From NCBI GenBank assembly GCA_013821825.1, contig PNJK01000004.1, positions 35,293-99,292 on the forward strand: a stretch of DNA of 64,000 nt, written 5' to 3'. The notes below the pieces were generated by a model. That model was not told the DNA's origin. It was given only the letters and a program-made list of their open reading frames with translations, and made no database searches. Both the position numbers and the translations under genes were made by a program. Source of the DNA: Rhodobacter sp. Its GTDB lineage: Bacteria > Pseudomonadota > Alphaproteobacteria > Rhodobacterales > Rhodobacteraceae. Every line of letters starts with the position of its first letter. Within the stretch, counting starts at the first letter, position 1. This document shows, piece after piece, positions 1 to 64,000 of this stretch.

Positions 1-71
1 AGGACTATTGCTCATGACAACCGCTTTCATTGGATACAGGGGTTTCGGAATTCGCCGGATGTACGCGCAAG

Positions 72-923
72 CTAACGCCCTCGGGTCCATTCGGCCGTGG
101 CCGGCTTCAGCCTGACTGCAAGATGGACGGCCAGATAGACGCCAAACCCCAAAGGATCGGCCATCAAGAGGCGGAATGCCCGGGCCTTTGAGACCGGAGC
201 CTTGGCCTCATTCGCAAGAAGAGCTGGATAGAGGCGCCGGACCTCTTTGACACCCTCGTCCTGGCGGCGGCGGACGCGGACGAGGTTCCGGAAACCTTCG
301 ACCATTGGCCAGTGATACTGCGCCGCAACTTCAATACGTTCATGAGGGGCGAACTGCAGGCGGGCGAACGTATCGTCCGAAATGATCCGGGGCCAGTCGC
401 CCCAGCGCGCCCGCCCCGCGCGGTTCATGGCGAAAAGACCCGCGCCGACAGCACCTTGCTCGACGAATGGCAGCCGCTGCCAGATCCGGGCGTAGGCGCG
501 TGTTATGATGTTGTCTGAGCGCGCCACGGCTATGCGACCCGTCGCGTAAAGAGGCCGGGGTACGTCGAGCACCTTGGCCAGCTGGCCAAGCAGAGCCGGG
601 TCGCAGAGGACGTCGGCATCCAGGTAGACCATGCTCCGGCCGGTCGCAGCCTGTTCCGCGGACGAAATTGCACCCAGTTTGCCGCCGTCAGCCAAGGATA
701 TCACCTGCAGGGTCCAACCACGGGCCTCAAATCCGGAGATCATTTCGCGGGCCTTCGCGACGGTTGCATCCGTGCAAGCGTTTGCCGCGACGATGACCTC
801 TATTGGCCCGGATTCCACCGCGTCTTGTCCGATGAGCGCTTGAAGGCAATTCTGGATGTAATGTTCCTCGTTTCGGGCTGCAATTATGACACTGACAGCG
901 GGCGCGGCACTTGAATGGTTCAT
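72..923 (-). CDS. Family 2 glycosyltransferase (GT-A fold)
   Basis: A 283-aa protein that opens with the classic GT2 nucleotide-sugar-binding strand (VSVIIAARNEEHYI, about residues 10-23) and has a DxD-type metal/sugar site (YLDADVLCD) near residue 100. It probably adds a sugar to a lipid-linked exopolysaccharide intermediate on the cytoplasmic side; donor and acceptor cannot be read from sequence. The C-terminus is moderately hydrophobic and may touch the membrane. The start is an ATG at 923. The gene is divergent from the WecG-type gene at 1029, so the roughly 100-bp gap likely carries promoters for both. The family call is secure; the substrate is unknown. Confidence 0.88.
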   Translation of the reverse strand: MNHSSAAPAVSVIIAARNEEHYIQNCLQALIGQDAVESGPIEVIVAANACTDATVAKAREMISGFEARGWTLQVISLADGGKLGAISSAEQAATGRSMVYLDADVLCDPALLGQLAKVLDVPRPLYATGRIAVARSDNIITRAYARIWQRLPFVEQGAVGAGLFAMNRAGRARWGDWPRIISDDTFARLQFAPHERIEVAAQYHWPMVEGFRNLVRVRRRQDEGVKEVRRLYPALLANEAKAPVSKARAFRLLMADPLGFGVYLAVHLAVRLKPATAEWTRGR

Positions 924-1028
924 CGAATGGCCCCAAGCTTATCAAGGCGATAGCATAGGCAAATATGCAGGCTGGACAAGTGTGCCTGCCTCATGCTCCC
1001 CTTCGGGTGATCCGCGGCGGAGAGGTTC

Positions 1029-1823
1029 GTGAGCATACTGGGGAACCGTCTGGAAAAAGACACAAGAAGCGAGTTGGAGCTGGTCAATTTTTCATCGGAA
1101 CGCGCGCTTCTGTCCGCAATTTCAACGTGCCTTGACACGGAGCAGGGGTTTTCCGTCGCGACGCTGAATCTTGACCACATCGTCAAATTGCGCCGCAACC
1201 CGGAGTTCAGCGCCGCTTACCGCGCCCACACCCATGTTGTTGCGGATGGCAACCCGATCGTGTGGTTGTCCCACCTTGCCGGGCGTCGCGAGGTGCGGCT
1301 GGCGCCGGGATCCGAACTTATCGCGCCTCTGGTCGCGCTGGCGGCAGGGAAGCGCGCGCCCATTGCCTTGCTTGGCTCGACCGAGCCGGTTCTGCGCGCT
1401 GCGGCCGAGCGTCTTCAGGTCGATCATCCCGGCCTTGAGGTGGTTGCCTGCCTTGCCCCGGCCTTTGGATTTGATCCGACCGGCGCATCGGCGGATGACT
1501 TGCTTGATCAGATCGCCGACGCTGGCGCGAGGATCTGCTTTCTGGCCCTTGGTGCCCCCAAGCAGGAAATCCTTGCCGCGCGCGGGCAGGCCCGTCATGC
1601 CCATATCGGCTTTGTTTCCATTGGTGCCGGGCTCGACTTCATCGCCGGACACCAGACCCGCGCGCCGGTCTGGGTGCGAAGACTTGCGATGGAATGGCTC
1701 TGGCGGATGCTGACCAGCCCCCGGCGTCTGGCGCGGCGCTATCTTGACTGCGCGCTGATCCTGCCCGGGCTGGCCGCAGCAGCTTTGGCGGCAAGACCTC
1801 GCAACGGATCGGCCAAGCCATGA
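1029..1823 (+). CDS. WecG/TagA/CpsF family glycosyltransferase
   Basis: A 264-aa protein with the family hallmarks: NLDHIVKLRRNPEF near residue 46, the ADGNPIVWL segment near 72, GAPKQEILAARG near 178 and a basic C-terminal part (WLWRMLTSPRRLARRYL). WecG/TagA/CpsF enzymes transfer N-acetylmannosamine-type or glucuronic acid residues to undecaprenyl-linked sugars at the inner membrane face. The start is GTG with a GGAGAGG ribosome site just upstream. The stop overlaps the start of the next glycosyltransferase by 4 bp (ATGA), which indicates translational coupling in one exopolysaccharide operon. The exact sugar is not inferable. Confidence 0.9.
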   Translation: MSILGNRLEKDTRSELELVNFSSERALLSAISTCLDTEQGFSVATLNLDHIVKLRRNPEFSAAYRAHTHVVADGNPIVWLSHLAGRREVRLAPGSELIAPLVALAAGKRAPIALLGSTEPVLRAAAERLQVDHPGLEVVACLAPAFGFDPTGASADDLLDQIADAGARICFLALGAPKQEILAARGQARHAHIGFVSIGAGLDFIAGHQTRAPVWVRRLAMEWLWRMLTSPRRLARRYLDCALILPGLAAAALAARPRNGSAKP

Positions 1824-2779
1824 CCGGATTTCCACAAGCACCCAGAGTTCTGACCGTCATCCTGAACTGGCGCACCGCCGAGATGACCCTGCGGGCTGTT
1901 GCGGCTGCCGAAACCGCGATGCAAGGAATTGCCGGGGCGATCACCGTGGTCGACAATGATTCAGGCGACGGCTCGTTCGAGAAGATGACCGCAGCGCTGG
2001 CCGACCACCCGCGTGTCCGCGTCGTTCAGTCCGGCCGCAACGGCGGCTTTGGCGCGGGCAATAACGTCGGCATCCAGCTTGGTCTGCCAGACGGGTCGCG
2101 CCCGGATTTCGTCTATATCCTGAATTCGGACGCCTTTCCTGCGGCGGACGCGATCCAGCACCTGCTGACCTACCTCCAGACCCACCCCAAGGTCGGGTTT
2201 GCCGGCAGCTATATTCACGGCCCCGACGGTGAGGCTCACACCACCTGTTTCCGCTTTCCTTCCATCGCCTCGGAGTTCGAGGGGGCAGCCCGAACCGGCC
2301 CGATCTCGCGCCGGCTTGCACATCGCGCGGTGCCGCTAGATGTGCCAACGGTCAGCGGGCCGGTCGACTGGCTTGCCGGCGCCAGCCTCATGATGCGCGA
2401 CAGCGTGTTGCAGGACATCGGCCTTTTCGACGAGAGCTTCTTTCTCTATTTCGAAGAGACCGACCTCTGCCGCCGCGCCTGCGAGGCCGGATGGGCCACG
2501 CATTTTGTGCGCGAAAGCCAGATCGAGCACATCGGCTCTGTCTCGACCGGGATGAAACGCTGGTCCCGCGTGCCGCAATACTGGTTCGACAGTCGCTGGC
2601 TGTACTTCAAGAAAGAGGGCGGCCGGTCCCACGCCATCCTGGCGACGGTTGCACATGTGGCTGGCGCTTTGATCCTGCGGACGCGCCGCCTGATCCAGCC
2701 CCGCCTCAGACCGGACCCGCAGCACTTCCTGCGCGACCTCATGTCCCATGCCCTGCGGCAGTCGGTTCGGTTTCGTTAG
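1820..2779 (+). CDS. Family 2 glycosyltransferase, rhamnosyltransferase-like
   Basis: A 319-aa GT2 enzyme. The N-terminus reads VLTVILNWRTAEMTLRAV, followed by a VVDNDSGDGS nucleotide-binding motif, an ILNSDAFP DxD-like site, and the acceptor-side WLAGASLMMR and DESFFLYFEETDLCRR motifs near residues 190-220 typical of the WbbL-type (rhamnosyl) group. It acts in the cytoplasm on a lipid-linked glycan. It overlaps the upstream WecG-type gene by 4 bp. About 570 bp without a convincing gene separate it from manC. Rhamnosyl specificity is only a family tendency. Confidence 0.9.
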   Translation: MTGFPQAPRVLTVILNWRTAEMTLRAVAAAETAMQGIAGAITVVDNDSGDGSFEKMTAALADHPRVRVVQSGRNGGFGAGNNVGIQLGLPDGSRPDFVYILNSDAFPAADAIQHLLTYLQTHPKVGFAGSYIHGPDGEAHTTCFRFPSIASEFEGAARTGPISRRLAHRAVPLDVPTVSGPVDWLAGASLMMRDSVLQDIGLFDESFFLYFEETDLCRRACEAGWATHFVRESQIEHIGSVSTGMKRWSRVPQYWFDSRWLYFKKEGGRSHAILATVAHVAGALILRTRRLIQPRLRPDPQHFLRDLMSHALRQSVRFR

Positions 2780-3346
2780 CGACTTCGGCAAGCATCTGGA
2801 CCGGATGCGCTGAGAAGGGCCAGAGTCTGCCAGAGGTTGATGCATAGTCAATTTACGGGCGATTTGGTAACGTTTGGCTTTCCTATGCAAGGGGGGGCGT
2901 GTTCCTGTCTGGTGGCCTTATTGTTTCCGTTTGGTGAACAATATGGCAATTTGTCCCATAATGATTTTAGAAAGGAAACAATAGGGTGCTTGATCATTCA
3001 ATCGACTGTTTCAGCCAGATGAAACGCCACGCCGCAATCCATGGCCTGGCTTGACGACCCGTACTGCGATCTGTGGATGGTGAAGTCAGGGTGGCATCGC
3101 GGCTGTTCGTCCAATTCAAAGCCCGGGCGGCACGCATTCCGATTTCCGGCCGGGTGCAAGGAGGGCGCGAGCCGTGCGACCAATTGTACGCAACACCATT
3201 ATGGGCAGGGTATCGTTGCGGAACGGAAATCCATCTGGCCTTGATCCAGGTGTCGCGGCTTGCAATGTCGCGGCCTTCCCGCAAGACTGCAGGCCAGCGC
3301 CCGTTGTGTGGCGCCCCCTTCTCGATGCGCGGAGATCAGAACGGCT
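2780..3346. other. Gene-free stretch between glycosyltransferase and manC
   Basis: No convincing gene is seen on either strand. The first half (about 2860-3000) is clearly AT-richer than its surroundings and would suit a promoter or a binding region for a silencer-type regulator. The second half is GC-rich with short open frames in several phases that do not resemble families I know; they may be remnants of a lost gene. The ORF-track start for ManC (3260) runs into this region but is not its true start. Confidence 0.4.
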
Positions 3347-4786
3347 ATGGCCACCCTCTACCCGGTCCTACTGTGTGGCGGCTCTGGAACCAGACTCTGG
3401 CCGCTATCCCGCAAGGGCTTTCCCAAGCAGTTCGTCCCGTTCACCGGGCCCGGCACGCTGTTTCAGGCCGCGGCCGGGCGCATGAAGGGCTTCAGCGATA
3501 CTGCGCCGCCGCTGATTGTCACGAGCTCGGACTTCCGGTTCATCGTTGCGGAGCAGCTGGCGGACAGCGGCATTGATCCCGCCGCCATCCTGATCGAGCC
3601 TGAAGCCCGCAATACCGCCCCTGCGATCCTGGCCGCGGCGCTGCATCTGGGCGCGACCGATCCTGAGGGGCTTCTCCTTGTCATGCCGACGGACCATGAG
3701 ATCCCGGATACCGCGGCATTCCACGAAGCCGTCGCAACCGGCATTCCGCGTGCCGTTGCCGGTCAGATCGTCACTTTCGGGATCCAGCCCGACCGGCCGG
3801 AGACTGGCTATGGCTGGCTGGAACTTACCTCAGCGCCGCATGACGGCGCTGCCCGCCCGCTTGTGCGATTTGTCGAGAAGCCGGATGCCGGGCAGGCTGC
3901 CAAGATGCTTGCTGAAGGCAGGTATCTCTGGAACTCCGGCATCTATCTGGTGTCCTTTGCCACGCTTGTCGCTGCCTTTGAAAGCCATGCCGCCGATCTG
4001 GTTGCCCCCGTGTCCGAAGCACTCAAGACCGCGCGCACCGACCTTGGCTTTCTGCGACTGGCGTCCGAGCCATGGGCAAAAGCCAGGAGCGTCTCGATCG
4101 ACTATGCGGTGATGGAGCATGCCGCCAATCTGGAGGTGGTTCCGTTCAGCGCAGCCTGGTCTGATCTGGGCGACTGGAACGCGGTCTGGCGCGAAATGAC
4201 AGAACCCGGTGAAACGACGGCGATCCATGGCGCGGTGACGCAGATCGACTGCGCCGGCAGCCTGCTTCGATCCGAGGCGGAAGGGATGCATCTGGTCGGC
4301 ATCGGATTGAAAGATATGGTAGTTATCGCCATGTCCGATGCTGTGCTGGTCGCCGACCGGTCCCGGGCGCAAGAGGTGAAAGAGGCCGTAGCCAGGATGA
4401 AGGCCAGCGCAGTCCGGCAGGCCGAGGTGTTCCCGCGCGATCACCGACCGTGGGGGTGGTTCGAAACGCTGATCCTGTCCGACCGGTTCCAGGTCAAGCG
4501 GATCGTGGTGCATCCCGGCGCGTCCCTCAGCCTGCAAAGCCACATTCACCGGGCGGAGCACTGGATCGTCGTATCCGGAACGGCGCAGGTGACGGTCGGT
4601 GATGATGTGCGGCTCTTGACCGAAAACCAGTCGGTCTATGTGCCGTTGGGTGCGGTACACCGCTTGGCCAACCCGGGCAGGGTCCCTGTCGTGCTGATCG
4701 AGGTCCAGACCGGCGCCTATCTGGGAGAGGATGACATCATCCGCTACGAGGATGTCTATGCGCGCGGCCAGGGCGCCAAGGGCTGA
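3347..4786 (+). CDS. manC: Mannose-1-phosphate guanylyltransferase / mannose-6-phosphate isomerase
   Basis: A bifunctional-type enzyme (about 479 aa) that makes GDP-mannose from mannose-1-phosphate and GTP, and in many homologues also interconverts fructose-6-P and mannose-6-P. The N-terminal nucleotidyltransferase signature GGSGTRLWPLSRKGFPKQF is at residues 9-27, with FVEKPD mid-protein. The C-terminal cupin-type isomerase domain is marked by RPWGWFETL, HPGASLSLQSH, HRAEHWIVVSG and VPLGAVHRL. The ORF track starts at 3260, but ATG at 3347 gives the normal MATLYPVLLCGGSG start with GGAG upstream. The product feeds mannose, fucose or rhamnose into the surrounding polysaccharide pathway. Confidence 0.95.
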   Translation: MATLYPVLLCGGSGTRLWPLSRKGFPKQFVPFTGPGTLFQAAAGRMKGFSDTAPPLIVTSSDFRFIVAEQLADSGIDPAAILIEPEARNTAPAILAAALHLGATDPEGLLLVMPTDHEIPDTAAFHEAVATGIPRAVAGQIVTFGIQPDRPETGYGWLELTSAPHDGAARPLVRFVEKPDAGQAAKMLAEGRYLWNSGIYLVSFATLVAAFESHAADLVAPVSEALKTARTDLGFLRLASEPWAKARSVSIDYAVMEHAANLEVVPFSAAWSDLGDWNAVWREMTEPGETTAIHGAVTQIDCAGSLLRSEAEGMHLVGIGLKDMVVIAMSDAVLVADRSRAQEVKEAVARMKASAVRQAEVFPRDHRPWGWFETLILSDRFQVKRIVVHPGASLSLQSHIHRAEHWIVVSGTAQVTVGDDVRLLTENQSVYVPLGAVHRLANPGRVPVVLIEVQTGAYLGEDDIIRYEDVYARGQGAKG

Positions 4787-4810
4787 TCGGACCCACGCGT
4801 GGTACCCACG

Positions 4811-5383
4811 ATGTTTCCCTGCGCCTTCAGCTCGTGGAGCCCCGGCCTTGGCAGCAATTATTTCATGGGTTGGATCATTGCCGCCCTCTATCTTCTTGCA
4901 GCCGTCACCAGTGCCATTGCGGCCCGTCGCGATGGCCAGCTTCCAGCGCAGACCCGGAGCCGGGAACAGGCGTTCTGGTGGGTCTCTGCCGCGCTGCTGA
5001 TCTTTCTTGCGGCGAACAAGCAGCTAGATCTGCAATCGCTCCTGACCTCGGTTGCGCGGTGTGTGGCTTTGGACCAGGGCTGGTACGAAGATCGCAAGGT
5101 CGTGCAGCGCTGGTTCGTGCTTGGTGTGCTGACCGGAGGCATCGCGGCCATTCTGGCGTTGGGTCTTTTCCTGCGCGACACAGTCGCAAGGACTGGCCTT
5201 GCCCTTCTGGGCCTTGGTTTTGTCAGCCTGTTCGTGATGATCCGGGCCGCCAGTATTCATCAGGTGGACACCCTGATTGGCGGGCAGATGCTTGGCCTGC
5301 GCGTGAACTCGCTGTTGGAGCTGCCCGGTCCGCTGATCGTCCTGATGGCGGCAACCCGTGCCATCCGACACCGGATTCCGTGA
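4811..5383 (+). CDS. Small polytopic membrane protein of the exopolysaccharide locus
   Basis: A protein of about 190 aa with roughly four hydrophobic segments (near residues 18-36, 55-70, 100-120, 130-150 and a weaker one at the end) and polar loops containing NKQLDLQS and DQGWYEDRKVVQRW. I know similar unnamed proteins beside exopolysaccharide genes in Rhodobacteraceae, but no function. It lies 24 bp after manC in the same direction, so is probably cotranscribed. The track start at 4799 is GTG; ATG at 4811 is equally possible and neither has a strong ribosome site. Confidence 0.7.
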   Translation: MFPCAFSSWSPGLGSNYFMGWIIAALYLLAAVTSAIAARRDGQLPAQTRSREQAFWWVSAALLIFLAANKQLDLQSLLTSVARCVALDQGWYEDRKVVQRWFVLGVLTGGIAAILALGLFLRDTVARTGLALLGLGFVSLFVMIRAASIHQVDTLIGGQMLGLRVNSLLELPGPLIVLMAATRAIRHRIP

Positions 5384-5944
5384 TCATGCAGCGGGTCACC
5401 TGTTGAAAATCTTGGGGGCCTGTCCGAATCACCCTTGCTGTCCGCAATCCGGATTGGCGTCATTGGTAGCCTCAAATCGGAACCTTTCGCCGGTTGCGAA
5501 GTCTTTAGCGAAGAATTCACAGTTTCCGAGTCACGTATAATGCCTGTGGACTATTTGCCGTCCATTCCTGCCTCTGCCTGCTTCCTCGGGCTTTGGCGGC
5601 AGGCTCAGCCCCCCCGTCCGCGGCGACGGAATCTGGCAAGAATAAGGCATTTACGGCAGTTTCGCCATGATCTTGGCCGCAAAAGCGCACCCAATCCGAC
5701 TCCCGCCAGACTCTCGCTTTGCGCCTTGGGGTGCAACCTTAACGTGTAAGTCAATGACAGATAACCATTTTTGCGATTCCAGGGTTTTTTGGTCGTGATT
5801 GCGAGGCGATTTTTCTGATGTTAGTTTTGGCGGGATGCTGATCGGCACAGGGGATGGTCGTCGATGCGCGTTTGAGTATGTGTCCGTCTGCCGGGTCTTA
5901 GCTTTTGGGACAGCTGCCGGTGTCCATTTGTGGAGGCTTTGTGA
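5384..5944. other. Gene-free leader region upstream of exoY-type gene
   Basis: About 560 bp with no convincing coding frame. From about 5735 to 5850 the sequence becomes AT-richer with several T-tracts, as expected of a promoter/regulatory zone for the downstream priming transferase. A GGAGG ribosome site sits at 5932-5936 just before the ATG at 5945. I could not identify a named operator or riboswitch. Confidence 0.45.
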
Positions 5945-6637
5945 ATGGTTGAACGACTTAAGTTTGGCCCCTCAGATTTGACCCGACCGCTGCTTCACAA
6001 GAGAGGCCGTTGGGACCAGCCGAATCGTGACCGCCCCTATCGTCAGGGGCTGAAGCGCAGTCTGGACGTCCTGTTTGTCCTTCTGGCGCTGCCGATCGTA
6101 GTGCCCACCATCATCATCGTTGCGGCGATGATCGCAGCACACGGGCATTCCCCGTTCTATTGTCAGAACCGGGTGGGGCAGGGTGGCCGGATCTTCACCA
6201 TGTGGAAGCTGCGGACGATGGTGCCGGATGCGGACAAGCGGCTGAAGGAATACCTGGCGCGCAATGAGGAGGCGCGGCGTGAATGGGAAGCCTTTCAGAA
6301 GCTGAAGAGCGATCCGCGCATCACGCAGCTGGGGCAGTTCCTGCGCAAGTCATCGCTGGATGAACTGCCGCAGCTCTGGAATGTGCTGAAAGGAGAAATG
6401 AGCCTTGTCGGCCCGCGCCCGATGATGCCCGATCAAAGCGAACTTTATCCGGGACATGCTTACTATTCCCTCCGCCCCGGAATGACCGGGTTGTGGCAGG
6501 TGTCGGACCGGAATTCTTCGACTTTCGTGCAGCGCGCGGAATTCGATGATATCTACGAGCGCACGTTGTCGTTTGCGACAGATGTCAAAGTGCTGGTTGC
6601 AACCGTTGGCGTCGTATTCCGCTGCACAGGAAAATGA
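5945..6637 (+). CDS. exoY: Exopolysaccharide priming sugar transferase (ExoY/WbaP type)
   Basis: A 230-aa polyisoprenyl-phosphate hexose-1-phosphate transferase that puts the first sugar phosphate on undecaprenyl phosphate. It has one N-terminal membrane helix (about residues 40-65, [19 protein letters not shown]), then the catalytic block: [38 protein letters not shown] and VGPRP, ending [15 protein letters not shown]. The short form without extra N-terminal helices matches ExoY rather than full WbaP. GGAGG precedes the ATG. Its 3' end overlaps, on the opposite strand, the C-terminal codons of a small membrane protein gene. Confidence 0.93.
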
Positions 6638-6828
6638 GGCTTTGACGGCGCCGTGCGTGGTCTCAGCCGGTGATAGAGACTGATAGACGCAAGTCCGAAC
6701 AGCATCACCAAGGTGCCCGTGATCGGGTAGGCCAGCAGAACGACCCAAAAGGGCGAGGACATGGTGACAAGCGCCAAGGAAACCATGGCGCCTGAGACAA
6801 TCGCGGTGAGAAGCAGCCCGACGACCAT
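6553..6828 (-). CDS. Small two-helix membrane protein, copy A
   Basis: A protein of about 91 aa with two predicted helices (residues 3-24 and 27-50) and a hydrophilic tail ending VANDNVRS. The ORF track begins at a TTG (6852); the ATG at 6828 is better because GAGGAAA lies 6-7 bases before it. The central motif PFWVVLLAYPITG is nearly repeated in the neighbouring small protein (PFWASVVAYPVTG), so the two are paralogues. Its last 85 bp overlap the 3' end of the exoY-type gene on the other strand. Function unknown; the exopolysaccharide setting suggests a role there. Confidence 0.65.
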   Translation of the reverse strand: MVVGLLLTAIVSGAMVSLALVTMSSPFWVVLLAYPITGTLVMLFGLASISLYHRLRPRTAPSKPHFPVQRNTTPTVATSTLTSVANDNVRS

Positions 6829-7024
6829 CAAGTTTTCCTCAATCGTGACCAACTTGGGTACGGTTGGTCAGTACAATTACCCTAGAGTCTATGGATTCGC
6901 CGATCAAGGCGAAGGACCGGTTTGTCGGGGCGACATGGCGGAACTCGGCCTAGATTACCCTGTGACTCTTAACGGATTCTTGCCGAAATTCGGACTTTTC
7001 CTGTGTTCACCGCTGTTGCGGCTG

Positions 7025-7237
7025 TCACAAGGCGGTCGAGGAAACCTCTTGAGGCGCGCTTTTCCGAACCGTGCGCAGTGTTTCCGAGCTGAGTACGACG
7101 GCGGCCGCCAGAAGACCGATGGCCCCGGTGACGGGATAGGCAACGACAGAAGCCCAGAACGGAAGATCAAGCAGTTGAGCTGCACCAACTCCGGCAGCAC
7201 CACAGAAGATCGAGATGATTACAGTGACCCCCAGCAT
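7025..7237 (-). CDS. Small two-helix membrane protein, copy B
   Basis: A protein of about 70 aa starting MLGVTVIISIFCG with AAAGGA upstream; the track start at 7315 is an upstream TTG and its extra 26 residues look non-coding. Two helices (about residues 2-20 and 25-47) flank PFWASVVAYPVTG, shared with the protein encoded at 6553-6828. The tail is short and charged (RTVRKSAPQEVSS). Both copies run on the minus strand with a gap of about 200 bp. Function is unknown. Confidence 0.6.
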   Translation of the reverse strand: MLGVTVIISIFCGAAGVGAAQLLDLPFWASVVAYPVTGAIGLLAAAVVLSSETLRTVRKSAPQEVSSTAL

Positions 7238-7330
7238 TTTTGCCCGATCCTTTCGTTGACCTTTGTTACAGCGTCCGGCCCGGATATGGCGAAAATGGGG
7301 CGGGCTTGGGATCAATCTGCGTCATCAATC

Positions 7331-8230
7331 GAGGCCGCTGTTTGGCGTTGGTCGGCAAACGCTTTGCGGGTCGCTCTCATTCCTCCTGCCAGCGCGGCAG
7401 CGGAAGGCCGATCGTGCGCCTTTGTGCCGGTCTTTTCGCTGCGGGTCAACGGGATGCTACGCTTTGCCGCGGACCAGGACAGCTGCCCGATTGCCGACAC
7501 TTCGGTCATCACTTCTGCCGGTCGTCTGGAGATCGGCACCGCATCCAAGCTGGTGGAACCGGATGTGCGGGCCGGGATATGGTTGCAGGGGAACGCGACA
7601 CCGGCCTGACGCGCGATCCTTTGTTGCTGTCGCGCGGCGTCAACTCGCACAGGTCCGCCGAGCCCCCCGTTTCTAAGCCTGGGCATGTGATGTTCATGCC
7701 CAGGGATGCGGTTGATGTCCGTTGTGCCGCTTTCGATCAGCTTCGCCGCCCTGACAGATCGGATGAGGCGTCCAAGCTGGTTGCGCTGCCAGAAATCTCG
7801 TCTGCCAGCAACATCAAGGGTCGCTACCCGCTTTGCCTGCGCATGACTGCCATTGAAAGGCAGGATGCATGGGGTATGGGTGTTGGAGATTCTGTCTATG
7901 GTTCGCCCGGCTGGGGTGTGGGGAGCGATGGCGCCGATGGTCCCCAGAACGCGGCGCCGGTCGTCAACGACGATGATGCCTTTGCCTATGTCGATCAGCC
8001 GGTGATCAGCGACTCCGTGACCCTTGCCTCTGACCCGGACGACGGCGCGATATGGGGGCGAGGGCGCGGCCGATCCGCGCTTTGGCGACGTGCCGGCGCT
8101 GACCGACGGGCGACTTCTTTATCGCGCGAAACTGGGGTATGCCGACGCAGACCTATTCTGCTTTTGGGCTGCGGGCGGCGCGGGCGACTTTGCGACTGCC
8201 AAAGTCCGGATCGGTGTGGTTCAACCGTGA
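7331..8230 (+). pseudogene. Remnant of a large secreted G8 / beta-helix / cadherin-like protein gene
   Basis: Several pieces of one protein type lie in order but in shifting frames. Frame 2 carries a G8-domain-like stretch (SLRVNGMLRFAADQDS, then AGRLEIGT) ending at a stop at 7609. Frame 1 continues with GHVMFMPRDAVDVRCAAFDQL and SNIKGRYPL, which resemble the beta-helix part that follows G8 in secreted calcium-binding proteins, then a cadherin-like opening (APVVNDDDAFAYVDQPV). Frame 2 resumes with the end of such a domain (DGRLLYRAKLGYADADLF, FATAKVRIGVV). An intact gene would be several times longer, so internal deletion plus frameshifts are implied. The assignment is from family memory only. 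Confidence 0.6.
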
Positions 8231-8351
8231 CTTTCCCTGTATCAGTTCACCGAGGCCCAGGCAGATCCGTGTGAAAGTTCATCTGCAACCGCCTTCATTT
8301 CGTCGCTTCGCTTTTGCAAGATAGGCGATCGAAGACCCCGGGAGTTCCTGT

Positions 8352-10148
8352 GTGATCGAAGTCTATCGAAAGATTTTCCTCTTGCTGGATCGACGGGAGC
8401 GTCGGCAGTTCTGGCAGCTTACCGCCGTCATGATCCTTGTGGCCCTGATGGAGGTGGTTGGCATAACTGCCGTCCTGATGCTGTTGAACGTGCTCGCCAA
8501 ACCTGAACTCATTCACGATAACAGCGTGCTGAGCACGCTTTTTTCCGGCCTGGAATTTTCCAGCGATTTCCGTTTTTTGGTCGGACTTGCGGTATTTGTC
8601 CTTATGGTCGTCATGTTCGGGCTGGCAATCAAGGCGGGGGGGACCTACGCCGCGATCCGCTATGCTGCCATGCGTGGGTTCACGGTGTCGAGCCGCCTGC
8701 TTGGGGCATATCTCAACCAACCCTATGTCTGGTTCCTTGACAGGAACAGTTCCGAGATTGGCAAGAACGTTCTGGTCGAGGTGGACGGTCTGGTTTCCCG
8801 TGTCCTGGCGCCGGCACTTCGCCTGATCGCCAGTGCGCTGATAGTTCTGGTTATCGTCGGCTTGCTGATGTTCATCGATCCCATGGTCACGCTGCTGTCT
8901 GCGGGCCTTCTGGGCGCGAGCTACGCCGCGGTGTACCTCATGCTTCGCGAGAAGCTCCACCATGTCGGCCAGGAAATGGTGCGGGCTCTTGGCGAGCGCT
9001 TCCGCACGGCGCAGGAGGCGATGGGCGGCATCAAGGATGTCAAGCTTCTGGGTCTGGAAGACAACTATGTCGCCGTCTACCGGAAGGCCGCCCAGAAATC
9101 GGCGCGATCCCTGGCGGCAATCGGAGTTATTTCGGAACTTCCGCGCTTTGCGCTTGAGGCGATCACCTTCGGCACACTGCTTGCTTTGATCCTGCTGCTG
9201 CTTCTGAACAGCGGCGGGGAGATCGCTGAAATTGTGCCGGTCCTTGGCGTCTTTGCCTTTTCCGTGATGCGTCTCTTGCCTGCTTTGCAGCAGATCTATC
9301 ACGCGCTTGCATCGATCCGCGGAGGGCGGGCGGTGCTGGAGACTGTCGTCAACGACTATGTCTCGGCCCAATCCTTGGCCGACGTTACACGGCCGACCGC
9401 CGAGCCGCTGCGGATGGACAGACAACTGGACCTGTCCGGCATCGGATTCTCTTATGCCAAGACAGCGCGTCCGGCGTTGCAAGCGCTGGATATGAAGATC
9501 AATGCCCGAACCACCGTCGGGATCGTTGGTGGCACCGGAGCCGGGAAAACGACACTGGTCGATCTGATCCTTGGTCTTCTGACCCCGGATGAAGGGGTGA
9601 TTTCCGCCGACGGAACCGCCGTCACTCCGGCAAACCTGCGCGCATGGCAGAAGTCGCTCGGATACGTGCCGCAAACGATCTTTCTGACGGACGATACGAT
9701 CGCGGCAAATATCGCTTTCGGCCTTCCAGCCGACCAGATCGATATGGCTGCGGTCGAGCGTGCGGCCCGCACTGCGGCCTTGCATGATTTCGTTTCGACC
9801 GACCTGCCACAGGGTTATGGCACCATCGTGGGCGAGCGGGGAGTGCGCCTTTCGGGGGGCCAGCGGCAACGGATCGGGATCGCGCGCGCGCTTTACCGCG
9901 ACCCCACGCTTCTGATCATGGACGAGGCAACGTCCGCCCTCGACAACATCACCGAGCGTGTCGTGATGGAGGCCGTGCAGAATATCCGCGCCGACAAGAC
10001 CATCATCCTGATTGCGCACCGGCTTACCACGGTCCGCACCTGCGACACGATTTTCTTTCTGGAACAGGGCCGCGTCGTTGCGCAAGGCACGTATGACGAG
10101 CTGGTCAGCGGCAACGAAACATTCCGTAAAATGGCAATCGGGGTCTGA
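8352..10148 (+). CDS. ABC transporter, fused permease and ATPase (MsbA/PglK-like flippase)
   Basis: A 598-aa half-transporter: six membrane helices in residues 15-330, then a nucleotide-binding domain with Walker A GGTGAGKTT, Q-loop YVPQTIF, signature LSGGQRQRIGIARAL, Walker B LLIMDEATSALD and switch His in LIAHRLTT. Starts at GTG 8352 with GGGAG upstream. In an exopolysaccharide locus lacking a visible Wzx, a PglK-like role flipping lipid-linked oligosaccharide is likely; export of lipid or another substrate is possible. It is convergent with the polymerase-like gene. Confidence 0.9.
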   Translation: MIEVYRKIFLLLDRRERRQFWQLTAVMILVALMEVVGITAVLMLLNVLAKPELIHDNSVLSTLFSGLEFSSDFRFLVGLAVFVLMVVMFGLAIKAGGTYAAIRYAAMRGFTVSSRLLGAYLNQPYVWFLDRNSSEIGKNVLVEVDGLVSRVLAPALRLIASALIVLVIVGLLMFIDPMVTLLSAGLLGASYAAVYLMLREKLHHVGQEMVRALGERFRTAQEAMGGIKDVKLLGLEDNYVAVYRKAAQKSARSLAAIGVISELPRFALEAITFGTLLALILLLLLNSGGEIAEIVPVLGVFAFSVMRLLPALQQIYHALASIRGGRAVLETVVNDYVSAQSLADVTRPTAEPLRMDRQLDLSGIGFSYAKTARPALQALDMKINARTTVGIVGGTGAGKTTLVDLILGLLTPDEGVISADGTAVTPANLRAWQKSLGYVPQTIFLTDDTIAANIAFGLPADQIDMAAVERAARTAALHDFVSTDLPQGYGTIVGERGVRLSGGQRQRIGIARALYRDPTLLIMDEATSALDNITERVVMEAVQNIRADKTIILIAHRLTTVRTCDTIFFLEQGRVVAQGTYDELVSGNETFRKMAIGV

Positions 10149-10332
10149 CGACCCGCCCACAGACCAAGTATCCAGTCGCGACCAAAGCAGGACGACAGCA
10201 GCTCTACGGCGGAAGGTCGCAGGCCCCGAGCTGATCCGGGGCAAGGCTGTCGCGAAGTCATCGACGCCCGTGTGGCGGGCGATTCCAGTGCCGCAGCTTG
10301 ATCCGCTAGCGCGGCCGGGGCCGACTGTGACA

Positions 10333-11772
10333 CTATTCCGATGCCCTCTGCCGGGCAGTCCGCCGTCGACGCCGCGTGGCGCCCTTGCCGGCCATGACCC
10401 AGCCTGGCTCCTGCGCTGCAACGTCAGGCCGCCAGAGGACATAGCCGGTCAGTCCCCCCGCAATCAGCCAGACATAGCTGACCAGCCCTGCATTCGGGAT
10501 CTGGTCGATCAGGGTTGCGCTTAGCACCAGCATGAGCCCCGGCGTGATCAATGATGGCCCGAATTTATTGTGCCTGATGACGTAGAAAACGATCGGTAAT
10601 GTCAGAAGCCCGAAGTGGGCAACATAGCCGAGCCACCCATAAGTCCCGATCAGAATGACCCAGGCGCCGTCCGTGACGCTGACCATCTTGCCCGTGTCCG
10701 GATCATAAAGCTGGTTGCGCCCCCAACTACCCCAACCGAACAACGGTTTCTTGTTGGCATGCTCCAGCAGCGCATCCTCATTTTCCAGGCGGAACTTCAA
10801 TGACTCTGCGCGCTCTTCATCGACCGACTTCGCGAATTCATACACAGCATCAACCGGAATCATGCCAGCCCCGCGCAACATCGGATAGAAGACAACCACA
10901 GCGGCGACCACCATCGCGAAAGTCGTCTGCACGCGCCGACCGGTGAAAACGGCAAGTGTCGACAGAACTGCGGCAATCCCCAAAGCCGCAAGGTTCTTCG
11001 ACACAAAAAGAATGATCGCCAGCCAGATGGCGGCAATCAGCCAACCTGAGGCTATCTGACCGTCTCGCAGCGCCTCACGCCACAAAGTCAGGGCTGAAAC
11101 CAGGGCCATGCACAGGAATATGCCGAGCATCAACCCATGGCTCAGAAACACGATCGGCCGGAACCCGCCCGCACGGATATGCTGGGCGAAGTCATGGGGA
11201 AAGAAGCCATAGACCCAGGTGTGCAGCTGCGGGCTGAGCCGAACTTCGGCCAGTGCGGGCAAAGAATAGATCAGTGCGCCAAAGACAAAAGCCTTGAGCA
11301 GCGTCTTGTGCGCCTCGCGCGTGTTCAGATAGCGCAGGCCGATCCAGAAAGGGACGATCGAAATCATGACGGCCACGATTGTCGAGATCGCGTCGTAAAG
11401 GCCAAGCCCAGGAATGAACCGCGGCCCTGAAATGATTGGTTCGGAGTTCTGCAGGACAGTGACCAGAGGCGTCGCGATCAAAAGTCCGGTCAGCGCGACA
11501 ATGACGAGCCGGCCAGACTTTCCAGCCCAGTCCCGGGCAAGACCAGCCTTCGACGCGTAGATCATGCTCAATGCAAGTGTACTCAGCGACGAGACCATCG
11601 TCTTGTCGAGATTGGGCAGAACCGGCAGGTCGATCACGGTAGCGGATGGCAGGATCAGATAACCCCCGAGGAGCGACCAAACCACTGCATTCTGCAGCGG
11701 CAATACTCGAAACAGGGCCAGCGTTACCACCGGCCAGCTGATCAGCATGAAATAGGCGAACGCGTTTGGCAT
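10333..11772 (-). CDS. O-antigen ligase / polysaccharide polymerase-like membrane protein
   Basis: A protein of about 479 aa with some 11-12 hydrophobic helices and one large hydrophilic loop between late helices (around residues 300-380, with ENEDALLEHANKKPLFGWGSWG). Glycine-rich FGWGSWG after HANKKP resembles the loop seen in O-antigen ligase/polymerase proteins. It probably polymerises repeat units in the periplasm. ATG at 11772 is preferred to the track start (11841) because the upstream residues look non-coding and AAGG lies upstream. The Arg-rich tail (RRRRRTARQR) is likely cytoplasmic. Confidence 0.8.
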   Translation of the reverse strand: MPNAFAYFMLISWPVVTLALFRVLPLQNAVVWSLLGGYLILPSATVIDLPVLPNLDKTMVSSLSTLALSMIYASKAGLARDWAGKSGRLVIVALTGLLIATPLVTVLQNSEPIISGPRFIPGLGLYDAISTIVAVMISIVPFWIGLRYLNTREAHKTLLKAFVFGALIYSLPALAEVRLSPQLHTWVYGFFPHDFAQHIRAGGFRPIVFLSHGLMLGIFLCMALVSALTLWREALRDGQIASGWLIAAIWLAIILFVSKNLAALGIAAVLSTLAVFTGRRVQTTFAMVVAAVVVFYPMLRGAGMIPVDAVYEFAKSVDEERAESLKFRLENEDALLEHANKKPLFGWGSWGRNQLYDPDTGKMVSVTDGAWVILIGTYGWLGYVAHFGLLTLPIVFYVIRHNKFGPSLITPGLMLVLSATLIDQIPNAGLVSYVWLIAGGLTGYVLWRPDVAAQEPGWVMAGKGATRRRRRTARQRASE

Positions 11773-12061
11773 CCGAAGCCTTGGGCAGTTGAGAAGGAGG
11801 CACCTTCTTTTAACCGCGTTGGTCGCAAAAGGCCAATCCAATGCCAGGATGAGCGCGAAGATTCATTGAAGGTCGATGTCACGCATCATCGTGATGCTGC
11901 TTTCAAGCGGAATGCGACGATGCAATGTTTCGGTCGACTGAAGTCCGAACTGACGGATGGAAGTCTGGATTTCGCCAAAGAGTTTACCGCAGCCCCGGTT
12001 CCTGGGGGAAGCGAAGGAGTGCGGCCCATGGCCACAGCGCGCCAAATGTGCAGGTTTCAGG
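11773..12061. other. Intergenic region between polymerase-like and hydrolase-like genes
   Basis: About 290 bp downstream of the minus-strand hydrolase gene and upstream of the minus-strand polymerase gene. It should contain the polymerase promoter. I see no gene, no RNA and no clear terminator. Confidence 0.35.
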
Positions 12062-14065
12062 TCAGTCCAGGGCCAGGCTGGTCCCATCTCCGAAGGTAAT
12101 GACTTCGAAGTTGACCAGCCAGGTGTCCTGATCGGGGCCGGTTACGCGGATTCCCTTGCCTTCGGGCTCGATGCCATAATCCTCCCTTGGGCCGAGCAAG
12201 ACATAGGTATCGGTGCCGAGCCCGCCATTCAGGCCGTCGCGCCCGGAGCTTTCAACGAAGGTGTCGTCGCCGCCGAGGCCTGCGAGATAGTCTTCCTCGT
12301 CAGTCCCGACGATCCGGTCGGCGCCCTCGGTTACGCTGGCGGTGATCCCGTGCAGATATTGCGGACCGCCGCCCTCGCCCCACCACGACTTGCCCAGCGT
12401 CGACATTGCGGTCAGGAAACGCGATCGAGGCGTGCTGTCGCCGGGATAGGCGAAGAGGCCCCACGATCCCCAGCGCGACGGCGCGCCCATTTCGACAAAT
12501 TGCATGAAGGGCCCGTCACCGATGTCACGCCAGCCGTCCCAAAGCTGACTGTAAAGCGCGCCCATCTCAGAGCTGCGAACGAAGTCTTCCATGATTTTCA
12601 ACAGAGCTTCCGCTTCTTCCTCCGACATGCCTTCGACACCGAAACTGTGGTGCATGTGCTGGCCGCCTTCGTAGGCGACAAAGCGCAGGCCGAGCCGGTT
12701 TGCGATCTGCCGCTGGGTGGAGAGCATCTCCAGCACATCCGGCACGGTGTCCACATTGGTCGCTCGTTGCGAGACTGTCTCATAGAGCCAGGCAAAGGCA
12801 TTCGCGGGGGACTCTGCAAACTTTCCAACCAATTCGGCGCGCAGCGCCGGATCGCTGGCAATCGACCCGCCAAAGTAAAGCGTACCGGCCACTTCCTCGA
12901 AAACCGTCTCTGGCGGGGTGAAAGCGTCCGGGTCGCGACTCTCCCAGATGCGGGAGGTGAGCTGCAGATCCGTCAGCCATGCATTGCCCGATTGGGTCCC
13001 AAGAACATTCACAAGCCGTGCGGGGGCTTCGCTCTTGTAGACGTCCTCCCAGATCAGCGCCAATTCGGTTGCCGCCTTCGTCTGGTAGGCGAAGATGGAT
13101 TCCCAATCATCGGCAATCTCTTCACCCCATTCAGCGATGGCCATTTCACGCAGCCACTGGAATTGCCCGAAGGATCCGTTCCAGTGTTCGTTGGAGTATT
13201 CGACATGCGCTTTCAGGCGCGGATCAAGTTGATCGCGCACATAGCTTGCAAAGCGTCGGTTGTAGTCTTCATCCGCCTTGTGCGGCATCGTGAACCAGGG
13301 GTCGATACCTGCCTCGTTGGCAAGGCGGACCATAAGTTCCACCGGGACCCCCTTGCCAGACCATGTCGCGTCGTCGGGCTTGGGGCGATCGTTCCAGACG
13401 GTCTGTTCGGAATTGTTCGTTTCCATCCAGTCCATGAAGCGCAATTCTCGTGCATCCGTCACCACGGCCAGCCAGTCGGGATCGAATACGGCGCCGGCTT
13501 CGGCAAGGGCGATGTGATCGGCGCGCAAAAGGGACATCTGGCGGATTGGATCGTCTGGATTGATCCGGGTGATGTTCAGCCAGAAGGGGCCGCCCTCGGC
13601 GTTGTCAAAAATGATGCGCCCGGGCGCGGAACTGACTACGGTTGCGTTTCCGCCCATCTCCAGCGTGGCGGAGCCGGCATGGGTGAGGACATAGCGGCCA
13701 GCGCGACTTTTGGCGCCAAAAGGTGAATCCCACGCCCAGATCGTACGTATGCCTTTCATTCCCGGAGGAATACGGATGGGGTAGCCATTCAAATCCAGAT
13801 GGCCGCCAGCAGCGAGTTCTGAATTCGAAAGGGTTTCCCAATCATCGTTGGCATAGGCAAAGAAGGGTCGCATCATGCGTGCCCGGTCCAGCAGCGGCAA
13901 AGCCGTTGACCAGTCGCTGATGGAAGTAAGGCCATAGGAGATTACGGGATCCGACACGCCCAATGCTTCGGCGGCAGAACTTGAGGGCAGAGCCAGCGCA
14001 ATGGCCAGGACAAAGCAGGCTGGCGGCGGGGCGCGGGGCGACAGGGTTGGAAAACCGTTCGACAT
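12062..14065 (-). CDS. Secreted glycoside hydrolase-like protein with RTX calcium-binding tail
   Basis: About 667 aa. A hydrophobic N-terminal signal (CFVLAIALALPSSSAAEA) precedes a barrel-like domain. YSNEHWNG near residue 292 has the Asn-Glu pair expected of the acid/base in clan GH-A enzymes, and VAYEGGQH near residue 465 fits the nucleophile Glu. Near the C-terminus GLGGDDTF and LNGGLGTDTY are RTX-type calcium repeats, which suits type I secretion. It probably trims or releases the exopolysaccharide made by this locus. Three ATGs (14095, 14080, 14065) compete; a 15-bp tandem duplication creates the last two. The GH family is unassigned by me. Confidence 0.72.
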   Translation of the reverse strand: MSNGFPTLSPRAPPPACFVLAIALALPSSSAAEALGVSDPVISYGLTSISDWSTALPLLDRARMMRPFFAYANDDWETLSNSELAAGGHLDLNGYPIRIPPGMKGIRTIWAWDSPFGAKSRAGRYVLTHAGSATLEMGGNATVVSSAPGRIIFDNAEGGPFWLNITRINPDDPIRQMSLLRADHIALAEAGAVFDPDWLAVVTDARELRFMDWMETNNSEQTVWNDRPKPDDATWSGKGVPVELMVRLANEAGIDPWFTMPHKADEDYNRRFASYVRDQLDPRLKAHVEYSNEHWNGSFGQFQWLREMAIAEWGEEIADDWESIFAYQTKAATELALIWEDVYKSEAPARLVNVLGTQSGNAWLTDLQLTSRIWESRDPDAFTPPETVFEEVAGTLYFGGSIASDPALRAELVGKFAESPANAFAWLYETVSQRATNVDTVPDVLEMLSTQRQIANRLGLRFVAYEGGQHMHHSFGVEGMSEEEAEALLKIMEDFVRSSEMGALYSQLWDGWRDIGDGPFMQFVEMGAPSRWGSWGLFAYPGDSTPRSRFLTAMSTLGKSWWGEGGGPQYLHGITASVTEGADRIVGTDEEDYLAGLGGDDTFVESSGRDGLNGGLGTDTYVLLGPREDYGIEPEGKGIRVTGPDQDTWLVNFEVITFGDGTSLALD

Positions 14066-14470
14066 CTGGAAGAGCCTCATGTGGAAAAGCCTCATGGGCG
14101 CCCGGAGGCGGGTCTCGTCCTTGAAGTCTAGCAGGCGGGAATTCGGCACGTCCAGTCACGGTAGCGTCTTCTTGCCGGATCGATCGTCAATTTCGGGCGG
14201 CATGACGGGCGGCGACATCTCTGGCGCGAAGGTGACCGCCTGAACCCCGCAGCAGCATTTGAACAACGAATGGACCTCGCAATGGGTTCGGCCTTTGGGG
14301 CGGCATTGCCGTCCTTTTGACCGGGGTGCTCAGGTCATCCTGGTCCCGCGCCCCGGGGGCCCAACGATCTTTGAGGATCTGGTGCGGGTGGTCTGACCCC
14401 AGTTCCGCAAGTCGGCATGTCCGGTTTTTTCCGGACCGGCTATCAATGAGCGAAACGGCGGGGGGTGATG
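14066..14470. other. Gene-free stretch upstream of transposase remnant
   Basis: About 400 bp between the hydrolase gene start and the transposase remnant. The long reverse ORF across 14187-14831 looks like a shadow of the remnant. A small inverted repeat (TCCGG-T6-CCGGA) sits near 14418. No gene is recognised; the promoter of the hydrolase gene should lie near 14100-14200. Confidence 0.35.
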
Positions 14471-15163
14471 ATGAGCAGCCTTTTCTGACTGACGGACGCG
14501 CAGATGGCCCGGCTGCAGCCCTTCTTTCCCAAGAGCCACGGCAAGCCTCGGGTGGATGACCGGCTGTGCTGAGCGGGATGATCTTCATCAATCGCATTGG
14601 GTGGCGTTGGTGCGATGCGCCCCGGGAGTATGGCCCGCTGAAGGCACCGAGCAGACGACCGGCATGATCGACGCGACCTACCTCAAGGCGCACCGCACGG
14701 CTTTGAGCCTGCGGACGAAAAAGGGGGCCCGACGACCAGCGCGGAGGCTTGATCGGGCGTGCGAAGGGCAGGTTGAGCGGAAAGCGGCAGGCTGTGAGGG
14801 ACGCCAGGGGTCGCCCCTTGAGGTTCTTCATGACTGCGGGCCAGGCCGGGCGACTTCACCGGCGCGGCGGCACTACCAAGCAGTCTTCCCGCCGCCGAAT
14901 GGCCGATAGCCGACCGGGGCTACGATGCCGACTGCTTCAGGGAAGCGTTGTAAGACCAAGGGATACGTCCCTGCATCCCGGGCCGGAAGTCGCGTGGCAA
15001 GCCTGTCAAATACGAGAAGCGCCGCTATCGCCGCCGCTATCGGATAGAGGTCATGTTCGGTCGCTTGAAGGAGTTGCGCCGCGTTGCCACGCGATACGAC
15101 AGGTGCGCCAAGGCCTTCCCCCCCCCCGTCGCCCTCGCCGCAACCGTCATGTTCTGGCTATGA
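14471..15163 (+). pseudogene. IS5-family transposase remnant
   Basis: Recognisable pieces of an IS5-type DDE transposase: MSSLF then an in-frame TGA where Trp is expected, DAQMARLQPFFPKSHGKPR, a one-base loss after VDDR, then MIFINRIGWRWCDAPREYGP, a deletion of about 40 codons, MIDATYLKAHRTA, and RGRPLRFFMTAGQ in another frame. The end RVATRYDRC...VMFWL is frameshifted too. It cannot make an active transposase. I could not define the terminal inverted repeats. It marks an old insertion between the exopolysaccharide locus and the GST gene. Confidence 0.85.
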
Positions 15164-15340
15164 GCATCAATGAGTCTGGAGCCTGGCGGAGGCAGGGGTC
15201 GATTTCGGTCTTCCCCGCCCCGGAAGGTCCCTCTGATCTGGTCAAATGACGCGCCCGGCATTCGCGGGGCAGTTTGTGTCTTGGGCCAGTGAATTCAGGA
15301 TTTTGTGGGGGGCTATGCCCCCCGCGACCGTCATTTGAGG

Positions 15341-16000
15341 TCAGGCCGGTTCTGCCATCCTTGCAGCCCACATCTGCCGGAACGCGGGGCGGGACTGGCA
15401 GGATTCAAGCCATGTTTTCACTGCCGGGAATTCTGCGATCAGGGTCGGGTGGTCCTGTGCGTATCGCAGGCATTCGGCAAGGTTGAGGTCTGCGACAGTG
15501 AACCGGTCAGAGACGAGGTGGCTATGGGTGGCAAGATGGGCCTGAAGCCTGCGCAGAGGCCGGCGGAGTTTTTCGGCGGCGATTGCGATTGCTGCCTGGC
15601 CTTCCGGGGTGGCCTCTCCGCCGTCACGCAGGACGTAGGTAATCTCGATGGCGCTATTTTCGACCGCGGTGACGGCGAAGAGTGTCCACTGGTCGATCAG
15701 TGCTGCCTCGGCCGGGGTCTGGGGGCCGATGGCGCCGCCACGGGTTCGGGCGATGTGGTTGGTGATGGCAAGGGATTCGGTCAGGGTCAGGTCGCCCTCG
15801 ACATAGGCGGGGACCTGGCCAAGGGGGTTGACCCTGAGAAACTCGGGCGAGTTGGTGTTCAAGGGCGCGTCCGGGGCCGAGGCCCGCTCCAGACGATAGG
15901 CCTGGATCACCGGAACATGGGTGAAGGGCAACCCCAGTTCGTAAAGCAGCCAGATCGGGCGCGAGGCGCGGGACCGGACAACGCCGTAGACGGTAATCAT
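15341..16000 (-). CDS. Glutathione S-transferase
   Basis: About 219 aa. The N-terminal thioredoxin-like domain starts MITVYGVVRSRASRPIWLLYELG (Ser/Arg cluster near the glutathione site), includes the cis-Pro segment NPLGQVPAYV near residue 60 and the glutathione-binding LTESLAI. The C-terminal helical domain has the N-capping motif FTVADLNLAE. Cytosolic detoxification or thiol chemistry is likely; the substrate is unknown. ATG at 16000 with GGAG upstream is preferred to the GTG at 16024. It is isolated on the minus strand between remnants and PPK2. Confidence 0.9.
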   Translation of the reverse strand: MITVYGVVRSRASRPIWLLYELGLPFTHVPVIQAYRLERASAPDAPLNTNSPEFLRVNPLGQVPAYVEGDLTLTESLAITNHIARTRGGAIGPQTPAEAALIDQWTLFAVTAVENSAIEITYVLRDGGEATPEGQAAIAIAAEKLRRPLRRLQAHLATHSHLVSDRFTVADLNLAECLRYAQDHPTLIAEFPAVKTWLESCQSRPAFRQMWAARMAEPA

Positions 16001-16366
16001 GAAGGAAACTCCTGCAGGGTTCACGCCAACCTAAATCTTATGCAGAGCGATAAAAAGGGGGGGGGGCTGTGGGCCCGTCGCAGCCTGAGGTGCGGCGTCT
16101 TTTGCAACAGGAATCGCGCATGACCGGGCCTGCTCCCATCTCTGCCAGCGCTGCCCTTGTCGATCGCGACCGTCGGGCTGAGATGGTCGGGCGACCCGAT
16201 GACGTAGCGGCGGTAGCTGATTCTGGGCGGGGCATCAGCATTTCAGGTGCGACGGGTTCCGGAACCGGGCCGCCCCTAGTGTTCTTTGGCCTTGTTTGAT
16301 TGGGATCAAGGCAAGAAAGCGCCCTCTGTGTCATCCTGTCCACTTGACAAAATGAGGGAGGTTCAA

Positions 16367-17350
16367 GTGGAAGAAGGCACGGCAGAGTTGGCCCCACGAC
16401 CGGTCCCCGCCCGGGATGAAGCGGCAGAGATGGTCGCAGAAACGGTTCCCGTTCGGGCTGAAACGCCAGCGTCAGGAGGGGTGCGAAGTTTCCCGGATGC
16501 CGGGGCCAGCACTCTGCGCCAGGCCTTCGAGGCAGGCCGGTATCCTTATGCCCGGCTGATGGGTCGCAGGGTTTACGAGGCGGAAAAGGCCAGGTTGCAG
16601 GCCGAGCTTCTGAAGGTTCAGATCTGGGCGCAGGAGACCGGGCAGAAGTTCGTGATCCTGATGGAAGGGCGTGACGCGGCCGGCAAGGGCGGCACGATCA
16701 AGCGGTTCATGGAACATCTGAACCCGCGCTACGCCCGGGTCTGCGCGCTGACGAAACCCAGCGATGTGGAAAAGGGGCAGTGGTTCTTTCAACGCTATAT
16801 CGCGCATCTGCCAACTGCCGGAGAAATGGTGTTCTACGACCGTAGTTGGTACAACCGCGCCGGGGTCGAACGGGTTATGGGCTTCTGCTCGCCTACGGAA
16901 TATATGGAATTCATGCGCCAGGCCCCTGAACTGGAGCGGATGCTGGTCCGGTCGGGAATCCGGCTTTACAAATACTGGTTCAGCGTGACCCGGGAAGAGC
17001 AGCGCGCGCGGTTTCTGGCGCGCGAGACTGACCCCTTGAAGATGTGGAAGCTGTCGCCGATCGACAAGGCCAGCCTCGACAGGTGGGACGACTATACCGA
17101 GGCGAAAGAGGCGATGTTCTTTTACACCGACACCGCCGATGCACCCTGGGAGATCGTGAAGTCGAACGACAAGAAGCGGGCGCGGCTGAACTGCATGCGG
17201 CACTTCCTGTCCACGATTGATTATCCCAACAAGGATCATGCGGCGATCGGAACGCCCGACCCGCTGATCGTGGGGCGGGCGGTGCAGGTTCTGCACATGG
17301 GCCCCGGCATATATGACACGGCCACGCATCCCGCCATGCAGCGCGGCTGA
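16367..17350 (+). CDS. ppk2: Polyphosphate kinase 2
   Basis: A PPK2-family enzyme that moves phosphate between polyphosphate and nucleoside diphosphates. It has the Walker A-like EGRDAAGKGGTIKRF near residue 100, the Walker B/lid region EMVFYDRSWYNRAGVERVMGF, and RLYKYWFSVTREEQ, DPLKMWKLSPID, SNDKKRARLNCMRHFL. One catalytic domain, so a class I-type enzyme. The track start is 16286, but GTG at 16367 follows a strong GAGGGAGG site by 5 bases, giving about 327 aa; ATG 16352 is an alternative. Residues 1-55 are a low-complexity acidic/proline lead. Cytoplasmic; stands alone. Confidence 0.93.
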   Translation: MEEGTAELAPRPVPARDEAAEMVAETVPVRAETPASGGVRSFPDAGASTLRQAFEAGRYPYARLMGRRVYEAEKARLQAELLKVQIWAQETGQKFVILMEGRDAAGKGGTIKRFMEHLNPRYARVCALTKPSDVEKGQWFFQRYIAHLPTAGEMVFYDRSWYNRAGVERVMGFCSPTEYMEFMRQAPELERMLVRSGIRLYKYWFSVTREEQRARFLARETDPLKMWKLSPIDKASLDRWDDYTEAKEAMFFYTDTADAPWEIVKSNDKKRARLNCMRHFLSTIDYPNKDHAAIGTPDPLIVGRAVQVLHMGPGIYDTATHPAMQRG

Positions 17351-17391
17351 GCGGATGGCGGTCTGCCGCCGGGGCTCGGCCTCGGCAGGTC

Positions 17392-17660
17392 GTGGCGACG
17401 GGGCACGGTCACGACCACGCGCTTCACAATGACGAGCCGTGTCCGACCTGCGGCCATGCGCAGGGGCCGACGGCCGGGGAGGTGTCGCGTCTGACCGGTT
17501 GGCGCGACGCGGTGGTGCCGGTGGCGGGGATCACGATGCGGTCATGCTCGGGCGCGCTGTTCGTGCCGGTGCTGACCTGGCAGCTGGGGATCGGGCTGGC
17601 CCGGATCGCCTGGGTCTTCGTCTTGACACTTGGCACGGCGCTGGTGACGCGGGAATCCTG
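17392..17660 (+). pseudogene. Nickel/cobalt efflux transporter C-terminal remnant
   Basis: An open frame resembles the His-rich loop and following helix of NicO/RcnA-type nickel/cobalt exporters: GHGHDHALHNDEPCPTCGHA, then GEVSRLTGWRDAVVPVAGI, CSGALFVPVLTWQLGIG and GTALVT. The first half of the transporter (signal and first helices) and the last helices are absent, and after about residue 88 the frame becomes a shadow of the MATE gene. It is therefore a truncated fragment and unlikely to function. The MATE gene begins about 50 bp later. Confidence 0.7.
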
Positions 17661-17707
17661 TCAAACCCCACCTTGTGAAGGTCCTGCGGCACGGGTAATC
17701 CGGAGGC

Positions 17708-19054
17708 ATGACCGCAGCCATTCCGAAATCCGCCCACGTAAGGCAAACCCTTGCGCTGGGCCTGCCCCTTGCGGGATCGAATCTGGCGCAACTGGCGCTG
17801 CATGTCAGCGATGTGGTCATGATGGGCTGGTATGGCGTGGTGCCGCTGGCGGCGGTGGTGCTGGGCGCCTCGTCTTTCTTTGTGGTCTTTGTGCTGGGCT
17901 CGGGCTTTGCCAAGGCGGTGATGCCGATGGTGGCTGCCGCCCTTGGCCGGGGCGACGAGGCACAGGTGCGGCGCGACACCCGGATGGGGCTTTGGCTGTC
18001 GATTGCGTTCGGCATTGCGGTCCTGCCGGTCTTCTGGTGGTCCGGCGCGATCCTGCTGGCCCTTGGCCAGGCCGAGGATGTGTCGGCGATTGCGCAGGAC
18101 TATCTGCGGATTGTCGGTTTCGGGATGGTGGCCGCGCTTTGCGTGACGGTGCTGCAAAGCTATCTTTCGGCGCTGGGCTGCACGCAAATCGTCCTTTGGG
18201 TCACGCTGTTGGCGGTAGCGCTTAACGTCGCTGTCAACTGGGCGCTGATCTTCGGGAACTGGGGCTTTCCGGAACTGGGCGCGCGAGGGGCCGCGGTGGC
18301 AACGATCTCGACCCAGATGCTGTCGCTGGTGGTGCTGGGGCTTTACGCCGGGTTCCTGCCCAGTCTGCGGCGGTTCCACCTCTTTCAGCGCTTCTGGCGC
18401 CCGGACTGGCATGCGATGCGGCTGGTCTGGCGGCTGGGGGTTCCGATCGGGCTGACCGGGCTGGCCGAGGGCGGGCTGTTCCAGGCCTCGGCCCTGATGA
18501 TGGGCTGGATCGGCACGGTGGAGCTGGCGGCGCATGGCATCGCGCTGGAGGTCGCGGCGCTGACCTTCATGCTGCATGTCGGCCTTTCAAGCGCCGCCAC
18601 AATCCGCGTCGCCCGTTTCGACGGGCGCGGTGAGCGGACGGAACTGCGGCGGGCGTCGAAGGTCGCGGTCGTCATGTCGCTGGTGATAGCACTGGCATCG
18701 GTCCTGCTGTTCGTCACCCTGCCCGAGCCGATCATCGCGCTGTTTCTGGACCTGTCGAAACCCGAAAGCGCCGAGATCATTGCCTATGGGTCGATCCTGC
18801 TGATCCTGGCGGCGCTGTTCCAGCTGGCCGACGGAATGCAGGTGATGGCGCTGGGCCTGTTGCGCGGCGTGCAGGATACGCGGGTGCCGCTGGCGCTGGC
18901 GGCGGTAAGCTACTGGCTGATCGGTATTCCCTTCAGCTATATCCTGGCCTTTCCGCTGGGCTTTGGCGGCGTGGGATTGTGGCTGGGTCTGGTCGTGGGG
19001 CTGGTCTGTGCGGCGGTCAGCCTGATGTGGCGGTTCTGGCGGCTGGTGCGCTAA
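17708..19054 (+). CDS. MATE family multidrug efflux transporter
   Basis: A 448-aa protein with 12 hydrophobic helices and two homologous halves, as in NorM-type exporters (LALGLPLAGSNLAQLALHVSDVVMMG at the start; matching RLGVPIGLTGLAEGG at the second half near residue 245). It exports cationic compounds driven by Na+ or H+ across the inner membrane. Starts at ATG 17708. Its stop overlaps the stop of convergent kpsC by 4 bp, so no terminator fits between them. Substrate unknown. Confidence 0.92.
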   Translation: MTAAIPKSAHVRQTLALGLPLAGSNLAQLALHVSDVVMMGWYGVVPLAAVVLGASSFFVVFVLGSGFAKAVMPMVAAALGRGDEAQVRRDTRMGLWLSIAFGIAVLPVFWWSGAILLALGQAEDVSAIAQDYLRIVGFGMVAALCVTVLQSYLSALGCTQIVLWVTLLAVALNVAVNWALIFGNWGFPELGARGAAVATISTQMLSLVVLGLYAGFLPSLRRFHLFQRFWRPDWHAMRLVWRLGVPIGLTGLAEGGLFQASALMMGWIGTVELAAHGIALEVAALTFMLHVGLSSAATIRVARFDGRGERTELRRASKVAVVMSLVIALASVLLFVTLPEPIIALFLDLSKPESAEIIAYGSILLILAALFQLADGMQVMALGLLRGVQDTRVPLALAAVSYWLIGIPFSYILAFPLGFGGVGLWLGLVVGLVCAAVSLMWRFWRLVR

Positions 19055-21090
19055 CGCCAGAGATAGGCAAGACTGGCGAACCGGCCCTGCAGCTTTGCCG
19101 TCAGGCGGTTCAGGCGGCCGGGGCCCGGGATCGGGCCAGAGGACAGCCGGTCAAGGATCACCTCGGGCGGGCAGGGGCGGCGGCTGACCGGGTCCCAGTA
19201 GCGCGGATAGCCGATCAGCGCGGCATGGGCGAGGCTGGCAAGGTCCGCCGTGCCACGCCAGTCCGGCACCGGGCCAAGGTCGCGGGTCAGGCCCCAGCCG
19301 GCGTAGAAGGGCGCACCAAGACAGGTGACGGGCAGGCCGCGGATCAGCGCCTCGAACCCCAGAAGCGAGGTCATGGTCCAGACCTCTTGCACCTCGGCCA
19401 GAAGGGCGGCGGGGTTGGCTGACGGCAGCGTGATGTCGGCGAGGCCCGCCAGGCTTTCGTCCGGGATCGCGCCGGGGCGCAGGCCCGCCACCACATCGGG
19501 ATGCGGTTTGTAGATCAGGACAGCGCCGGGGTTCGACTGTCGTGCGGCCTGAAGCAGGGCAAGGTTGGTCCGTACCGTCCCGGCCCCCTTCATGATCGAG
19601 GCGTCGTCCTCGACCTGTCCGGGGACAAGGATGCGGTGGCCTTGGGGCAGGGGCGGCAAAGGTTGACCGGTCAGGTTGTATTTCGACAGTCCAGCTTGCC
19701 GCAGACGGGACAGCAGCGCCTCGGCCCGGTCGCGGCCACCGGGGGGCAGGGGCGCGCTGATCAGCGCGTCAAGCCGTGAAGGGCGGCTGGGGTCATAGTA
19801 GATGCCCCGGTCATCGGTCACCAGCGACAGGGGCGGGATCAGGTCGGCGCCAAGGCCGCGTGAGCGCAGGAAGCCATCCTCTACCCGCAGGCAGGGTGCC
19901 TTTGGAGTGAAGCCAGGCGGCTCCTTCCCTGCCCAAAGGATCAGACTGCGGCCCGTAGCGATGGCAAGCTTGTCGGCGCGGGCAGGGTCGTCGCGAAAAC
20001 GCAGCGCTTGCGGGGTGCCAAAAAACGCCTGCAGGCGGCTGCGTTTCCACAGTCGCATGCCCGCCGCGACATGGCCCATACGGTCTTCGCGGAGGGCCCG
20101 GGTCTCGGCCTCCAACTGGTCGATGACGTCTTCCAATGGACAAAGTTGGTCGCGGCAGGGGTCATACCAGAGCGGGGCAAGCAGCATCGCCCCGGCGAAC
20201 AGCTGGTCGGCGCTCAGGCGGCGGGTGCGGCGGGGCAGGGGCTGTTCGTCGTGGGTCAGGCCCCAGCCTGCATAGAAGGGTTGGCCGAAGACGTGGGGGC
20301 GGTGGCCGTGCAGGATCGCCTCGAAGCCCAGTTGCGAGGAAACGGTATAGACCTCGGCCGCCGCGGAAAGCAGGCGGTGGGGCGAGACAGGGTCCGTCAG
20401 AAGGGTCACGCGGCCGTCGGCATCGGCAGGACCGAAGTGGCCGGGGCGCAGGTTGGCCGAGGTCTCGGGGTGGCTGCGGATGACGATGCGGGCATCGGGA
20501 TGATCGCGCAGGGCTGCGTCCAGCATCCTGCGGAACGTCGCCTCGGAAGCCCCGGCGTGACGGATGGCGGCATCGCCCCGGGTCTGGTCTACGATCAGGA
20601 TGAAGCCCGGGGGAGGTGCGGTCAGGTCTGGATCGTGAGTGTTGTATTTTGACAAATGAAGATGCTTGATCCGGGCCATAGCGACGCTTGCGCGGGTCAA
20701 AAGGTTCGAATTCTGCAAATCGTCGGTCAGAAGGATCTGCTCCAGCCGCGAGGGTTGGCCGGCGTCGAAGTGGACGCCGACCGGGTCAACCAGCAGACCG
20801 AGGGGCGGTTCGCCCGTTGCGCGGCCGGGATGGAGCGAGCGCAGGAAGGCATCCTCGACCCGGATCAGCGGCAGGTTCTGGCGGGCGGCAAGCGCCTCGC
20901 CTCGCCAGGCGGTCGGACTGCGGCCCCAGACAAGCACGCCGTCGCCGGGGGCGGGCAGGCCAAACCGGACCTCGTGCCCGGCAAGGTCAAGCATGCGCCG
21001 CAGGCGGCGGTTGCGCAAAAGCGAGAGGTTCTGGTGCCAAAGCCGCCGGGGAACCCCGGTCAATGCCTCTGGCCTGACCTTGCCAGACAT
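19051..21090 (-). CDS. kpsC: Capsule polysaccharide beta-Kdo transferase, two-domain
   Basis: A 679-aa KpsC homologue with two tandem copies of the glycosyltransferase unit. Each copy carries an RVEDxFLRS motif (residues near 76 and 400), a LSKYN motif, a His-Pro motif (RSHPETS and YKPHPDV) and a GxPFYAGWGLT motif. KpsC adds alternating beta-Kdo residues to the lipid anchor of group 2-type capsules in the cytoplasm. It is followed upstream in transcription order by the export lipoprotein and kpsS genes, so all three form one operon. Length matches the full double-domain form. Confidence 0.93.
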   Translation of the reverse strand: MSGKVRPEALTGVPRRLWHQNLSLLRNRRLRRMLDLAGHEVRFGLPAPGDGVLVWGRSPTAWRGEALAARQNLPLIRVEDAFLRSLHPGRATGEPPLGLLVDPVGVHFDAGQPSRLEQILLTDDLQNSNLLTRASVAMARIKHLHLSKYNTHDPDLTAPPPGFILIVDQTRGDAAIRHAGASEATFRRMLDAALRDHPDARIVIRSHPETSANLRPGHFGPADADGRVTLLTDPVSPHRLLSAAAEVYTVSSQLGFEAILHGHRPHVFGQPFYAGWGLTHDEQPLPRRTRRLSADQLFAGAMLLAPLWYDPCRDQLCPLEDVIDQLEAETRALREDRMGHVAAGMRLWKRSRLQAFFGTPQALRFRDDPARADKLAIATGRSLILWAGKEPPGFTPKAPCLRVEDGFLRSRGLGADLIPPLSLVTDDRGIYYDPSRPSRLDALISAPLPPGGRDRAEALLSRLRQAGLSKYNLTGQPLPPLPQGHRILVPGQVEDDASIMKGAGTVRTNLALLQAARQSNPGAVLIYKPHPDVVAGLRPGAIPDESLAGLADITLPSANPAALLAEVQEVWTMTSLLGFEALIRGLPVTCLGAPFYAGWGLTRDLGPVPDWRGTADLASLAHAALIGYPRYWDPVSRRPCPPEVILDRLSSGPIPGPGRLNRLTAKLQGRFASLAYLWR

Positions 21091-21097
21091 GGCGCTG

Positions 21098-22312
21098 TCA
21101 GTTGCCGGAGTTCGCGGTATTGGCGAGGCTGCTGGCTGCCCCGGCAGTGCCGGTGATCGCGCCGATGGTCTTTTGCCACTGCACGAAGGGCGCTTCGGTC
21201 ACGTAAAGCGTGTCGCCGTCGCGGACCTGGAAATCCCGGGCTTCGAACAGGCCGGTCGGTTCGGTCAGGTCCAGCACATAGACGATGCGTTGGTCGCCGA
21301 TCAGGTCGCTGCGGCCCAGGATGGCGCGGGCAATCGCCTCGCTTTCGTCGCGCAGGATGAAGACGCCGGTCGGATCGGCCGAGTTGGTCAGCAGGCCGCC
21401 GACGGTGGCAATCGCCTCAAGCGCCGAGAGGGATTCGGATTCGAAGGGAACGATATTCTGTGCGCCAGTCGCGCCAAGGGCGATGAAGCTGCGGCTGTCC
21501 TCCTCGATCACGATCTTGTCGCCAGGACGCAGGGCGATGTCGAGACCGGGGTTTTCATAGAGGTCCTTAAGCCAGATGCGCCCGGTCTGGCCGCCCCGGG
21601 TGACACGGACGATGGCAACATCGGGATCGATCACGACCCCGCCGGATTTGGCCAGCATCGTGGCCAGGGTGCGGGTCGGGGCTTCGATCGGATAGACGCC
21701 CGGACCGGCGGATTGCCCGGCAACCGAGACGGTGGAGCCGTTGCCGGCAAGCCGCGTCACGGTGATCTGCGGATCGGGGGTCTGGTCTTCCAACTGGCGG
21801 GTGATGGCCTGTCGCAGCCCCTCGGGCGTCTGGCCAGCGGCGCGAATCCGACCGGCGTAGGGGATATAGATATAGCCCTGGCCGTCGACCTGAACTTCAG
21901 TCAGCGGGGTGACACGCTGGCCGGTATTGCCCAGCAGCGGATCGTCCTTCACGTTCTCGAACACCGTCACGCCAAGCGAGTCCCCGGCGGAGATGGTGTC
22001 GGAACCGACAAGTCCCGCGCTCTGGAAAGAACTGCTGAAGCCGAAGCTGGGTTGCGTCGCGGTCGCTCGGGACACGGCCGGAGAGACCGGAACAATGAAG
22101 GCGTCGCCCTTCTTGTCGATCGATCCGGCCAGCAGTTCACGCTTGTTCGGGCCGGACCGGGGCAGGCCGCAAGCGGCCACCAGCGCGACCGATACCAGCA
22201 AGGCCACTGCCTTGGCCGCGTCCGAGCCTGTGAACCGCACTGCCTGTACCCCTGCGTCCGTTTTTGTTTTGTCGGAGAAACTACCGAAAGAAGGGCGGGA
22301 TGGCCAGCGCAC
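21098..22312 (-). CDS. Polysaccharide export outer-membrane lipoprotein (Wza/KpsD family)
   Basis: A 404-aa protein with an N-terminal hydrophobic segment and lipobox (VALVAACG), a polysaccharide-export domain (ISAGDSLGVTVFEN, VDGQGYIYIPYAGRIRAAG, near residues 105-190) and SLBB-like repeats (VSVAGQSAGPGVYPI; FIALGATGAQNIVPF; ending FQVRDGDTLYVTEAPF). Forms the outer-membrane channel for capsule or exopolysaccharide. The GTG at 22312 gives a long n-region; a GTG nearer VRFTGSDAAKA would give a more usual signal, so the start is uncertain. It lies between kpsC (7 bp) and kpsS (10 bp). Confidence 0.9.
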   Translation of the reverse strand: MRWPSRPSFGSFSDKTKTDAGVQAVRFTGSDAAKAVALLVSVALVAACGLPRSGPNKRELLAGSIDKKGDAFIVPVSPAVSRATATQPSFGFSSSFQSAGLVGSDTISAGDSLGVTVFENVKDDPLLGNTGQRVTPLTEVQVDGQGYIYIPYAGRIRAAGQTPEGLRQAITRQLEDQTPDPQITVTRLAGNGSTVSVAGQSAGPGVYPIEAPTRTLATMLAKSGGVVIDPDVAIVRVTRGGQTGRIWLKDLYENPGLDIALRPGDKIVIEEDSRSFIALGATGAQNIVPFESESLSALEAIATVGGLLTNSADPTGVFILRDESEAIARAILGRSDLIGDQRIVYVLDLTEPTGLFEARDFQVRDGDTLYVTEAPFVQWQKTIGAITGTAGAASSLANTANSGN

Positions 22313-22322
22313 AGTGTCGAAT

Positions 22323-23636
22323 TCAGCGCACCAGGCGCAACTGTTGCCGAGGTGCCGCTTTGCCGGATGTCAGAGCCTGATACGGGTCTTCGGGCGAAAG
22401 CATCAGGTCCACAACTTGTCGCAGCAACGCGCGGCGTCCCCGCGACGAGTAGAAGCCGCCCACGATTTGCGACGTCTCCAGCAGAAAATGCCGATAGTCG
22501 CGATAGGCGCGGGTATCCGGGCGTTCGGGGGCGGCGAAGAATTCCTCAATCGGCTGTGAGGACACGAATTCAGGCTTGGCGTAAACCGCCGCGCCGAAGC
22601 TGCGCAGCGGCAGACCGCGCCAGAGCGCCTGCTGTCCGGCGGTTGAATTCACCGTCACGGCCGAGCGCGCGTGGTTCATAAGCTCGGCCAGTTTGCCGCC
22701 GCGCACAAAGTGGACGCGGTCCTTCAGGTCGTGAAGCCTGGCCAGTCGCCGGATTTCCGGGGCCAGCGGAAACCGGCCGTCTTCCAGCGGATGCGCCTTG
22801 AAGACCAGATGGTGATGCCGGGGCGCGCCCTTGACAAAACCCTCCATCACCAGGGCCAGAAACTCGGCCATGCTGGCGAAGGGGGAATGGTCACGAAAGC
22901 TGGCGTCATGTTCCAGTTGGAGGATGGCAAGGTGATAGGGAAACCCGCCGCGCCGGATTCGGCGGGTGGCAAGGCGACGTTCCATCCGATGCAGCGGTAT
23001 CAGCAGGAAGCGCCTGAGGTAAAGCTGGAATTCCTGGCCGACGGTCAGCGTCCGGTGCGGGCGGAAGTTCCGATAGGCGCTGCGTCCAAGTGCCACGCAG
23101 CCATGATAAAGCGCACCCCAGAACATGTGCTGGCGCATGTCGCCCCACGTGGCGGGGGCGTCGGGCAGGTCAACATCGACCTTGGCCAGTGCGGCCTGCA
23201 TGTCGGGAACCGCAAGGTCCATCAGCCGGGAATGGCCGTTCGCCCCTCCGCGTTCGTAGGTGATCCAGTAGGGGCGAAGATAACCTTCCTCGAACACGTG
23301 GACCGTAATTCCGCGACGGCGGGCCAAGGCCGCGGCCTGAGCATGGACCGGCCGGGTATCGCCATAAAGCACAAGGTCGGTGATCCGGTGGCGCGACAGA
23401 AGGTCGGCGCAGGTATCGGGCCAGAGATCATGCCCGTCGCGAAAGGCGATATAGCCCGGGCCGGGCCAGGACATCCGGTCGCCCAGATTGAAGCCGACGC
23501 GCCACACCTGCGCCCCTGCCGCACGCAGATGCGTGGCAAGGCGGTGAAACCATGGCCCGTGCGGGCCCTGCAAAAAGAGGAATCGGCGGTCTGGTTCGGT
23601 CACGCGGCGGGTCCAATCATTCGGGGGTTCTTGCAC
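22323..23636 (-). CDS. kpsS: Capsule polysaccharide Kdo transferase
   Basis: A 437-aa KpsS-type protein that attaches the first beta-Kdo to phosphatidylglycerol in capsule lipid anchor synthesis. Features: FLFLQGPHGPWFHRLATHL near the start, the VFEEGYLRPYWIT motif near residue 113, LVFKAHPLEDGR near 275 and VNSTAGQQALWRGLP near 335, all typical of the family. The start is GTG at 23636. It is the first gene of kpsS-wza-kpsC and is divergent from riboflavin synthase. The kpsM/T/E transporter genes are not in this window. Confidence 0.92.
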   Translation of the reverse strand: MQEPPNDWTRRVTEPDRRFLFLQGPHGPWFHRLATHLRAAGAQVWRVGFNLGDRMSWPGPGYIAFRDGHDLWPDTCADLLSRHRITDLVLYGDTRPVHAQAAALARRRGITVHVFEEGYLRPYWITYERGGANGHSRLMDLAVPDMQAALAKVDVDLPDAPATWGDMRQHMFWGALYHGCVALGRSAYRNFRPHRTLTVGQEFQLYLRRFLLIPLHRMERRLATRRIRRGGFPYHLAILQLEHDASFRDHSPFASMAEFLALVMEGFVKGAPRHHHLVFKAHPLEDGRFPLAPEIRRLARLHDLKDRVHFVRGGKLAELMNHARSAVTVNSTAGQQALWRGLPLRSFGAAVYAKPEFVSSQPIEEFFAAPERPDTRAYRDYRHFLLETSQIVGGFYSSRGRRALLRQVVDLMLSPEDPYQALTSGKAAPRQQLRLVR

Positions 23637-23760
23637 CGGACTGCAGCAGAACTACAGCAAAATCCGCAGGAATTCGTGAAGAGATCATGGCAGGATCCGG
23701 GGGCGGTCTTGCAAGGACGGGCATCGGGGTCTAGGTCGAAGGAAAGGGAAAGGGGCTGCC

Positions 23761-24357
23761 ATGTTTACCGGAATTGTCACCGATATGGGCCGGATCGTCG
23801 AGACGAAGGTTACCGGCGACCTGCGGGCGCGGATTGCCACGCACTATGACGTGGCGGCAATCGACATCGGCGCCAGCATCGCCTGTGACGGGGTGTGCCT
23901 GACGGTCGTGGCGCTGGGGACCGAGCCGGAGAACTGGTTCGACGTGGAAATCTCGGCCGAGACGGTTTCAAAGACCAACCTGGGCGGTTGGGTCCTGGGA
24001 AAACGGGTAAACCTGGAACGGGCGCTGAAGGTGGGCGATGAACTTGGTGGCCACATCGTCTCGGGGCATGTCGACGGGTTGGCCGAGGTGATCAGCGTCC
24101 GGCCGGAGGGTGGGTCGGTGCGGGTGAGGTTCCGCGCGCCCGAGGCCTTGGCCCGGTTCATCGCGCCGAAAGGCTCTGTCGCGCTGAACGGAACCTCACT
24201 GACCGTGAACGAGGTCGAGGGGCGGGACTTCGGGGTGAACTTCATTCCGCATACGCAAAGTGTGACGACCTGGGGCGAAGTCGTCGCGGGGGACCGGGTT
24301 AACCTCGAGGTCGACACGATGGCGCGCTACGTGGCACGGCTGCGCGAATGGGACTGA
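23761..24357 (+). CDS. ribE: Riboflavin synthase, alpha chain
   Basis: A 198-aa enzyme that dismutates two 6,7-dimethyl-8-ribityllumazine molecules to riboflavin. The start MFTGIVTDMGRI is diagnostic, and two tandem barrels are visible: IDIGASIACDGVCLTVVAL with WFDVEISAETVSKTNL, and LGGHIVSGHVDG with GSVALNGTSLTVNEV and NFIPHTQSVTT. AAAGGGG lies upstream of the ATG. No FMN riboswitch pattern is seen before it. It overlaps the next gene by 10 bp; ribH and ribBA are about 11 kb away. Confidence 0.96.
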   Translation: MFTGIVTDMGRIVETKVTGDLRARIATHYDVAAIDIGASIACDGVCLTVVALGTEPENWFDVEISAETVSKTNLGGWVLGKRVNLERALKVGDELGGHIVSGHVDGLAEVISVRPEGGSVRVRFRAPEALARFIAPKGSVALNGTSLTVNEVEGRDFGVNFIPHTQSVTTWGEVVAGDRVNLEVDTMARYVARLREWD

Positions 24358-24899
24358 TCGGTCACAATCGCGGACCGTCGCTGGAGGGCGGGGTGAGCTG
24401 GCGCAAACATTGCTGGTCCGCAGCGCGCGAGCGGCTGCTGCCGACCCTGCCCATCGAAGTGGTGCGGTTGCGGGTCAAGCGGGCCAAGGCCCTGGGGCTC
24501 GACTACAAAACCTACGCCGGGGTGCGGGCCTCCACCGGGCATGATGTGGTGGCTTTCCTGTTTTCCTCGAATGCCTTGCGTGTGAGTTTGGTTCGGCCCG
24601 CGATGCCGCCGGATCGGGAGGCAAAGCTTGCCGTGCTGAACTGCGGACGGCTGGCGCTTGCGGTCGCCCCGTTGTCGCCTTGGATGGTGGAGGCCGCAAA
24701 TCCCTCCCTCCTCGACGGCGCGCATCCCGCCCCCTTTGCTTTGGCGGCTTTCAGCGAAACGCGCAGGGTCTTGCGGGACGCACTGGGCAAGCTGCCGTCG
24801 GATCAGGTGCTGCTGGTCGGAGACCTTGGCCTTGAGCGTGACTGGTGCGCGGCGGGGCGGTTGGCGGGGTATCTGCCGGCGGAGCGGTACTTCGGATAA
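24348..24899 (+). CDS. Conserved hypothetical protein downstream of ribE
   Basis: A 183-aa protein beginning MGLIGHNRGPSLEGG with SWRKHCWSAARERLLPTLPIEVVRLRVKRAKALGLDYKTYAG. I recall unnamed homologues in Rhodobacteraceae but no function. No membrane helix or signal is present; the body is Leu/Ala-rich with an early basic helical region. The ATG overlaps the end of ribE by 10 bp, so translation is likely coupled to it. That link is positional only and does not prove a flavin role. Confidence 0.75.
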   Translation: MGLIGHNRGPSLEGGVSWRKHCWSAARERLLPTLPIEVVRLRVKRAKALGLDYKTYAGVRASTGHDVVAFLFSSNALRVSLVRPAMPPDREAKLAVLNCGRLALAVAPLSPWMVEAANPSLLDGAHPAPFALAAFSETRRVLRDALGKLPSDQVLLVGDLGLERDWCAAGRLAGYLPAERYFG

Positions 24900-24904
24900 G
24901 ACTG

Positions 24905-25198
24905 AGCTGGCTTAATTGGCCGTGGAAACGGAACAGCCGAATCTTTCGCTTCTCTCCGCAATGGAAAGAATACGTTGCGGTGAAGGGATCCGGTGGTTGC
25001 TTCCCAATCGACCACATGTATGGCGAGACACCAACGGTCTATCTGCCCTGCGAAGAAGATTGGCAGCGCATAGCTCCGCCTTGGGGGCAAGATCCGTGGC
25101 CCGTGCTTCGGTCAGAATTGGAAGACTGGTGTGGACGAAAAGGAATACATTTGGCGATCGATCCGCCCAACAGGCACCAAGGCCTTGGACGTTGCTAG
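24905..25198 (+). CDS. Hypothetical protein without a clear start; possible gene fragment
   Basis: The frame encodes a protein-like stretch (NWPWKRNSRIFRFSPQW, VKGSGGCFPIDHMYG, VYLPCEEDWQRIAPPWG, LRSELEDWCGRKGIHLAIDP) of about 95 aa. No ATG, GTG or TTG is placed sensibly before it; the track start (24845) lies inside the previous gene. Codons are richer in A/T at third positions than in neighbours. It may be a transferred small gene that lost its start, or use a rare start codon. Function unknown. Confidence 0.4.
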   Translation, partial: SWLNWPWKRNSRIFRFSPQWKEYVAVKGSGGCFPIDHMYGETPTVYLPCEEDWQRIAPPWGQDPWPVLRSELEDWCGRKGIHLAIDPPNRHQGLGRC

Positions 25199-25291
25199 GG
25201 ATTGGCGCCTGAGTTGCCTTGCGAACACCGACAGCAATGAAAAACGGCAGCCCCTTCGGACCGCCGTTTCGCATTCCCTGAGCCCGTCAGA

Positions 25292-25801
25292 TCAGGCCGC
25301 TCGGCCAACCAGCACCTGGTCCACCGTCTTCGCCGCACCCGCCTCATCCACGCCAGAGACCGCCGCGACTTCGCGGGTCAGGCGTTCGAGAGCGGCCTCG
25401 TAAAGCTGACGTTCGGAATAGCTTTGCTCGCGCTGGTCGTCGGTGCGGTGCAGGTCGCGGACCACCTCAGCGATCGACAGCAGGTCGCCAGAGTTGATCT
25501 TCTGCTCGTATTCCTGCGCCCGGCGCGACCACATGGCGCGCTTGACCTTGGCCTTGCCCTTCAGGGTATCAAGCGCCTTAGTGATCACATCGGGGGCCGA
25601 AAGCGCGCGCATGCCGATTTCGGTGGCCTTGTGGGTCGGAACCCGCAGGGTCATCTTGTCCTTCTCGAAGGAGATGACGAAGAGCTCCAACTGAATTCCG
25701 GCAATCTGCTGTTCTTCGATCGAGATGATCTTGCCCACGCCATGCGCGGGATAAACGACGAAATCATTCGGACGGAATTCAGGCTTCTTCAGTTTGGTCA
25801 T
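25292..25801 (-). CDS. carD: CarD-family transcription regulator
   Basis: A 169-aa protein of the CarD/CdnL group that binds RNA polymerase and stabilises open complexes at promoters, often of rRNA and stress genes. The N-terminal RNAP-interaction domain (FRPNDFVVYPAHGVGKI, then LFVISFEKDKMTLRVP) and the C-terminal helical DNA-contact domain (ALDTLKGKAKVKRAMWSRRAQEYEQKI) are both present, with normal length. Starts at ATG 25801. A good sigma-70-type promoter lies about 160 bp upstream. The FdxA-CarD order is typical of Rhodobacteraceae. Confidence 0.95.
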   Translation of the reverse strand: MTKLKKPEFRPNDFVVYPAHGVGKIISIEEQQIAGIQLELFVISFEKDKMTLRVPTHKATEIGMRALSAPDVITKALDTLKGKAKVKRAMWSRRAQEYEQKINSGDLLSIAEVVRDLHRTDDQREQSYSERQLYEAALERLTREVAAVSGVDEAGAAKTVDQVLVGRAA

Positions 25802-26089
25802 GCATCGATCCCCAGATGGGAAACCTGTTCAAGTGACAAAAACCCAAAGCTCAGAGCACTCCGCCCTGGCTTGTGGAACCGGTTTATCACAAGAAAATTG
25901 GGCTTAGGCACGAGGCTCCAAGCCGTCGGTCAGGCTTCCATGCTTGTTTGTGAGCAAACTATAACACAAAACGCGGGTAATTCCAACACGCGTGACTGCG
26001 CGCGAATCTTGCGCAAGTCATTGTGTTTGTGTTATTTTTCGGCATCAACCCAACCTGTTCGTGCTAGAGCCGTGCGAATCGCTTGGACG
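25802..26089. other. AT-rich intergenic region between fdxA and carD
   Basis: This 288-bp stretch has no gene. It holds the carD promoter listed separately and a long leader of about 150 bases. The 25970-26040 part has T/G-rich runs (TTGTGTTTGTG) and might carry the end of the fdxA transcript, but no clear terminator hairpin is seen. Confidence 0.4.
25958..25986 (-). promoter_or_regulatory. Probable sigma-70-type promoter for carD
   Basis: Reading the minus strand, TTGGAA (25986-25981) and TATAGT (25963-25958) are separated by exactly 17 bases, close to the housekeeping consensus and standing out from the GC-rich surroundings. Transcription would begin near 25950, leaving a leader of about 150 bases before the carD ATG. 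Confidence 0.65.
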
Positions 26090-26428
26090 TCAACCGCCGG
26101 CGCCGGGGGCTTCGGAGAAGTACTTCTCAAGCTTGCCGGTTTCGCCGTCGCGGTCTTCATAGCCCGGCAGCGGATCTTTCTTGGTCACGATCACCGGCCA
26201 TTGCACCGCGTATTTGCGGTTGAAGGTCACCCAGGCCTCCATGTCCGGTTCGGTGTCCGGGCGGATCGCGTCGGCCGGGCATTCGGGTTCGCAGACGCCG
26301 CAGTCGATGCATTCGTCAGGGTGAATGACGAGCATGTTCTCGCCCTCGTAGAAGCAGTCGACCGGGCAGACCTCGACGCAGTCGGTGTATTTGCAGGCAA
26401 TGCAATTGTCGATGACGACATAGGTCAT
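26090..26428 (-). CDS. fdxA: 7Fe ferredoxin
   Basis: A 112-aa ferredoxin of the FdxA type carrying a [3Fe-4S] and a [4Fe-4S] cluster. Cluster ligands are seen in [14 protein letters not shown] and [12 protein letters not shown], where the first motif has the usual Tyr-Thr spacing of seven-iron forms. The extra C-terminal part ([17 protein letters not shown]) is normal for the family. It is a cytoplasmic electron carrier. Starts at ATG 26428. A weaker promoter candidate (TTGAAT, 17 bases, TAGCTA) lies at about 26460-26488. Confidence 0.95.
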
Positions 26429-26480
26429 GGGCGGGCCCCGGAGCGGATCGTTTGACTGTTAGCTAGAGCAGGCGGGCGGA

Positions 26481-26804
26481 TCATTCAAGCGGGTCTGGCG
26501 TGATGGGGCCGGGATCCAGATCAAGAAAAAGCGCCTGCGCTTCGGTCGCCGGGCCACGACGCAGGCCAAGCGCAAGGATGCGGATCACCCGGACGCGGGG
26601 GCCCAGCGGGAAGGTCAACACGTCGCCGGGCGTGATATCGCGGCCGGGGCGGCTGACGCGGGTGCCGTTCACGCGGACGGCACCCGCTTCGATCAGGCTG
26701 GCGGCAAGGGCGCGCGATTTCAGAAAGCGCGCCTGCCAGAGCCATTTGTCGAGCCGAAGGGTCGGCGCGGCTGCGGGGTTCGGTTTGCCGGAGGGACCGG
26801 CCAA
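26481..26804 (-). CDS. S4-domain RNA-binding protein (Hsp15-like)
   Basis: A 107-aa protein with one S4 domain (LRLDKWLWQARFLKSRALAASLI...GAVRVNGTRV...DITPGDVLTF), like the ribosome-associated heat-shock protein Hsp15 (HslR), which rescues stalled 50S subunits. The start appears to be TTG at 26804, three bases after the stop of the helicase gene, with AAGG just upstream, so the two are coupled. No ATG fits better. The C-terminus is longer and less basic than E. coli Hsp15, so function by analogy is tentative. Confidence 0.85.
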   Translation of the reverse strand: MAGPSGKPNPAAAPTLRLDKWLWQARFLKSRALAASLIEAGAVRVNGTRVSRPGRDITPGDVLTFPLGPRVRVIRILALGLRRGPATEAQALFLDLDPGPITPDPLE

Positions 26805-26807
26805 GCC

Positions 26808-29732
26808 TTAGACCTTGGACTTGAGCGCCAGAAGGACGGCGAAGGGGTTGTCGGGGTCGATGGGCTTTTCGGGTCGCGGCGGGCGAGCCTCGAAGGACTT
26901 CTGCCGGTCGTCGCGCTGCTGGGGCTTGCCGCCTTTGTAGTCGCCCTTGCGATCCGGACGCTGGCCGTCCTTTGGCCGGTCACCCTTGGGCCGGTCAGGC
27001 TTTGGCCGGTCGCCTTTCGGGCGATCCCCCTGCGGACGATCCCCCTGTGGACGATCCCTCTGTGGACGATCCGCCTGCGGACGATCGCCCTGCGGGCGGG
27101 CTTCACCTTCGGCCTGGGGCTTGCGTTCCGGCCTTGCAGAGCGCTCGGGGCGCTGGAAGCGGGGCTTCGGGGTCCAGGTGAAGGTGTAGAACACCTCAAT
27201 CTCCGGGGCGGCTGCTTCGGCTTCGGGTTCGGGTTCCGCGGGGCGTGCCAGAATGGACACTTCTTCCGGGATCGGCTGACCGGCCGCAATCGCGGCAGCA
27301 GCTTCGGCCGAGATTTCGGGCGCTTTTGGCGCTTCGACGGCTTTCGCCTTCGGTCGCTCGGCTTTTTCGCCCTTGTAGCCAAGGCCGGCCATAAGGTCGG
27401 CGAACTGGTCCAGCGTCATGCCGGTAATCGACAGCATGTCGGGTGTGGCCTCGAACCCCGCGCGGCTGTCTTTCTGGCGCAGGATGTCCGCCAGGCGTTC
27501 CAGCATGTCGATGCGGATCGCGCGAGTGCCTGCCGGGTGATAGCCGGCCAGCGTATAGTGCTGCTTCGGCACTTCGGCCACGTTCGGGATGGTCACAAGG
27601 CCCGGCGGCGGGCTTTCGGGGAATTCCTGCAGGCCGTTCCACAGCGACCAGAGCACGAGGCGCAGGCGGGTGGCGGCGGGCTTGAGCAGAAGCGGCAGGA
27701 AGATGGTGAACTGGCCAAAGCGGACGCCATGCTTGCGCAGGGCGGCGCGGGCTTCCTGATCAAGCTCCTTCACTTCGCTTGCGACGGCCTCGCGCGGCAG
27801 CACGCCCATCGCTTCGGACAGGCGGAACGCGAAGCCGCGGGCAAGGCCGGTCAGGGCTTCGTCGCGGCCCATGGCCAGAAGCGGCTCGAACTGGGCGGCG
27901 ACCTTGCGGTCGATGAAGTGCTGCAGACGGCGGCGGACCTTGTCGATCACCTCGGACCCGGCCTCATCGTCGACGAAGGCTTCGACCTGGGGCTTGGCCG
28001 GTTCGGCGCCCTTGACCAGCTTGCCCACCGCGCTGCTGCCCCACATCAGGCCGCCCTGTTCGGTGAAATCAAGCTCGGTGTCCGGGGCGTTGTAGAAGCG
28101 GTCGGCGCGCAGATGGAACTCGGGCCGGAGAGCCTGGATCGCGGCTTGCGCAAGTGTGCGCGCCGCGTCTTCAGTGGCGCTGGCGTCCTGCCTGAAGCGG
28201 AACCCTTCCAGCCGACCGGCGAATTCGCCCTCGACCGTCACTTCGCCCTTGTCGTTCACTTCGGCCACGAGGACCTCCTTCTGCTTCAACCGGCGGAGGA
28301 GGACAGAGGTCCGCCGGTCAACAAATCGTTGCGTCAGTGCCGCGTGAAGCGCGTCTGACAGGCGGTCTTCTACAGCGCGCGTCTCATCCCGCCAATGGGT
28401 TTCGTCTTCAACCCAGTTTTTCCGCTGGGTTACGTAGGTCCAGGTGCGAATATGCGCCAATCTGCGCGAAAGCGTGTCGATATCGCCCTCGGTCTTGTCG
28501 ATGCGGGATATGGCCGCGGCAAGCCAGTCGGCGGGAATGCGCCCACCGCCAAGCCCCCGTCCCACCAGGAATTCGAAGATCCGGGTCAGAAGTGTGGTGT
28601 GTTCCGCGCCCGAGGACGACCGGAAATCGGGAATGCGGCAGACATCCCACAGCAGTTGCACCCGCTTTGGTTCGGTCAGGCGGTCCTGCACATCGGGCAG
28701 CGCCGCGAGCGCCTTCAGCGCCAGCACGTCATCGGCGTCGCGCGCACGGGTCAGCCAGTCGTTCGAAGTCGGCGCCTCAAGGCTGCGGATCAGGCGGTCG
28801 GCCGTGCCGAAATCCATCGATTCGTTGCGCCAGTGCAGCTTCTTCACCGGGGCAAAGCGGTGGGTCTCGATTGCCTCCACCAGGTCTTCGTCAAAGGGCC
28901 GTGCCTCGCCGGTGACGCCAAAGGTGCCGTCCTCGGTATGCCGACCCGCCCGGCCGGCGATCTGGGCCAGCTCCTGGGGGAAAAGCGCGCGCATCCGGCG
29001 GCCGTCGAATTTCGACGTGGCCGAGAAGGCGGCGTGCTTGATGTCAAGGTTGAGGCCCATGCCGATGGCATCGGTGGCAACCAGAAAGTCGACGTCTCCG
29101 TTCTGATAAAGCGCCACCTGCGCATTGCGGGTGCGGGGGGAAAGCGCGCCCATGACCACGGCGCAACCACCCTTCTGGCGGCGGATCAGTTCGGCGATGG
29201 CATAGACGTTTTCCACCGAAAACCCGACGATGGCTGATCTTGGCGGCATCCGGCTGATCTTTTTCGACCCGGTATAGGCGAGGGTTGAAAACCGGCCGCG
29301 CTTGACGAAGGTCACATGCGGCACCAGCGCAGCGATGGCCCCGCGCATCGTATCAGAGCCCAGAAACAGCGTCTCGTTCAGGCCCCTTGCCCGAAGCAGC
29401 CGGTCAGTGAAGACATGGCCCCGGTCGGCATCGGCGCAAAGCTGGATCTCGTCCACGGCCACGAAGTCGGCGCCAATCTCCAGCGGCATCGCCTCGACGG
29501 TGCAGACCCAGTACTGGGTGCGTTCGGGGACAATGCGTTCTTCCCCCGTGACCAGCGCCACCACCGAGGGGCCGACACGGGCGACGATGCGGTCATAAAC
29601 CTCACGCGCGAGAAGGCGCAGCGGCAGGCCGATAACGCCGGTGCGGTGGGCCAGCATCCGTTCGATTGCGTGGTGGGTCTTGCCGGTGTTCGTCGGTCCG
29701 AGGACCGCCGTCACCCGCCGGGGGGCGTCCAT
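26808..29732 (-). CDS. Suv3-like DEAD/DEAH RNA helicase
   Basis: A 974-aa superfamily 2 helicase related to mitochondrial Suv3. Walker A is GPTNTGKTHHA at residues 12-22, the Walker B box VAVDEIQL near 90, motif III-like LFLGSDTMRG near 125, and the second domain has ATDAIGMGLNLDI and QIAGRAGRH. The middle holds helicase-associated domains; the last 170 residues are Ala/Glu-rich and then a basic DRPxGDRP-type repeat ending FAVLLALKSKV. The repeat tail probably binds RNA or protein partners. Likely role is RNA degradation or ribosome work in the cytoplasm. It leads the S4-protein and fdxA genes. Confidence 0.9.
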   Translation of the reverse strand: MDAPRRVTAVLGPTNTGKTHHAIERMLAHRTGVIGLPLRLLAREVYDRIVARVGPSVVALVTGEERIVPERTQYWVCTVEAMPLEIGADFVAVDEIQLCADADRGHVFTDRLLRARGLNETLFLGSDTMRGAIAALVPHVTFVKRGRFSTLAYTGSKKISRMPPRSAIVGFSVENVYAIAELIRRQKGGCAVVMGALSPRTRNAQVALYQNGDVDFLVATDAIGMGLNLDIKHAAFSATSKFDGRRMRALFPQELAQIAGRAGRHTEDGTFGVTGEARPFDEDLVEAIETHRFAPVKKLHWRNESMDFGTADRLIRSLEAPTSNDWLTRARDADDVLALKALAALPDVQDRLTEPKRVQLLWDVCRIPDFRSSSGAEHTTLLTRIFEFLVGRGLGGGRIPADWLAAAISRIDKTEGDIDTLSRRLAHIRTWTYVTQRKNWVEDETHWRDETRAVEDRLSDALHAALTQRFVDRRTSVLLRRLKQKEVLVAEVNDKGEVTVEGEFAGRLEGFRFRQDASATEDAARTLAQAAIQALRPEFHLRADRFYNAPDTELDFTEQGGLMWGSSAVGKLVKGAEPAKPQVEAFVDDEAGSEVIDKVRRRLQHFIDRKVAAQFEPLLAMGRDEALTGLARGFAFRLSEAMGVLPREAVASEVKELDQEARAALRKHGVRFGQFTIFLPLLLKPAATRLRLVLWSLWNGLQEFPESPPPGLVTIPNVAEVPKQHYTLAGYHPAGTRAIRIDMLERLADILRQKDSRAGFEATPDMLSITGMTLDQFADLMAGLGYKGEKAERPKAKAVEAPKAPEISAEAAAAIAAGQPIPEEVSILARPAEPEPEAEAAAPEIEVFYTFTWTPKPRFQRPERSARPERKPQAEGEARPQGDRPQADRPQRDRPQGDRPQGDRPKGDRPKPDRPKGDRPKDGQRPDRKGDYKGGKPQQRDDRQKSFEARPPRPEKPIDPDNPFAVLLALKSKV
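26955..27112 (-). repeat. Tandem repeat encoding DRPxGDRP tail of the helicase
   Basis: The coding sequence repeats units of about 15 bases; on the plus strand this is seen as runs such as GACGATCCCCCTG and GGCCGGTCACCC. They encode alternating DRPQG, DRPKG and DRPKP units. The copies differ by single bases, so the array has been changing by slippage and point mutation. Copy number is likely to vary between strains. Confidence 0.8.
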
Positions 29733-29737
29733 CGGAA

Positions 29738-30301
29738 TTAAAGCTCCTGCCCCTGATCCTGGGTCTCAAGGCGCTTCACGGCGTCGCTTACGCCTTCCAG
29801 ATTGGGATGTAGGTCAAGCGCGGCCTTGTAGACATCAAGCGCGCGGTCGGTGTTGCCGGTTTCTTCCAGTATCATCCCAAGACCGGCCAGGGCACCGAAA
29901 TGGCGCGGGTTCAGCTTCAGCACCTGGGCGATGTCGGCCACCGAGGGGCCAAAGTCGCCCGCATTGAAATAGGCGGTGGCGCGGGCGTTCCAGGCCTCGG
30001 CGAAGTCAGGCGAGTAGTCGATGATCGCAGAGAAGTGGTCGATCGCGGTCTTGTTGTCGCCCATGGCCATCGCGTCGCGGCCCCGCTGCAGCAGCAGATC
30101 CATCGCGGGAGAGCCGGATTTCGACCACTCGATCCAGATTTCCCGTTCGATCCGGCCCGCTTCTTCCACGCCCGCGACCTTGAGACGGGTGAAAAGGTCG
30201 TCCAGCTTGTAACTGTCCTGTGCCAATGCCGCGACACAAGTCAGGAAAAGCGGCAAGACTGCCGCAACGATACGATTGAGAATGGTGGCCCGGATACCCA
30301 T
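29738..30301 (-). CDS. Secreted TPR-repeat protein
   Basis: A protein of about 187 aa with an N-terminal signal (ILNRIVAAVLPLFLTCVAALAQ) and at least three tetratricopeptide units (AMAMGDNKTAIDHFSAII, AWNARATAYFNAGDF, ALAGLGMILEETGNTDRAL), placing it in the periplasm as a protein-protein scaffold. ATG at 30301 is preferred; the 41 residues before it in the ORF track are not protein-like. It ends 5 bp before the helicase start on the same strand, so probably shares a transcript. Partner unknown. Confidence 0.85.
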   Translation of the reverse strand: MGIRATILNRIVAAVLPLFLTCVAALAQDSYKLDDLFTRLKVAGVEEAGRIEREIWIEWSKSGSPAMDLLLQRGRDAMAMGDNKTAIDHFSAIIDYSPDFAEAWNARATAYFNAGDFGPSVADIAQVLKLNPRHFGALAGLGMILEETGNTDRALDVYKAALDLHPNLEGVSDAVKRLETQDQGQEL

Positions 30302-30366
30302 AAGTGAATGGTAGCCGATCCGTGCCGAATTGCCAGAGGTCCACGGGTCACGAAGGAGAGACTTGC

Positions 30367-30654
30367 ATGAGCGATATGATCGATGCCGCAGTGAAGGCGC
30401 TGAGCGCCAAGGTTTCGGGCGCATTTGACGGGGTGGCGAAGTTCGTGATCCCGGGCGAGGGGGCGATCATGATCGACGCCAACGGCGTTCGGGCGGGCGA
30501 CGAAGAGGCGGATGTCACGCTGACCGCCGATGCGGACGTGTTCCGCGCGATTCTGGAAGGCGAGATGAACCCGACGATGGCGTTCATGTCCGGCAAGCTG
30601 GCGGTCGATGGCAGCATGGGCATGGCGATGAAGCTGGGCTCTGTCCTGGAGTGA
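30367..30654 (+). CDS. SCP2 sterol-carrier domain protein
   Basis: A 95-aa single-domain protein of the SCP2 lipid-binding fold, recognisable from FVIPGEGAIMIDANGV, EEADVTLTADADVFRAILEGEMNPTMAFMSGKLAVDG. Such proteins bind fatty acyl or other hydrophobic ligands in the cytoplasm. The start MSDMIDAAV at 30367 follows AAGGAG by a normal distance; the track start at 30304 is too early. The stop overlaps the next gene's GTG by 4 bp, coupling it with a lysophospholipase-like hydrolase. Confidence 0.9.
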   Translation: MSDMIDAAVKALSAKVSGAFDGVAKFVIPGEGAIMIDANGVRAGDEEADVTLTADADVFRAILEGEMNPTMAFMSGKLAVDGSMGMAMKLGSVLE

Positions 30655-31580
30655 GCGAAGCGCCCTTTCATGCAGCATTGGCCGACGCACCGCCGGGGGT
30701 GGTCCCGGTCTGGGTAAAGTCGGGCAGTACGCGGCTTCGGATTGCCTCGTGGAAAACCGGCGAGAAGGGGACGGTCCTGCTTCTGCCCGGTCGCACGGAA
30801 TGCATTGAGAAGTATGGCCGCGCGGCAGGTGATCTGATCCGGCGCGGCTATTCGGTGGTCACGATAGACTGGCGCGGTCAGGGTCTGGCCGACCGCGCCC
30901 TGCCGGATCGGATGGCGGGCCATGTCGACGATTTTGCCGAATATCAGGAAGACCTCGACGCTCTCTTGGCCGAAGCTGAACGTTCGGGTCTGCCGAAACC
31001 CTGGTTCATGATGGCCCATTCCATGGGCGGCTGCATCGCGCTGCGGGCTTTGCAGCGCGGGGTGCCGGTGAAAGCTGCGGTGTTCTCGGCGCCGATGTGG
31101 GGCATCTCGATGGCGGCCTGGCTGCGTCCGGTGGCGCAGGTGATCACGGCGCTGGCGGTGCCGTTAGGTTTGGGGCACCGCTATGCCCCGGGCAGCGGGT
31201 CGGAGAACTATCTGCTGCAGGTCCCGTTCGAGGGCAATGTCCTGACCACCGACCGCGAGATGTGGCGTTATATGCGCGCGCAGGTCGAGGCAGCGGCGGA
31301 GCTTGGCCTCGGCGGGCCGTCGCTGGCCTGGCTGCGCGCGGCGCTGAAGGAATGCGGGGCGCTGGCGGCACTCCCGGCGCCGGCGGTTCCGGCGATCTGT
31401 GCGCTTGGCACGGCGGAAAAGGTAGTGGACGTGGCCCCGGTGCATCTGCGGATGGCCGGTTGGGCAAGCGGCCAGCTGGACCTCTACCCCGGGGCAGAGC
31501 ACGAGATCATGATGGAAGGCCCATCGGTGCGGACGCGCTTTTTCGACCGCGCCGCATCGCTGTTCGACGCCCACCGTTAG
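30651..31580 (+). CDS. Alpha/beta hydrolase, lysophospholipase-like
   Basis: A 309-aa alpha/beta hydrolase. The oxyanion/lid part is LLPGRTECIEKYGRAAGDL, the strand motif TIDWRGQGLADR, and the nucleophile elbow AHSMGGC near residue 125 (G-x-S-M-G form with Ala replacing the first Gly). The closing His lies in PGAEHEIMME. This pattern matches PldB-type lysophospholipases. Starts at GTG overlapping the SCP2 gene by 4 bp, which suggests joint lipid turnover. Its stop overlaps the end of a small remnant on the other strand. Confidence 0.9.
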   Translation: MSEAPFHAALADAPPGVVPVWVKSGSTRLRIASWKTGEKGTVLLLPGRTECIEKYGRAAGDLIRRGYSVVTIDWRGQGLADRALPDRMAGHVDDFAEYQEDLDALLAEAERSGLPKPWFMMAHSMGGCIALRALQRGVPVKAAVFSAPMWGISMAAWLRPVAQVITALAVPLGLGHRYAPGSGSENYLLQVPFEGNVLTTDREMWRYMRAQVEAAAELGLGGPSLAWLRAALKECGALAALPAPAVPAICALGTAEKVVDVAPVHLRMAGWASGQLDLYPGAEHEIMMEGPSVRTRFFDRAASLFDAHR

Positions 31581-31738
31581 CAATGGCGATCCAGCTTACG
31601 CTCGATCGCGGCCAGCCAGACAAGGACCGTATCCCCGAACACATGCGGTTCCGCCCGCTGGTCTTCGGATGCGGCCTCCAGCCCCGGTGTCACCGCATTC
31701 ATCAGGATGACGACGATCGGAAACGCGCGATCTGTGGG
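31577..31738 (-). pseudogene. Possible C-terminal remnant of an unknown protein
   Basis: This reverse frame, too short for the ORF track, encodes a protein-like tail: a hydrophobic run (FPIVVILMNAVTPG), then EAASEDQRAEPHVFGD, VLVWLAAIERKLDRHC and a TAA. It is closed by TGA upstream after about 53 codons. It looks like the last helix and tail of a small membrane protein whose front is lost; it could also be a true 41-aa protein from the internal ATG. No family assigned. Confidence 0.3.
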
Positions 31739-32030
31739 CGGTCAAGAGACTGGCGACGGCTGGGCGCCTGAAGATCAAGACCCCGTATCGGTTCCCGCCG
31801 AAATGGAGTGTCCGGGGGCAACGAACCATCCTTCGAATGGAAAGCATTTCCGGCGGTCCCGGTGTTCGCCACCCGACACAGGATTCCCGATGGAAGTAGG
31901 GTATCGGACACTTGTCTGGCATCCCTGAGCGAAGCCGGCAGATGACGGCTCCGAGCCCAGTTTGCAGATTTCTCTGCAACCCACGAATGACCACTCCACG
32001 CGCAGGGATCAAAAAAAGATTTCGTGCGCC

Positions 32031-32057
32031 GGAATTTTTTCCGGTCTCCTTCGTAGT
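32031..32057 (+). promoter_or_regulatory. ECF-type promoter before the Yx(FWY)xxD protein gene
   Basis: GGAAT at 32031-32035, 16 bases, then CGTAGT at 32052-32057. This fits the GGAAC-N16-CGT style of many ECF sigma promoters. The gene module behind it ends with an ECF sigma and its anti-sigma gene, so autoregulation is likely. The ATG of the first gene is about 45 bases downstream, with GGAG at 32092. Confidence 0.55.
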
Positions 32058-32101
32058 TCTGTTGTCTGCAGTCTGGCAGGCCTGAACAATCGGAGAAACC
32101 A

Positions 32102-32494
32102 ATGTCGTTCAAAACGCTCACTCTGGCCGGTGTCCTGCTGGTCGCAACCTCAGTTGTTGCATCTGCTACTGAACATACCACCGCGCCGGTTGCGACCGGG
32201 GAATTCGACGGTCAGATGTTCCTGATGGATGCACAAGAAATGACGCTCTACACGTTCGACAAGGACGGCATGGGCATGTCGAACTGCTATGACGAATGCG
32301 CCGCAAACTGGCCGCCGCTGATGGGCGAGGCGGGGATGGACCTTCCCGAGGGCTACAGCCTGATCGAGCGCAAGGATGGCGGGATGCAGGTCGCCTACAA
32401 GGGGCAGCCGCTGTATCTCTGGAGCAAGGACGAAAAACCTGGTGACATGATGGGCGATGGCGTCAAAGGTGTCTGGCGCACCGCGCGTCCCTGA
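32102..32494 (+). CDS. Secreted protein with two Yx(FWY)xxD motifs
   Basis: A 130-aa protein with a clear signal peptide (MSFKTLTLAGVLLVATSVVASA) and two copies of the PF03640-type secreted repeat: TLYTFDKD followed by CYDECAANWPPL, and PLYLWSKDEKPGD near the end. The two Cys in the first repeat may pair. The family is periplasmic or surface-bound and of unknown function, often close to ECF sigma factors. It is the first gene of an apparent three-gene ECF module and has an ECF-like promoter. Confidence 0.88.
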   Translation: MSFKTLTLAGVLLVATSVVASATEHTTAPVATGEFDGQMFLMDAQEMTLYTFDKDGMGMSNCYDECAANWPPLMGEAGMDLPEGYSLIERKDGGMQVAYKGQPLYLWSKDEKPGDMMGDGVKGVWRTARP

Positions 32495-32539
32495 TCAAAG
32501 GCCAAGGGGGTGGGCAAGTGCCCGCCCCGACCAACCAGC

Positions 32540-33049
32540 ATGACCCAATCGTTCGAGACCAAGCTTGAAGACTGCCTGCCCGATCTTTGGCGCTATGCCT
32601 GGTCGTTGACCCGCGATCGGGACGCTGCTGACGACCTGGTGCAGGACTGTGTCGAGCGCGCCCTTCGAAAGCGCCTGTTTTGGCTGCCGATGCGGCCCTT
32701 GAAGCCCTGGCTGACCAAGATGCTGCTCAACATCTATCGCGACCGATGGCGCCGCGAGAGCAGCCATCGCACCGTCGATCTTGATCACGTCACCGATCTG
32801 GCCGCCATCACCAGTACGGCCGAGGAACGGCTGGAACTCAAGTCGATCTGGAAGCGGGTGGAAGAGCTGCCGCAAGAGCAGAGCGAAGCGTTGCTGGCGG
32901 TCGTGATCGGCGGCTTAAGCTATGATGAAGCGGCAAGCGCTCTGGCCATTCCAAAGGGCACGTTGATGTCGCGGATCTTTCGCGCCCGGGCCAGGATCAA
33001 GGCGGAGATGGACGGATCGGCCGCCACGAAGATCAGGAGCGTGAAATGA
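32540..33049 (+). CDS. ECF-family RNA polymerase sigma factor
   Basis: A 169-aa sigma-70 family factor with region 2 (LPDLWRYAWSLTRDRDAADDLVQDCVERAL) and region 4 (LPQEQSEALLAVVIGGLSYDEAASALAIPKGTLMSRIFRARARIK), no regions 1 or 3. Residue ranges about 10-75 and 110-160. Start ATG at 32540 is preferred to the track start 32510. It overlaps the anti-sigma gene by 4 bp (ATGA), the normal arrangement for a sigma held inactive by its partner. It likely also drives the secreted protein gene before it. Confidence 0.93.
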   Translation: MTQSFETKLEDCLPDLWRYAWSLTRDRDAADDLVQDCVERALRKRLFWLPMRPLKPWLTKMLLNIYRDRWRRESSHRTVDLDHVTDLAAITSTAEERLELKSIWKRVEELPQEQSEALLAVVIGGLSYDEAASALAIPKGTLMSRIFRARARIKAEMDGSAATKIRSVK

Positions 33050-33792
33050 CTCTGGACCCATCCATTGAAGAACTGATCCAGCGCAGCATTGATGGCGATC
33101 TGTCTGCGACCGAAAGTGAGCACCTTCGTCACCACCTGGCGATGCACCCGGACGCCGAAGCGCGGCACAACGAATTGCGACGGCAGCGGGACATGATCGA
33201 CAAGGTGGTTCCGGTTCCGTCGGCGGCGCATCTTCGCGGCCTTCGCAGCCGGGCGCGGACAGATTCGCCGCCCTTCTTGAGGCTTGCCGCCTCAGTTGCG
33301 CTGTTCGCGGTCGGGCTTGGCTTGGGATATTCGCTTCAGCCTGGCGGCAGTGGCGCGACCACCGATCTTGCGGCGTTTGCGCGTCAGGCAAAGGCGGCAC
33401 ATTCATTGTATGTCAGCGAAGTTCTGCATCCCGTCGAAGTCGCCGCGACCGAGAAGGATCACTTGCAGACCTGGCTGTCGAACCGGCTGGGTTCTACCAT
33501 TGTTGCGCCGCAGCTTGGAGAAACCGGGTTTGCCCTGATCGGCGGCCGTCTTCTGCCGGCCGGCGATCGGGCCTCGGCGCTTTTCATGTATGAAAATGCG
33601 GAGGGCGATCGGCTGAGCCTTTTGGCCACATTTGGAAATTCGGCCCAGGACCAGTCGTTCCGGTTTCAGGAAGACGACGGATATCTGGTCGTTTCCTGGC
33701 AGGACGGGCCCTGGCAATATTCCCTTGTCGGGGATCAGCAAAGAGAGCCGATGGACCAGATCGCCCGGTTGATTTACGACCAAATGATATAA
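33046..33792 (+). CDS. Membrane anti-sigma factor
   Basis: A 248-aa protein with a cytoplasmic helical part (residues 1-75; IEELIQRSIDGDLSATESEHLRHHLAMHP), one transmembrane helix (about 80-97, FLRLAASVALFAVGLGLGY), then a periplasmic domain of about 150 aa. The zinc HxxxCxxC signature of ZAS anti-sigmas is not present in HHLAMHPDAEARH, so it is a zinc-independent type. Coupled by overlap with the sigma gene. It should sense envelope state and release the sigma. Confidence 0.85.
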   Translation: MTLDPSIEELIQRSIDGDLSATESEHLRHHLAMHPDAEARHNELRRQRDMIDKVVPVPSAAHLRGLRSRARTDSPPFLRLAASVALFAVGLGLGYSLQPGGSGATTDLAAFARQAKAAHSLYVSEVLHPVEVAATEKDHLQTWLSNRLGSTIVAPQLGETGFALIGGRLLPAGDRASALFMYENAEGDRLSLLATFGNSAQDQSFRFQEDDGYLVVSWQDGPWQYSLVGDQQREPMDQIARLIYDQMI

Positions 33793-33959
33793 GGTCGGTG
33801 CCGGGCACCATGGAGATGGTGACTAGAGACGGCCGATACCCGACATCGGTTCAAGCGCAGCGAAAGCCCGCTTCGTCCGCATGGCTTCCCTTTGAACCGT
33901 TGTCCGAGCAACCGGGGCGCGCCAGAGGCATAATGGGAGCGTTTTTCAGGCGGCGAGCC

Positions 33960-34391
33960 CTAATCGTCAGCCTTGCATGTCTTGCAGGTGGTCGGGTTGC
34001 TCATGATGTCCCGGACGAATTCCATGCTGCGCCCATCCGGGCCGGTCAGGACCAGATTGCTGTCGCCATCCGGTCGCAGCGCCGTCATCCCTGACAGCGC
34101 TTCGAAAAACACCCTTTCGTCAGCCAGCTTGTCGCAGGCCATGCGGGTGGCGCGGATACCGCGCATCTGCAACGCGGGCGGGGTGGCGCTGTTGACTGTT
34201 GACCAGCGGTTGCAGGGGGCATCGCCGGTGATGATACCGTCAGCCTCGATCCGCAGAGTGGCGTGGGTGTCGGTCGCCGTGCCGTCGATGGCCAGCAGTT
34301 GCCAGTCGATGCCGTTGATGGTCTGGGCAGGGGCCATGCTGGGAAAGAGGGCCAGGACAAGGGCCGGGGCAAGCGGGTTGAAGCGACGCAT
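33960..34391 (-). CDS. META-domain (HslJ-like) secreted protein
   Basis: A protein of about 143 aa: signal peptide (LAPALVLALFPSMAPAQ), then a META/HslJ-like domain with GIDWQLLAIDGT, GDAPCNRWSTV, RATRMACDKLADERVFFEALSGM, and the LVLTGPDGRSMEF strand. The family includes heat-shock/novobiocin-related HslJ and is of uncertain role. A CKTCKADD tail carries two more Cys. Start ATG at 34391 has AAAGGAG; the track start is a TTG. The gene is the last of the minus-strand group downstream of nusB. Confidence 0.85.
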   Translation of the reverse strand: MRRFNPLAPALVLALFPSMAPAQTINGIDWQLLAIDGTATDTHATLRIEADGIITGDAPCNRWSTVNSATPPALQMRGIRATRMACDKLADERVFFEALSGMTALRPDGDSNLVLTGPDGRSMEFVRDIMSNPTTCKTCKADD

Positions 34392-34429
34392 GGGCAACTC
34401 CTTTCAGGGGCACATGACCATCGGACGCG

Positions 34430-34900
34430 TCAGAACGCCTCGGGCTTGGCCTCGCGCGCCATGTGGTCAAGGACGGCGTTCACGAACTTGGGTTCCTTGC
34501 CATCCGGGAAGAAGGCCTTGGCCACGTCGACATATTCGGTGATCGCCACTTTCGGAGGTGTGACCATGTCCACCAGTTCCGCCCCCGCCGCGCGGAAAAG
34601 CGCGCGCAAAACCGGGTCGATCCGGTCGATCGGCCATGCAGCGACCAGCGCGCGGTCGGTCAGCTGGTCGATCTTGGCCTGCCAGTTCACCGCCGCCCCG
34701 ACGACGGCACGGAAATGGTCCACGTCGCCTTCCGCAAACTCGCCTTCCTCGTAGGTGGCGCCGAAGCGGTGGGTTTCAAACTCCCTGGTGACAGAGTCGA
34801 CGGTTTGCCCCGAGCTTTCCATCTGGAACAGCGCCTGCACGGCATAAAGCCGGGCGGCGGATTTCATCTGTCGCTTTTTGTCACGTTTGGCGGTCGTCAT
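34430..34900 (-). CDS. nusB: Transcription antitermination factor NusB
   Basis: A protein of about 156 aa, all-helical NusB fold, with SAARLYAVQALFQMESSG, a mid helix region (DRALVAAWPIDRIDPVLRALFRAAGAEL) and the closing EYVDVAKAFFPDGKEPKFVNAVLDHMAR. It binds boxA RNA with NusE/S10 to support rRNA antitermination. Start ATG 34900 (track start 34936 is upstream) overlaps the ribH stop by 4 bp, the usual ribH-nusB coupling. Confidence 0.95.
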   Translation of the reverse strand: MTTAKRDKKRQMKSAARLYAVQALFQMESSGQTVDSVTREFETHRFGATYEEGEFAEGDVDHFRAVVGAAVNWQAKIDQLTDRALVAAWPIDRIDPVLRALFRAAGAELVDMVTPPKVAITEYVDVAKAFFPDGKEPKFVNAVLDHMAREAKPEAF

Positions 34901-35397
34901 GGGCGGAAGCCGATCCCCTTGGTCATCCCGGCCCATTTGCGCGAAAGCGCGATCAGGTGCAAGGCGGCCGCTGCGGCACCGCCGCCTTTGTTCTGCCCGG
35001 CCGGGTCGGCACGGACCACGGCCTGCGCGCGATTTTCCACCGTCAGGATGCCGTTGCCGATACAGGCGCCTTGCAGGCCCAGCAGGCTGATCGCGCGGCT
35101 GCTGTCGTTGCAGACCGTGTCGTAATGCGTGGTCTCGCCGCGGATGACGCAGCCAAGCGCGACATAGCCGTCATACTTGGCCATCCGCTCGGCCAGAGAG
35201 ATTGCGGACGGCACTTCCAGCGCGCCCGGCACCTCGACCAGATCGACCTCGGCGCCGCAGGCAGCGCCAACGGCCCGCGCCCCGGCGACCAGATTGTCGG
35301 CGATGTCCTTGTAATAGGGCGCGACCACGATCAAGAGCTTCACCGGCTTGTCAAAGGTCGGCAGCGGCAGGGTGTAATGGGTTTCCGAACCAGCCAT
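34897..35397 (-). CDS. ribH: 6,7-dimethyl-8-ribityllumazine synthase
   Basis: A 166-aa lumazine synthase. It shows VVAPYYKDIADNLVAGA, the VEVPGALEVPSAI loop, the ALGCVIRGETTHYDTVCNDSSRAI active-site region (His-bearing) and a conserved NGILTVENRAQA end. It condenses the RibB product with the RibD product to give the substrate of riboflavin synthase, and forms an icosahedral or pentameric capsid in the cytoplasm. Coupled to nusB by 4 bp overlap and 2 bp after ribBA. Confidence 0.96.
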   Translation of the reverse strand: MAGSETHYTLPLPTFDKPVKLLIVVAPYYKDIADNLVAGARAVGAACGAEVDLVEVPGALEVPSAISLAERMAKYDGYVALGCVIRGETTHYDTVCNDSSRAISLLGLQGACIGNGILTVENRAQAVVRADPAGQNKGGGAAAAALHLIALSRKWAGMTKGIGFRP

Positions 35398-35399
35398 GA

Positions 35400-36491
35400 T
35401 TACTCCGTGATCCGGCGGGTGCCGACAATTGACAGACCATAGGCTTCAAGACCGACGACCTTGGGCTTCGGGGAATTGGTCAACAGAATCAGTTCATGCT
35501 GACCCAGCGACACCAGAATCTGCGCTCCCAGGCCGTATTGGCGCAGGGTCTGCGGCGAGACCTCGCTTTCCGAGGTAAGCTTCATGTGCAGGTCGCGCAG
35601 CAGGACCAGCACGCCGCGACCTTCCTTGGCGATCACGCGCATCGCGTCGCCGAACTCGCTCGTCCGGCCTGCAGGGCCAAGGCCCACCACATCCAGCAGC
35701 GGGTCGAGCGTGTGCATCCGCGTCAGCACCGGGCCGCCGGTCGTGATGTCGCCCTTGATCAGGACCACATGCTCGGCGCCCTCGGTCACGTCGGCATAGA
35801 TCCGCATTGTCCAGGTGCCGCCGAATTCAGAGACAATCTCCTGCTCAGAGATGACCCGCACCAGATTGTCGTGCCGACGCCGGTAGGCGATCAGGTCGGA
35901 AATCGTGCCGATCTTCAGCCCGTGGCGCTGGGCAAAGGTGATCAGGTCGGGCAGGCGCGCCATGGTGCCGTCATCGTGCATGATCTCGCAGATCACGCCG
36001 CTGGGGTTCAGCCCGGCCAGCCGCGACACGTCGACAGCCGCTTCGGTATGGCCAGCGCGGACCAGAACCCCACCGTCCCGCGCCCTGAGCGGAAAGATAT
36101 GCCCCGGCGTGGCGATGTCGGCGGCACCTTTGGTCGGATCGATAGCCACCGACACCGTGCGGGCGCGGTCGGCTGCGGAAATGCCGGTGGTGACGCCTTC
36201 GCGAGCCTCGATCGACATGGTGAAAGCGGTCTCATGGCGCGAGGAATTCTTCGGGCTCATCAATGGCAGCCCAAGCGCGTCGACGCGGGCGCCGGGCAGG
36301 GAAAGGCAGATCAAGCCGCGCCCATGGGTCGCCATGAAATTGATCGCCGACGGCGTGCACATCTGCGCCGGGATCACCAGGTCACCCTCGTTCTCGCGGT
36401 CCTCATGATCGACCAGGATGAACATGCGGCCGTTGCGGGCGTCTTCGATGATTTCCTCGGTCGAGGAGATGGCATCCGAGAAATCAGTCAT
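35400..36491 (-). CDS. ribB: 3,4-dihydroxy-2-butanone-4-phosphate synthase with degenerate RibA-like domain
   Basis: A 363-aa protein. Residues 1-200 form a full RibB enzyme (VDHEDRENEGDLVIPA, FMATHGRGLICLSL, HVFPL-type GHIFPLRARDGG, GHTEAAVDV, CEIMHDDGTMARLPDL), making the four-carbon precursor of riboflavin from ribulose-5-P. The C-terminal part keeps the RibA outline, but the zinc-binding Cys block of GTP cyclohydrolase II is replaced by MHTLDPLLDVVGLGPAG, so it lacks the metal site. This matches RibBX-type variants known in Proteobacteria. It leads ribH and nusB. Confidence 0.93.
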   Translation of the reverse strand: MTDFSDAISSTEEIIEDARNGRMFILVDHEDRENEGDLVIPAQMCTPSAINFMATHGRGLICLSLPGARVDALGLPLMSPKNSSRHETAFTMSIEAREGVTTGISAADRARTVSVAIDPTKGAADIATPGHIFPLRARDGGVLVRAGHTEAAVDVSRLAGLNPSGVICEIMHDDGTMARLPDLITFAQRHGLKIGTISDLIAYRRRHDNLVRVISEQEIVSEFGGTWTMRIYADVTEGAEHVVLIKGDITTGGPVLTRMHTLDPLLDVVGLGPAGRTSEFGDAMRVIAKEGRGVLVLLRDLHMKLTSESEVSPQTLRQYGLGAQILVSLGQHELILLTNSPKPKVVGLEAYGLSIVGTRRITE

Positions 36492-36575
36492 GGGGCGGGT
36501 TCCTGTGGATTTGGCAATTCATGTATCGCGACCTTGGTCCAAAGGCCAGAGGCAGGCGCGTGCGGCAGTGCAGGG

Positions 36576-37337
36576 TCAGCCTGCGCTTGCGGCGAGGACG
36601 GCAAGGCAGGCGGCTTCGGCCAGTTGCTGCGAAGCGCCGAGGATGTCGCCGGTCTGCCCGCCGATCCGCCGGTGGGCAGAAAGCGCAAGCAGGCCCGTCG
36701 CAAGCGCAACCAGCGCCAGCATCGGGATCGCAAGTTGCCCGGTGAATATGACGGCTGTGGCAAGGGCCAGGGCCGCCCCGATCAGGGCCGTGCGCTGGTC
36801 TGGTTGCCCCGTGGCATGTGACAGCCCCGCGCCCCGCGCATTGGGCAGCGTCGACATGATCACCGCCATCGGCGCGCGGCTGACCGCTCCCGCGGTAATC
36901 AGCGCGGCCCAGTGGGCGCCGATGGACAGGATCGCCACCAACGCCGACCAGCGCGCCAGCGTGACCAGCAAGAGCGCCAGCATCCCATAGCTGCCGATCC
37001 GGCTGTCCTTCATGATCTCCAGTCGGCGTTCCCTGGTCCAGCCGCCAAACAGGCCATCGGCGGTGTCGGAAAGCCCGTCTTCGTGCAGCGCACCGGTCAA
37101 GAAAGCCAGCACGCCAAGGACTGCCGCCGCCACGACGCCCGGCGTCAGGCCCAGCCATAGCGCCAGGCTGGCAAATCCGGCAGCAATTGCCCCAAGGATG
37201 CCCCCGACCAGCGGCCAGGCCCAGGCCGAGGCGGCCCCGCTGCCTTTATGGTCGGGCAGCGGCAGGCGCGTCAGCAGCGCGAAGGCCGAAAGCACATCCG
37301 GCCAAAGCCGCGGTACGATGTCGCGAAGCGTGGTCAA
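36576..37337 (-). CDS. cobS: Adenosylcobinamide-GDP ribazoletransferase (cobalamin synthase)
   Basis: A protein of about 253 aa with 6-7 membrane helices and the CobS motifs LTRLPLPDHKG near the start, GGILGAIAAGFASLALWLG, GALHEDGLSDTADGLFGGWTRERRLEIMKDSRIGSYG near residue 80. It joins AdoCbi-GDP with alpha-ribazole (phosphate) in the inner membrane, the last step of B12 assembly. The TTG at 37337 begins a normal-looking N-terminus; the track start (37385) adds 16 unlikely residues and the true start is uncertain. Divergent from cobT. No B12 riboswitch fits the short gap. Confidence 0.92.
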   Translation of the reverse strand: MTTLRDIVPRLWPDVLSAFALLTRLPLPDHKGSGAASAWAWPLVGGILGAIAAGFASLALWLGLTPGVVAAAVLGVLAFLTGALHEDGLSDTADGLFGGWTRERRLEIMKDSRIGSYGMLALLLVTLARWSALVAILSIGAHWAALITAGAVSRAPMAVIMSTLPNARGAGLSHATGQPDQRTALIGAALALATAVIFTGQLAIPMLALVALATGLLALSAHRRIGGQTGDILGASQQLAEAACLAVLAASAG

Positions 37338-37400
37338 AGTGGCTGTTCCCGGCTGGCGTCCCCCAAGACTCTGGGGTAGCCCCAAGCGGACGAAGGATCA

Positions 37401-38420
37401 ATGCGGGAGAAGACGATGCCGTTCACCAGCCTGGCCGAATTCCGGGACCTGCTTGGCCGGATGCCCGCCCCCGACAGCGCCGCAATCGCGGCGGCCGAGG
37501 CGCGGAACGGCCAGCTGACCAAACCCCCGGGGGCTCTGGGTCAACTGGAGCGGCTGGCGATCTGGATGGCAGGTTGGCAGGGCACCGAAAAGCCCCGCGC
37601 TGATCAGCCGCAGATCGTGATCTTTGCCGGAAATCATGGGGTTACTGCCCGTGGCGTGTCCGCTTTTCCGGCCGAGGTGACGGTCCAGATGGTCGCCAAC
37701 TTTGCCCATGGCGGCGCGGCGATCAACCAGTTGGCCAAGACTTTCGGCGCCAAGCTGGACGTCCATGCACTGGATCTTGACCGCCCGACCGCAGACTTTA
37801 CCGAAGGCCCGGCGATGGACGAGGCCGAAGTGGTCGACGCCCTGCGCAAAGGCTTTGCAGCGGTGGACCCGAAGGCCCACATCTTCGTCGCCGGGGAAAT
37901 GGGGATCGGCAACACCACCGTCGCTGCGGTGCTGGCTGCGGCGCTTTACGGTGGCACCGGCTGGGCCGGTCGGGGCACGGGTGTCGATGACGCGGGCCTG
38001 ACCCGGAAAGAGGCCGCAGTGGCTGCGGGCATCGCCCGTCACAAGGCCGTCCTTGCCGACCCGCTGGAGGTTCTGCGTTGCCTTGGCGGACGCGAGATTG
38101 CGGCCATGGCGGGCGCGATTGCAGCGGCACGCATGGCGCGGGTCCCGGTCATTCTGGATGGTTTCATCGCCTGTGCGGCGGCGGCGGTGCTGGCGCGGAC
38201 CGTGCCGGGTGCGCTGGACCATTGCGTCGCTGGTCACCTGAGCGCCGAGGGCGCGCATGGCCGGCTGCTGGGCGAATTGGGGAAAGAGCCGCTGTTGTCG
38301 CTGGGGCTTCGGCTTGGCGAAGGTTCCGGTGCGGCGCTGGCCATCGGGATATTGCAGGGCGCTGTCGCCTGCCATTCCGGCATGTCCACCTTTGCCGAAG
38401 CTGGGGTTGCGGCGGGCTGA
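37401..38420 (+). CDS. cobT: Nicotinate-nucleotide-dimethylbenzimidazole phosphoribosyltransferase
   Basis: A 339-aa CobT that makes alpha-ribazole phosphate, the lower ligand nucleotide of B12. Motifs: the [21 protein letters not shown] start region, [41 protein letters not shown] and the closing GTVACH-type [16 protein letters not shown] carrying the catalytic Glu region. AAGGA precedes ATG 37401; ATG 37416 is an alternative with GGGAG. Divergent from cobS with almost no gap, so both depend on overlapping promoters. Confidence 0.95.
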
Positions 38421-38431
38421 GGCTTGCTGCC

Positions 38432-41416
38432 TCAGGCCTTCGGCATCTTCAGCGCCACCAGTTTGCCGCCCTTTCGATAGCGGACCTCCGATTCGGTGAT
38501 CGCCTGCACTGTGCCGCCGTCGATCTTGTCACCGACCTTCACCTTCTTGTAGCGCCCGTTCGACTGGCGGATCAGCGCATAGCGCCGCGAATCGGTGCCA
38601 TAGGTGCCGATCAGGTTGATCTTCGACAGGTTGATTGCGTTAACGTAGGTCGCATGCTCGGCGACGTTGGCCCTGGTCGGGATCGACGGCGCGGCAATTG
38701 ACGTTTCCGGTTCGTCCAACTCGTCGGTCTCTTCCGGCTTCAGGGCCGGGGCGGCGGCGGTCTCGATCACTTCTGGCGCAGGCTCGGGCGCGCGGACGGC
38801 GGCGGCAACGGCGGCCTCGACCGCGCTGCTAAGGTCGCGTGGGCGCTCGGCTGGGCGCATCGAAATGGCGACGATCGAGGGGTTCTCGGCCTCAAGCGCA
38901 GCGGCGGCGGCAAGCTGGACCTCGGCCTGTGCGGCAATCGACGCGCCCTGAGCGCCAAGATCGGCTATGTCACCCGGGCGTGAGGCTGAGGCCGCGGCCA
39001 GAACGCTGGACGGGCGCGGCAACGGGCGAATCGTCGCCACATCGCTGCCGCCATCGGTAGCAAGGCGTGCGTCGTCTTCTGTGGTGGGCACCAGTTCCGG
39101 GGGGCGCGGCCGGGGGCGGAAGCCGGCCATTGCCGGGTCTGCCGGGGCCGGGACAATGCCGGTCGGGGCCGCATCTGGCGCGGCGCCGCCATCGGCAGTG
39201 ACCAGCGAGGCATCGGTGGGCGAGGCGGTGTCTTCAGCGGCGGGCGTCTGTGGCAGCACCGCAGCGGCTGCGGCGGCAGCGGCCGCCACTTCGCTCCGCG
39301 CTGGCGGCAGAATCGGCGGCTTGCCCGCAATCAGCATCACACCGTCCGGCGAAACGATCCCTTCGACGGTCGGCTTCAGCAGGCCATTGGCGTCGAACTG
39401 GTAGACCGTGCCAAAGGCCGGGGGCGGCATCGGCGTATCGGGAAGCGCATCGACGGTGTTGATCGGCGCGGGCAGCGCCAGGGCGTCCAGAGCCGGGGGC
39501 GGGGCGTCCATGGCCGACAGGAAGATCTCGTCCTGATCCTCCACTGGTGGCTGACCGGCAGAGATCTCGGTAGCGACGGTCGTACCAGGGGCAGGTTCGG
39601 GCAGGGCTTCTGGTGCCGGTTCAGCCAGCAGCGCCGCTTCCTCGGCTGCGGCTGCGGCTGGGTCGTCGGTCGGGGCCTCGGCAAGCGAGCCGACAGGCAG
39701 GGCTCCATCCGCTTCGCCGCCCAAGTTGACCGGCAGGCTTTCGGTGGCCAGAGCCGCAACCTCATCCGCCGCCAAAGCCGCACCCTCGGCCTCGGGCAGG
39801 GGGGCGGTCATGCCCTCAGGGTCCTGCATGTCAGCGAGCATTTCGTCTTCGACGCCGGGCACTGCCTCAAGGGCGAGATCGGTCGGGGCTGCCGCGTCGT
39901 ATCTGGCTGTCGTCAGGTAGAATGAGGCCCAGGCCCCCACCAAGGCCAGAAACAGCAAGAGCAGTGCCACCAGCACCAGGAAAACGATGCCCGACCGGCT
40001 GCGGGGCGCCGCGCTGGACGAGAAGGTGCCACCGGGGCGGGCGGGCGACTTGACGGTGGTCGGCCCCTTAAGACTGGGGCGGGGAATTTCGCCGATGGGA
40101 AGCTTTACCTTCGGCTTCGCGCGGGTTCCCGGAATCGTGGGGGCCGTGACCGACCCGGGGAAACCCTTGGCCGGGGTTGTCCGTGCGGCGGGGGCACCAA
40201 GCCTTGCCGCAGCCTGCGCCGAAGGGGCGTCTGCCGCATCGGAGCGGCTTGCCCTATCAACCGGGCGGGCCTGACCGGATGGCGGGGCCGCGACCGCGCT
40301 CCGCCTGCTGGCAAAGGCCGCCAAGGCCGCAGAAGGCGGCGCCGGCGGGAGATCGTCGTCCAGATCGGCTGCCAGCGTTCTCCGCGAGGTCGGCATTTCG
40401 TCATCGCCTTCGGGGAAGGCGGCTGTGTCGGTCACATGCGCAAAAGGCGCTTCGTCAGCCTCGGGCTTGTCTGCCGGGGACCGGGCGAAGATGTCACGTG
40501 TGCTTGTCCAGGGCTCGACCTCTGCGGCAGCAAGGTCTGCGACCGCAGGTTCCTGCGCGACCGGTTCGGGCTTGACTTCGGCCTCGGCCTCCGAGGGTTC
40601 GGTTTCGGCGCCAAGGTCCGGCTTGTCTTCCGGTTCAGGGGCTTGCCCGCCAGGAAGCGTATCGCCCTGATCCTCGAGCCGGGGTGTCAGCGGTTCGGGA
40701 GCAGACGCCTCGGCAGCCGCAGTCGCGTCTGCTTCTACGTCCGCTTCGGCACTCAGCACTTCTTCCAGACCAGGCAGGAGTTCTTCGGCTTCGGCAGCTG
40801 CCTTGTCCGCCTCCTTGCCAGCGTCCGTTGCTGCACCCGTCTCGGCAGGCGCCGCCCCTGCTGGCAGTTCACGGTGCAGGATCGTCACGGCATCCCGGTC
40901 GCGTTCCACCCTTTCGCCAGGCGCAAGGGTCCCGGTGGCGGCAGCGGTCGGGCCGAACCATGCTTCGCCGACAAAGGTGCCTTCTTCCGGGACAGCCACA
41001 AAGGACACCGGGTTCAGCCGGTGCGTCACGGCGAAAGCCTCGGCCTCGTCCAGTGTCTCGCGGGCGACGACGGCCACCTTGACGGTAGCGCCCTTGCCCG
41101 ACCAGTCGAAGACCAGATCCTCGACCGCATAGGGGGTAAGCCCTTCCAGCCCGGCGGCGATCTGGTTGCGCTTGTCCTCGCGGCTGGGCCCCGGGGCATG
41201 GATCTCGGTGTACAGGATCTGGCTGGCCGGCAGGATGATCTTTGTGGCCATGCCCATCGGCGACAGCCCCAGCGCGGTCCTGCGCAGATAGTCCAGCGCT
41301 TCGTCCAGGTCGGGGGCGTCGAAAGGGGTTTCGCCGATCGACAGCCAGCCTTTCGGCGTCCGATGCAAGATCGCGATGGCGTCACGGGTCAGGTCAAGTG
41401 CGAATGTCGGTTTCAT
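38432..41416 (-). CDS. Large single-pass protein with GspL/PilM-like N-terminus and GspC/PilP-like C-terminus
   Basis: A 994-aa protein, not named by me. Residues 1-165 resemble the actin-like cytoplasmic domain of GspL (IILPASQILYTEIHAPG, LEGLTPYAVEDLVFDW, VAVVARETLDEAEAFAV). Then comes about 300 residues of acidic, Ala/Pro/Glu-rich linker, one membrane helix (about 478-503, FLVLVALLLLFLALVGAW) and a 400-residue low-complexity part rich in Ala/Pro. The last 90 residues (INLIGTYGTDSRRYALIR, KKVKVGDKIDGGTVQAI) look like the periplasmic homology region of GspC/PilP. In Rhodobacteraceae such proteins are often mislabelled initiation factor. No other type II secretion or type IV pilus genes are in the window. 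Confidence 0.7.
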   Translation of the reverse strand: MKPTFALDLTRDAIAILHRTPKGWLSIGETPFDAPDLDEALDYLRRTALGLSPMGMATKIILPASQILYTEIHAPGPSREDKRNQIAAGLEGLTPYAVEDLVFDWSGKGATVKVAVVARETLDEAEAFAVTHRLNPVSFVAVPEEGTFVGEAWFGPTAAATGTLAPGERVERDRDAVTILHRELPAGAAPAETGAATDAGKEADKAAAEAEELLPGLEEVLSAEADVEADATAAAEASAPEPLTPRLEDQGDTLPGGQAPEPEDKPDLGAETEPSEAEAEVKPEPVAQEPAVADLAAAEVEPWTSTRDIFARSPADKPEADEAPFAHVTDTAAFPEGDDEMPTSRRTLAADLDDDLPPAPPSAALAAFASRRSAVAAPPSGQARPVDRASRSDAADAPSAQAAARLGAPAARTTPAKGFPGSVTAPTIPGTRAKPKVKLPIGEIPRPSLKGPTTVKSPARPGGTFSSSAAPRSRSGIVFLVLVALLLLFLALVGAWASFYLTTARYDAAAPTDLALEAVPGVEDEMLADMQDPEGMTAPLPEAEGAALAADEVAALATESLPVNLGGEADGALPVGSLAEAPTDDPAAAAAEEAALLAEPAPEALPEPAPGTTVATEISAGQPPVEDQDEIFLSAMDAPPPALDALALPAPINTVDALPDTPMPPPAFGTVYQFDANGLLKPTVEGIVSPDGVMLIAGKPPILPPARSEVAAAAAAAAAVLPQTPAAEDTASPTDASLVTADGGAAPDAAPTGIVPAPADPAMAGFRPRPRPPELVPTTEDDARLATDGGSDVATIRPLPRPSSVLAAASASRPGDIADLGAQGASIAAQAEVQLAAAAALEAENPSIVAISMRPAERPRDLSSAVEAAVAAAVRAPEPAPEVIETAAAPALKPEETDELDEPETSIAAPSIPTRANVAEHATYVNAINLSKINLIGTYGTDSRRYALIRQSNGRYKKVKVGDKIDGGTVQAITESEVRYRKGGKLVALKMPKA

Positions 41417-41578
41417 AAGGCGGGTCTAGCACGATTTGAGAAGGCGCGGGAACGTGCCCCGGACGGTTGGCGCAGAACTATAGCAGCTTTTCGCCGAAAG
41501 AAAGGAAAACGGCCAAGGATGCGCTTGCGGGGCGCGTCAGAAGTCTGAACTGTCACGCCATTCTCAAGGAGTCTCCCT

Positions 41579-42268
41579 ATGCGTGTGCTTTCCGTCCTGA
41601 TGCTGACCGCCGTTTTTGCCCTGCCGCTTCCGGCTTTTGCCGATGAGGCCTCTGCCCCGATGATCACCGTGACCGGCACCGGCACGGTCGAGGTCGCGCC
41701 TGACATCGCCACCCTGACCATCGGCGTGACCACGCAAGGCGACACCGCCGCCGCCGCCCTTGCTGCCAACTCGGCGGCGCTGGAGGCGGTGATGGCGCGC
41801 CTGACTGCCGCCGGGGTCGAAGCGCGCGACATGCAGACCTCGAACCTGTCGCTGAACCCGAACTGGGCCGGCTATGACAGCAGCACCCCGACCATCTCGG
41901 GCTATGTCGCCGCCAACATGCTGACCATCCGCGTGCGCCAGCTTGACGGGCTGGGCGCTGTCCTTGATGCGGCGGTGGCGGATGGGGCGAACACCCTGAA
42001 CGGGCTGAACTTCGGTCTGGCCGACCCGGATCCGGCGCTGAACGAGGCCCGCAAGGAAGCCGTCGCCGATGCCCGTGTGCGGGCAGAGCTTCTGGCAACC
42101 GCCGCCGGGGTGAAGCTTGGCCGCATCGTGTCGATCAGCGAGGTGAGCGCGGGGCCCGACCCTGTGCCGATGTTCCGCGCCGACGCTTCGGCGGCTGCCG
42201 TGCCGGTGGCCGGGGGCGAACTTGGCCTCTCGGCCAACGTGACGGTCTTCTACGAAATCGTCGAATAG
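41579..42268 (+). CDS. SIMPL-domain (DUF541) secreted protein
   Basis: A 229-aa protein with a signal peptide (MRVLSVLMLTAVFALPLPAFA) and a SIMPL domain recognisable by ITVTGTGTVEVAPDIATLTIGV, TNLSLNPNW-type segment SNLSLNPNWAGY, and DARVRAELLATAAGVKLGRIVSISE. These proteins form periplasmic oligomers and have been linked to oxidative or signal stress, but the exact role is unclear. Starts at ATG 41579 with AAGGAG. It is the first gene after the large GspL/GspC-like gene, transcribed divergently from it. Confidence 0.9.
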   Translation: MRVLSVLMLTAVFALPLPAFADEASAPMITVTGTGTVEVAPDIATLTIGVTTQGDTAAAALAANSAALEAVMARLTAAGVEARDMQTSNLSLNPNWAGYDSSTPTISGYVAANMLTIRVRQLDGLGAVLDAAVADGANTLNGLNFGLADPDPALNEARKEAVADARVRAELLATAAGVKLGRIVSISEVSAGPDPVPMFRADASAAAVPVAGGELGLSANVTVFYEIVE

Positions 42269-42376
42269 CCTGACAGTGGCCGGCGGAATTCCGCAGAGTT
42301 CCGCCGTTTCGGCCTGATTTTGCCCTAGTTGCATGACCATTAGGCAACAAGATCAAGAAGACAGGAGCAGTCTTGG

Positions 42377-43534
42377 ATGGTGCGGGGTCCGATCAGTCTG
42401 GTGATTGTCGGCATCGTTTCGCTGGTTGGGTTGGCAGTTGTTTTCGGCGGCCCACAGGTCTTCGAAAAGGTGCTGCCGCCTTCCGCCATCAGCTTTGTGG
42501 ATGATCTTGGCGGAAAGGCTGGCAAGACAAGCCTTGTTGGCGGGGCGGTCAGGGCGGGCGACAGCCCGGCGGATTTCCTGAACAACTCCAAGGAGGGGCT
42601 TGACGCTATTGGTCCGATTGCGGCGGGTGCAGGCAATGGAGCGGTGTTCATCGCCGACGTTATCTCCGGGTATTCCACGCAGGTGGCAACCGACGTCCCG
42701 GCCGAGATCACCACGATCCGGCCGATCCTTGGCTGCCTCCTAACCCCGCCGCAGCCGGGAACGGTGGTCGGTCACGCCACCTCGGGGCGCAGTGACCTGG
42801 CTACGGCGCTGTCGACCTATGGCGACCGGCATCTGGCCGAAGCCGTGCAGACTTTCGTGAACCTCTACCGAAAAACCGGCAAGGCTGACCCCGAGACCAG
42901 TGCTGGCATCGCTTATGAAGCGTATGATGTGGCAGTGACCGAAACAGACACACCGGTCTATCTGGTGCTGGAAAACCGTTATGGAAACCGGATCTGGAAT
43001 ATTCACCTGGCCGAAGGCGCCCGGATCGAAAGGGTGGTGCTGCTGGGCGGCGATCAGGCGGGTGTCGCGAACCTTGATCCGGTGATCCCGGTCGAGGTGA
43101 TCCTGAACGACGGACTTGACGCCTGCGGTATCCGGCCCGCCTATGACCTGAACCCCGGCCATCTGTTCTTCCAGTCGCTTGAAAACGGCGCCATGTCCGC
43201 CGAAGAGGCCGAAACCAGGCTGGCCGCGCTGCGGTCGGCCGTCGACGCCTTTGACGTCTGGTTCAGGGACAGCTTCGGGGTGCTGGCAGGGCAAAGCCGG
43301 GTGGGCTTTGACAAAGGCACGATCTCGTTGATTGGCCCGGTCCCTGGCGAGGTTGACCCCAAGGCGGTCTATGCGCCGATTGCAGGGGCGAAGATCCGGA
43401 TGACTCAGGACAAGTTCTTCGAGATCGAGGGCCAGCAGGCCGAGGGCGAAGATTTTGCCTCTCGGGTCATCGCCATCGCCAAGGCCTTCGCTTTCGGTGA
43501 CCTGGACACGCTTCGTCAGGGGGTAAACTTCTGA
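42377..43534 (+). CDS. Membrane-anchored protein of unknown function, first of a coupled pair
   Basis: A 385-aa protein with one N-terminal membrane helix (residues 5-24, ISLVIVGIVSLVGLAVVFGG) and a large external domain. It has Cys at GCLL and ACG that might pair, and segments YLVLENRYGNRIWNIHLAEGARIERVVLLGG and DVWFRDSFGVLAG. I know no named family. AGGAG precedes the ATG. It meets the next gene by a TGATG stop-start overlap, so the two are translated together and probably act together at the membrane. Confidence 0.75.
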   Translation: MVRGPISLVIVGIVSLVGLAVVFGGPQVFEKVLPPSAISFVDDLGGKAGKTSLVGGAVRAGDSPADFLNNSKEGLDAIGPIAAGAGNGAVFIADVISGYSTQVATDVPAEITTIRPILGCLLTPPQPGTVVGHATSGRSDLATALSTYGDRHLAEAVQTFVNLYRKTGKADPETSAGIAYEAYDVAVTETDTPVYLVLENRYGNRIWNIHLAEGARIERVVLLGGDQAGVANLDPVIPVEVILNDGLDACGIRPAYDLNPGHLFFQSLENGAMSAEEAETRLAALRSAVDAFDVWFRDSFGVLAGQSRVGFDKGTISLIGPVPGEVDPKAVYAPIAGAKIRMTQDKFFEIEGQQAEGEDFASRVIAIAKAFAFGDLDTLRQGVNF

Positions 43535-44316
43535 TGCTGCGGATTCTGATCGGAACCGGTCTGCTCTTGATGGTGGTGGGCTTTGGCGCTGCGGGCTGGC
43601 AGTATTGGCAATCCCGGCCCGAACGCGCCCCGGAAGTGATCGCCGAAGTTGCAAGCCAAGAGGTCGGCCCGCAGCAGACCTGGCTGATTTCGCCGACCGG
43701 CGGTCTGGTGCCGCGCGACGATGTCCAAGCCTTTCTGGCACAGGACCGTTTTGTCCCCAGCCGGACCGTCGCCATCACCCGCACTGCGCCGCTGACCGAC
43801 CTGCTTGCCGATGGCGAGACGCTGCCCGAAACGCCCTATCTGCAAGTGCTGGCCGATATCCGCGCCCCGAAGACCGCTGACGGGTTGTGCTCTGTGCTGC
43901 TTTCGCGTGTCGCGGCGGATTGTGCTGTCAACGCAGCCCGTGTGGTGGACGGCAGCGTCGATCCCGTGATGGGGACTGCCCAGTTCCGGATTGAACTGGT
44001 CTACCGCCTGAAGCCGGCAGACGCCGAGATGCCCGATCTTGCGGCCAATGTGCTGCAGGGCGACCGCATCAGAGCAGAGCTTGAAGCAGGGTCCGAAGCC
44101 TCCGCCACCATCGAAGCTGCCCTTGCAGCCACGGTCGAGGCGGGTCTTGCGGCCTGCGCCGAAAGGGACGCCGGTCAGACGTGCCGCATCCTCGGGCTGG
44201 CTTTGGACTGGTCGCCGGATGCTCCCGCTACGGGCCGGGCCGATATCGCCTGGCTGGCCCCGTTGCCGGACGGCATGTTCGCCGCACCGCCGCTGGAGCC
44301 CGCGCCCGAAGGCTGA
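43534..44316 (+). CDS. Membrane-anchored protein of unknown function, second of a coupled pair
   Basis: A 260-aa protein with an N-terminal helix (residues 3-20, ILIGTGLLLMVVGFGAAG) and a periplasmic domain with four Cys in order (GLCSVL, ADCAV, AACAE, QTCRI), a likely pair of disulphides. It includes TWLISPTGGLVPRDD, and a conserved-looking FRIELVYRLKPADAEMPDLAANVL. No family recognised. It starts inside the previous stop codon (TGATG). Convergent with metY. Confidence 0.75.
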   Translation: MLRILIGTGLLLMVVGFGAAGWQYWQSRPERAPEVIAEVASQEVGPQQTWLISPTGGLVPRDDVQAFLAQDRFVPSRTVAITRTAPLTDLLADGETLPETPYLQVLADIRAPKTADGLCSVLLSRVAADCAVNAARVVDGSVDPVMGTAQFRIELVYRLKPADAEMPDLAANVLQGDRIRAELEAGSEASATIEAALAATVEAGLAACAERDAGQTCRILGLALDWSPDAPATGRADIAWLAPLPDGMFAAPPLEPAPEG

Positions 44317-44337
44317 GCGCGGGCCCATGGCGTGTTG

Positions 44338-45627
44338 TCAGGCGGTTGCTTTCTCCAGCGCCTGATTCAGGTCGGCGATGATGTCCTCGACATTCTCGAT
44401 CCCGATCGAAACCCGCACTACATCCGGTGCGGCCCCCGCCCTGATCTGCGCCTCTTCCGACAGTTGCCGGTGCGTGGTCGAGGCCGAATGGATGATCAGG
44501 CTGCGCGTGTCGCCAAGGTTGGCGACGTGGCTGAAAAGCTTGACGTTGTCGATCAGCTTGACGCAGGACTCGTAGCCGCCCTTTACCGTGAAGGTGAACA
44601 GTGCCCCGGGCCCCTTGGGCGTGATCATCTTGGCAAGGCTGTGATAGGGCGAGGATTTGAGGCCCGGATAGGTCACATTGCTGACGCGCGGGTCCTGCTC
44701 CAGCCACTCGGCCACGATCTGGGCATTCTCGACATGGCGTTGCATCCGCAATGACAGCGTTTCGATCCCCATCAGTGTGTAGTGGGCACCTTGCGGATTC
44801 ATCGTCATGCCAAGGTCGCGCAGACCGATGGCGATGGAATGGAAGGTGAAGGCCATGTTGCCAAGGGTCGGGTGGAAGACGAGGCCGTGGTAGGCCGGTT
44901 CCGGCTGCGAAAGGGACGGGAACTTGTCGCTGGCCGACCAATCGAACTTGCCCGAGTCGACTACGATCCCGCCGGTGACGGTGCCATTGCCGGTCAGGTA
45001 TTTGGTGGCCGAATGCACAACCAACGTCGCGCCATGCTCGATCGGGCGGCAGAGATAGGGCGAGGCGGTGGTGTTGTCGACGATCAGCGGGATGCCGGCG
45101 TGGTCGGCCACCCGGGCAATCGCGGGAAGGTCGGACAGCGCGCCGCCGGGGTTGCAGATCGTCTCGCAGAAGAGGGCGCGGGTATCGCCGTCGATGGCTG
45201 CCGCGATGGCCTTGGGATCATCGAAATCGACGAACTTGGCTGACCAGCCGAACTTGCGGATCGTGTTGGAAAACTGCTGGATCGTGCCGCCGTAAAGCCG
45301 GGTCGAGGCGACGACGTTCCGGCCCGGGGCCATCAGCGGGAAGAGGGCCATGAGTTGCGCCGCGTGGCCCGAGGAGCAGGCAACCGCCCCCGCCCCGCCT
45401 TCCAGCGCGCAGACCCGGTTTGCCAGCGCCGACACGGTGGGGTTGGTCAGGCGGGAGTAGATGTAGCCCACCTCTTGCAGGTTGAAGAGCTTGGCCGCGT
45501 GGTCGGCGTCGCGGAAGACATAGGCGGTGGTCTGGTAGATCGGCACCTGCCGCGCCCCGGTGGCGGGGTCCGGCGCGGTGCCGGCATGGATGGCGAGGGT
45601 GTCGAAGCCCATGGGTCTGTCGGTCAT
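44338..45627 (-). CDS. metY: O-acetylhomoserine (O-succinylhomoserine) sulfhydrylase
   Basis: A 429-aa PLP enzyme of the Cys/Met metabolism group. Features: YIYSRLTNPTVSALANRV, CSSGHAAQLMALF, the VDNTTASPYLCRPIEHGA loop, the Schiff-base Lys in VVHSATKYLTGNG near residue 205, and the closing NLGDTRSLIIHSASTTH. It makes homocysteine from O-acetylhomoserine and sulfide. ATG 45627 with GGGAGGA is chosen; the 1.9-kb ORF of the track adds shadow from the VOC gene. A 25-base perfect palindrome lies about 57 bases upstream of the start. Confidence 0.93.
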   Translation of the reverse strand: MTDRPMGFDTLAIHAGTAPDPATGARQVPIYQTTAYVFRDADHAAKLFNLQEVGYIYSRLTNPTVSALANRVCALEGGAGAVACSSGHAAQLMALFPLMAPGRNVVASTRLYGGTIQQFSNTIRKFGWSAKFVDFDDPKAIAAAIDGDTRALFCETICNPGGALSDLPAIARVADHAGIPLIVDNTTASPYLCRPIEHGATLVVHSATKYLTGNGTVTGGIVVDSGKFDWSASDKFPSLSQPEPAYHGLVFHPTLGNMAFTFHSIAIGLRDLGMTMNPQGAHYTLMGIETLSLRMQRHVENAQIVAEWLEQDPRVSNVTYPGLKSSPYHSLAKMITPKGPGALFTFTVKGGYESCVKLIDNVKLFSHVANLGDTRSLIIHSASTTHRQLSEEAQIRAGAAPDVVRVSIGIENVEDIIADLNQALEKATA

Positions 45628-45683
45628 GTGGTCCTCCCGTGTTTCGGGGCGAGGGTAGGGGAGGATCGGGGGCGAGGCAACCG

Positions 45684-45708
45684 GGGCCTGTCCACGGTGG
45701 ACAGGCCC
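45684..45708. promoter_or_regulatory. Perfect inverted repeat in the metY leader
   Basis: Two 12-base arms, GGGCCTGTCCAC and its exact complement, flank a single base. It sits about 57 bases before the metY start and 140 bases before the VOC gene, so it could be an operator for either gene or a hairpin in the metY leader. No run of T follows on the metY strand, so it is not a standard terminator. Confidence 0.6.
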
Positions 45709-45849
45709 TGGGAGGATAGGGAAAACAATGGCTTGGGCGTGGGCGTTTGCAGAATATTCATCCTTGCCCTGCCGGTTTGCCGTGATTTTGTTGCGGGATG
45801 GCGGGGTTTCGGGCAGGAGTGACGGGATCGTTTCCCAAGGAATGAAGCC

Positions 45850-46263
45850 ATGCTGACCCCGTTCCATCTGGCCTATCACGTCACCGACCTTGCGGCCGCA
45901 AGGGCTTTCTATGGCGGCATCCTCGGTTGCCACGAGGGGCGCAGCGCCGAGACCTGGGTCGATTTCGACTTTTTCGGCCACCAACTGAGCCTGCATCTGG
46001 GCGAGCCTTTCACCACGACGAACACGGGCCGCGTCGGCGACAAGCTGGTCCCGATGCCGCATCTGGGGCTGGTCCTCTTGCTGGACGAATGGCGCGCGCT
46101 GGCCGACCGCTTGACAGCCGCCGGGGTGGCCTTTGTGTTGCCGCCCTCGGTCAGGTTCGAGGGCGATCCGGGGGAGCAGTGGACGATGTTCTTCCGCGAT
46201 CCGAGCGGCAATCCGATAGAAGTGAAGGGGTTTCGGGATATGGAGGGGGTGTTCAGGGGGTAA
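45850..46263 (+). CDS. VOC (glyoxalase-like) family protein
   Basis: A 137-aa protein of the vicinal oxygen chelate superfamily: FHLAYHVTDLAAARAFYGGILGCHEG at the start with the metal-binding His in LAYHV, HLGLVLLLDEW in the middle and FFRDPSGNPIEVKGF at the end carrying the usual Glu. It is probably a metal-dependent dioxygenase- or isomerase-type enzyme of unknown substrate. AAGGA precedes the ATG. Divergent from metY. Confidence 0.88.
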   Translation: MLTPFHLAYHVTDLAAARAFYGGILGCHEGRSAETWVDFDFFGHQLSLHLGEPFTTTNTGRVGDKLVPMPHLGLVLLLDEWRALADRLTAAGVAFVLPPSVRFEGDPGEQWTMFFRDPSGNPIEVKGFRDMEGVFRG

Positions 46264-46329
46264 GGGGCACCGCATCGGCGAACGGTTGCTTCGGGCCCAT
46301 TCCAACCGATGCTGCGCGTTGCACGAATG

Positions 46330-47622
46330 TCAGCTATCGGCTTCTAAGGCCAGCCTTCTGACCAATACCAAGGTTAGCATCACTGCAATTAAGAGAAACC
46401 CCGCCCCCAAAATCCACGCGATAGGTGTGGAGTACATTTCGGCGACGGCTCCGGTCAAAACCAGACCCAATGCGGCCCCCAACTGTTGTACCAACGATCT
46501 GAGCGACAGCATGGTCGACCGCTGACGATCTTCTACGCAGCTATGCAGAATACTGCTGGCAGGTGTCTCGCTGACACCAAGGATCACAGAATACAGGATG
46601 AAAACTGTCACAAAACCGATGATACCGCCTTGCAATGCCAATGCGATCTGAGCGCCTGCCAAGCAAGCAAAGGTTGCCGCCAGCGTCATGGCGTGCCGCC
46701 GCTTGAAGATTCGGCTGATGTGCGGAGACAGAGATGCGCCGAAAGCGATCGAGAAGAAATAGGTCGCAGTCACGACACCGATAACGGTGTTTGCGTAACC
46801 CTCATCCAACATGGGTTTTGCGTGGGTCGGCCAGATCACCTCGACAGGGTTGGTGGCCATCAGAAAGAACGCCAACGCTGCCAGAAGTATCGACAGTGCG
46901 GGATGTCTCAGGGCCAAAAGACTCGCGTCCTTTATCACCATTGGGACATTGGCGAAGCCGTGCCTGAGAGCAGTGACGTTCACCGGACGTGGTTTTTCGA
47001 GAATGGCCAACATCGTGAAAACAAACACGCCCAGCATCACACCAAAGCTTGCCGCGTAGGACACATCATAGATGCTGAAACCGAGACGTTCCGCTGCCGA
47101 GCCCAACATATCAGGCAGAAGACCTCCGAGGACGGCCCCAGTGGCCAACCCGACGGCATTGGCCCATTGCGCTTTGGCCAAGGCGGGCTGGACATCCACG
47201 TTTGGTGCGGCAACCTTGAAAGTTTCGACAAACCACGCATCAAGCGTGCCCGACCGAAGCGCGCGCCCAAAACCTATGAATGCAAATGAAAGCGCCAGAA
47301 CATAGAAGTCACTCGTCGAGAGAAAGAGCGCGAGCGAAATCAAGCTGGCGACGACCGCCGTCAAAAAGACCGGCTTGCGGCCAATGCTGTCGGCAAGACC
47401 GCCAAACGGTAGCTCCATCGCCATCGTCGTGAGCGAGTAGACCCCAAAGAGAAGCGAGATTTGGAAAAGGTCCATGCCCCGGTCGGTCAACGCCAGAGCA
47501 ACAACAGCAACCGTCAGTCCCATCGCGAAACGGTCAAGGAACTGGTGTATCTGAAACACGCGGATGTGCCGTCGTGCCGAACTGGTAAGCGCTGCGAAGG
47601 AGAACTCTATTTCAGTTGCCAT
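46330..47622 (-). CDS. MFS transporter
   Basis: A 430-aa major facilitator with 12 helices. Motif A-type loop GGLADSIGRKPVFLTAV is between helices 2 and 3 (near residue 78), and the second half has SLSPHISRIFKRRHAM. It is likely an efflux protein; the substrate is unknown. The sequence is visibly lower in GC with more A/T-ending codons than neighbours, which suggests acquisition by transfer. Starts at ATG 47622. It sits beside the broken Lrp fragment. Confidence 0.88.
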   Translation of the reverse strand: MATEIEFSFAALTSSARRHIRVFQIHQFLDRFAMGLTVAVVALALTDRGMDLFQISLLFGVYSLTTMAMELPFGGLADSIGRKPVFLTAVVASLISLALFLSTSDFYVLALSFAFIGFGRALRSGTLDAWFVETFKVAAPNVDVQPALAKAQWANAVGLATGAVLGGLLPDMLGSAAERLGFSIYDVSYAASFGVMLGVFVFTMLAILEKPRPVNVTALRHGFANVPMVIKDASLLALRHPALSILLAALAFFLMATNPVEVIWPTHAKPMLDEGYANTVIGVVTATYFFSIAFGASLSPHISRIFKRRHAMTLAATFACLAGAQIALALQGGIIGFVTVFILYSVILGVSETPASSILHSCVEDRQRSTMLSLRSLVQQLGAALGLVLTGAVAEMYSTPIAWILGAGFLLIAVMLTLVLVRRLALEADS

Positions 47623-47754
47623 GCTTGCAACATCAACTTAGCTGCCGCCGCCTACAATACCTTAGATGCTAGAACCTATCCGGCGTAAGCCATTGCGGTC
47701 GTTCGAACAAGCGCAGCGAAATGGTGGTTTGTCCGCGAAGCCGACCATGCGATC

Positions 47755-47928
47755 TTACGCCCTCTCATCCTTCTGGCTGCCCGTCACCACAAATGCGGAG
47801 ATCGACCGGACCTGCGGCAGGAGGCCCAGGACGTCAGTGTGCCATTGCTTGCAGGCCGCAAGGTTGGCGGTCCCGATCCGGAGGAGGTGTTCCACGGTGC
47901 CGGTGATGTCATGGCATTCGCGGACATG
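47755..47928 (-). pseudogene. C-terminal fragment of an Lrp/AsnC regulator
   Basis: About 57 codons reading HVRECHDITGTVEHLLRIGT, then HWHTDVLGLLPQV-like and ending VVTGSQKDERA, nearly matching the C-terminal ligand-binding end of the intact Lrp at 48576-49028 (QVRECHNITGTVEYLLRIET, GSPKDDRA). The DNA-binding half is missing and a different gene (47939-48448) sits where it should be. It is a truncated duplicate, probably without function. Confidence 0.75.
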
Positions 47929-47938
47929 CGACCCGCGG

Positions 47939-48448
47939 TCAGGCGGTTCTTGCCACGCCGACGACATAGTTCTTGCCATAGGCCTTCGCGCATTTCGGGC
48001 AGGTGGTGTAGAAGAAATAGACATCGTCGCCCGACCCGCCCTGCTTGCGGGCTTCCGCCTGCATTTCGGCGTGCCAGGTCTTGGCTTCGCGGTAAGGCCC
48101 TTCGAAAACCCTGGTGATGAAATCCCCGGTCAGGGTCACCGTTTCCTCGTTGGGAAGCGGGGCGGGGAACGAGAAGAGATGTTCGGATTCCCAAGGCGAA
48201 AGATCGCGGCTGAGCACGATGCAATTGTCTGGATCAGTGCCACCCGCATCTTCGATCTTGCCCTGCACGCGCGCAAAAACGCGGCCCATGTTCAGTGGGA
48301 TATGCATGGCGCTTCTGGTGGTGGCGCGGACGAAATCCTTTTCGACGAAGTGCAGCTTCTGCCCGTCCCAGCCCTTGGGGTTGAAGCGCGGGCAACAACC
48401 GGTCGTATTGTCGCTGTCGTCGTAATGGGGAACGGCGTTGGTCTTCAT
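47939..48448 (-). CDS. Conserved hypothetical protein with two Cys motifs
   Basis: A 169-aa soluble protein. It begins MKTNAVPHYDDSDNTTGCCPRFNPKGWDG and ends YFFYTTCPKCAKAYGKNYVVG; the CC and CPKC pairs look like metal ligands. Middle: AMHIPLNMGRVFARV, LSRDLSPWESEHLFSFPAPL. I recall unnamed homologues sometimes called hydrolase but see no catalytic signature. GGAG precedes ATG 48448. It lies between an Lrp fragment and an intact Lrp gene, all on the minus strand. Confidence 0.72.
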   Translation of the reverse strand: MKTNAVPHYDDSDNTTGCCPRFNPKGWDGQKLHFVEKDFVRATTRSAMHIPLNMGRVFARVQGKIEDAGGTDPDNCIVLSRDLSPWESEHLFSFPAPLPNEETVTLTGDFITRVFEGPYREAKTWHAEMQAEARKQGGSGDDVYFFYTTCPKCAKAYGKNYVVGVARTA

Positions 48449-48575
48449 GGCATCTCTCCGTCCAGAACGGGACTCTGCCTAGCAGTAATCCGGGCGAATC
48501 GCGTTGACCCGCGTCAACCGGCGGGCCGGGACGGGGCGAGTGCTGCGGCAACGCGCCTTGAGGGCGTCGAGGGTG

Positions 48576-49028
48576 TCAGGCCCTGTCGTCCTTCGGGCTG
48601 CCCATGACGACGAAGGTGGTAATCGACTGGACCTGTGGCAGGATGCCGAGGACATCGGTGTGCCAGTGCTTGTAGGCGGCAAGGTCGGCGGTTTCTATGC
48701 GCAGGAGATATTCGACGGTGCCGGTGATGTTGTGGCATTCGCGGACCTGTGGCGCGCGGGCGACGGCGCGTTCGAACGCCTCTTGCGCCGCCTTTGTATG
48801 GGTATTGAGGCCGACGGTGACATAGGCGATGAAACCCAGCCCCAGCTTTTCAGGATCAAGCACGGCGCGGTAGCCGGTGATGACGCCGCTGCGCTCCAGC
48901 GCCTGCACCCGGCGCAGGCAGGCCGATGGCGACAGGCCCACACGGTCGGCCAGCGCAAGATTGGACTGGCGACCGTCGCGTGACACCTCGCGCAATATCC
49001 GGCGGTCGATTTCATCAAGTGTGGTCAT
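48576..49028 (-). CDS. Lrp/AsnC family transcription regulator
   Basis: A 150-aa regulator: helix-turn-helix at residues 5-60 (LDEIDRRILREVSRDGRQSNLALADRVGLSPSACLRRVQALERSGVI) and a RAM ligand-binding domain after it (GFIAYVTVGLNTH, VRECHNITGTVEYLLRI). It is divergent from a LysE-type exporter across about 70 bp, the usual layout where the regulator senses an amino acid and controls its export. Which amino acid is unknown. Confidence 0.93.
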   Translation of the reverse strand: MTTLDEIDRRILREVSRDGRQSNLALADRVGLSPSACLRRVQALERSGVITGYRAVLDPEKLGLGFIAYVTVGLNTHTKAAQEAFERAVARAPQVRECHNITGTVEYLLRIETADLAAYKHWHTDVLGILPQVQSITTFVVMGSPKDDRA

Positions 49029-49101
49029 TTGTTGCTAGATTAGGCGACGTGGCACCATCTTTGCAATCTCTCATCGTATTGGGCGACGCAGGATTGTCCG
49101 C

Positions 49102-49701
49102 ATGACATATGACCTCTTTCTTGCGCTGCTTGGCTTTGCCTTTGTCACCTCGGTCACGCCGGGGCCGAACAACATGATGCTGCTGGCCAGTGGCGTGAAT
49201 TTCGGGGTCAGACGGACGGTGCCGCACATGCTGGGGATCAGTCTGGGCCATGCACTGATGGTGTTCCTGCTGGGCCTTGGGGTGGCCGGGGCAATGCGGG
49301 CCGTGCCTTATGCGGGCACGGGGCTGAAGGTCGCTTCGGTGGCCTATATGCTGTGGCTGGCCTGGAAGATCTCTCGCGCGGCGGCCCCGGGCGAGGGGAG
49401 GGCGGGGGGCAAGCCGTTCACCTTTCTGCAGGCGGCGGCGTTTCAATGGATGAACCCGAAGGCCTGGGCGATGGCGCTGGGCGCAGTCGCGGCTTATGCG
49501 CCGGGTGGCGGGGTGGCAGAGATGGCACTGGTTGCGGCGGTATTTGCCAGCGTCAACCTGCCGTCGGTGACGGTCTGGGCGGCGGCGGGACAAGGCGTCC
49601 GGCGCTGGCTGGAGGGGCCGGAGCGGCTCAGGGCGTTCAACTGGACGATGGCGGGGCTTTTGGTGCTGTCGTTGTGGCCGGTGGTGACGATGAAGTTCTG
49701 A
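49102..49701 (+). CDS. LysE/RhtB family amino acid exporter
   Basis: A 199-aa exporter with about six helices. Family motifs SVTPGPNNMMLLASGVNFGVRRTVPHMLG near the start and QWMNPKAWAMALGAVAAY near residue 115 are clear. It exports amino acids or homoserine-like compounds through the inner membrane. Starts at ATG 49102. Control by the divergent Lrp regulator is likely from position. Confidence 0.93.
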   Translation: MTYDLFLALLGFAFVTSVTPGPNNMMLLASGVNFGVRRTVPHMLGISLGHALMVFLLGLGVAGAMRAVPYAGTGLKVASVAYMLWLAWKISRAAAPGEGRAGGKPFTFLQAAAFQWMNPKAWAMALGAVAAYAPGGGVAEMALVAAVFASVNLPSVTVWAAAGQGVRRWLEGPERLRAFNWTMAGLLVLSLWPVVTMKF

Positions 49702-49728
49702 GGCGGCGCCATGCCATGTCCTGGCGCC

Positions 49729-50703
49729 CTATCGCAGCCAGAATCCTGCGCGTTTCAGCGCATTGCGGATCATCTGTTCGCGCTGCGGCAACGCGCCGCG
49801 GTCGAGCAGCGCCCGCGCCTTGCGACCCTTGTTCTGGTAGACCATCGTCTTCAGCGCCGGCCAGTCGCGCAGGGTGGGACGGATTGCCTTGTCCCGGGCC
49901 ACCTCTTCCAGGACCGCGACGGCATGGTCGCTTTCGCGGGCGTAAAGCAGGGGCAGCGTGCGGTAGTGGCAGGTTGCGGTGCCGTCCAGCGGCGCAAGCT
50001 CTGGCCCCGGCCTGCCGCCGCAGAAGGAGTGGATGACCAGCGGCAAGGCGATCTGGTCAAGCCAAGGGAACAGTTCCTGACAGACCAGTTCATCGGGCGG
50101 GTTGTCGCGGATCGACCTGGCGTAGGACAGGAAACGGTCGCCGAATGCCCGGGGACTTTCGTGGAAGAACCAGCCGGCGTTGAAATAGAGGTGGCGCTGC
50201 CAGTATTCCTCGGGCTGCGACAGGTCGAGCGACGACGCGTAGTCAAGCCCGAAGCAGTCGTAGAGGGCCTTCCAGGTCTCGGCATAGGTCGGGCCGTAAA
50301 GCTCGACCTTAGGCCAAGTACCTTCGCGGCGCATCGAGGCGGAGGGCTTCGAAAAGTCGAACGGCACCTGCGACAGGGGGCCGGTGATCAGCGTGTCGGT
50401 ATCCAGAAACAGGAACGGCGCGTCGGGCAGGGCCTCCAGCGCCTCGATCTTGTTGCCGTGGGGGTAACTGGTCCCGAAAGCGCGGTTCTCGAAGGGCAGG
50501 ATCACTGCGCCAAGGCTTGCCAGCAGCGCCTTGCTCGGGTCCGCCATCCGGGGATCGCCCTGCCATTTCGGCCCCGGTTGCGGTTCGGCGATGTAAAGCG
50601 TGCCGGAAAATCCCGGGTCGGAATGGCGAAGCGAGGCGGCCAGCAGGATCGCCTCGAATTCCAGCCGGCCGGATTGGCCGATGGCAAACAGGTTGAAGGT
50701 CAT
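49729..50703 (-). CDS. Glycosyltransferase-like (GT-A fold) protein
   Basis: A protein of about 324 aa starting MTFNLFAIGQSGRLEFEAILLAASLRHS with a nucleotide-sugar-type DxD centre in FLFLDTDTLITG near residue 100 and an acceptor-like YFNAGWFFHESPRAF near 185. This resembles GT8/GT-A enzymes, but no family is fixed. Starts at ATG 50703, overlapping the stop of the DDAH gene by 4 bp. The track start 50760 is too early. The pairing with DDAH is unusual and unexplained. Confidence 0.72.
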   Translation of the reverse strand: MTFNLFAIGQSGRLEFEAILLAASLRHSDPGFSGTLYIAEPQPGPKWQGDPRMADPSKALLASLGAVILPFENRAFGTSYPHGNKIEALEALPDAPFLFLDTDTLITGPLSQVPFDFSKPSASMRREGTWPKVELYGPTYAETWKALYDCFGLDYASSLDLSQPEEYWQRHLYFNAGWFFHESPRAFGDRFLSYARSIRDNPPDELVCQELFPWLDQIALPLVIHSFCGGRPGPELAPLDGTATCHYRTLPLLYARESDHAVAVLEEVARDKAIRPTLRDWPALKTMVYQNKGRKARALLDRGALPQREQMIRNALKRAGFWLR

Positions 50704-51494
50704 GGACGTGGGGTAAAGCGCAGGCTGAGGCAGGACATGCCGCCGTCGAGCTTGGCACATTCGGAATTGCCGATCTCGCGGACGGTGAAGCCGGCAGCGG
50801 TGATCGCGTCGCGCGTGCGGGGAAAGCCCGCAGGCATCAGGACAAGCTCATTGAAGCGGATGGTGTTGGCGGCGGCCTCTTCGCCTTCGGCCACCGGGAT
50901 CACGCGGTAGTCTTCAAAGCAGCCCGAGGCGGCAAGGCGGCTGGTGGACAGGATGGTATCGATGTCCAGAAGCGAGCAGTCAGTCTTGAAATGCAGGACT
51001 CCGGGCGGGGTGTGCACCTCGCGCAAGGTGTGGCCCCAAGGGGCGACGACGAGGGTCAATTCGGCGATCCCCGCCGCATTGGTGCGGGCCGACCGGCCGA
51101 CGAGGACTTCGCGTTCGGTGACCAGGATGTCGCCGCCCTCGATAAAGCTGTCCTGAGCTTCGATGCGGCGGATATCGCCGTAAAAGGCGGCAAGATGCGG
51201 GGCCATCTTGGCGGCCTCACCCAGACGGGACGGCGCGCCGGGGCGCATGATCACGGCGCCTTGAGGCAGACAGAGGGCGGTGTCTTCGACGAAGACGGAA
51301 TCCGGGTAGGCGTCAAGGGCTGGAAGCTCGATCACGGTGGCCCCGGTTTCCTTCAGTGTCGCGATATAATCGGCATGGTGCGACTGCATCAGGGCAAGGT
51401 CGGGGCTGCCGGTGTCAATCGCGCGCAGCCCTGCGGTGATTGATGGCGCAGGGCGCCGGGTGATGGCATGGGTGAAGTGGGTGGAAAAGGACAT
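50700..51494 (-). CDS. Dimethylarginine dimethylaminohydrolase-like protein
   Basis: A protein of about 264 aa in the arginine-modifying (guanidino) enzyme family. Substrate and catalytic parts are visible: YPDSVFVEDTALCL, FIEGGDILVT, VGRSARTNAAGI, HFKTDCSLLD with the catalytic His region, and the nucleophile Cys in GGMSCLSLRF near residue 256. It would turn methylarginine into citrulline and methylamines. ATG 51494 is chosen. It is coupled by 4 bp overlap to a glycosyltransferase-like gene. Confidence 0.88.
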   Translation of the reverse strand: MSFSTHFTHAITRRPAPSITAGLRAIDTGSPDLALMQSHHADYIATLKETGATVIELPALDAYPDSVFVEDTALCLPQGAVIMRPGAPSRLGEAAKMAPHLAAFYGDIRRIEAQDSFIEGGDILVTEREVLVGRSARTNAAGIAELTLVVAPWGHTLREVHTPPGVLHFKTDCSLLDIDTILSTSRLAASGCFEDYRVIPVAEGEEAAANTIRFNELVLMPAGFPRTRDAITAAGFTVREIGNSECAKLDGGMSCLSLRFTPRP

Positions 51495-51587
51495 CGCGGT
51501 TCCAGAGCTTTTTGTCAGGTGTCGCATCCTCGGGCGGTGATCGCAAGGGGGCGGGCTTTGGCCTGAGGGCGCAGAGCCATAAGAGCT

Positions 51588-51923
51588 CTACGGCCTGAGG
51601 GTGTATCGGTCAGCCTCGGCAAAGACGTCGACCACGCGGGTTCCGGCCTTGATCACCGCGCCGTGTTCGACACCGGCGGGAATGGAATAACTGTCGCCAG
51701 GGCGGTAGAGCCGGGTCTTGCCTCCAATCGTGAATTCGATCTCGCCCTCGATGACGGTGCCCCACTGCGCACCGTGGGCGTGCATCGGCAGGGTCATGTC
51801 CTGCAGGAAGGTGAAGAACGCCACCATCCCGGCATCGGATCGCACGGCTGAGGTCTGAACCACATCTTCCGGGAAGGGGACTGCGATTCCGGGGAAGGCC
51901 TTGATGAATTCGGGAAAGGGCAT
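51588..51923 (-). CDS. Small cupin-domain protein
   Basis: A 111-aa single cupin: MHAHGAQWGTVIEGEIEFTIGG carries the first motif (His-x-His plus Glu) and GDSYSIPAGVEHGAVI the second. It is probably a metal-binding sensor or isomerase-like protein; substrate unknown. The real start is the ATG at 51923 with GAAGG upstream; the long track ORF up to 52724 is shadow. It lies 93 bp downstream of nothing but noncoding sequence from the DDAH gene and reads in the same direction. Confidence 0.85.
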   Translation of the reverse strand: MPFPEFIKAFPGIAVPFPEDVVQTSAVRSDAGMVAFFTFLQDMTLPMHAHGAQWGTVIEGEIEFTIGGKTRLYRPGDSYSIPAGVEHGAVIKAGTRVVDVFAEADRYTLRP

Positions 51924-52057
51924 GGTCGCTGCCTTCGGATGAAGAACGGATTGGCGGCCAGCATAATCGGGAACGGGGGCGGCTGGCCAGCATCGTGTCG
52001 CCCTGCCCGTGGGCCGATCTGCAACCGGGAAAGGGAAAGCGTTTGGCGGCTGCCGGG

Positions 52058-53071
52058 TCAACCTGACCAAGGCAGGGTCAGCGCCGGGTGGAAGACCCAG
52101 CGCCACCAGGCGTGGTCGAGAAACTGGCCGGACAGGATCAGGAAGCTGAGGGCCAGGCTGATGCCCATCGCGATCAGATACCAGATTGCCGTGAAGAAGC
52201 GTGACGGTGCCCTTGCGGGTCCTGCCGCCTCGGCCGCTTGCGTGCCATCCCAGAGGCCGGGTCTCAGGCCTGCGGCGCGGGGGGCGGCGCGGGCGTAGAT
52301 ACGGGCGCCGAGGTGGCGCAGGAGCCAGAGCGAGAGGAAGGCCCAGGCGGCGAGGGCGAGGGCGATCTGGGCCCTGACCTCGGCGATCCGTTCGGGGGGG
52401 AGGTCTTCCAGCCATGGGGCCCAATCGGTGGCTGTGGTGATGAGCCCGCGGGCGGCGGCGAAGGGGAATGCGCAGAGGGATGTCAGGGCCATGAGTGCCG
52501 GGACGCGCCAGCCCGATTGCGCGACAAGCGCGCCGATGCGGCGAAGCTCGAACCCGGCGGAGAGGCGGTCTTCGGTGGCAAGATAGGCCAGCATCAAGGG
52601 CAGCGCGGGCAGGATCAGCGCCGCGATCAGGGTGCCGAAAAGGAAGATCGAGGGGCCGACGAAGGCTTGCTCGTAGCCCTTGTTGAACGAGTTTTCCCAG
52701 CCTGCCCACCAGGCACCCATCCAAAGCAGCGTGAACGGCAGGGTCCAGGCGAAAAGGGCGGCGAGGGTGATCATCCCGGCGCGGATATTGGCACCAAGCC
52801 CGCCCAGGGCGCGGGCGATGCGGCTGGTTTCGCGACCATGAACCTCACGCGGGCCGAGGAGCCAGCCGGGGGCTTCTTCGGCAAGGCCAAAGCGGCTGCG
52901 GGCGTGGTGGGCCGAGCGGCGGGTGAGCCAGCCAAGAGCTATGACGGCGCTTACGGGGCCGGTGCAGAGCAGGGTGCCAAGACCGCCGTTCAGCAGGAAG
53001 CGGCCGATGCGGGCGAGGCGGCCAGGAGCGCCGAGGGGGCCGGCGAGGATGTCCGGAAACCGGGCAGTCAC
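52058..53071 (-). CDS. Polytopic membrane protein of unknown function
   Basis: A 337-aa protein with about seven helices (GTLLCTGPVSAVIALGW, MITLAALFAWTLPFTLLW, IFLFGTLIAALILPALPLML, VPALMALTSLCAFPFAA, IALALAAWAFLSLWLL, and a last FFTAIWYLIAMGISLALSFLIL). No family recognised. It starts at GTG 53071 overlapping the stop of the phosphatase-superfamily gene by 4 bp, so the two proteins are made together. Confidence 0.78.
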   Translation of the reverse strand: MTARFPDILAGPLGAPGRLARIGRFLLNGGLGTLLCTGPVSAVIALGWLTRRSAHHARSRFGLAEEAPGWLLGPREVHGRETSRIARALGGLGANIRAGMITLAALFAWTLPFTLLWMGAWWAGWENSFNKGYEQAFVGPSIFLFGTLIAALILPALPLMLAYLATEDRLSAGFELRRIGALVAQSGWRVPALMALTSLCAFPFAAARGLITTATDWAPWLEDLPPERIAEVRAQIALALAAWAFLSLWLLRHLGARIYARAAPRAAGLRPGLWDGTQAAEAAGPARAPSRFFTAIWYLIAMGISLALSFLILSGQFLDHAWWRWVFHPALTLPWSG

Positions 53072-54216
53072 AGGAATGCCCCGTCGATGGCGCGGCCTTC
53101 GGCGCGGGTCGCGGCAAAGCCCATGGCGGCGGCGATGGTAGGGGCGATGGCGGACTGGTCGACGGGGTTGTCGAGGACGCCCTTGCCGATGCCGGGGCCG
53201 AAGATCAGCGCCCAGACTTCATGCGCGGAGCGGGAGTTGAAATGGTGCTGGAAAGGCACGTTGGCCAAGGGGTTTGCGTCGCGGCCGCAATCAGGCGTAA
53301 TCACGAAAATGGTGTTGTCCCGATAAAAGGGGTCGGCGTCGGCCATGGAAACAAGGCGTTGCAGGCCCTCGTCGATCACGGCGATGGCGCGGGTGTAGTG
53401 GCTGGGGTTGCCCCAATGCACGTAGTCCGGGTCCTGATAGTTCACCATCATGAAGCGGGGTTTCAGTTCGGCCATGGCCCGGGTGGCAAGTTCTGTCAAA
53501 AGCCGGTCGCCGCGGGGGTTGCGCAAGCCGTCGTCGCCGAAGCGTTGGCGCCAGCGGGCCCAGAACGCCTCCACCTCGGGCGAGGGCTCGGGGGTGGTGC
53601 CGCGCGGGTCGATGGTAAGAAGGCGGGTGCGTTCTTCTTCTAGCGCGAGACGGGCTTCGTCGGTCAGGCCGCTTTCGGCGAGCTGTTCCCGGGTGCGGTA
53701 GAGCTTGTAGCGGTGGAGCGAGAGCATTTCCGAACGGAAATCGATGCCGAAATGGTCGCCAGCGCCAAAAGTGAAGAACTCTTCCTGCGGTCGGTCTTCG
53801 CCGTTGATCAGGAGAACCTCGTGAGAGGCGAGGTTGTAGGCGCGGCGCAGGTATTCGAAAATCGTGGGTTCGGTGGGTTCCAGCCGATCGGTCAGGAACT
53901 CGCCAGCGTCGCGATAGGCGAGATAGCGCCCCGTGAGGAGGTTCAGCGTGCCCTCGGCATGTGAGGTGTTGACGCCTTCCAGTTTGTCGATGCGCAGGTC
54001 CGGGATGAAGGTGCCGCGCGGCGCGAGGGTGTGGCGCAGGTAGGGGGCCCAGGTGGCGGCTTCGTCAATCGTCTCGGCCCGGCGGACGCCGCCACCGAAG
54101 CGGACGAGGATGACGTTCGGGCCCCGGTAAGCTGGGCTTTGCGCGAGCGTGGGACGAGGAGAGGCAAGGCTGGCGGCGAGGCCCAGCGTACCAAGGGCAA
54201 AACTGCGACGGTCCAT
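53068..54216 (-). CDS. Alkaline-phosphatase-superfamily protein with Tat-like signal
   Basis: A protein of about 382 aa. The N-terminus MDRRSFALGTLGLAASLASP has the paired Arg of a Tat signal. The body fits the alkaline phosphatase/sulfatase/phosphodiesterase fold: NVILVRFGGGVRRAE at the metal strand, VNTSHAEGTLNLLTG near residue 90 holding a Thr/Ser nucleophile candidate, AIAVIDEGLQRLVSMAD, NTIFVITPDCGRDANPL for the metal Asp, and FQHHFNSRSAHEVW for His ligands. ATG 54216 is used instead of the track start 54447. It is translationally coupled to the membrane protein at 52058. Confidence 0.82.
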   Translation of the reverse strand: MDRRSFALGTLGLAASLASPRPTLAQSPAYRGPNVILVRFGGGVRRAETIDEAATWAPYLRHTLAPRGTFIPDLRIDKLEGVNTSHAEGTLNLLTGRYLAYRDAGEFLTDRLEPTEPTIFEYLRRAYNLASHEVLLINGEDRPQEEFFTFGAGDHFGIDFRSEMLSLHRYKLYRTREQLAESGLTDEARLALEEERTRLLTIDPRGTTPEPSPEVEAFWARWRQRFGDDGLRNPRGDRLLTELATRAMAELKPRFMMVNYQDPDYVHWGNPSHYTRAIAVIDEGLQRLVSMADADPFYRDNTIFVITPDCGRDANPLANVPFQHHFNSRSAHEVWALIFGPGIGKGVLDNPVDQSAIAPTIAAAMGFAATRAEGRAIDGAFL

Positions 54217-54326
54217 GAGGCCTCCGGCTTTGTTAATGGGATTAACATTACACAAGGCGCGTTTTCTGGCGAGTGATTCCTTTGGGGCGGAAGGATCCGA
54301 ATGGATGTGTTCAGGAAGTCCAGGCG

Positions 54327-54342
54327 AAAGCGGAAGCCGCCC
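54327..54342 (-). terminator. Possible weak terminator after tRNA-Tyr
   Basis: On the minus strand GCGGCTTCCGC forms a 4-bp stem with a 3-base loop followed by TTT, about 40 bases after the tRNA end. The stem is short, so this is tentative. Confidence 0.3.
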
Positions 54343-54380
54343 CAAGAAGATGAGGAGTTCGCAATGCACCATTCTGGAAA

Positions 54381-54464
54381 TGGTGGGCGACCCTGGAATC
54401 GAACCAGGCGTGGGTCGCCCCGGGGGAGTTACAGTCCCCTGCCGCACCTTGCAGCTCGTCGCCC
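54381..54464 (-). tRNA. tRNA-Tyr (GTA)
   Basis: On the minus strand the acceptor arm GGGCGAC pairs exactly with GTCGCCC, followed by A and an encoded CCA. The anticodon loop reads GACTGTAACTC with anticodon GTA. The long variable arm gives 84 nt, as expected for class II tRNA-Tyr; the T loop is GGTTCGATTCC. Its promoter is TTGACG-17-TAGACC just upstream. rlmB follows on the other strand. Confidence 0.95.
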
Positions 54465-54474
54465 GCCGGGGGTG

Positions 54475-54503
54475 GGTCTACTCAAGGGTGCGGGGGGCGT
54501 CAA
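54475..54503 (-). promoter_or_regulatory. Probable sigma-70 promoter of tRNA-Tyr
   Basis: Minus strand: TTGACG (54503-54498), 17 bases, TAGACC (54480-54475). The predicted start of transcription lies only a few bases before the tRNA 5' end, which fits a tRNA gene in Rhodobacteraceae. Confidence 0.6.
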
Positions 54504-54584
54504 GGGCAGACCGCGACGTTTTCGGCTTGCATCGCTGGGCGGTCCTGACACAGAGTCCGGGCCGGATTTTCTGGGGGTAGGCGA

Positions 54585-55373
54585 ATGAAGACTGGTGCCA
54601 AAAAGCCTGCCTGGGTGGTGGACAAGGAACGCGGTCAAAAGCGCGAGGCGCGCGAGACGTTGTGGTTGTTCGGGCTGCACGCTGTCCGCGATGCGCTGGA
54701 AAATCCAAGGCGGGAGAAGCTGCGGCTGGTCCTGACAAAGAACGCGCTGGACAAGCTGGAGGCGGCGGTTGCGGCCTCGGGTATGGAGCCGGAGATCGTG
54801 GACCCGCGCCGCTTTGACGTGCCGATCGACGAAGGCTCGGTGCATCAGGGCGCGGCGCTGGAGGTCCGGGCGCTGGACTGGGGACGGCTGGAAGAGGTCT
54901 GCATCTCGGGCGAAGGCCTGCCACTGGTGGTGCTTCTTGACCGGGTGACTGACCCCCATAACGTGGGCGCGGTGCTGCGGTCGGCCGAGGTGTTCGGGGC
55001 CCGTGCGGTGATCGCCCCCCGGCATCACGCGGCGCCCGAGACCGGGGCCTTGGCCAAGACCGCCAGCGGGGCGCTGGAACGGCAACCCTATCTGCGGGTC
55101 ACGAACCTGTCCGAGGCGATGGAAGCGTTGAAGGATATGGGGTTTACCCTGATCGGGCTGGACGGCGAGGCCGAGATCACGCTCGAAGCGGCAGTTGCCG
55201 ATGCCGGCGGGCGGGCGATCGGACTTGTGCTGGGGGCCGAGGGTCCTGGCTTGCGCGAAAAGACCCGCGAGACTTGCGACGTGCTGGCGCGGATTCCCTT
55301 CGACGGAGCCTTTGGCAGCCTGAACGTTTCGAACGCGGCGGCGGTGTCGCTTTACGCGGCGACGCGTCGGTGA
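54585..55373 (+). CDS. rlmB: 23S rRNA 2'-O-methyltransferase, SpoU/TrmH type
   Basis: A 262-aa SPOUT methyltransferase acting on 23S rRNA (G2251 in E. coli numbering by homology). N-terminal substrate-binding domain: WLFGLHAVRDALENPRREK, VDPRRFDVPI, HQGAALEVRAL. C-terminal knotted domain: LDRVTDPHNVGAVLRSAEVFGA, VLGAEGPGLR and FGSLNVSNAAAVSLY, the three SPOUT motifs with SAM and catalytic Arg/Asn roles. Starts ATG 54585. Located next to tRNA-Tyr as in many relatives. Confidence 0.95.
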   Translation: MKTGAKKPAWVVDKERGQKREARETLWLFGLHAVRDALENPRREKLRLVLTKNALDKLEAAVAASGMEPEIVDPRRFDVPIDEGSVHQGAALEVRALDWGRLEEVCISGEGLPLVVLLDRVTDPHNVGAVLRSAEVFGARAVIAPRHHAAPETGALAKTASGALERQPYLRVTNLSEAMEALKDMGFTLIGLDGEAEITLEAAVADAGGRAIGLVLGAEGPGLREKTRETCDVLARIPFDGAFGSLNVSNAAAVSLYAATRR

Positions 55374-55482
55374 TCACAAATTCGCGAAAGGTCTTTAACG
55401 GGACTGGTGACTTCCTACATTTAGGCATTGAGGCACGGGCCGGAACCCCGGCCTTGACTTCACTGTCCCTCGTTCCGCACTT

Positions 55483-55515
55483 GGCGCCCCCGGCTTGGCC
55501 CGTGGGCGCCTTTTT
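55483..55515 (+). terminator. Rho-independent terminator downstream of rlmB
   Basis: GGCGCCC and GGGCGCC form a 7-bp perfect stem around a 14-base loop, followed by TTTTT at 55511-55515. It lies about 110 bases after the rlmB stop and immediately before the CoA-binding gene start, so it should end rlmB transcription or an unannotated short RNA. Confidence 0.75.
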
Positions 55516-55529
55516 CTATGGGTGAACCC

Positions 55530-55937
55530 ATGCCGACCGACCGGGAAATCCGCGACATCCTGACATCTGTGAAGACCATCGCCCTTGTCGGCTGGTCACC
55601 CAAGCCCGAGCGCCCAAGCCACCGGGTCGCGGCCTATCTGGCCAGCCGGGGCTATCGGGTGATCCCGGTCAACCCCGGTCACGCCGGACGGATGGCGCTG
55701 GGCGAGGTGGTTCGGGCGACGCTGGCCGAGGCAGGTCAGGTCGACATGGTCGACATCTTTCGGCGCAGCGAAGCGGCAGGCGCCATGGTGGACGAGGCGA
55801 TTGCGGCGGGCGCCAAGGTTGTCTGGATGCAGTTGGGCGTGATCGACGAGGCAGCCGCCGCGCGGGCCCGGGCGGCGGGATTGCGTGTGGTGATGGATCG
55901 CTGCCCGGCGATCGAGATTCCCCGGCTGGGGCTTTAG
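55530..55937 (+). CDS. CoA-binding domain protein (YccU-like)
   Basis: A protein of about 135 aa with a Rossmann CoA-binding domain: IALVGWSPKPERPSHRVAAYLASRGYRVIPVNPG, VDMVDIFRRSEAAGAMVDEAI, KVVWMQLGVIDEAAAARARAAG and VVMDRCPAIE. The family binds CoA and has no settled function. ATG 55530 gives MPTDREIRDIL; the track start at 55518 adds four residues and both are possible. The upstream terminator puts it on its own promoter or read-through. Convergent with hisE. Confidence 0.88.
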   Translation: MPTDREIRDILTSVKTIALVGWSPKPERPSHRVAAYLASRGYRVIPVNPGHAGRMALGEVVRATLAEAGQVDMVDIFRRSEAAGAMVDEAIAAGAKVVWMQLGVIDEAAAARARAAGLRVVMDRCPAIEIPRLGL

Positions 55938-55946
55938 GGCCGGGCC

Positions 55947-55990
55947 AAAATCCTTCAAAGGATTTTGCAAATCTTTTCGAAAAGATTTGC
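55947..55990. terminator. Two tandem palindromes, likely bidirectional terminator
   Basis: Two hairpins sit side by side between convergent genes. The first has arms AAAATCCTT and AAGGATTTT with a 2-base loop (55947-55966). The second is a perfect 24-base palindrome whose half is GCAAATCTTTTC (55967-55990). Their A/T-rich arms give U-tracts in both directions. Similar paired hairpins occur between genes in Rhodobacteraceae. Confidence 0.7.
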
Positions 55991-56004
55991 GACCGGTCTT
56001 CGGG

Positions 56005-56310
56005 TCAGCGCCCCGCTTTTTCATCCAGCCCGGAGGTGCCTTCGCGGCGGGCGAGTTCTGCCAGCACGTCGTCCAGCGTCACGTCTCGGGCGGCCAGCAT
56101 GACCAGCAGGTGGTAGAGCACATCTGCCGCCTCGCAGGTCAGGCGGGCGCGGTCGCCCCTCACGGCTTCGATGATCGCCTCTACCGCCTCTTCGCCGAAC
56201 TTCTCGGCGCATTTTTCCGGACCCTTGGCCAGGAGCTTGGCCGTCCATGAGCTTTCCGGGTCTGCACCCTTGCGGGCGGCGATGGTGGCGGCAAGACGTT
56301 CAAGGCTCAT
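56005..56310 (-). CDS. hisE: Phosphoribosyl-ATP pyrophosphatase
   Basis: A 101-aa all-alpha nucleotide pyrophosphatase of histidine synthesis, second step. Typical sequence: [48 protein letters not shown], the E-x-x-E metal region, and [30 protein letters not shown]. Alone, not fused to HisI. Overlaps hisF by 4 bp. Confidence 0.95.
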
Positions 56311-57068
56311 GACAGCCTCACTGGGATGCCCGCGGCGGCCAGGTGGGCCTTGGCCTCGCCGATGGTAAAGGTGCCGAAGTGGAAGATCGACGCGGCGAGG
56401 ACGGCGCTGGCGTGGCCCTCGGTGATGCCTTCGACGAGGTGATCAAGGGTGCCGACCCCGCCACTGGCGATGACGGGGATGTCCACCGCATCCGCAACGG
56501 CGCGGGTGAGGGGAATATTGAAACCGGCCCGGGTGCCGTCGCGGTCCATGCTGGTCAGCAAAATCTCGCCGGCGCCCTTGGCGGCGACAGTGCGGGCAAA
56601 GTCGACCGCGTCAATGCCTGTGGCGCGACGGCCGCCGTGGGTGAAGATCTCCCACTTGCCCGGAGCGACGGTCCTGGCATCGATCGCCACCACGATGCAC
56701 TGCGACCCGAACCGGTCGGCGGCTTCGGCCACCACATCGGGCCGGGCAACGGCGGCAGAGTTGAAGCTGACCTTGTCGGCCCCGGCCAGAAGAAGCTTGC
56801 GCACATCCTCGGGCGTGCGGACGCCGCCGCCCACGGTCAGCGGCATGAAGCACTGTTCGGCGGTGCTGGTGACCAGATCGTACATCGTGGCGCGATTGTC
56901 CTCGGTCGCCATGATGTCGAGAAAGCAAAGCTCATCCGCGCCGGCCGCATCATAGGCCTTTGCGGCCTCGACCGGGTCGCCAGCGTCGATCAGGTCGACG
57001 AAGTTGACGCCTTTGACCACACGGCCGTTGGCGACGTCGAGGCAGGGGATGATGCGGGTTTTCAGCAT
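56307..57068 (-). CDS. hisF: Imidazole glycerol phosphate synthase, cyclase subunit
   Basis: A 253-aa TIM barrel: [19 protein letters not shown] at strand 1 with the catalytic Asp, [81 protein letters not shown] with the second catalytic Asp, and [14 protein letters not shown]. It makes IGP and AICAR using ammonia from HisH. Overlaps hisE; hisA precedes it with a repeat between. Confidence 0.96.
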
Positions 57069-57130
57069 GATGTCAGCCTAGCGCTTGCGGCAGGCCGGGG
57101 AAAGGGGGCGCTGCCCCCTTGGGGCCCCTG

Positions 57131-57166
57131 GCCCCGACCCCCGGGGATATTTGGGAACAGAAGAAG
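57131..57166. repeat. Interspersed repeat, copy 1 (hisF-hisA gap)
   Basis: A stretch ending GGATATTTGGGAACAGAAGAAG after a C-rich run. A near copy lies at 61971-62006 (GGATATTTGCAAACAGAAGAAG). Both are in short gaps right after gene ends and read in the same orientation. I recognise this ending from scattered intergenic sequences in Rhodobacteraceae. Confidence 0.65.
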
Positions 57167-57168
57167 TA

Positions 57169-57888
57169 TCAGGTCCGCAGCGCCCTCAATGCCGCACCCA
57201 GATCGATCGCGCCGTCGTACAGCGCGCGGCCCGAGATGGCGCCGGCGATCGTGCCGGTGTCACGAAGGGCCAGCAGGTCCGCCATCGAGGCGACGCCGCC
57301 GGAGGCGATGACGGGGATGGAGACCGCGCGGGCGAGGGCCTCGGTCGCTGCGATGTTGGGCCCTTCCATCGCTCCGTCGCGGTCGATGTCGGTGTAGATG
57401 ATCGCCGCCACCCCGGCGTCCTCGAAGCTTCGGGCGAGGTCGGTGGCGATGATTTCGGTTTCCGTCGCCCAGCCCTTGGTGGCGACACGACCCTTGCGGG
57501 CGTCGATGCCGACCGCGACCCTGCCCGGGAAGGCCTTGGCGGCCTCGCGCACCAGCATCGGGTTTTCCACGGCCACAGTGCCAAGGATGACGCGGGCCAG
57601 GCCCTGTTCCAGCCACATCGCGATGGTGGCCATGTCGCGGATGCCGCCGCCAAGCTGGCATGGCACCGAGACGGCGGCGAGGATTGCCTGCACCGCGGCG
57701 GCGTTCACCGGCTTGCCCGCGAAGGCACCGTTCAGGTCGACAAGGTGCAGCCATTCGCAGCCTGCCGCCTGGAACGACAATGCCTGCGCGGCGGGGTCAT
57801 CGCCGAAGACGGTCGCCGCCTCCATCTCGCCGCGCAGCAGCCGGACGCACTGGCCGTCCTTCAGGTCAATCGCTGGGTAAAGGATCAT
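57169..57888 (-). CDS. hisA: Phosphoribosylformimino-5-aminoimidazole carboxamide ribotide isomerase
   Basis: A 239-aa TIM-barrel isomerase related to HisF, converting ProFAR to PRFAR. Motifs: [18 protein letters not shown] with the catalytic Asp, [64 protein letters not shown] with the second Asp, and [14 protein letters not shown]. It begins the hisA-hisF-hisE group; the DUF2147 gene lies divergently upstream. Confidence 0.95.
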
Positions 57889-58032
57889 CGCCGGCCCCCG
57901 GTTTTGTCTGGCGCGGTCTTTGGCATGGGTCGCGCGCGATGAAAAGGTCTGGCGCGCGGCCCGACGTCACGTTTGATTGGTGTCCCTACCGGCGCAAAGC
58001 AGAGGGCCTGAGCTCTCGGATCGAGAGCGCCG

Positions 58033-58422
58033 ATGAAGACTTCCGCAATCGCTGCCGTGTTTGCAGCACTTGGAACCGCCGCTTTCGACGATCCGGTCGA
58101 AGGCATCTGGAACACCAAGACCAATGACAACGACAACTATGGCCATGTCGAGATCAAGCCCTGTAGCCCGGCCTTGTGCGGCACACTGGTCAAGGCCCTC
58201 AACGGTGCGGACAAGGAAATCGAAAGCGACAATATCGGACGCAGGATCGTCTGGGACATGGTGGCCTTTGCCGAGGGGCTTTATGACGACGGCGGGATCT
58301 GTTCGCCGGACCGTGACAAGGAATACAACGGCGACATGTCGCTGGCCGGAGACGGCCTGGCGGTGCGCGGCTGCGTGCTGGGCATCTGCCGCGATGGCGG
58401 CAGTTGGAAACGCGTCAACTAA
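58033..58422 (+). CDS. DUF2147-like secreted protein
   Basis: A 129-aa protein with an N-terminal signal that is shorter than usual (MKTSAIAAVFAALGTAA) directly followed by DDPVEGIWNTKTNDNDNYGHVEI, the DUF2147 opening, then CSPALCGTLVKAL and GCVLGICRDGGSWKRV. Four Cys suggest disulphides. Function unknown. In relatives this family often sits inside the his cluster on the same strand; here it is reversed relative to hisA and hisH. Confidence 0.82.
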   Translation: MKTSAIAAVFAALGTAAFDDPVEGIWNTKTNDNDNYGHVEIKPCSPALCGTLVKALNGADKEIESDNIGRRIVWDMVAFAEGLYDDGGICSPDRDKEYNGDMSLAGDGLAVRGCVLGICRDGGSWKRVN

Positions 58423-58487
58423 GGCGCAGGTTTCGGGTCGCCAAGTGGCCCGGCCCCTGCGATAGCCGCGCATCGGGGAGGACGTTG

Positions 58488-59369
58488 ATGCGCGGCACTG
58501 ACTGGCTTTGGCTTTGGGCCTTGTCCCTTCTGTGGGGCGGGTCATTTCTTTTTGTCGAACTGGCGCTGGCCGGTCTGCCGCCCCTGACGGTGGTCTGGGG
58601 CAGGGTGGGCCTTGCGGCATTGATCCTTTGGGGCGTGGTTCGACTGCGGCGGACCGGGGGGCCACCGCGCGAGGTCTGGCCGGCGCTGCTGGTCATGGGG
58701 CTCTTGAACAACGCGGTGCCCTTCACGCTGTTCGCGCTGGCGCAGGGGCAGATCAGCGGCGCGCTGGCCTCGGTCCTGAACGCGACGACCCCGATCTTCA
58801 CGGTGCTGGTGGCACATCTGGCGACAGTGGACGAACGGCTCGGCCCGGCGCGGGCGCTGGGCGTGGGCCTGGGCTTTTCGGGCGTGGTCGTGATGCTTGC
58901 CGATGGCGGCATGGCAGGGACGCGGCTGGCGCTGCTGGCCGGCCTTGGGGCTGCGTTAAGCTACGGGCTGGCCAGCGTCTGGGGCCGCAGATTTCGTGCC
59001 GCCGGTCTTTCGCCCCTGACGACGGCCGTCGGTCAAGTCACGGCAAGCAGTCTTCTGCTGCTTCCGGCCTGGTTGCTGGTGGATCGGCCCTGGGCGTTGG
59101 GCTGGCCCGGCACCGGACCCGTGCTGGCCGTCCTTGGACTGGCAACCCTGTCGACGGCGGTCGCCTATCTGATCTTCTTCAAGGTGCTTGCCTCGGCCGG
59201 AGCGACGGCGATTTCGCTGGTGACCTTCCTGATCCCGATCAGCGCCATGGGGCTGGGCTGGCTGGTGCTGGGCGAAACCCTGGAGCCGCAGCAGATCGCC
59301 GGCCTGGGCCTCGTTCTGTTGGGACTGGGCGTGATCGACGGCCGCCTGATGGCAGAGATTGTTCGATAA
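58488..59369 (+). CDS. EamA/DMT family transporter
   Basis: A protein of about 293 aa with ten helices in two EamA repeats (LWALSLLWGGSFLFVELALAGL first, LLAGLGAALSYGLASVWGRRF second, plus WLVLGETLEPQQIAGLGLVLLGL at the end). It is a drug/metabolite-type exporter of unknown substrate. ATG 58488 with GGGGAGG fits; the track start 58404 runs into the previous gene. With DUF2147 it interrupts the minus-strand his genes. Confidence 0.9.
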   Translation: MRGTDWLWLWALSLLWGGSFLFVELALAGLPPLTVVWGRVGLAALILWGVVRLRRTGGPPREVWPALLVMGLLNNAVPFTLFALAQGQISGALASVLNATTPIFTVLVAHLATVDERLGPARALGVGLGFSGVVVMLADGGMAGTRLALLAGLGAALSYGLASVWGRRFRAAGLSPLTTAVGQVTASSLLLLPAWLLVDRPWALGWPGTGPVLAVLGLATLSTAVAYLIFFKVLASAGATAISLVTFLIPISAMGLGWLVLGETLEPQQIAGLGLVLLGLGVIDGRLMAEIVR

Positions 59370-59399
59370 TGTAAAGGAGATTTCTAAAAAGGCGGCGTC

Positions 59400-60041
59400 T
59401 CAGGGAGTCCAATGCAGGAAGTTTGCAATAAGTCGCAACCCGGCAGCTTGCGATTTCTCGGGGTGGAACTGGGTTCCGACGATGTTGTCGCGCCCGACGA
59501 TCGCGGTGATCGGACCGCCATAGTCGCAAAAGGCCAGCCGATGCGCCGGATCGGCGACGCGGAAGTGGTAGGAGTGGACGAAATAAGCGTGATCGCCGGT
59601 GGACAGACCGGCCAGCACCGGATGGGGGCGCTCGATCACCAGATCGTTCCAGCCCATGTGCGGCACCTTCAGCGCGCGGTCGGCGGGTTCGATCCTGACC
59701 ACATCGCCATCAATCCAGCCGAAGCCTTCGGTCAGGCGGTATTCGTGCCCGCGCGAAGCCAGCATCTGCATGCCGACGCAGATGCCAAGAAAGGGGCGGC
59801 CTTTGACGGTCACCGCCTCTTCGATGGCCTCGTAAAGCCCGCCATAGCTGCCCAGGGCGGCGCGGCAGGCCGGAAAGGCCCCGTCGCCGGGCAAGACGAT
59901 CCGGTCGGCCCTTGCCACATCCTCGGGGCGCGAGGAGACGAGAATGTCGCCGCCGCCAACTTCAGACGTCATGCGCTGAAAGGCCTTTTCGGCAGAGTGA
60001 AGGTTGCCGCTGTCGTAGTCGACCAGAACCGTCAGGCTCAC
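59400..60041 (-). CDS. hisH: Imidazole glycerol phosphate synthase, glutaminase subunit
   Basis: A 213-aa class I glutamine amidotransferase. The nucleophile Cys is in [15 protein letters not shown] near residue 85, [14 protein letters not shown] precedes it, and the His-Glu pair is in [10 protein letters not shown] near 190. It feeds ammonia to HisF. Overlaps hisB by 4 bp. It is separated from hisA-hisF-hisE by two plus-strand genes. Confidence 0.95.
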
Positions 60042-60625
60042 AACGCGCCCTTCGTGCTGGGCAGCGCGCCACCAAGGCGGGGGTCAACCTCGACCGCCTC
60101 ACGCAAGGCGCGGGCGACGGCCTTGAAGGCGGCCTCGGCGATGTGGTGGCTGTTCAGCCCGTGGATCAGGTCGACATGCAGGGTGATTCCGCCATGCGTG
60201 GCCACTGCCTGAAAGAATTCGCGCACCAGTTCGGTGTCGAAGCTGCCGATATTTGCGGCGGGAAAGGGCAGGTTCCAGACCAGATAGGGCCGAGCGGAAA
60301 GGTCCAGCGCGACAGCCACCTGCGAGTCGTCCATCGCCAGCCGGAAGTGGCCATAGCGGCGGATACCGCGCTTGTCGCCAAGCGCCCTGGCAAGGGCCTG
60401 ACCAAGGGCGATGCCCACATCCTCGACAGTGTGGTGATCGTCGATGTGCAAGTCACCCTTGGCCCGGACGGTCAGGTCGATGAGGCTGTGGCGGCCCAGC
60501 TGGTCCAGCATGTGATCAAGGAAGCCGACGCCGGTCTTGCAGTCATGCGCGCCGGTGCCGTCCAGATTGACGGCAACGGAAATCTCGGTCTCGGCGGTCT
60601 TGCGGCTTACCTCGGCACGGCGCAT
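60038..60625 (-). CDS. hisB: Imidazoleglycerol-phosphate dehydratase
   Basis: A 195-aa monofunctional HisB dehydratase with the two metal-binding half-repeats: [21 protein letters not shown] with HDCK-like AHDCKTGV before it, [19 protein letters not shown], and later [29 protein letters not shown]. It dehydrates IGP to imidazole acetol phosphate. Normal length for the bacterial stand-alone type. First of hisB-hisH. Confidence 0.95.
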
Positions 60626-60686
60626 CGCGGGTTCTCCCTTGCGTTCGCGGCCTTATAGGACGCGGGGTGCGGCATGGGAAGGCAGT

Positions 60687-61928
60687 TCAGGGCCTCAACC
60701 TGCCGATAGCAAGCCAGCCGAGCGCGGCCATCACGCCTGCAGTTGCCAGACAGGCGGGAAGGCCCCCGAATTGGTAGCTGAGCCCCGAAAGCAGCGTGCC
60801 GATCAGTCGCCCGGCCGCATTTGCCATATAGTAGAAGCCCACGTCGCGGGTGATCCGGTCCGCCGATCCGAAGGCAAGGATCAGGTAGGAATGCACCGAT
60901 GAGTTGATGGCGAAGACGAAACCGAAGGCAAGCAGCCCCACGATCAGCGTAGCTGTCAGCGCGGGAGAGGGCGCGCCGGCAACCCACGCTGACCCGGCCA
61001 GCAGGAACGGAATCGGAACCAGCAGACCGGCCCAGCGGATGGCCTTCGCGACAATCGCGGCTTCTGGCTGGCCCCTGGCGCCCAGCATTCGGGGCGCCAG
61101 AGCCTGCACGGCACCATAAGCGATGATCCAAAGGGCTAGGAACCCGCCGATCAGGAAGAACGCCTCGCGCCGGCCCTCTGCGGTGCCGTCGGACAGCACC
61201 GTCTGGAAATAGACCGGCACGCCCACGACGAACCACACATCCCGCGCGCCGAACAGGAACAGGCGCGCCAGCGACAGGCCGTTGACGCGCGGATCTGCAG
61301 AACGCCAGCCGCCCCACTGCTCATCCGTCTTTATCCGGCCAGGGAGGCCCGCGGGCAGCAATAGCACAATCGCCAGCAGGATCAGGGCCAGAACCGCTGC
61401 CATCCCCCAGACCGCCGCCTGAAATCCGACAAGCGCCAGAAGAGCCGCGCCAAGGAAGAAGCCCAGGCCCTTGACGGCGTTCTTTGATCCGGTGAGCAGT
61501 GCGACCCAGCGGAAGAGCCCGCCAGCTTCGCCGGGTGCCAGCAGTTTGACGGCGGATTTCGAGGACATCTTGGCCAGGTCCTTGGCCACCCCCGACACCC
61601 CCTGCACCGCCATCACGAAAGCGACCGATGCGGCGATGCCCCAGCCTGGATCAAGCTGCGCCAAGGCCACCAAGGCTGCGACCTGCAAGCCAAGCCCGGC
61701 GTAAAGCGTCGCCGCCAGACCGAAGCGCGCGGCCAGCCACCCGGCGGCGAGGTTGGTAAGGATTCCGGCCAGTTCGTAAAGCAGGAACAGCCAGGCAAGT
61801 TGCAGCGGGCTGAAGCCCAAAGCGTTGAAATGCAGCAGCACCAGCATCCGAAGTGCGCCATCGGTGGCCATGAAGGCCCAGTAGGCGGCGGTGACGGCAG
61901 CATAGGCGCGTAGCGGGTTGGCGGTCAT
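60687..61928 (-). CDS. arsJ: ArsJ organoarsenical efflux transporter (MFS)
   Basis: A 413-aa 12-helix MFS protein of the ArsJ type: YAAVTAAYWAFMATDGALRMLVLLHFNALGFSP at the start, LFLLYELAGILTNLAAGWL, GVSGVAKDLAKMSSKSAVKLL and VGFYYMANAAGRLIGTLLSGLSYQF are characteristic. ArsJ exports 1-arseno-3-phosphoglycerate made by an adjacent GAPDH from arsenate. That GAPDH gene is adjacent here (62010-62951) but damaged. Arsenic-responsive control would come from the ArsR-ArsC fusion. Confidence 0.9.
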   Translation of the reverse strand: MTANPLRAYAAVTAAYWAFMATDGALRMLVLLHFNALGFSPLQLAWLFLLYELAGILTNLAAGWLAARFGLAATLYAGLGLQVAALVALAQLDPGWGIAASVAFVMAVQGVSGVAKDLAKMSSKSAVKLLAPGEAGGLFRWVALLTGSKNAVKGLGFFLGAALLALVGFQAAVWGMAAVLALILLAIVLLLPAGLPGRIKTDEQWGGWRSADPRVNGLSLARLFLFGARDVWFVVGVPVYFQTVLSDGTAEGRREAFFLIGGFLALWIIAYGAVQALAPRMLGARGQPEAAIVAKAIRWAGLLVPIPFLLAGSAWVAGAPSPALTATLIVGLLAFGFVFAINSSVHSYLILAFGSADRITRDVGFYYMANAAGRLIGTLLSGLSYQFGGLPACLATAGVMAALGWLAIGRLRP

Positions 61929-61970
61929 CGGTAGCGCCTTTGGCTGGTGGAGGACCGGGGGCCTTCAGCC

Positions 61971-62006
61971 CCCGGACCCCCCGAGGATATTTGCAAACAG
62001 AAGAAG
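61971..62006. repeat. Interspersed repeat, copy 2 (gap-arsJ gap)
   Basis: Ends GGATATTTGCAAACAGAAGAAG after a C-rich run, matching the copy at 57131-57166 at 20 of the last 22 positions. It lies between the arsenic GAPDH gene end and arsJ in the same orientation as copy 1. Confidence 0.65.
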
Positions 62007-62009
62007 GTG

Positions 62010-62951
62010 TCAGAGGCTTGCGGCAACCATCCGGGCGATATCGGCGAGGCGGCAGGTGTAGCCTCATTCGGTGTCATACCAGGCGTAGATCTTCACCTGT
62101 GTCCCGTTCACCACCATCGTCGATTGCGCGTCGATGATGGCCGGGCGGGGATCGTTGGTGAAATCGGATGACACCAGGGCGCGGCTCTTGCAGCCGAGGA
62201 TGCCGCGCAGCGGGCCGCTGGCTGCAGCTTTGAACAGGGCGTTGATTTCGTCCACCTTGGTTGGGCGTTCGACCTCATACACGCAATCGGTCAGCGAGGC
62301 GTTCAGAAGCGGCACGCGGACGGCATGGCCATTCAGTCGGCCTTTCAGTTCAGGGTAGATCATGGCGATGGCCGTGGCACTGCCCGAGGTCGTTGGAATC
62401 AGGTTCAAGAGCGCGGACCGCGCGCGGCGCGGGTCCCTGGCGGGCCGGTCGACGATGGTCCGGGTATTGGTCACGTCGTGGATCGTGGTGATCGAACCTT
62501 GGCGGAAGTCGAGCGCTTCGTGGCTCACCTTGACCACCGGCGCCAGGCAGATCGTCGTGCAAAAGGCAGCGGTGGCCAGGCGCTGCGAGCTGTCGTAGAG
62601 GTGATGGTTCACCCCGTGGACAGGGTTCAGCGCGCCGCCGTCCTTGACCGGGGCACAGACCACGACTGCCGTCACCCCGGCGGCATGACAGGGGGCGACC
62701 ATGGCCCAAGTCTTGAAGACTCCGCTACAGTCGATCACCGGATCGACGCCAAGATCTGCCAGCGCCACCGCCTCGATCGTCTTCGCATGGGTGAGGGGGA
62801 TGCGCTGGCCGTTCAGGATCAGCGCGTGCTGTTCGGCGTCGCCGGCGGGGTCGTTCAGCAGGGCCATCTCCGCCCTGGCCCCCAGGTTGATCAAGTTGCG
62901 CCGGACCGGTTTTCCTATGCGGCCAAGGCCATTCAGGGCGATGCGGGGCAT
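62010..62951 (-). pseudogene. gap: Arsenic-operon glyceraldehyde-3-phosphate dehydrogenase with in-frame TGA
   Basis: A GAPDH gene of the ArsJ-linked type. The frame is open for 295 codons, to YAWYDTE, then a TGA stands where Trp of the NEWGY motif is expected, and the same frame continues with GYTCRLADIARMVAASL and a proper stop at 62010-62012. The catalytic region reads AAFCTTICLAPV instead of the usual ASCTTNCLAPV, and about 21 residues around the SVHGR motif are missing (GDAEQHA runs straight into LILNGQR). The NAD-binding GLGRIG and the DVTNTRTIVD stretch remain. It is probably a decaying gene, or less likely has sequencing errors. Confidence 0.75.
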
Positions 62952-62955
62952 GAGG

Positions 62956-63801
62956 TCAGGGCTTTTCGGCGGTCAGGGCATCGGTGCCGATGCGGTCGAC
63001 GCGGGATTGCAGGGACATCCGGCTCAATGAGCTGAACGGCAGTTCGACAAACGCCATGATCCGGCGGCGCAACGCGGCGTAGGTCTGCGCAAAGACCAAC
63101 GCCTTTTCGGCATCCGTACCGGTGGCCTTGACCGGGTCGGGCAATCCCCAATGTCCGGTAATCGGTTGGCCCGGCCAGGGCGGGCAGTCCTCGGAGGCGG
63201 CTGTGTCACAGACCGTGAAGACAAAATCCATCACCACTGGGCTTGGCTGCTGGAATTCCGAGACGTGTTTCGACCGCAAGTCGATTGTCTGGTGGCCGTT
63301 GCGCCTGAGAATCTCCAGCGCGAAGGGATTGAGTTCGGTATTTGGTCGGTTGCCGGCCGAGTATGCGCGGAACCTGCCCTTGCCCAGATCGCGCAACAGC
63401 GTTTCGGCAAGTATCGACCGGGCAGAGTTGCCGGAACAGATGAAGAGCACATTGAAATCGGTATCGCGGGCGGCCGGGTCCTTTTGGGTCGGGAAGAGCG
63501 GGGCAAGCAGTTCGGGCCGCGCCCGGCCGATATCAAGCGCGAGATAGCCGATCAGGCTTTCCGTTGCGGCCAGATCGACGCTGTAGAACAGGGATCGGCC
63601 ATCGCGGCGAACGGCAACCAACCCGGCGGCAGCAAGGTCCGACAGATGATGCGACAGGGTGTTCTGCTTCAGCCCGAGTGCTGTTGCGATTTCGGTGGGC
63701 CTGGCGCCTTGCGGGGCAAACCGCATCAGCAGCCGGAAGACCGCCAGCCGGTCCCGGTGGCCAAGCATGGCAAAGGCGAGGGTGGCGCGGTCTGGTTGCA
63801 T
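62956..63801 (-). CDS. ArsR-type repressor fused to ArsC-type arsenate reductase
   Basis: A 281-aa fusion. Residues 5-90 are an ArsR winged helix (LGHRDRLAVFRLLMRFAPQG, LGLKQNTLSHHLSDLAAAGLVAVRRDGR). Residues 115-260 are a low-molecular-weight phosphatase/thioredoxin-type ArsC: VLFICSGNSARSILAE contains the CX5R loop, and IDLRSKHVSEF, VVMDFVFTVCDTA, WGLPDPV follow. It can sense As(III) and reduce arsenate, giving one protein for both jobs. First gene of the arsenic operon, 4 bp before the GAPDH gene. Confidence 0.9.
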   Translation of the reverse strand: MQPDRATLAFAMLGHRDRLAVFRLLMRFAPQGARPTEIATALGLKQNTLSHHLSDLAAAGLVAVRRDGRSLFYSVDLAATESLIGYLALDIGRARPELLAPLFPTQKDPAARDTDFNVLFICSGNSARSILAETLLRDLGKGRFRAYSAGNRPNTELNPFALEILRRNGHQTIDLRSKHVSEFQQPSPVVMDFVFTVCDTAASEDCPPWPGQPITGHWGLPDPVKATGTDAEKALVFAQTYAALRRRIMAFVELPFSSLSRMSLQSRVDRIGTDALTAEKP

Positions 63802-63873
63802 TGTTCCAGAATTCAGGAAATATCCCGGCCCGTCCAGTGAAGCTTTTATGACGGCAGATACCCGGAAACGACG

Positions 63874-63894
63874 AAAGCCGCCCCGGGGGGCGGC
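63874..63894 (-). terminator. Terminator of tRNA-Gly
   Basis: On the minus strand GCCGCCCC pairs with GGGGCGGC over a 2-base loop and is followed by TTTCGT, about 20 bases after the tRNA 3' end. It also separates the tRNA from the arsenic operon promoter. Confidence 0.6.
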
Positions 63895-63912
63895 CTTTGC
63901 GTTGGTCCCAAC

Positions 63913-63987
63913 TGGAGCGGGCGATGAGATTCGAACTCACGACCCTAACCTTGGCAAGGTTATGCTCTACCCCTGAGCTACGCCCGC
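63913..63987 (-). tRNA. tRNA-Gly (GCC)
   Basis: On the minus strand the acceptor GCGGGCG pairs with CGCCCGC, with T and encoded CCA after it. D arm TAGCTCAGGGGTAGAGCA, anticodon loop CTTGCCAAG with anticodon GCC, T arm GAGTTCGAATCTC. Total 75 nt including CCA. Its promoter would lie beyond the window end. It is next to the arsenic operon. Confidence 0.96.
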
Positions 63988-64000
63988 GCCGGTTGGACGA

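Follow-up and report, generated by a model that had tools for sequence, protein, structure and literature searches.

Decayed remains of a G8/CEMIP-type secreted protein gene in a Rhodobacter exopolysaccharide locus, most probably an old pseudogene

The human proteins TMEM2 (CEMIP2) and CEMIP are distant kin of the gene family considered here. The structural study of TMEM2 describes the G8 domain as built into one uninterrupted right-handed beta-helix and reports no hyaluronidase activity (PMC10206443), whereas others report an intrinsic activity (PMC10474455); TMEM2's own catalysis is disputed. Bacteria carry relatives of these proteins: a profile of 13 of them matches human TMEM2 (8c6i, 'cell surface hyaluronidase') with E=4.6e-7, in an alignment that covers the beta-helix core and runs through GRYPVHFH, and the cut-off of the CEMIP/TMEM2 beta-helix family (PF24606; 27.3) is exceeded by the protein of one genome of the genus studied here, G006 (40.4 bits), and by four further relatives (31-38 bits). 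In the open papers that we searched, we found no description of G8/CEMIP genes as a repeated component of Rhodobacterales polysaccharide clusters.

The window, by which we mean the whole stretch of 64,000 nucleotides that was analysed, belongs to contig C4 of a 4.0-Mb draft genome, and its DNA was read at positions 5800-10000 with all frames listed. Within it, a pseudogene remnant occupies 7286-8230 of the plus strand, from an ATG at 7286 to the ancestral stop TGA at 8228-8230. A DNA search of relatives returned one genome of the same genus, G006, whose matches are collinear over the whole of this region and which carries an intact gene (L028:8978-11797, minus strand, 940 codons) at the corresponding place, the common gene order being ExoY-type transferase, s1, s2, G8 gene or remnant, and ABC transporter. 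The features of the window, with the comparison to G006, are as follows.

5945..6637, plus strand: ExoY-type bacterial sugar transferase, intact (Pfam Bac_transf E=3e-59); 70% identical to its G006 counterpart
6553..6852, minus strand: small membrane ORF s1, kept in the ExoY-ABC interval of G006 and of most genus members
7025..7315, minus strand: small membrane ORF s2, whose listed 5' end overlaps the pseudogene start
7286..7609, plus strand: 5' remnant in ancestral frame 2, with start codon, signal peptide (MAKMGRAWDQ...PASAAAEG) and partial G8; matches the start of the G006 protein and its G8
7406..7429, plus strand: junction of loss 1, net -426 nt by anchor-to-anchor lengths and by DNA alignment, edges approximate; linker and first part of G8 gone
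7430..7579, plus strand: G8 block, 26/50 residues identical
7580..7596, plus strand: frameshift 1 (net -1), frame 2 to frame 1; 17 nt against 18 nt
7597..7650, plus strand: end of the G8 block (DPLLLSRGV-SH), frame 1, 12/18 identical
7651..7677, plus strand: junction of loss 2, net -342 nt by anchor-to-anchor lengths
7678..7917, plus strand: CEMIP-type beta-helix core block, frame 1, 47/80 identical
7819..7851, plus strand: decayed GRYxxHxH motif, reading GRYPLCLRMTA where intact homologues have GRYxxHxHxxG
7918..7947, plus strand: junction of loss 3, net -1110 nt by anchor-to-anchor lengths; remainder of the beta-helix gone
7948..8071, plus strand: start of the cadherin-like/Big_9 domain (Cadherin_4 E=0.06, sub-threshold) and frameshift 2 (net +1), frame 1 to frame 2; 124 nt against 123 nt
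8072..8230, plus strand: C-terminal half of the cadherin-like/Big_9 domain, frame 2, to the ancestral stop TGA; 26/52 identical, 60 bits
8352..10148, plus strand: PglK-like ABC transporter of flippase type, intact (Pfam ABC_tran/ABC_membrane); 75% identical

The sequence-only reading had proposed the remains of a large secreted G8/beta-helix/cadherin protein gene inside the exopolysaccharide locus, and the collinear matches to the intact, syntenic gene of G006 bear this out. All the peptides it quoted, in the order of frames 2, 1, 2, are present: frame 2 at 7286-7609 holds LRVNGMLRFAADQDS followed by GRLEIGT, frame 1 at about 7591-8050 holds GHVMFMPRDAVDVR, SNIKGRYPL and NDDDAFAYVDQPV in that order, and frame 2 at about 8050-8230 holds LLYRAKLGYADADLF. 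Of the extent it gave, 7331-8230, the end is right and the start is not, the conserved signal peptide placing the beginning at 7286. Its description of the gene as deleted and frameshifted could be mapped base by base against G006: the 945 nt of the remnant correspond to 2,823 nt, about one third being kept, and what is missing amounts to about 1.9 of 2.8 kb in three losses, with a -1 and a +1 frameshift besides. The frame-2 portion at the 5' end meets a TGA just past frameshift 1. What is left comprises the signal peptide, a partial G8, the first part of the beta-helix and the cadherin-like tail.

Aligned with the G006 protein, in which G8 (E=1e-19), CEMIP_beta-hel (E=4e-10) and Big_9/cadherin-like (E=1e-18) domains are recognized, the remnant matches at four places in collinear order, with scores of 94, 60, 60 and 31 bits. 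The highest, at 59% identity, is the beta-helix core over residues 381-467 of the G006 protein; the G8 domain aligns at 49% identity (60 bits), and the signal peptide accounts for the fourth match, over residues 1-38. The window copy thus shares with the G006 gene its slot, its start, its signal peptide and its domain order, with 49-59% identity in the surviving blocks, and differs from it in being frameshifted and reduced to a fraction of an intact 940-codon gene. Because Pfam gave sub-threshold matches on the fragments (G8 E=0.0025), intact relatives were needed to settle the identity. The curated cut-off of G8 (PF10162) lies at 22.9 bits, which the remnant does not reach at 18.2 bits, compared with 70.9 for the intact G006 orthologue; since the domain is partial, we file the remnant as derived from a G8 protein and not as a G8 domain. 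In the GRYxxHxH motif, judged from the alignments of intact homologues, both invariant histidines are lost. The earlier reading had suggested a translated search and a comparison with a relative in which the gene between ExoY-type transferase and ABC transporter is intact; the search found similarity to G8/beta-helix/cadherin proteins, and G006 is such a relative.

A protein search of plasmid records returned 'G8 domain-containing' and 'PA14 domain-containing' proteins of Ruegeria, Antarctobacter, Leisingera and Salipiger, and no close DNA relatives of the region were found in plasmids. Rfam yielded no structured RNA in the remnant region. A 344-aa ORF in frame 1 (7240-8274) was considered as a new gene and rejected, as it follows the ancestral frame in its middle and a non-ancestral one at both ends, and shows no constraint.

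In a tree of the ABC protein, whose best NCBIfam match is PglK (E=4.5e-95, below that model's cut-off), window and G006 group together with 99/99 support. The spacer between ExoY and ABC measures 3.6 kb in G006, 1.7 kb in the window and about 0.95-1.07 kb, with no G8 trace, in about fourteen other genus members with adjacent ExoY and ABC genes; the G8 gene may have been gained before the split of window and G006 or lost repeatedly elsewhere. A G8 gene immediately preceding the ABC gene also occurs in Paracoccus sp. DMF-8. In that record (L026:7452-11787) both genes are frameshifted, which suggests assembly errors rather than two pseudogenes.

Two further observations concern the surroundings. 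The ORFs s1 and s2 are related to each other and lie antisense between ExoY and ABC, with s1-like sequence kept in nearly all genus members that have the ExoY-ABC pair. Further along, a 695-aa protein encoded at 12062-14149 on the minus strand has a weak calcium-binding stretch of RTX type and is kin to the 'calcium-binding protein' of Roseobacter, Thioclava and Paracoccus; its gene is not in G006, and only one other genus genome (G003) has a match.

Whether the remnant is still under selection can be read from its substitutions, which we assigned to branches by parsimony with distant outgroups (about 57% identity), so that the counts are undercounts. On the window branch, changes fall at codon positions 1, 2 and 3 in the numbers 33/31/31, compared with 12/11/26 on the G006 branch, and amino-acid changes in the G8 gene number 41 against 8. 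The flanking genes evolve alike in both lineages (40/27/107 against 49/30/105 for the ABC transporter, 14/12/50 against 18/16/35 for ExoY, the G006 branch given second), and the loss of constraint is thus confined to the G8 gene of the window branch. Where the intact homologues have invariant columns, 20 of 68 are changed in the window, the two histidines of the GRYxxHxH motif among them, against a maximum of 5 for an intact homologue. From the even spread of the changes over codon positions we infer that the gene has probably been dead during the greater part of its history after parting from G006. The contrast between neutral substitution here and constrained flanks rules out a sequencing artefact as the sole cause. 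An AT-biased decay was considered and set aside, the base changes on the window branch (42 GC>AT, 32 AT>GC) being unremarkable. Nor is the lack of stop codons a telling sign of function: about 200 aligned codons of the ancestral frame contain 0 nonsense codons where about 2 are expected, with P(0)=0.12.

One feature that fits simple decay less readily is the phase of the losses. At net 426, 342 and 1110 nt, each of the three is a multiple of three, and the -1 and +1 frameshifts cancel; three in-frame losses would arise by chance about 1 time in 27. The pattern may be luck, or it may reflect in-frame shrinkage before abandonment, and together with the missing nonsense codons it would be compatible with an interval during which a shortened protein was maintained. 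The fuller form of this idea, in which the gene shrank in frame to a mini-protein of signal peptide, partial G8, beta-helix core and cadherin-like tail, which persisted for some time and either was given up only afterwards or is even now translated through the compensating frameshifts, strikes us as improbable, and the substitution pattern argues against a present function.

We give little credence to the proposal that the remnant is a living, shortened secreted protein of about 314 codons, its frameshifts being sequencing errors or read through. It would account for the in-frame losses and the opposed frameshifts, for an ancestral frame that is free of stop codons where aligned and for the retained signal peptide and start codon, and both frameshift regions do contain a run of G. 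A protein under selection would, however, have to be reconciled with substitutions that are even over codon positions next to constrained neighbours and with the loss of 20 of the 68 invariant residues; G8 has lost a part and the beta-helix the greater part, leaving neither domain complete, and a chance of about 1 in 27 for the phase is not extreme. That the broken gene was made by an assembly or contamination artefact is very improbable indeed: the genome is a draft of 234 contigs with an estimated contamination of 4.95%, but the flanking genes are intact, the locus is syntenic with G006 of the same genus, and assembly errors do not produce many neutral substitutions together with three losses. 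Chance resemblance of the peptides to G8 and cadherin fragments, for which the Pfam scores below the curated cut-offs might be cited, is ruled out for practical purposes by the comparison of 94, 60 and 60 collinear bits with a best of 28 bits among 1000 dinucleotide-preserving shuffles set against the same G006 protein, and by the intact gene in the same slot of that genome.

The account that we prefer, with a probability of about 0.95 for the whole, is that of an old pseudogene which decayed after the split from G006 and whose living relatives most likely act on polysaccharide. The ancestor was a secreted protein with signal peptide, G8, right-handed beta-helix of CEMIP/TMEM2 type and C-terminal cadherin-like/Big_9 domain, its gene lying, as the intact G006 gene shows, within the exopolysaccharide locus, with the ExoY-type priming transferase on one side and the ABC transporter on the other. 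After the two lineages parted, the gene underwent the three losses of about 1.9 kb in all, the two frameshifts and the neutral substitutions. A search of its own genome found no other G8 copy that might have replaced it, and the window organism thus presumably makes its polymer without this protein.

The connection to polysaccharide extends beyond this locus. Among 17 G8/CEMIP loci read, 13-14 have polysaccharide genes beside them (a raw count), such as glycosyltransferases, Wzy, WecG, UDP-glucose dehydrogenase, exosortase and the like; L063, L065 and L072 lack such neighbours, and L070 is doubtful. Rhodobacterales polysaccharide clusters with G8/CEMIP genes, often with PA14, are L026, L028, L061, L062, L064, L066-L069, L071 and L110-L112. 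Given their position, domains, secretion signal and distant kinship to the TMEM2/CEMIP hyaluronidases, the intact relatives most likely act on the extracellular polysaccharide of their cluster, by binding or by processing it, and their position suggests the cell's own polymer as the target, hyaluronan as a substrate not being implied.

We consider this linkage of the family to exopolysaccharide loci more interesting than the pseudogene itself. The remnant nevertheless offers a clean natural knock-out, in that G006 keeps an intact gene which its sister at the locus has lost, so that the gene's role in the polymer is testable by comparing the two species. The bacterial relatives could also be tractable models for the CEMIP/TMEM2 family, with its disputed catalytic mechanism.

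Set beside ordinary bacterial pseudogenes, the remnant shows the same deletions and frameshifts, the same disappearance of codon-position bias and the same decay of a conserved motif, and departs from them in the in-frame length of all three large losses and in two frameshifts that offset each other, which may be chance; as a pseudogene it is ordinary, but its family has been little studied. Within that family, further comparisons are Rhodobacterales proteins of PA14-G8-CEMIP_beta-hel-Big_9 architecture in polysaccharide loci, for example in Paracoccus sp. DMF-8 (L026) and Ruegeria conchae (WP_260026581.1). The PA14-G8 proteins resemble the G006 protein in their G8 domain, CEMIP-type beta-helix core and invariant GRYxxHxH, and in standing among glycosyltransferases. 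The N-terminal PA14 domains of several of these relatives are absent from the G006 protein and, judging by its start, from the ancestor of the window gene. With respect to human TMEM2 (CEMIP2) and CEMIP, the bacterial relatives differ in having a cadherin-like tail and in showing no counterpart match to TMEM2's reported lectin-like domains, and agree in the CEMIP_beta-hel domain, the beta-helix core and a motif of the GRYPVHFH type.

Follow-up and report, generated by a model that had tools for sequence, protein, structure and literature searches.

Probable decay of the ArsJ-associated GAPDH gene between constrained neighbours in a Rhodobacter arsenic operon

Analysis of a 64,000-nucleotide stretch of Rhodobacter sp. 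DNA, referred to here as the window, revealed an arsenic operon whose middle gene, gap, appears to be drifting after losing its function in this lineage, while constraint on the flanking genes arsRC and arsJ is still ordinary. We assign this reading a probability of about 0.88. Judged from its sequence, gap is most likely non-functional.

The operon lies on the minus strand of contig C4, near the contig end, in the order arsRC, gap, arsJ. The first gene, arsRC (62956–63801), codes for an ArsR-type regulator fused to an arsenate reductase-like domain and is intact by its open reading frame, profile match and constraint. A tRNA-Gly (gcc) gene at 63913–63987 is situated just 5′ of it, at the contig end. 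The remnant of the ArsJ-associated GAPDH gene, identified by translation, profile match and alignment, occupies 62010–62951 when followed through to its second stop. The third gene, arsJ (60687–61928), encodes an MFS exporter; its frame is open and constrained, and in the profile search it scores 511.8 bits against the NF033734 cut-off of 400, which places it in the ArsJ family. The closest named relatives are Rhodobacteraceae, Rhodobacter and Tabrizicola records, and the three genes are found together in every relative with a long enough contig. The genome itself is a draft of 234 contigs, 97.9% complete with 4.95% contamination, and is the only one of its species in the sample.

Read from its ATG at 62951, gap translates into 295 residues, the open frame in the ORF listing (62067–62951), ending in YAWYDTE and followed by an in-frame TGA at 62064–62066. 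Past this codon the frame continues for 17 codons, GYTCRLADIARMVAASL, to a second TGA at 62010–62012, where the relatives end. All of this agrees with what a sequence-only reading of the window had described. That reading took the interrupted codon to be a conserved Trp, and codon comparison bears it out within the genus, where TGG is present in 24 of 24 relatives compared; across the wider family the position is strongly but not absolutely conserved, with 75 W, 2 Y, 1 F, 1 I and 1 V (n = 80). An in-frame deletion has moreover removed 66 bases, or 22 codons, with SVHGR among the lost residues. The absence of this block had been noted, although its size had been put at 21 residues. In the family alignment the shortened N-terminus is atypical: the block is missing from only one of 80 members, L094, where the match does not begin until residue 46 and the contig starts 34 bases away. 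The deletion probably arose by slippage between short GCGCTG repeats, as is suggested by sequences from the sister group; in L117 these lie on both sides of the lost block, and in L119 part of the repeat length bounds it.

The region of the catalytic Cys, which had also been described as altered, indeed reads AAFCTTICLAPV. The Cys of SCTTNC is kept, but its neighbours are changed from S to F and from N to I, at places that are S and N in 80 of 80 relatives, and the motif with its neighbours is lost. A further replacement, N to T, is found in the YDNE motif. These active-site replacements fall on residues shared by 79 or 80 of the 80 family members, and, of the 119 columns with an identity of 95% or more across the family, 13 in all are altered. 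Against NF033735, the profile for ArsJ-associated GAPDH, gap scores 386.6 bits up to the stop and 389 when read through with one TGA inside, under the curated cut-off of 450 bits that 24 of 32 congeneric genomes pass without a stop. By score it thus falls outside the family, and by its position next to arsJ it falls within it. Its frame, disrupted relative to intact orthologues, is that of a pseudogene.

Constraint on the three genes was compared among extant sequences, a test that yields the load of private changes and is silent on the order of lesions. A private change is one where the window differs at a column at which all other in-group sequences agree. For gap, 25 of 202 invariant columns carry such changes (24 replacements and the stop), the count in each of 24 relatives being 0 to 4. 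The corresponding values are 2 of 132 for arsRC (relatives, 0 to 4) and 4 of 250 for arsJ (relatives, 0 to 7); had arsJ drifted for as long as gap, about 31 would be expected. The median pairwise dN/dS of gap is 0.177 between the window and its relatives, twice the 0.088 found among the relatives, and shows no rise for arsRC (0.147 and 0.149, respectively) or arsJ (0.116 and 0.110). For the ratio of branch lengths at codon positions 1+2 to those at position 3, the window ranks highest of all in gap (0.180, against a median of 0.063), equals the median in arsJ (0.086) and is raised in arsRC, at 0.234 against a median of 0.168, where it ranks fourth. Since the load on gap is excessive and those on arsRC and arsJ lie within the range of their relatives, we conclude that the decay is specific to gap. 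Constraint lost on one gene and kept on its neighbours is, among extant sequences, the pattern of a pseudogene.

Some of the relatives show irregularities of their own. In L120 (G025:C421, contig positions 6354–7566), which belongs to the window's sister group, gap is whole and arsJ is split over two frames, through either a frameshift or an assembly fault. This frameshifted arsJ has an inflated branch in the tree and was excluded from the private-change and dN/dS comparisons for arsJ. In L144 (G002:C84), the gap match extends to about residue 192, after which the frame enters unrelated sequence, the result of either a rearrangement or a chimeric contig. Five genomes (G004, G010, G017, G023 and G029) contain neither an ArsJ-type GAPDH over the cut-off nor a whole arsJ, a pattern that points to joint gain or loss of the two genes in the genus.

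The gap product would be inactive, lacking 22 residues of its N-terminal, NAD-binding part and its last 18 residues, and with replacements at three active-site residues, the Ser and Asn next to the catalytic Cys and the Asn of YDNE. Gene decay, as proposed in the sequence-only reading, is strongly supported by the private-change load and the active-site changes. It is ordinary gene decay, and pseudogenes are common. The same reading took the open frame downstream as a sign that the stop is recent and followed the other lesions, a sequence of events that the data do not establish. The ratio of nonsense to missense among single-base changes in the relatives' genes is about 0.03, so that 30 to 60 missense changes are accompanied by an expected 0.9 to 1.7 stops, and the one stop in gap is therefore close to the expectation for neutral drift. 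The 17 open codons carry little dating information, and the stop may have arisen before or after the other lesions. Some observations speak against decay: gap has no frameshift and keeps its catalytic Cys and His, it comes from a single contaminated draft genome and lies within 2 kb of a contig end, and over the entire branch its dN/dS is far below 1, so that the loss must be confined to the last part of the branch. From 25 changes in 202 codons and about one substitution per third position on the branch, it follows by rough inference that the loss would span only the last few per cent, provided that changes at invariant columns accrue neutrally.

A shortened product with a new role, for which the TGA is the true C-terminus or is read through, is highly unlikely. 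The 295 open codons with one stop, the lack of any frameshift in the 942 bases of gap and the retention of the catalytic Cys and His in the alignment speak for it, but the private changes are spread along the entire gene (8, 12 and 5 in its successive thirds), near-invariant active-site positions are among those changed, and TGA serves as an ordinary stop for both operon neighbours, arsRC and arsJ. Reassignment of TGA was rejected: the codon terminates both of these genes and forms the second stop of gap. Most improbable is that the stop is a sequencing or assembly error in a gene otherwise decaying or working. It hangs on a single base, about 1.9 kb from a contig end in a draft assembly; nevertheless, an error of this kind accounts for neither the lost block nor the 24 invariant-column replacements, and arsRC and arsJ bear no comparable load.

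It is also unlikely that the entire operon is on its way out, with gap merely the first gene to go. The five genomes of the genus without both genes are in keeping with such a loss; the constraint on arsRC and arsJ is nevertheless normal, and their changes are well under the level of equal drift. Decay restricted to gap remains our preferred reading, and under it the question is what arsJ is kept for. Searches of the genome's contigs gave no second copy of an ArsJ-type GAPDH, and a whole housekeeping-type GAPDH is encoded elsewhere, on C37. The earlier suggestion that ArsRC alone now protects is doubtful, because arsenate reduction needs an arsenite exporter, and a search of the genome limited to Acr3 and ArsB found neither.

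In the model described for Pseudomonas aeruginosa, GAPDH makes 1-arseno-3-phosphoglycerate and ArsJ is its exporter (PMC5930303). In Vibrio cholerae, deletion of varG, the GAPDH gene, is milder in effect than deletion of arsJ; the study proposes free arsenate as the substrate of ArsJ, with GAPDH not essential for export, and adds that the glycolytic GAPDH may also form the complex (PMC9601151). The inference that the lesion has uncoupled ArsJ from its substrate is accordingly uncertain, given that arsJ is constrained, the housekeeping GAPDH is whole and V. cholerae ArsJ works largely without GAPDH (PMC9601151).

The window shares with P. aeruginosa DK2 and Halomonas GFAJ-1 the two families, NF033735 and NF033734, and the placement of gap immediately 5′ of its partner arsJ (PMC5930303), and differs in the premature stop, the 22 lost codons, the replaced active-site neighbours and a score below the family cut-off. 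The var operon of V. cholerae, arsR-varG-varH-arsJ, likewise unites a dedicated GAPDH with ArsJ, whose effect is mostly retained without GAPDH (PMC9601151). In the window, unlike in that operon, varH is absent between gap and arsJ and the regulator carries a fused ArsC-like domain; moreover, the GAPDH deleted there in the laboratory is naturally broken here.

The lesion in gap is in itself ordinary. Its value is that of a natural experiment in which ArsJ remains under constraint beside a decayed partner, and it bears on a point disputed between studies of P. aeruginosa and of V. cholerae, namely the substrate of ArsJ and its need for a GAPDH of its own (PMC9601151, PMC5930303). Persisting constraint on arsJ next to a dead gap is compatible with an ArsJ that would still be useful by exporting free arsenate or, alternatively, 1-arseno-3-phosphoglycerate made by the housekeeping GAPDH. 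That this is a natural ArsJ independent of a dedicated GAPDH, held under constraint after the death of its partner gene, is a tentative proposal to which we give slightly less than even odds. If true, free arsenate export, or use of housekeeping 1-arseno-3-phosphoglycerate, would be supported outside Vibrio.
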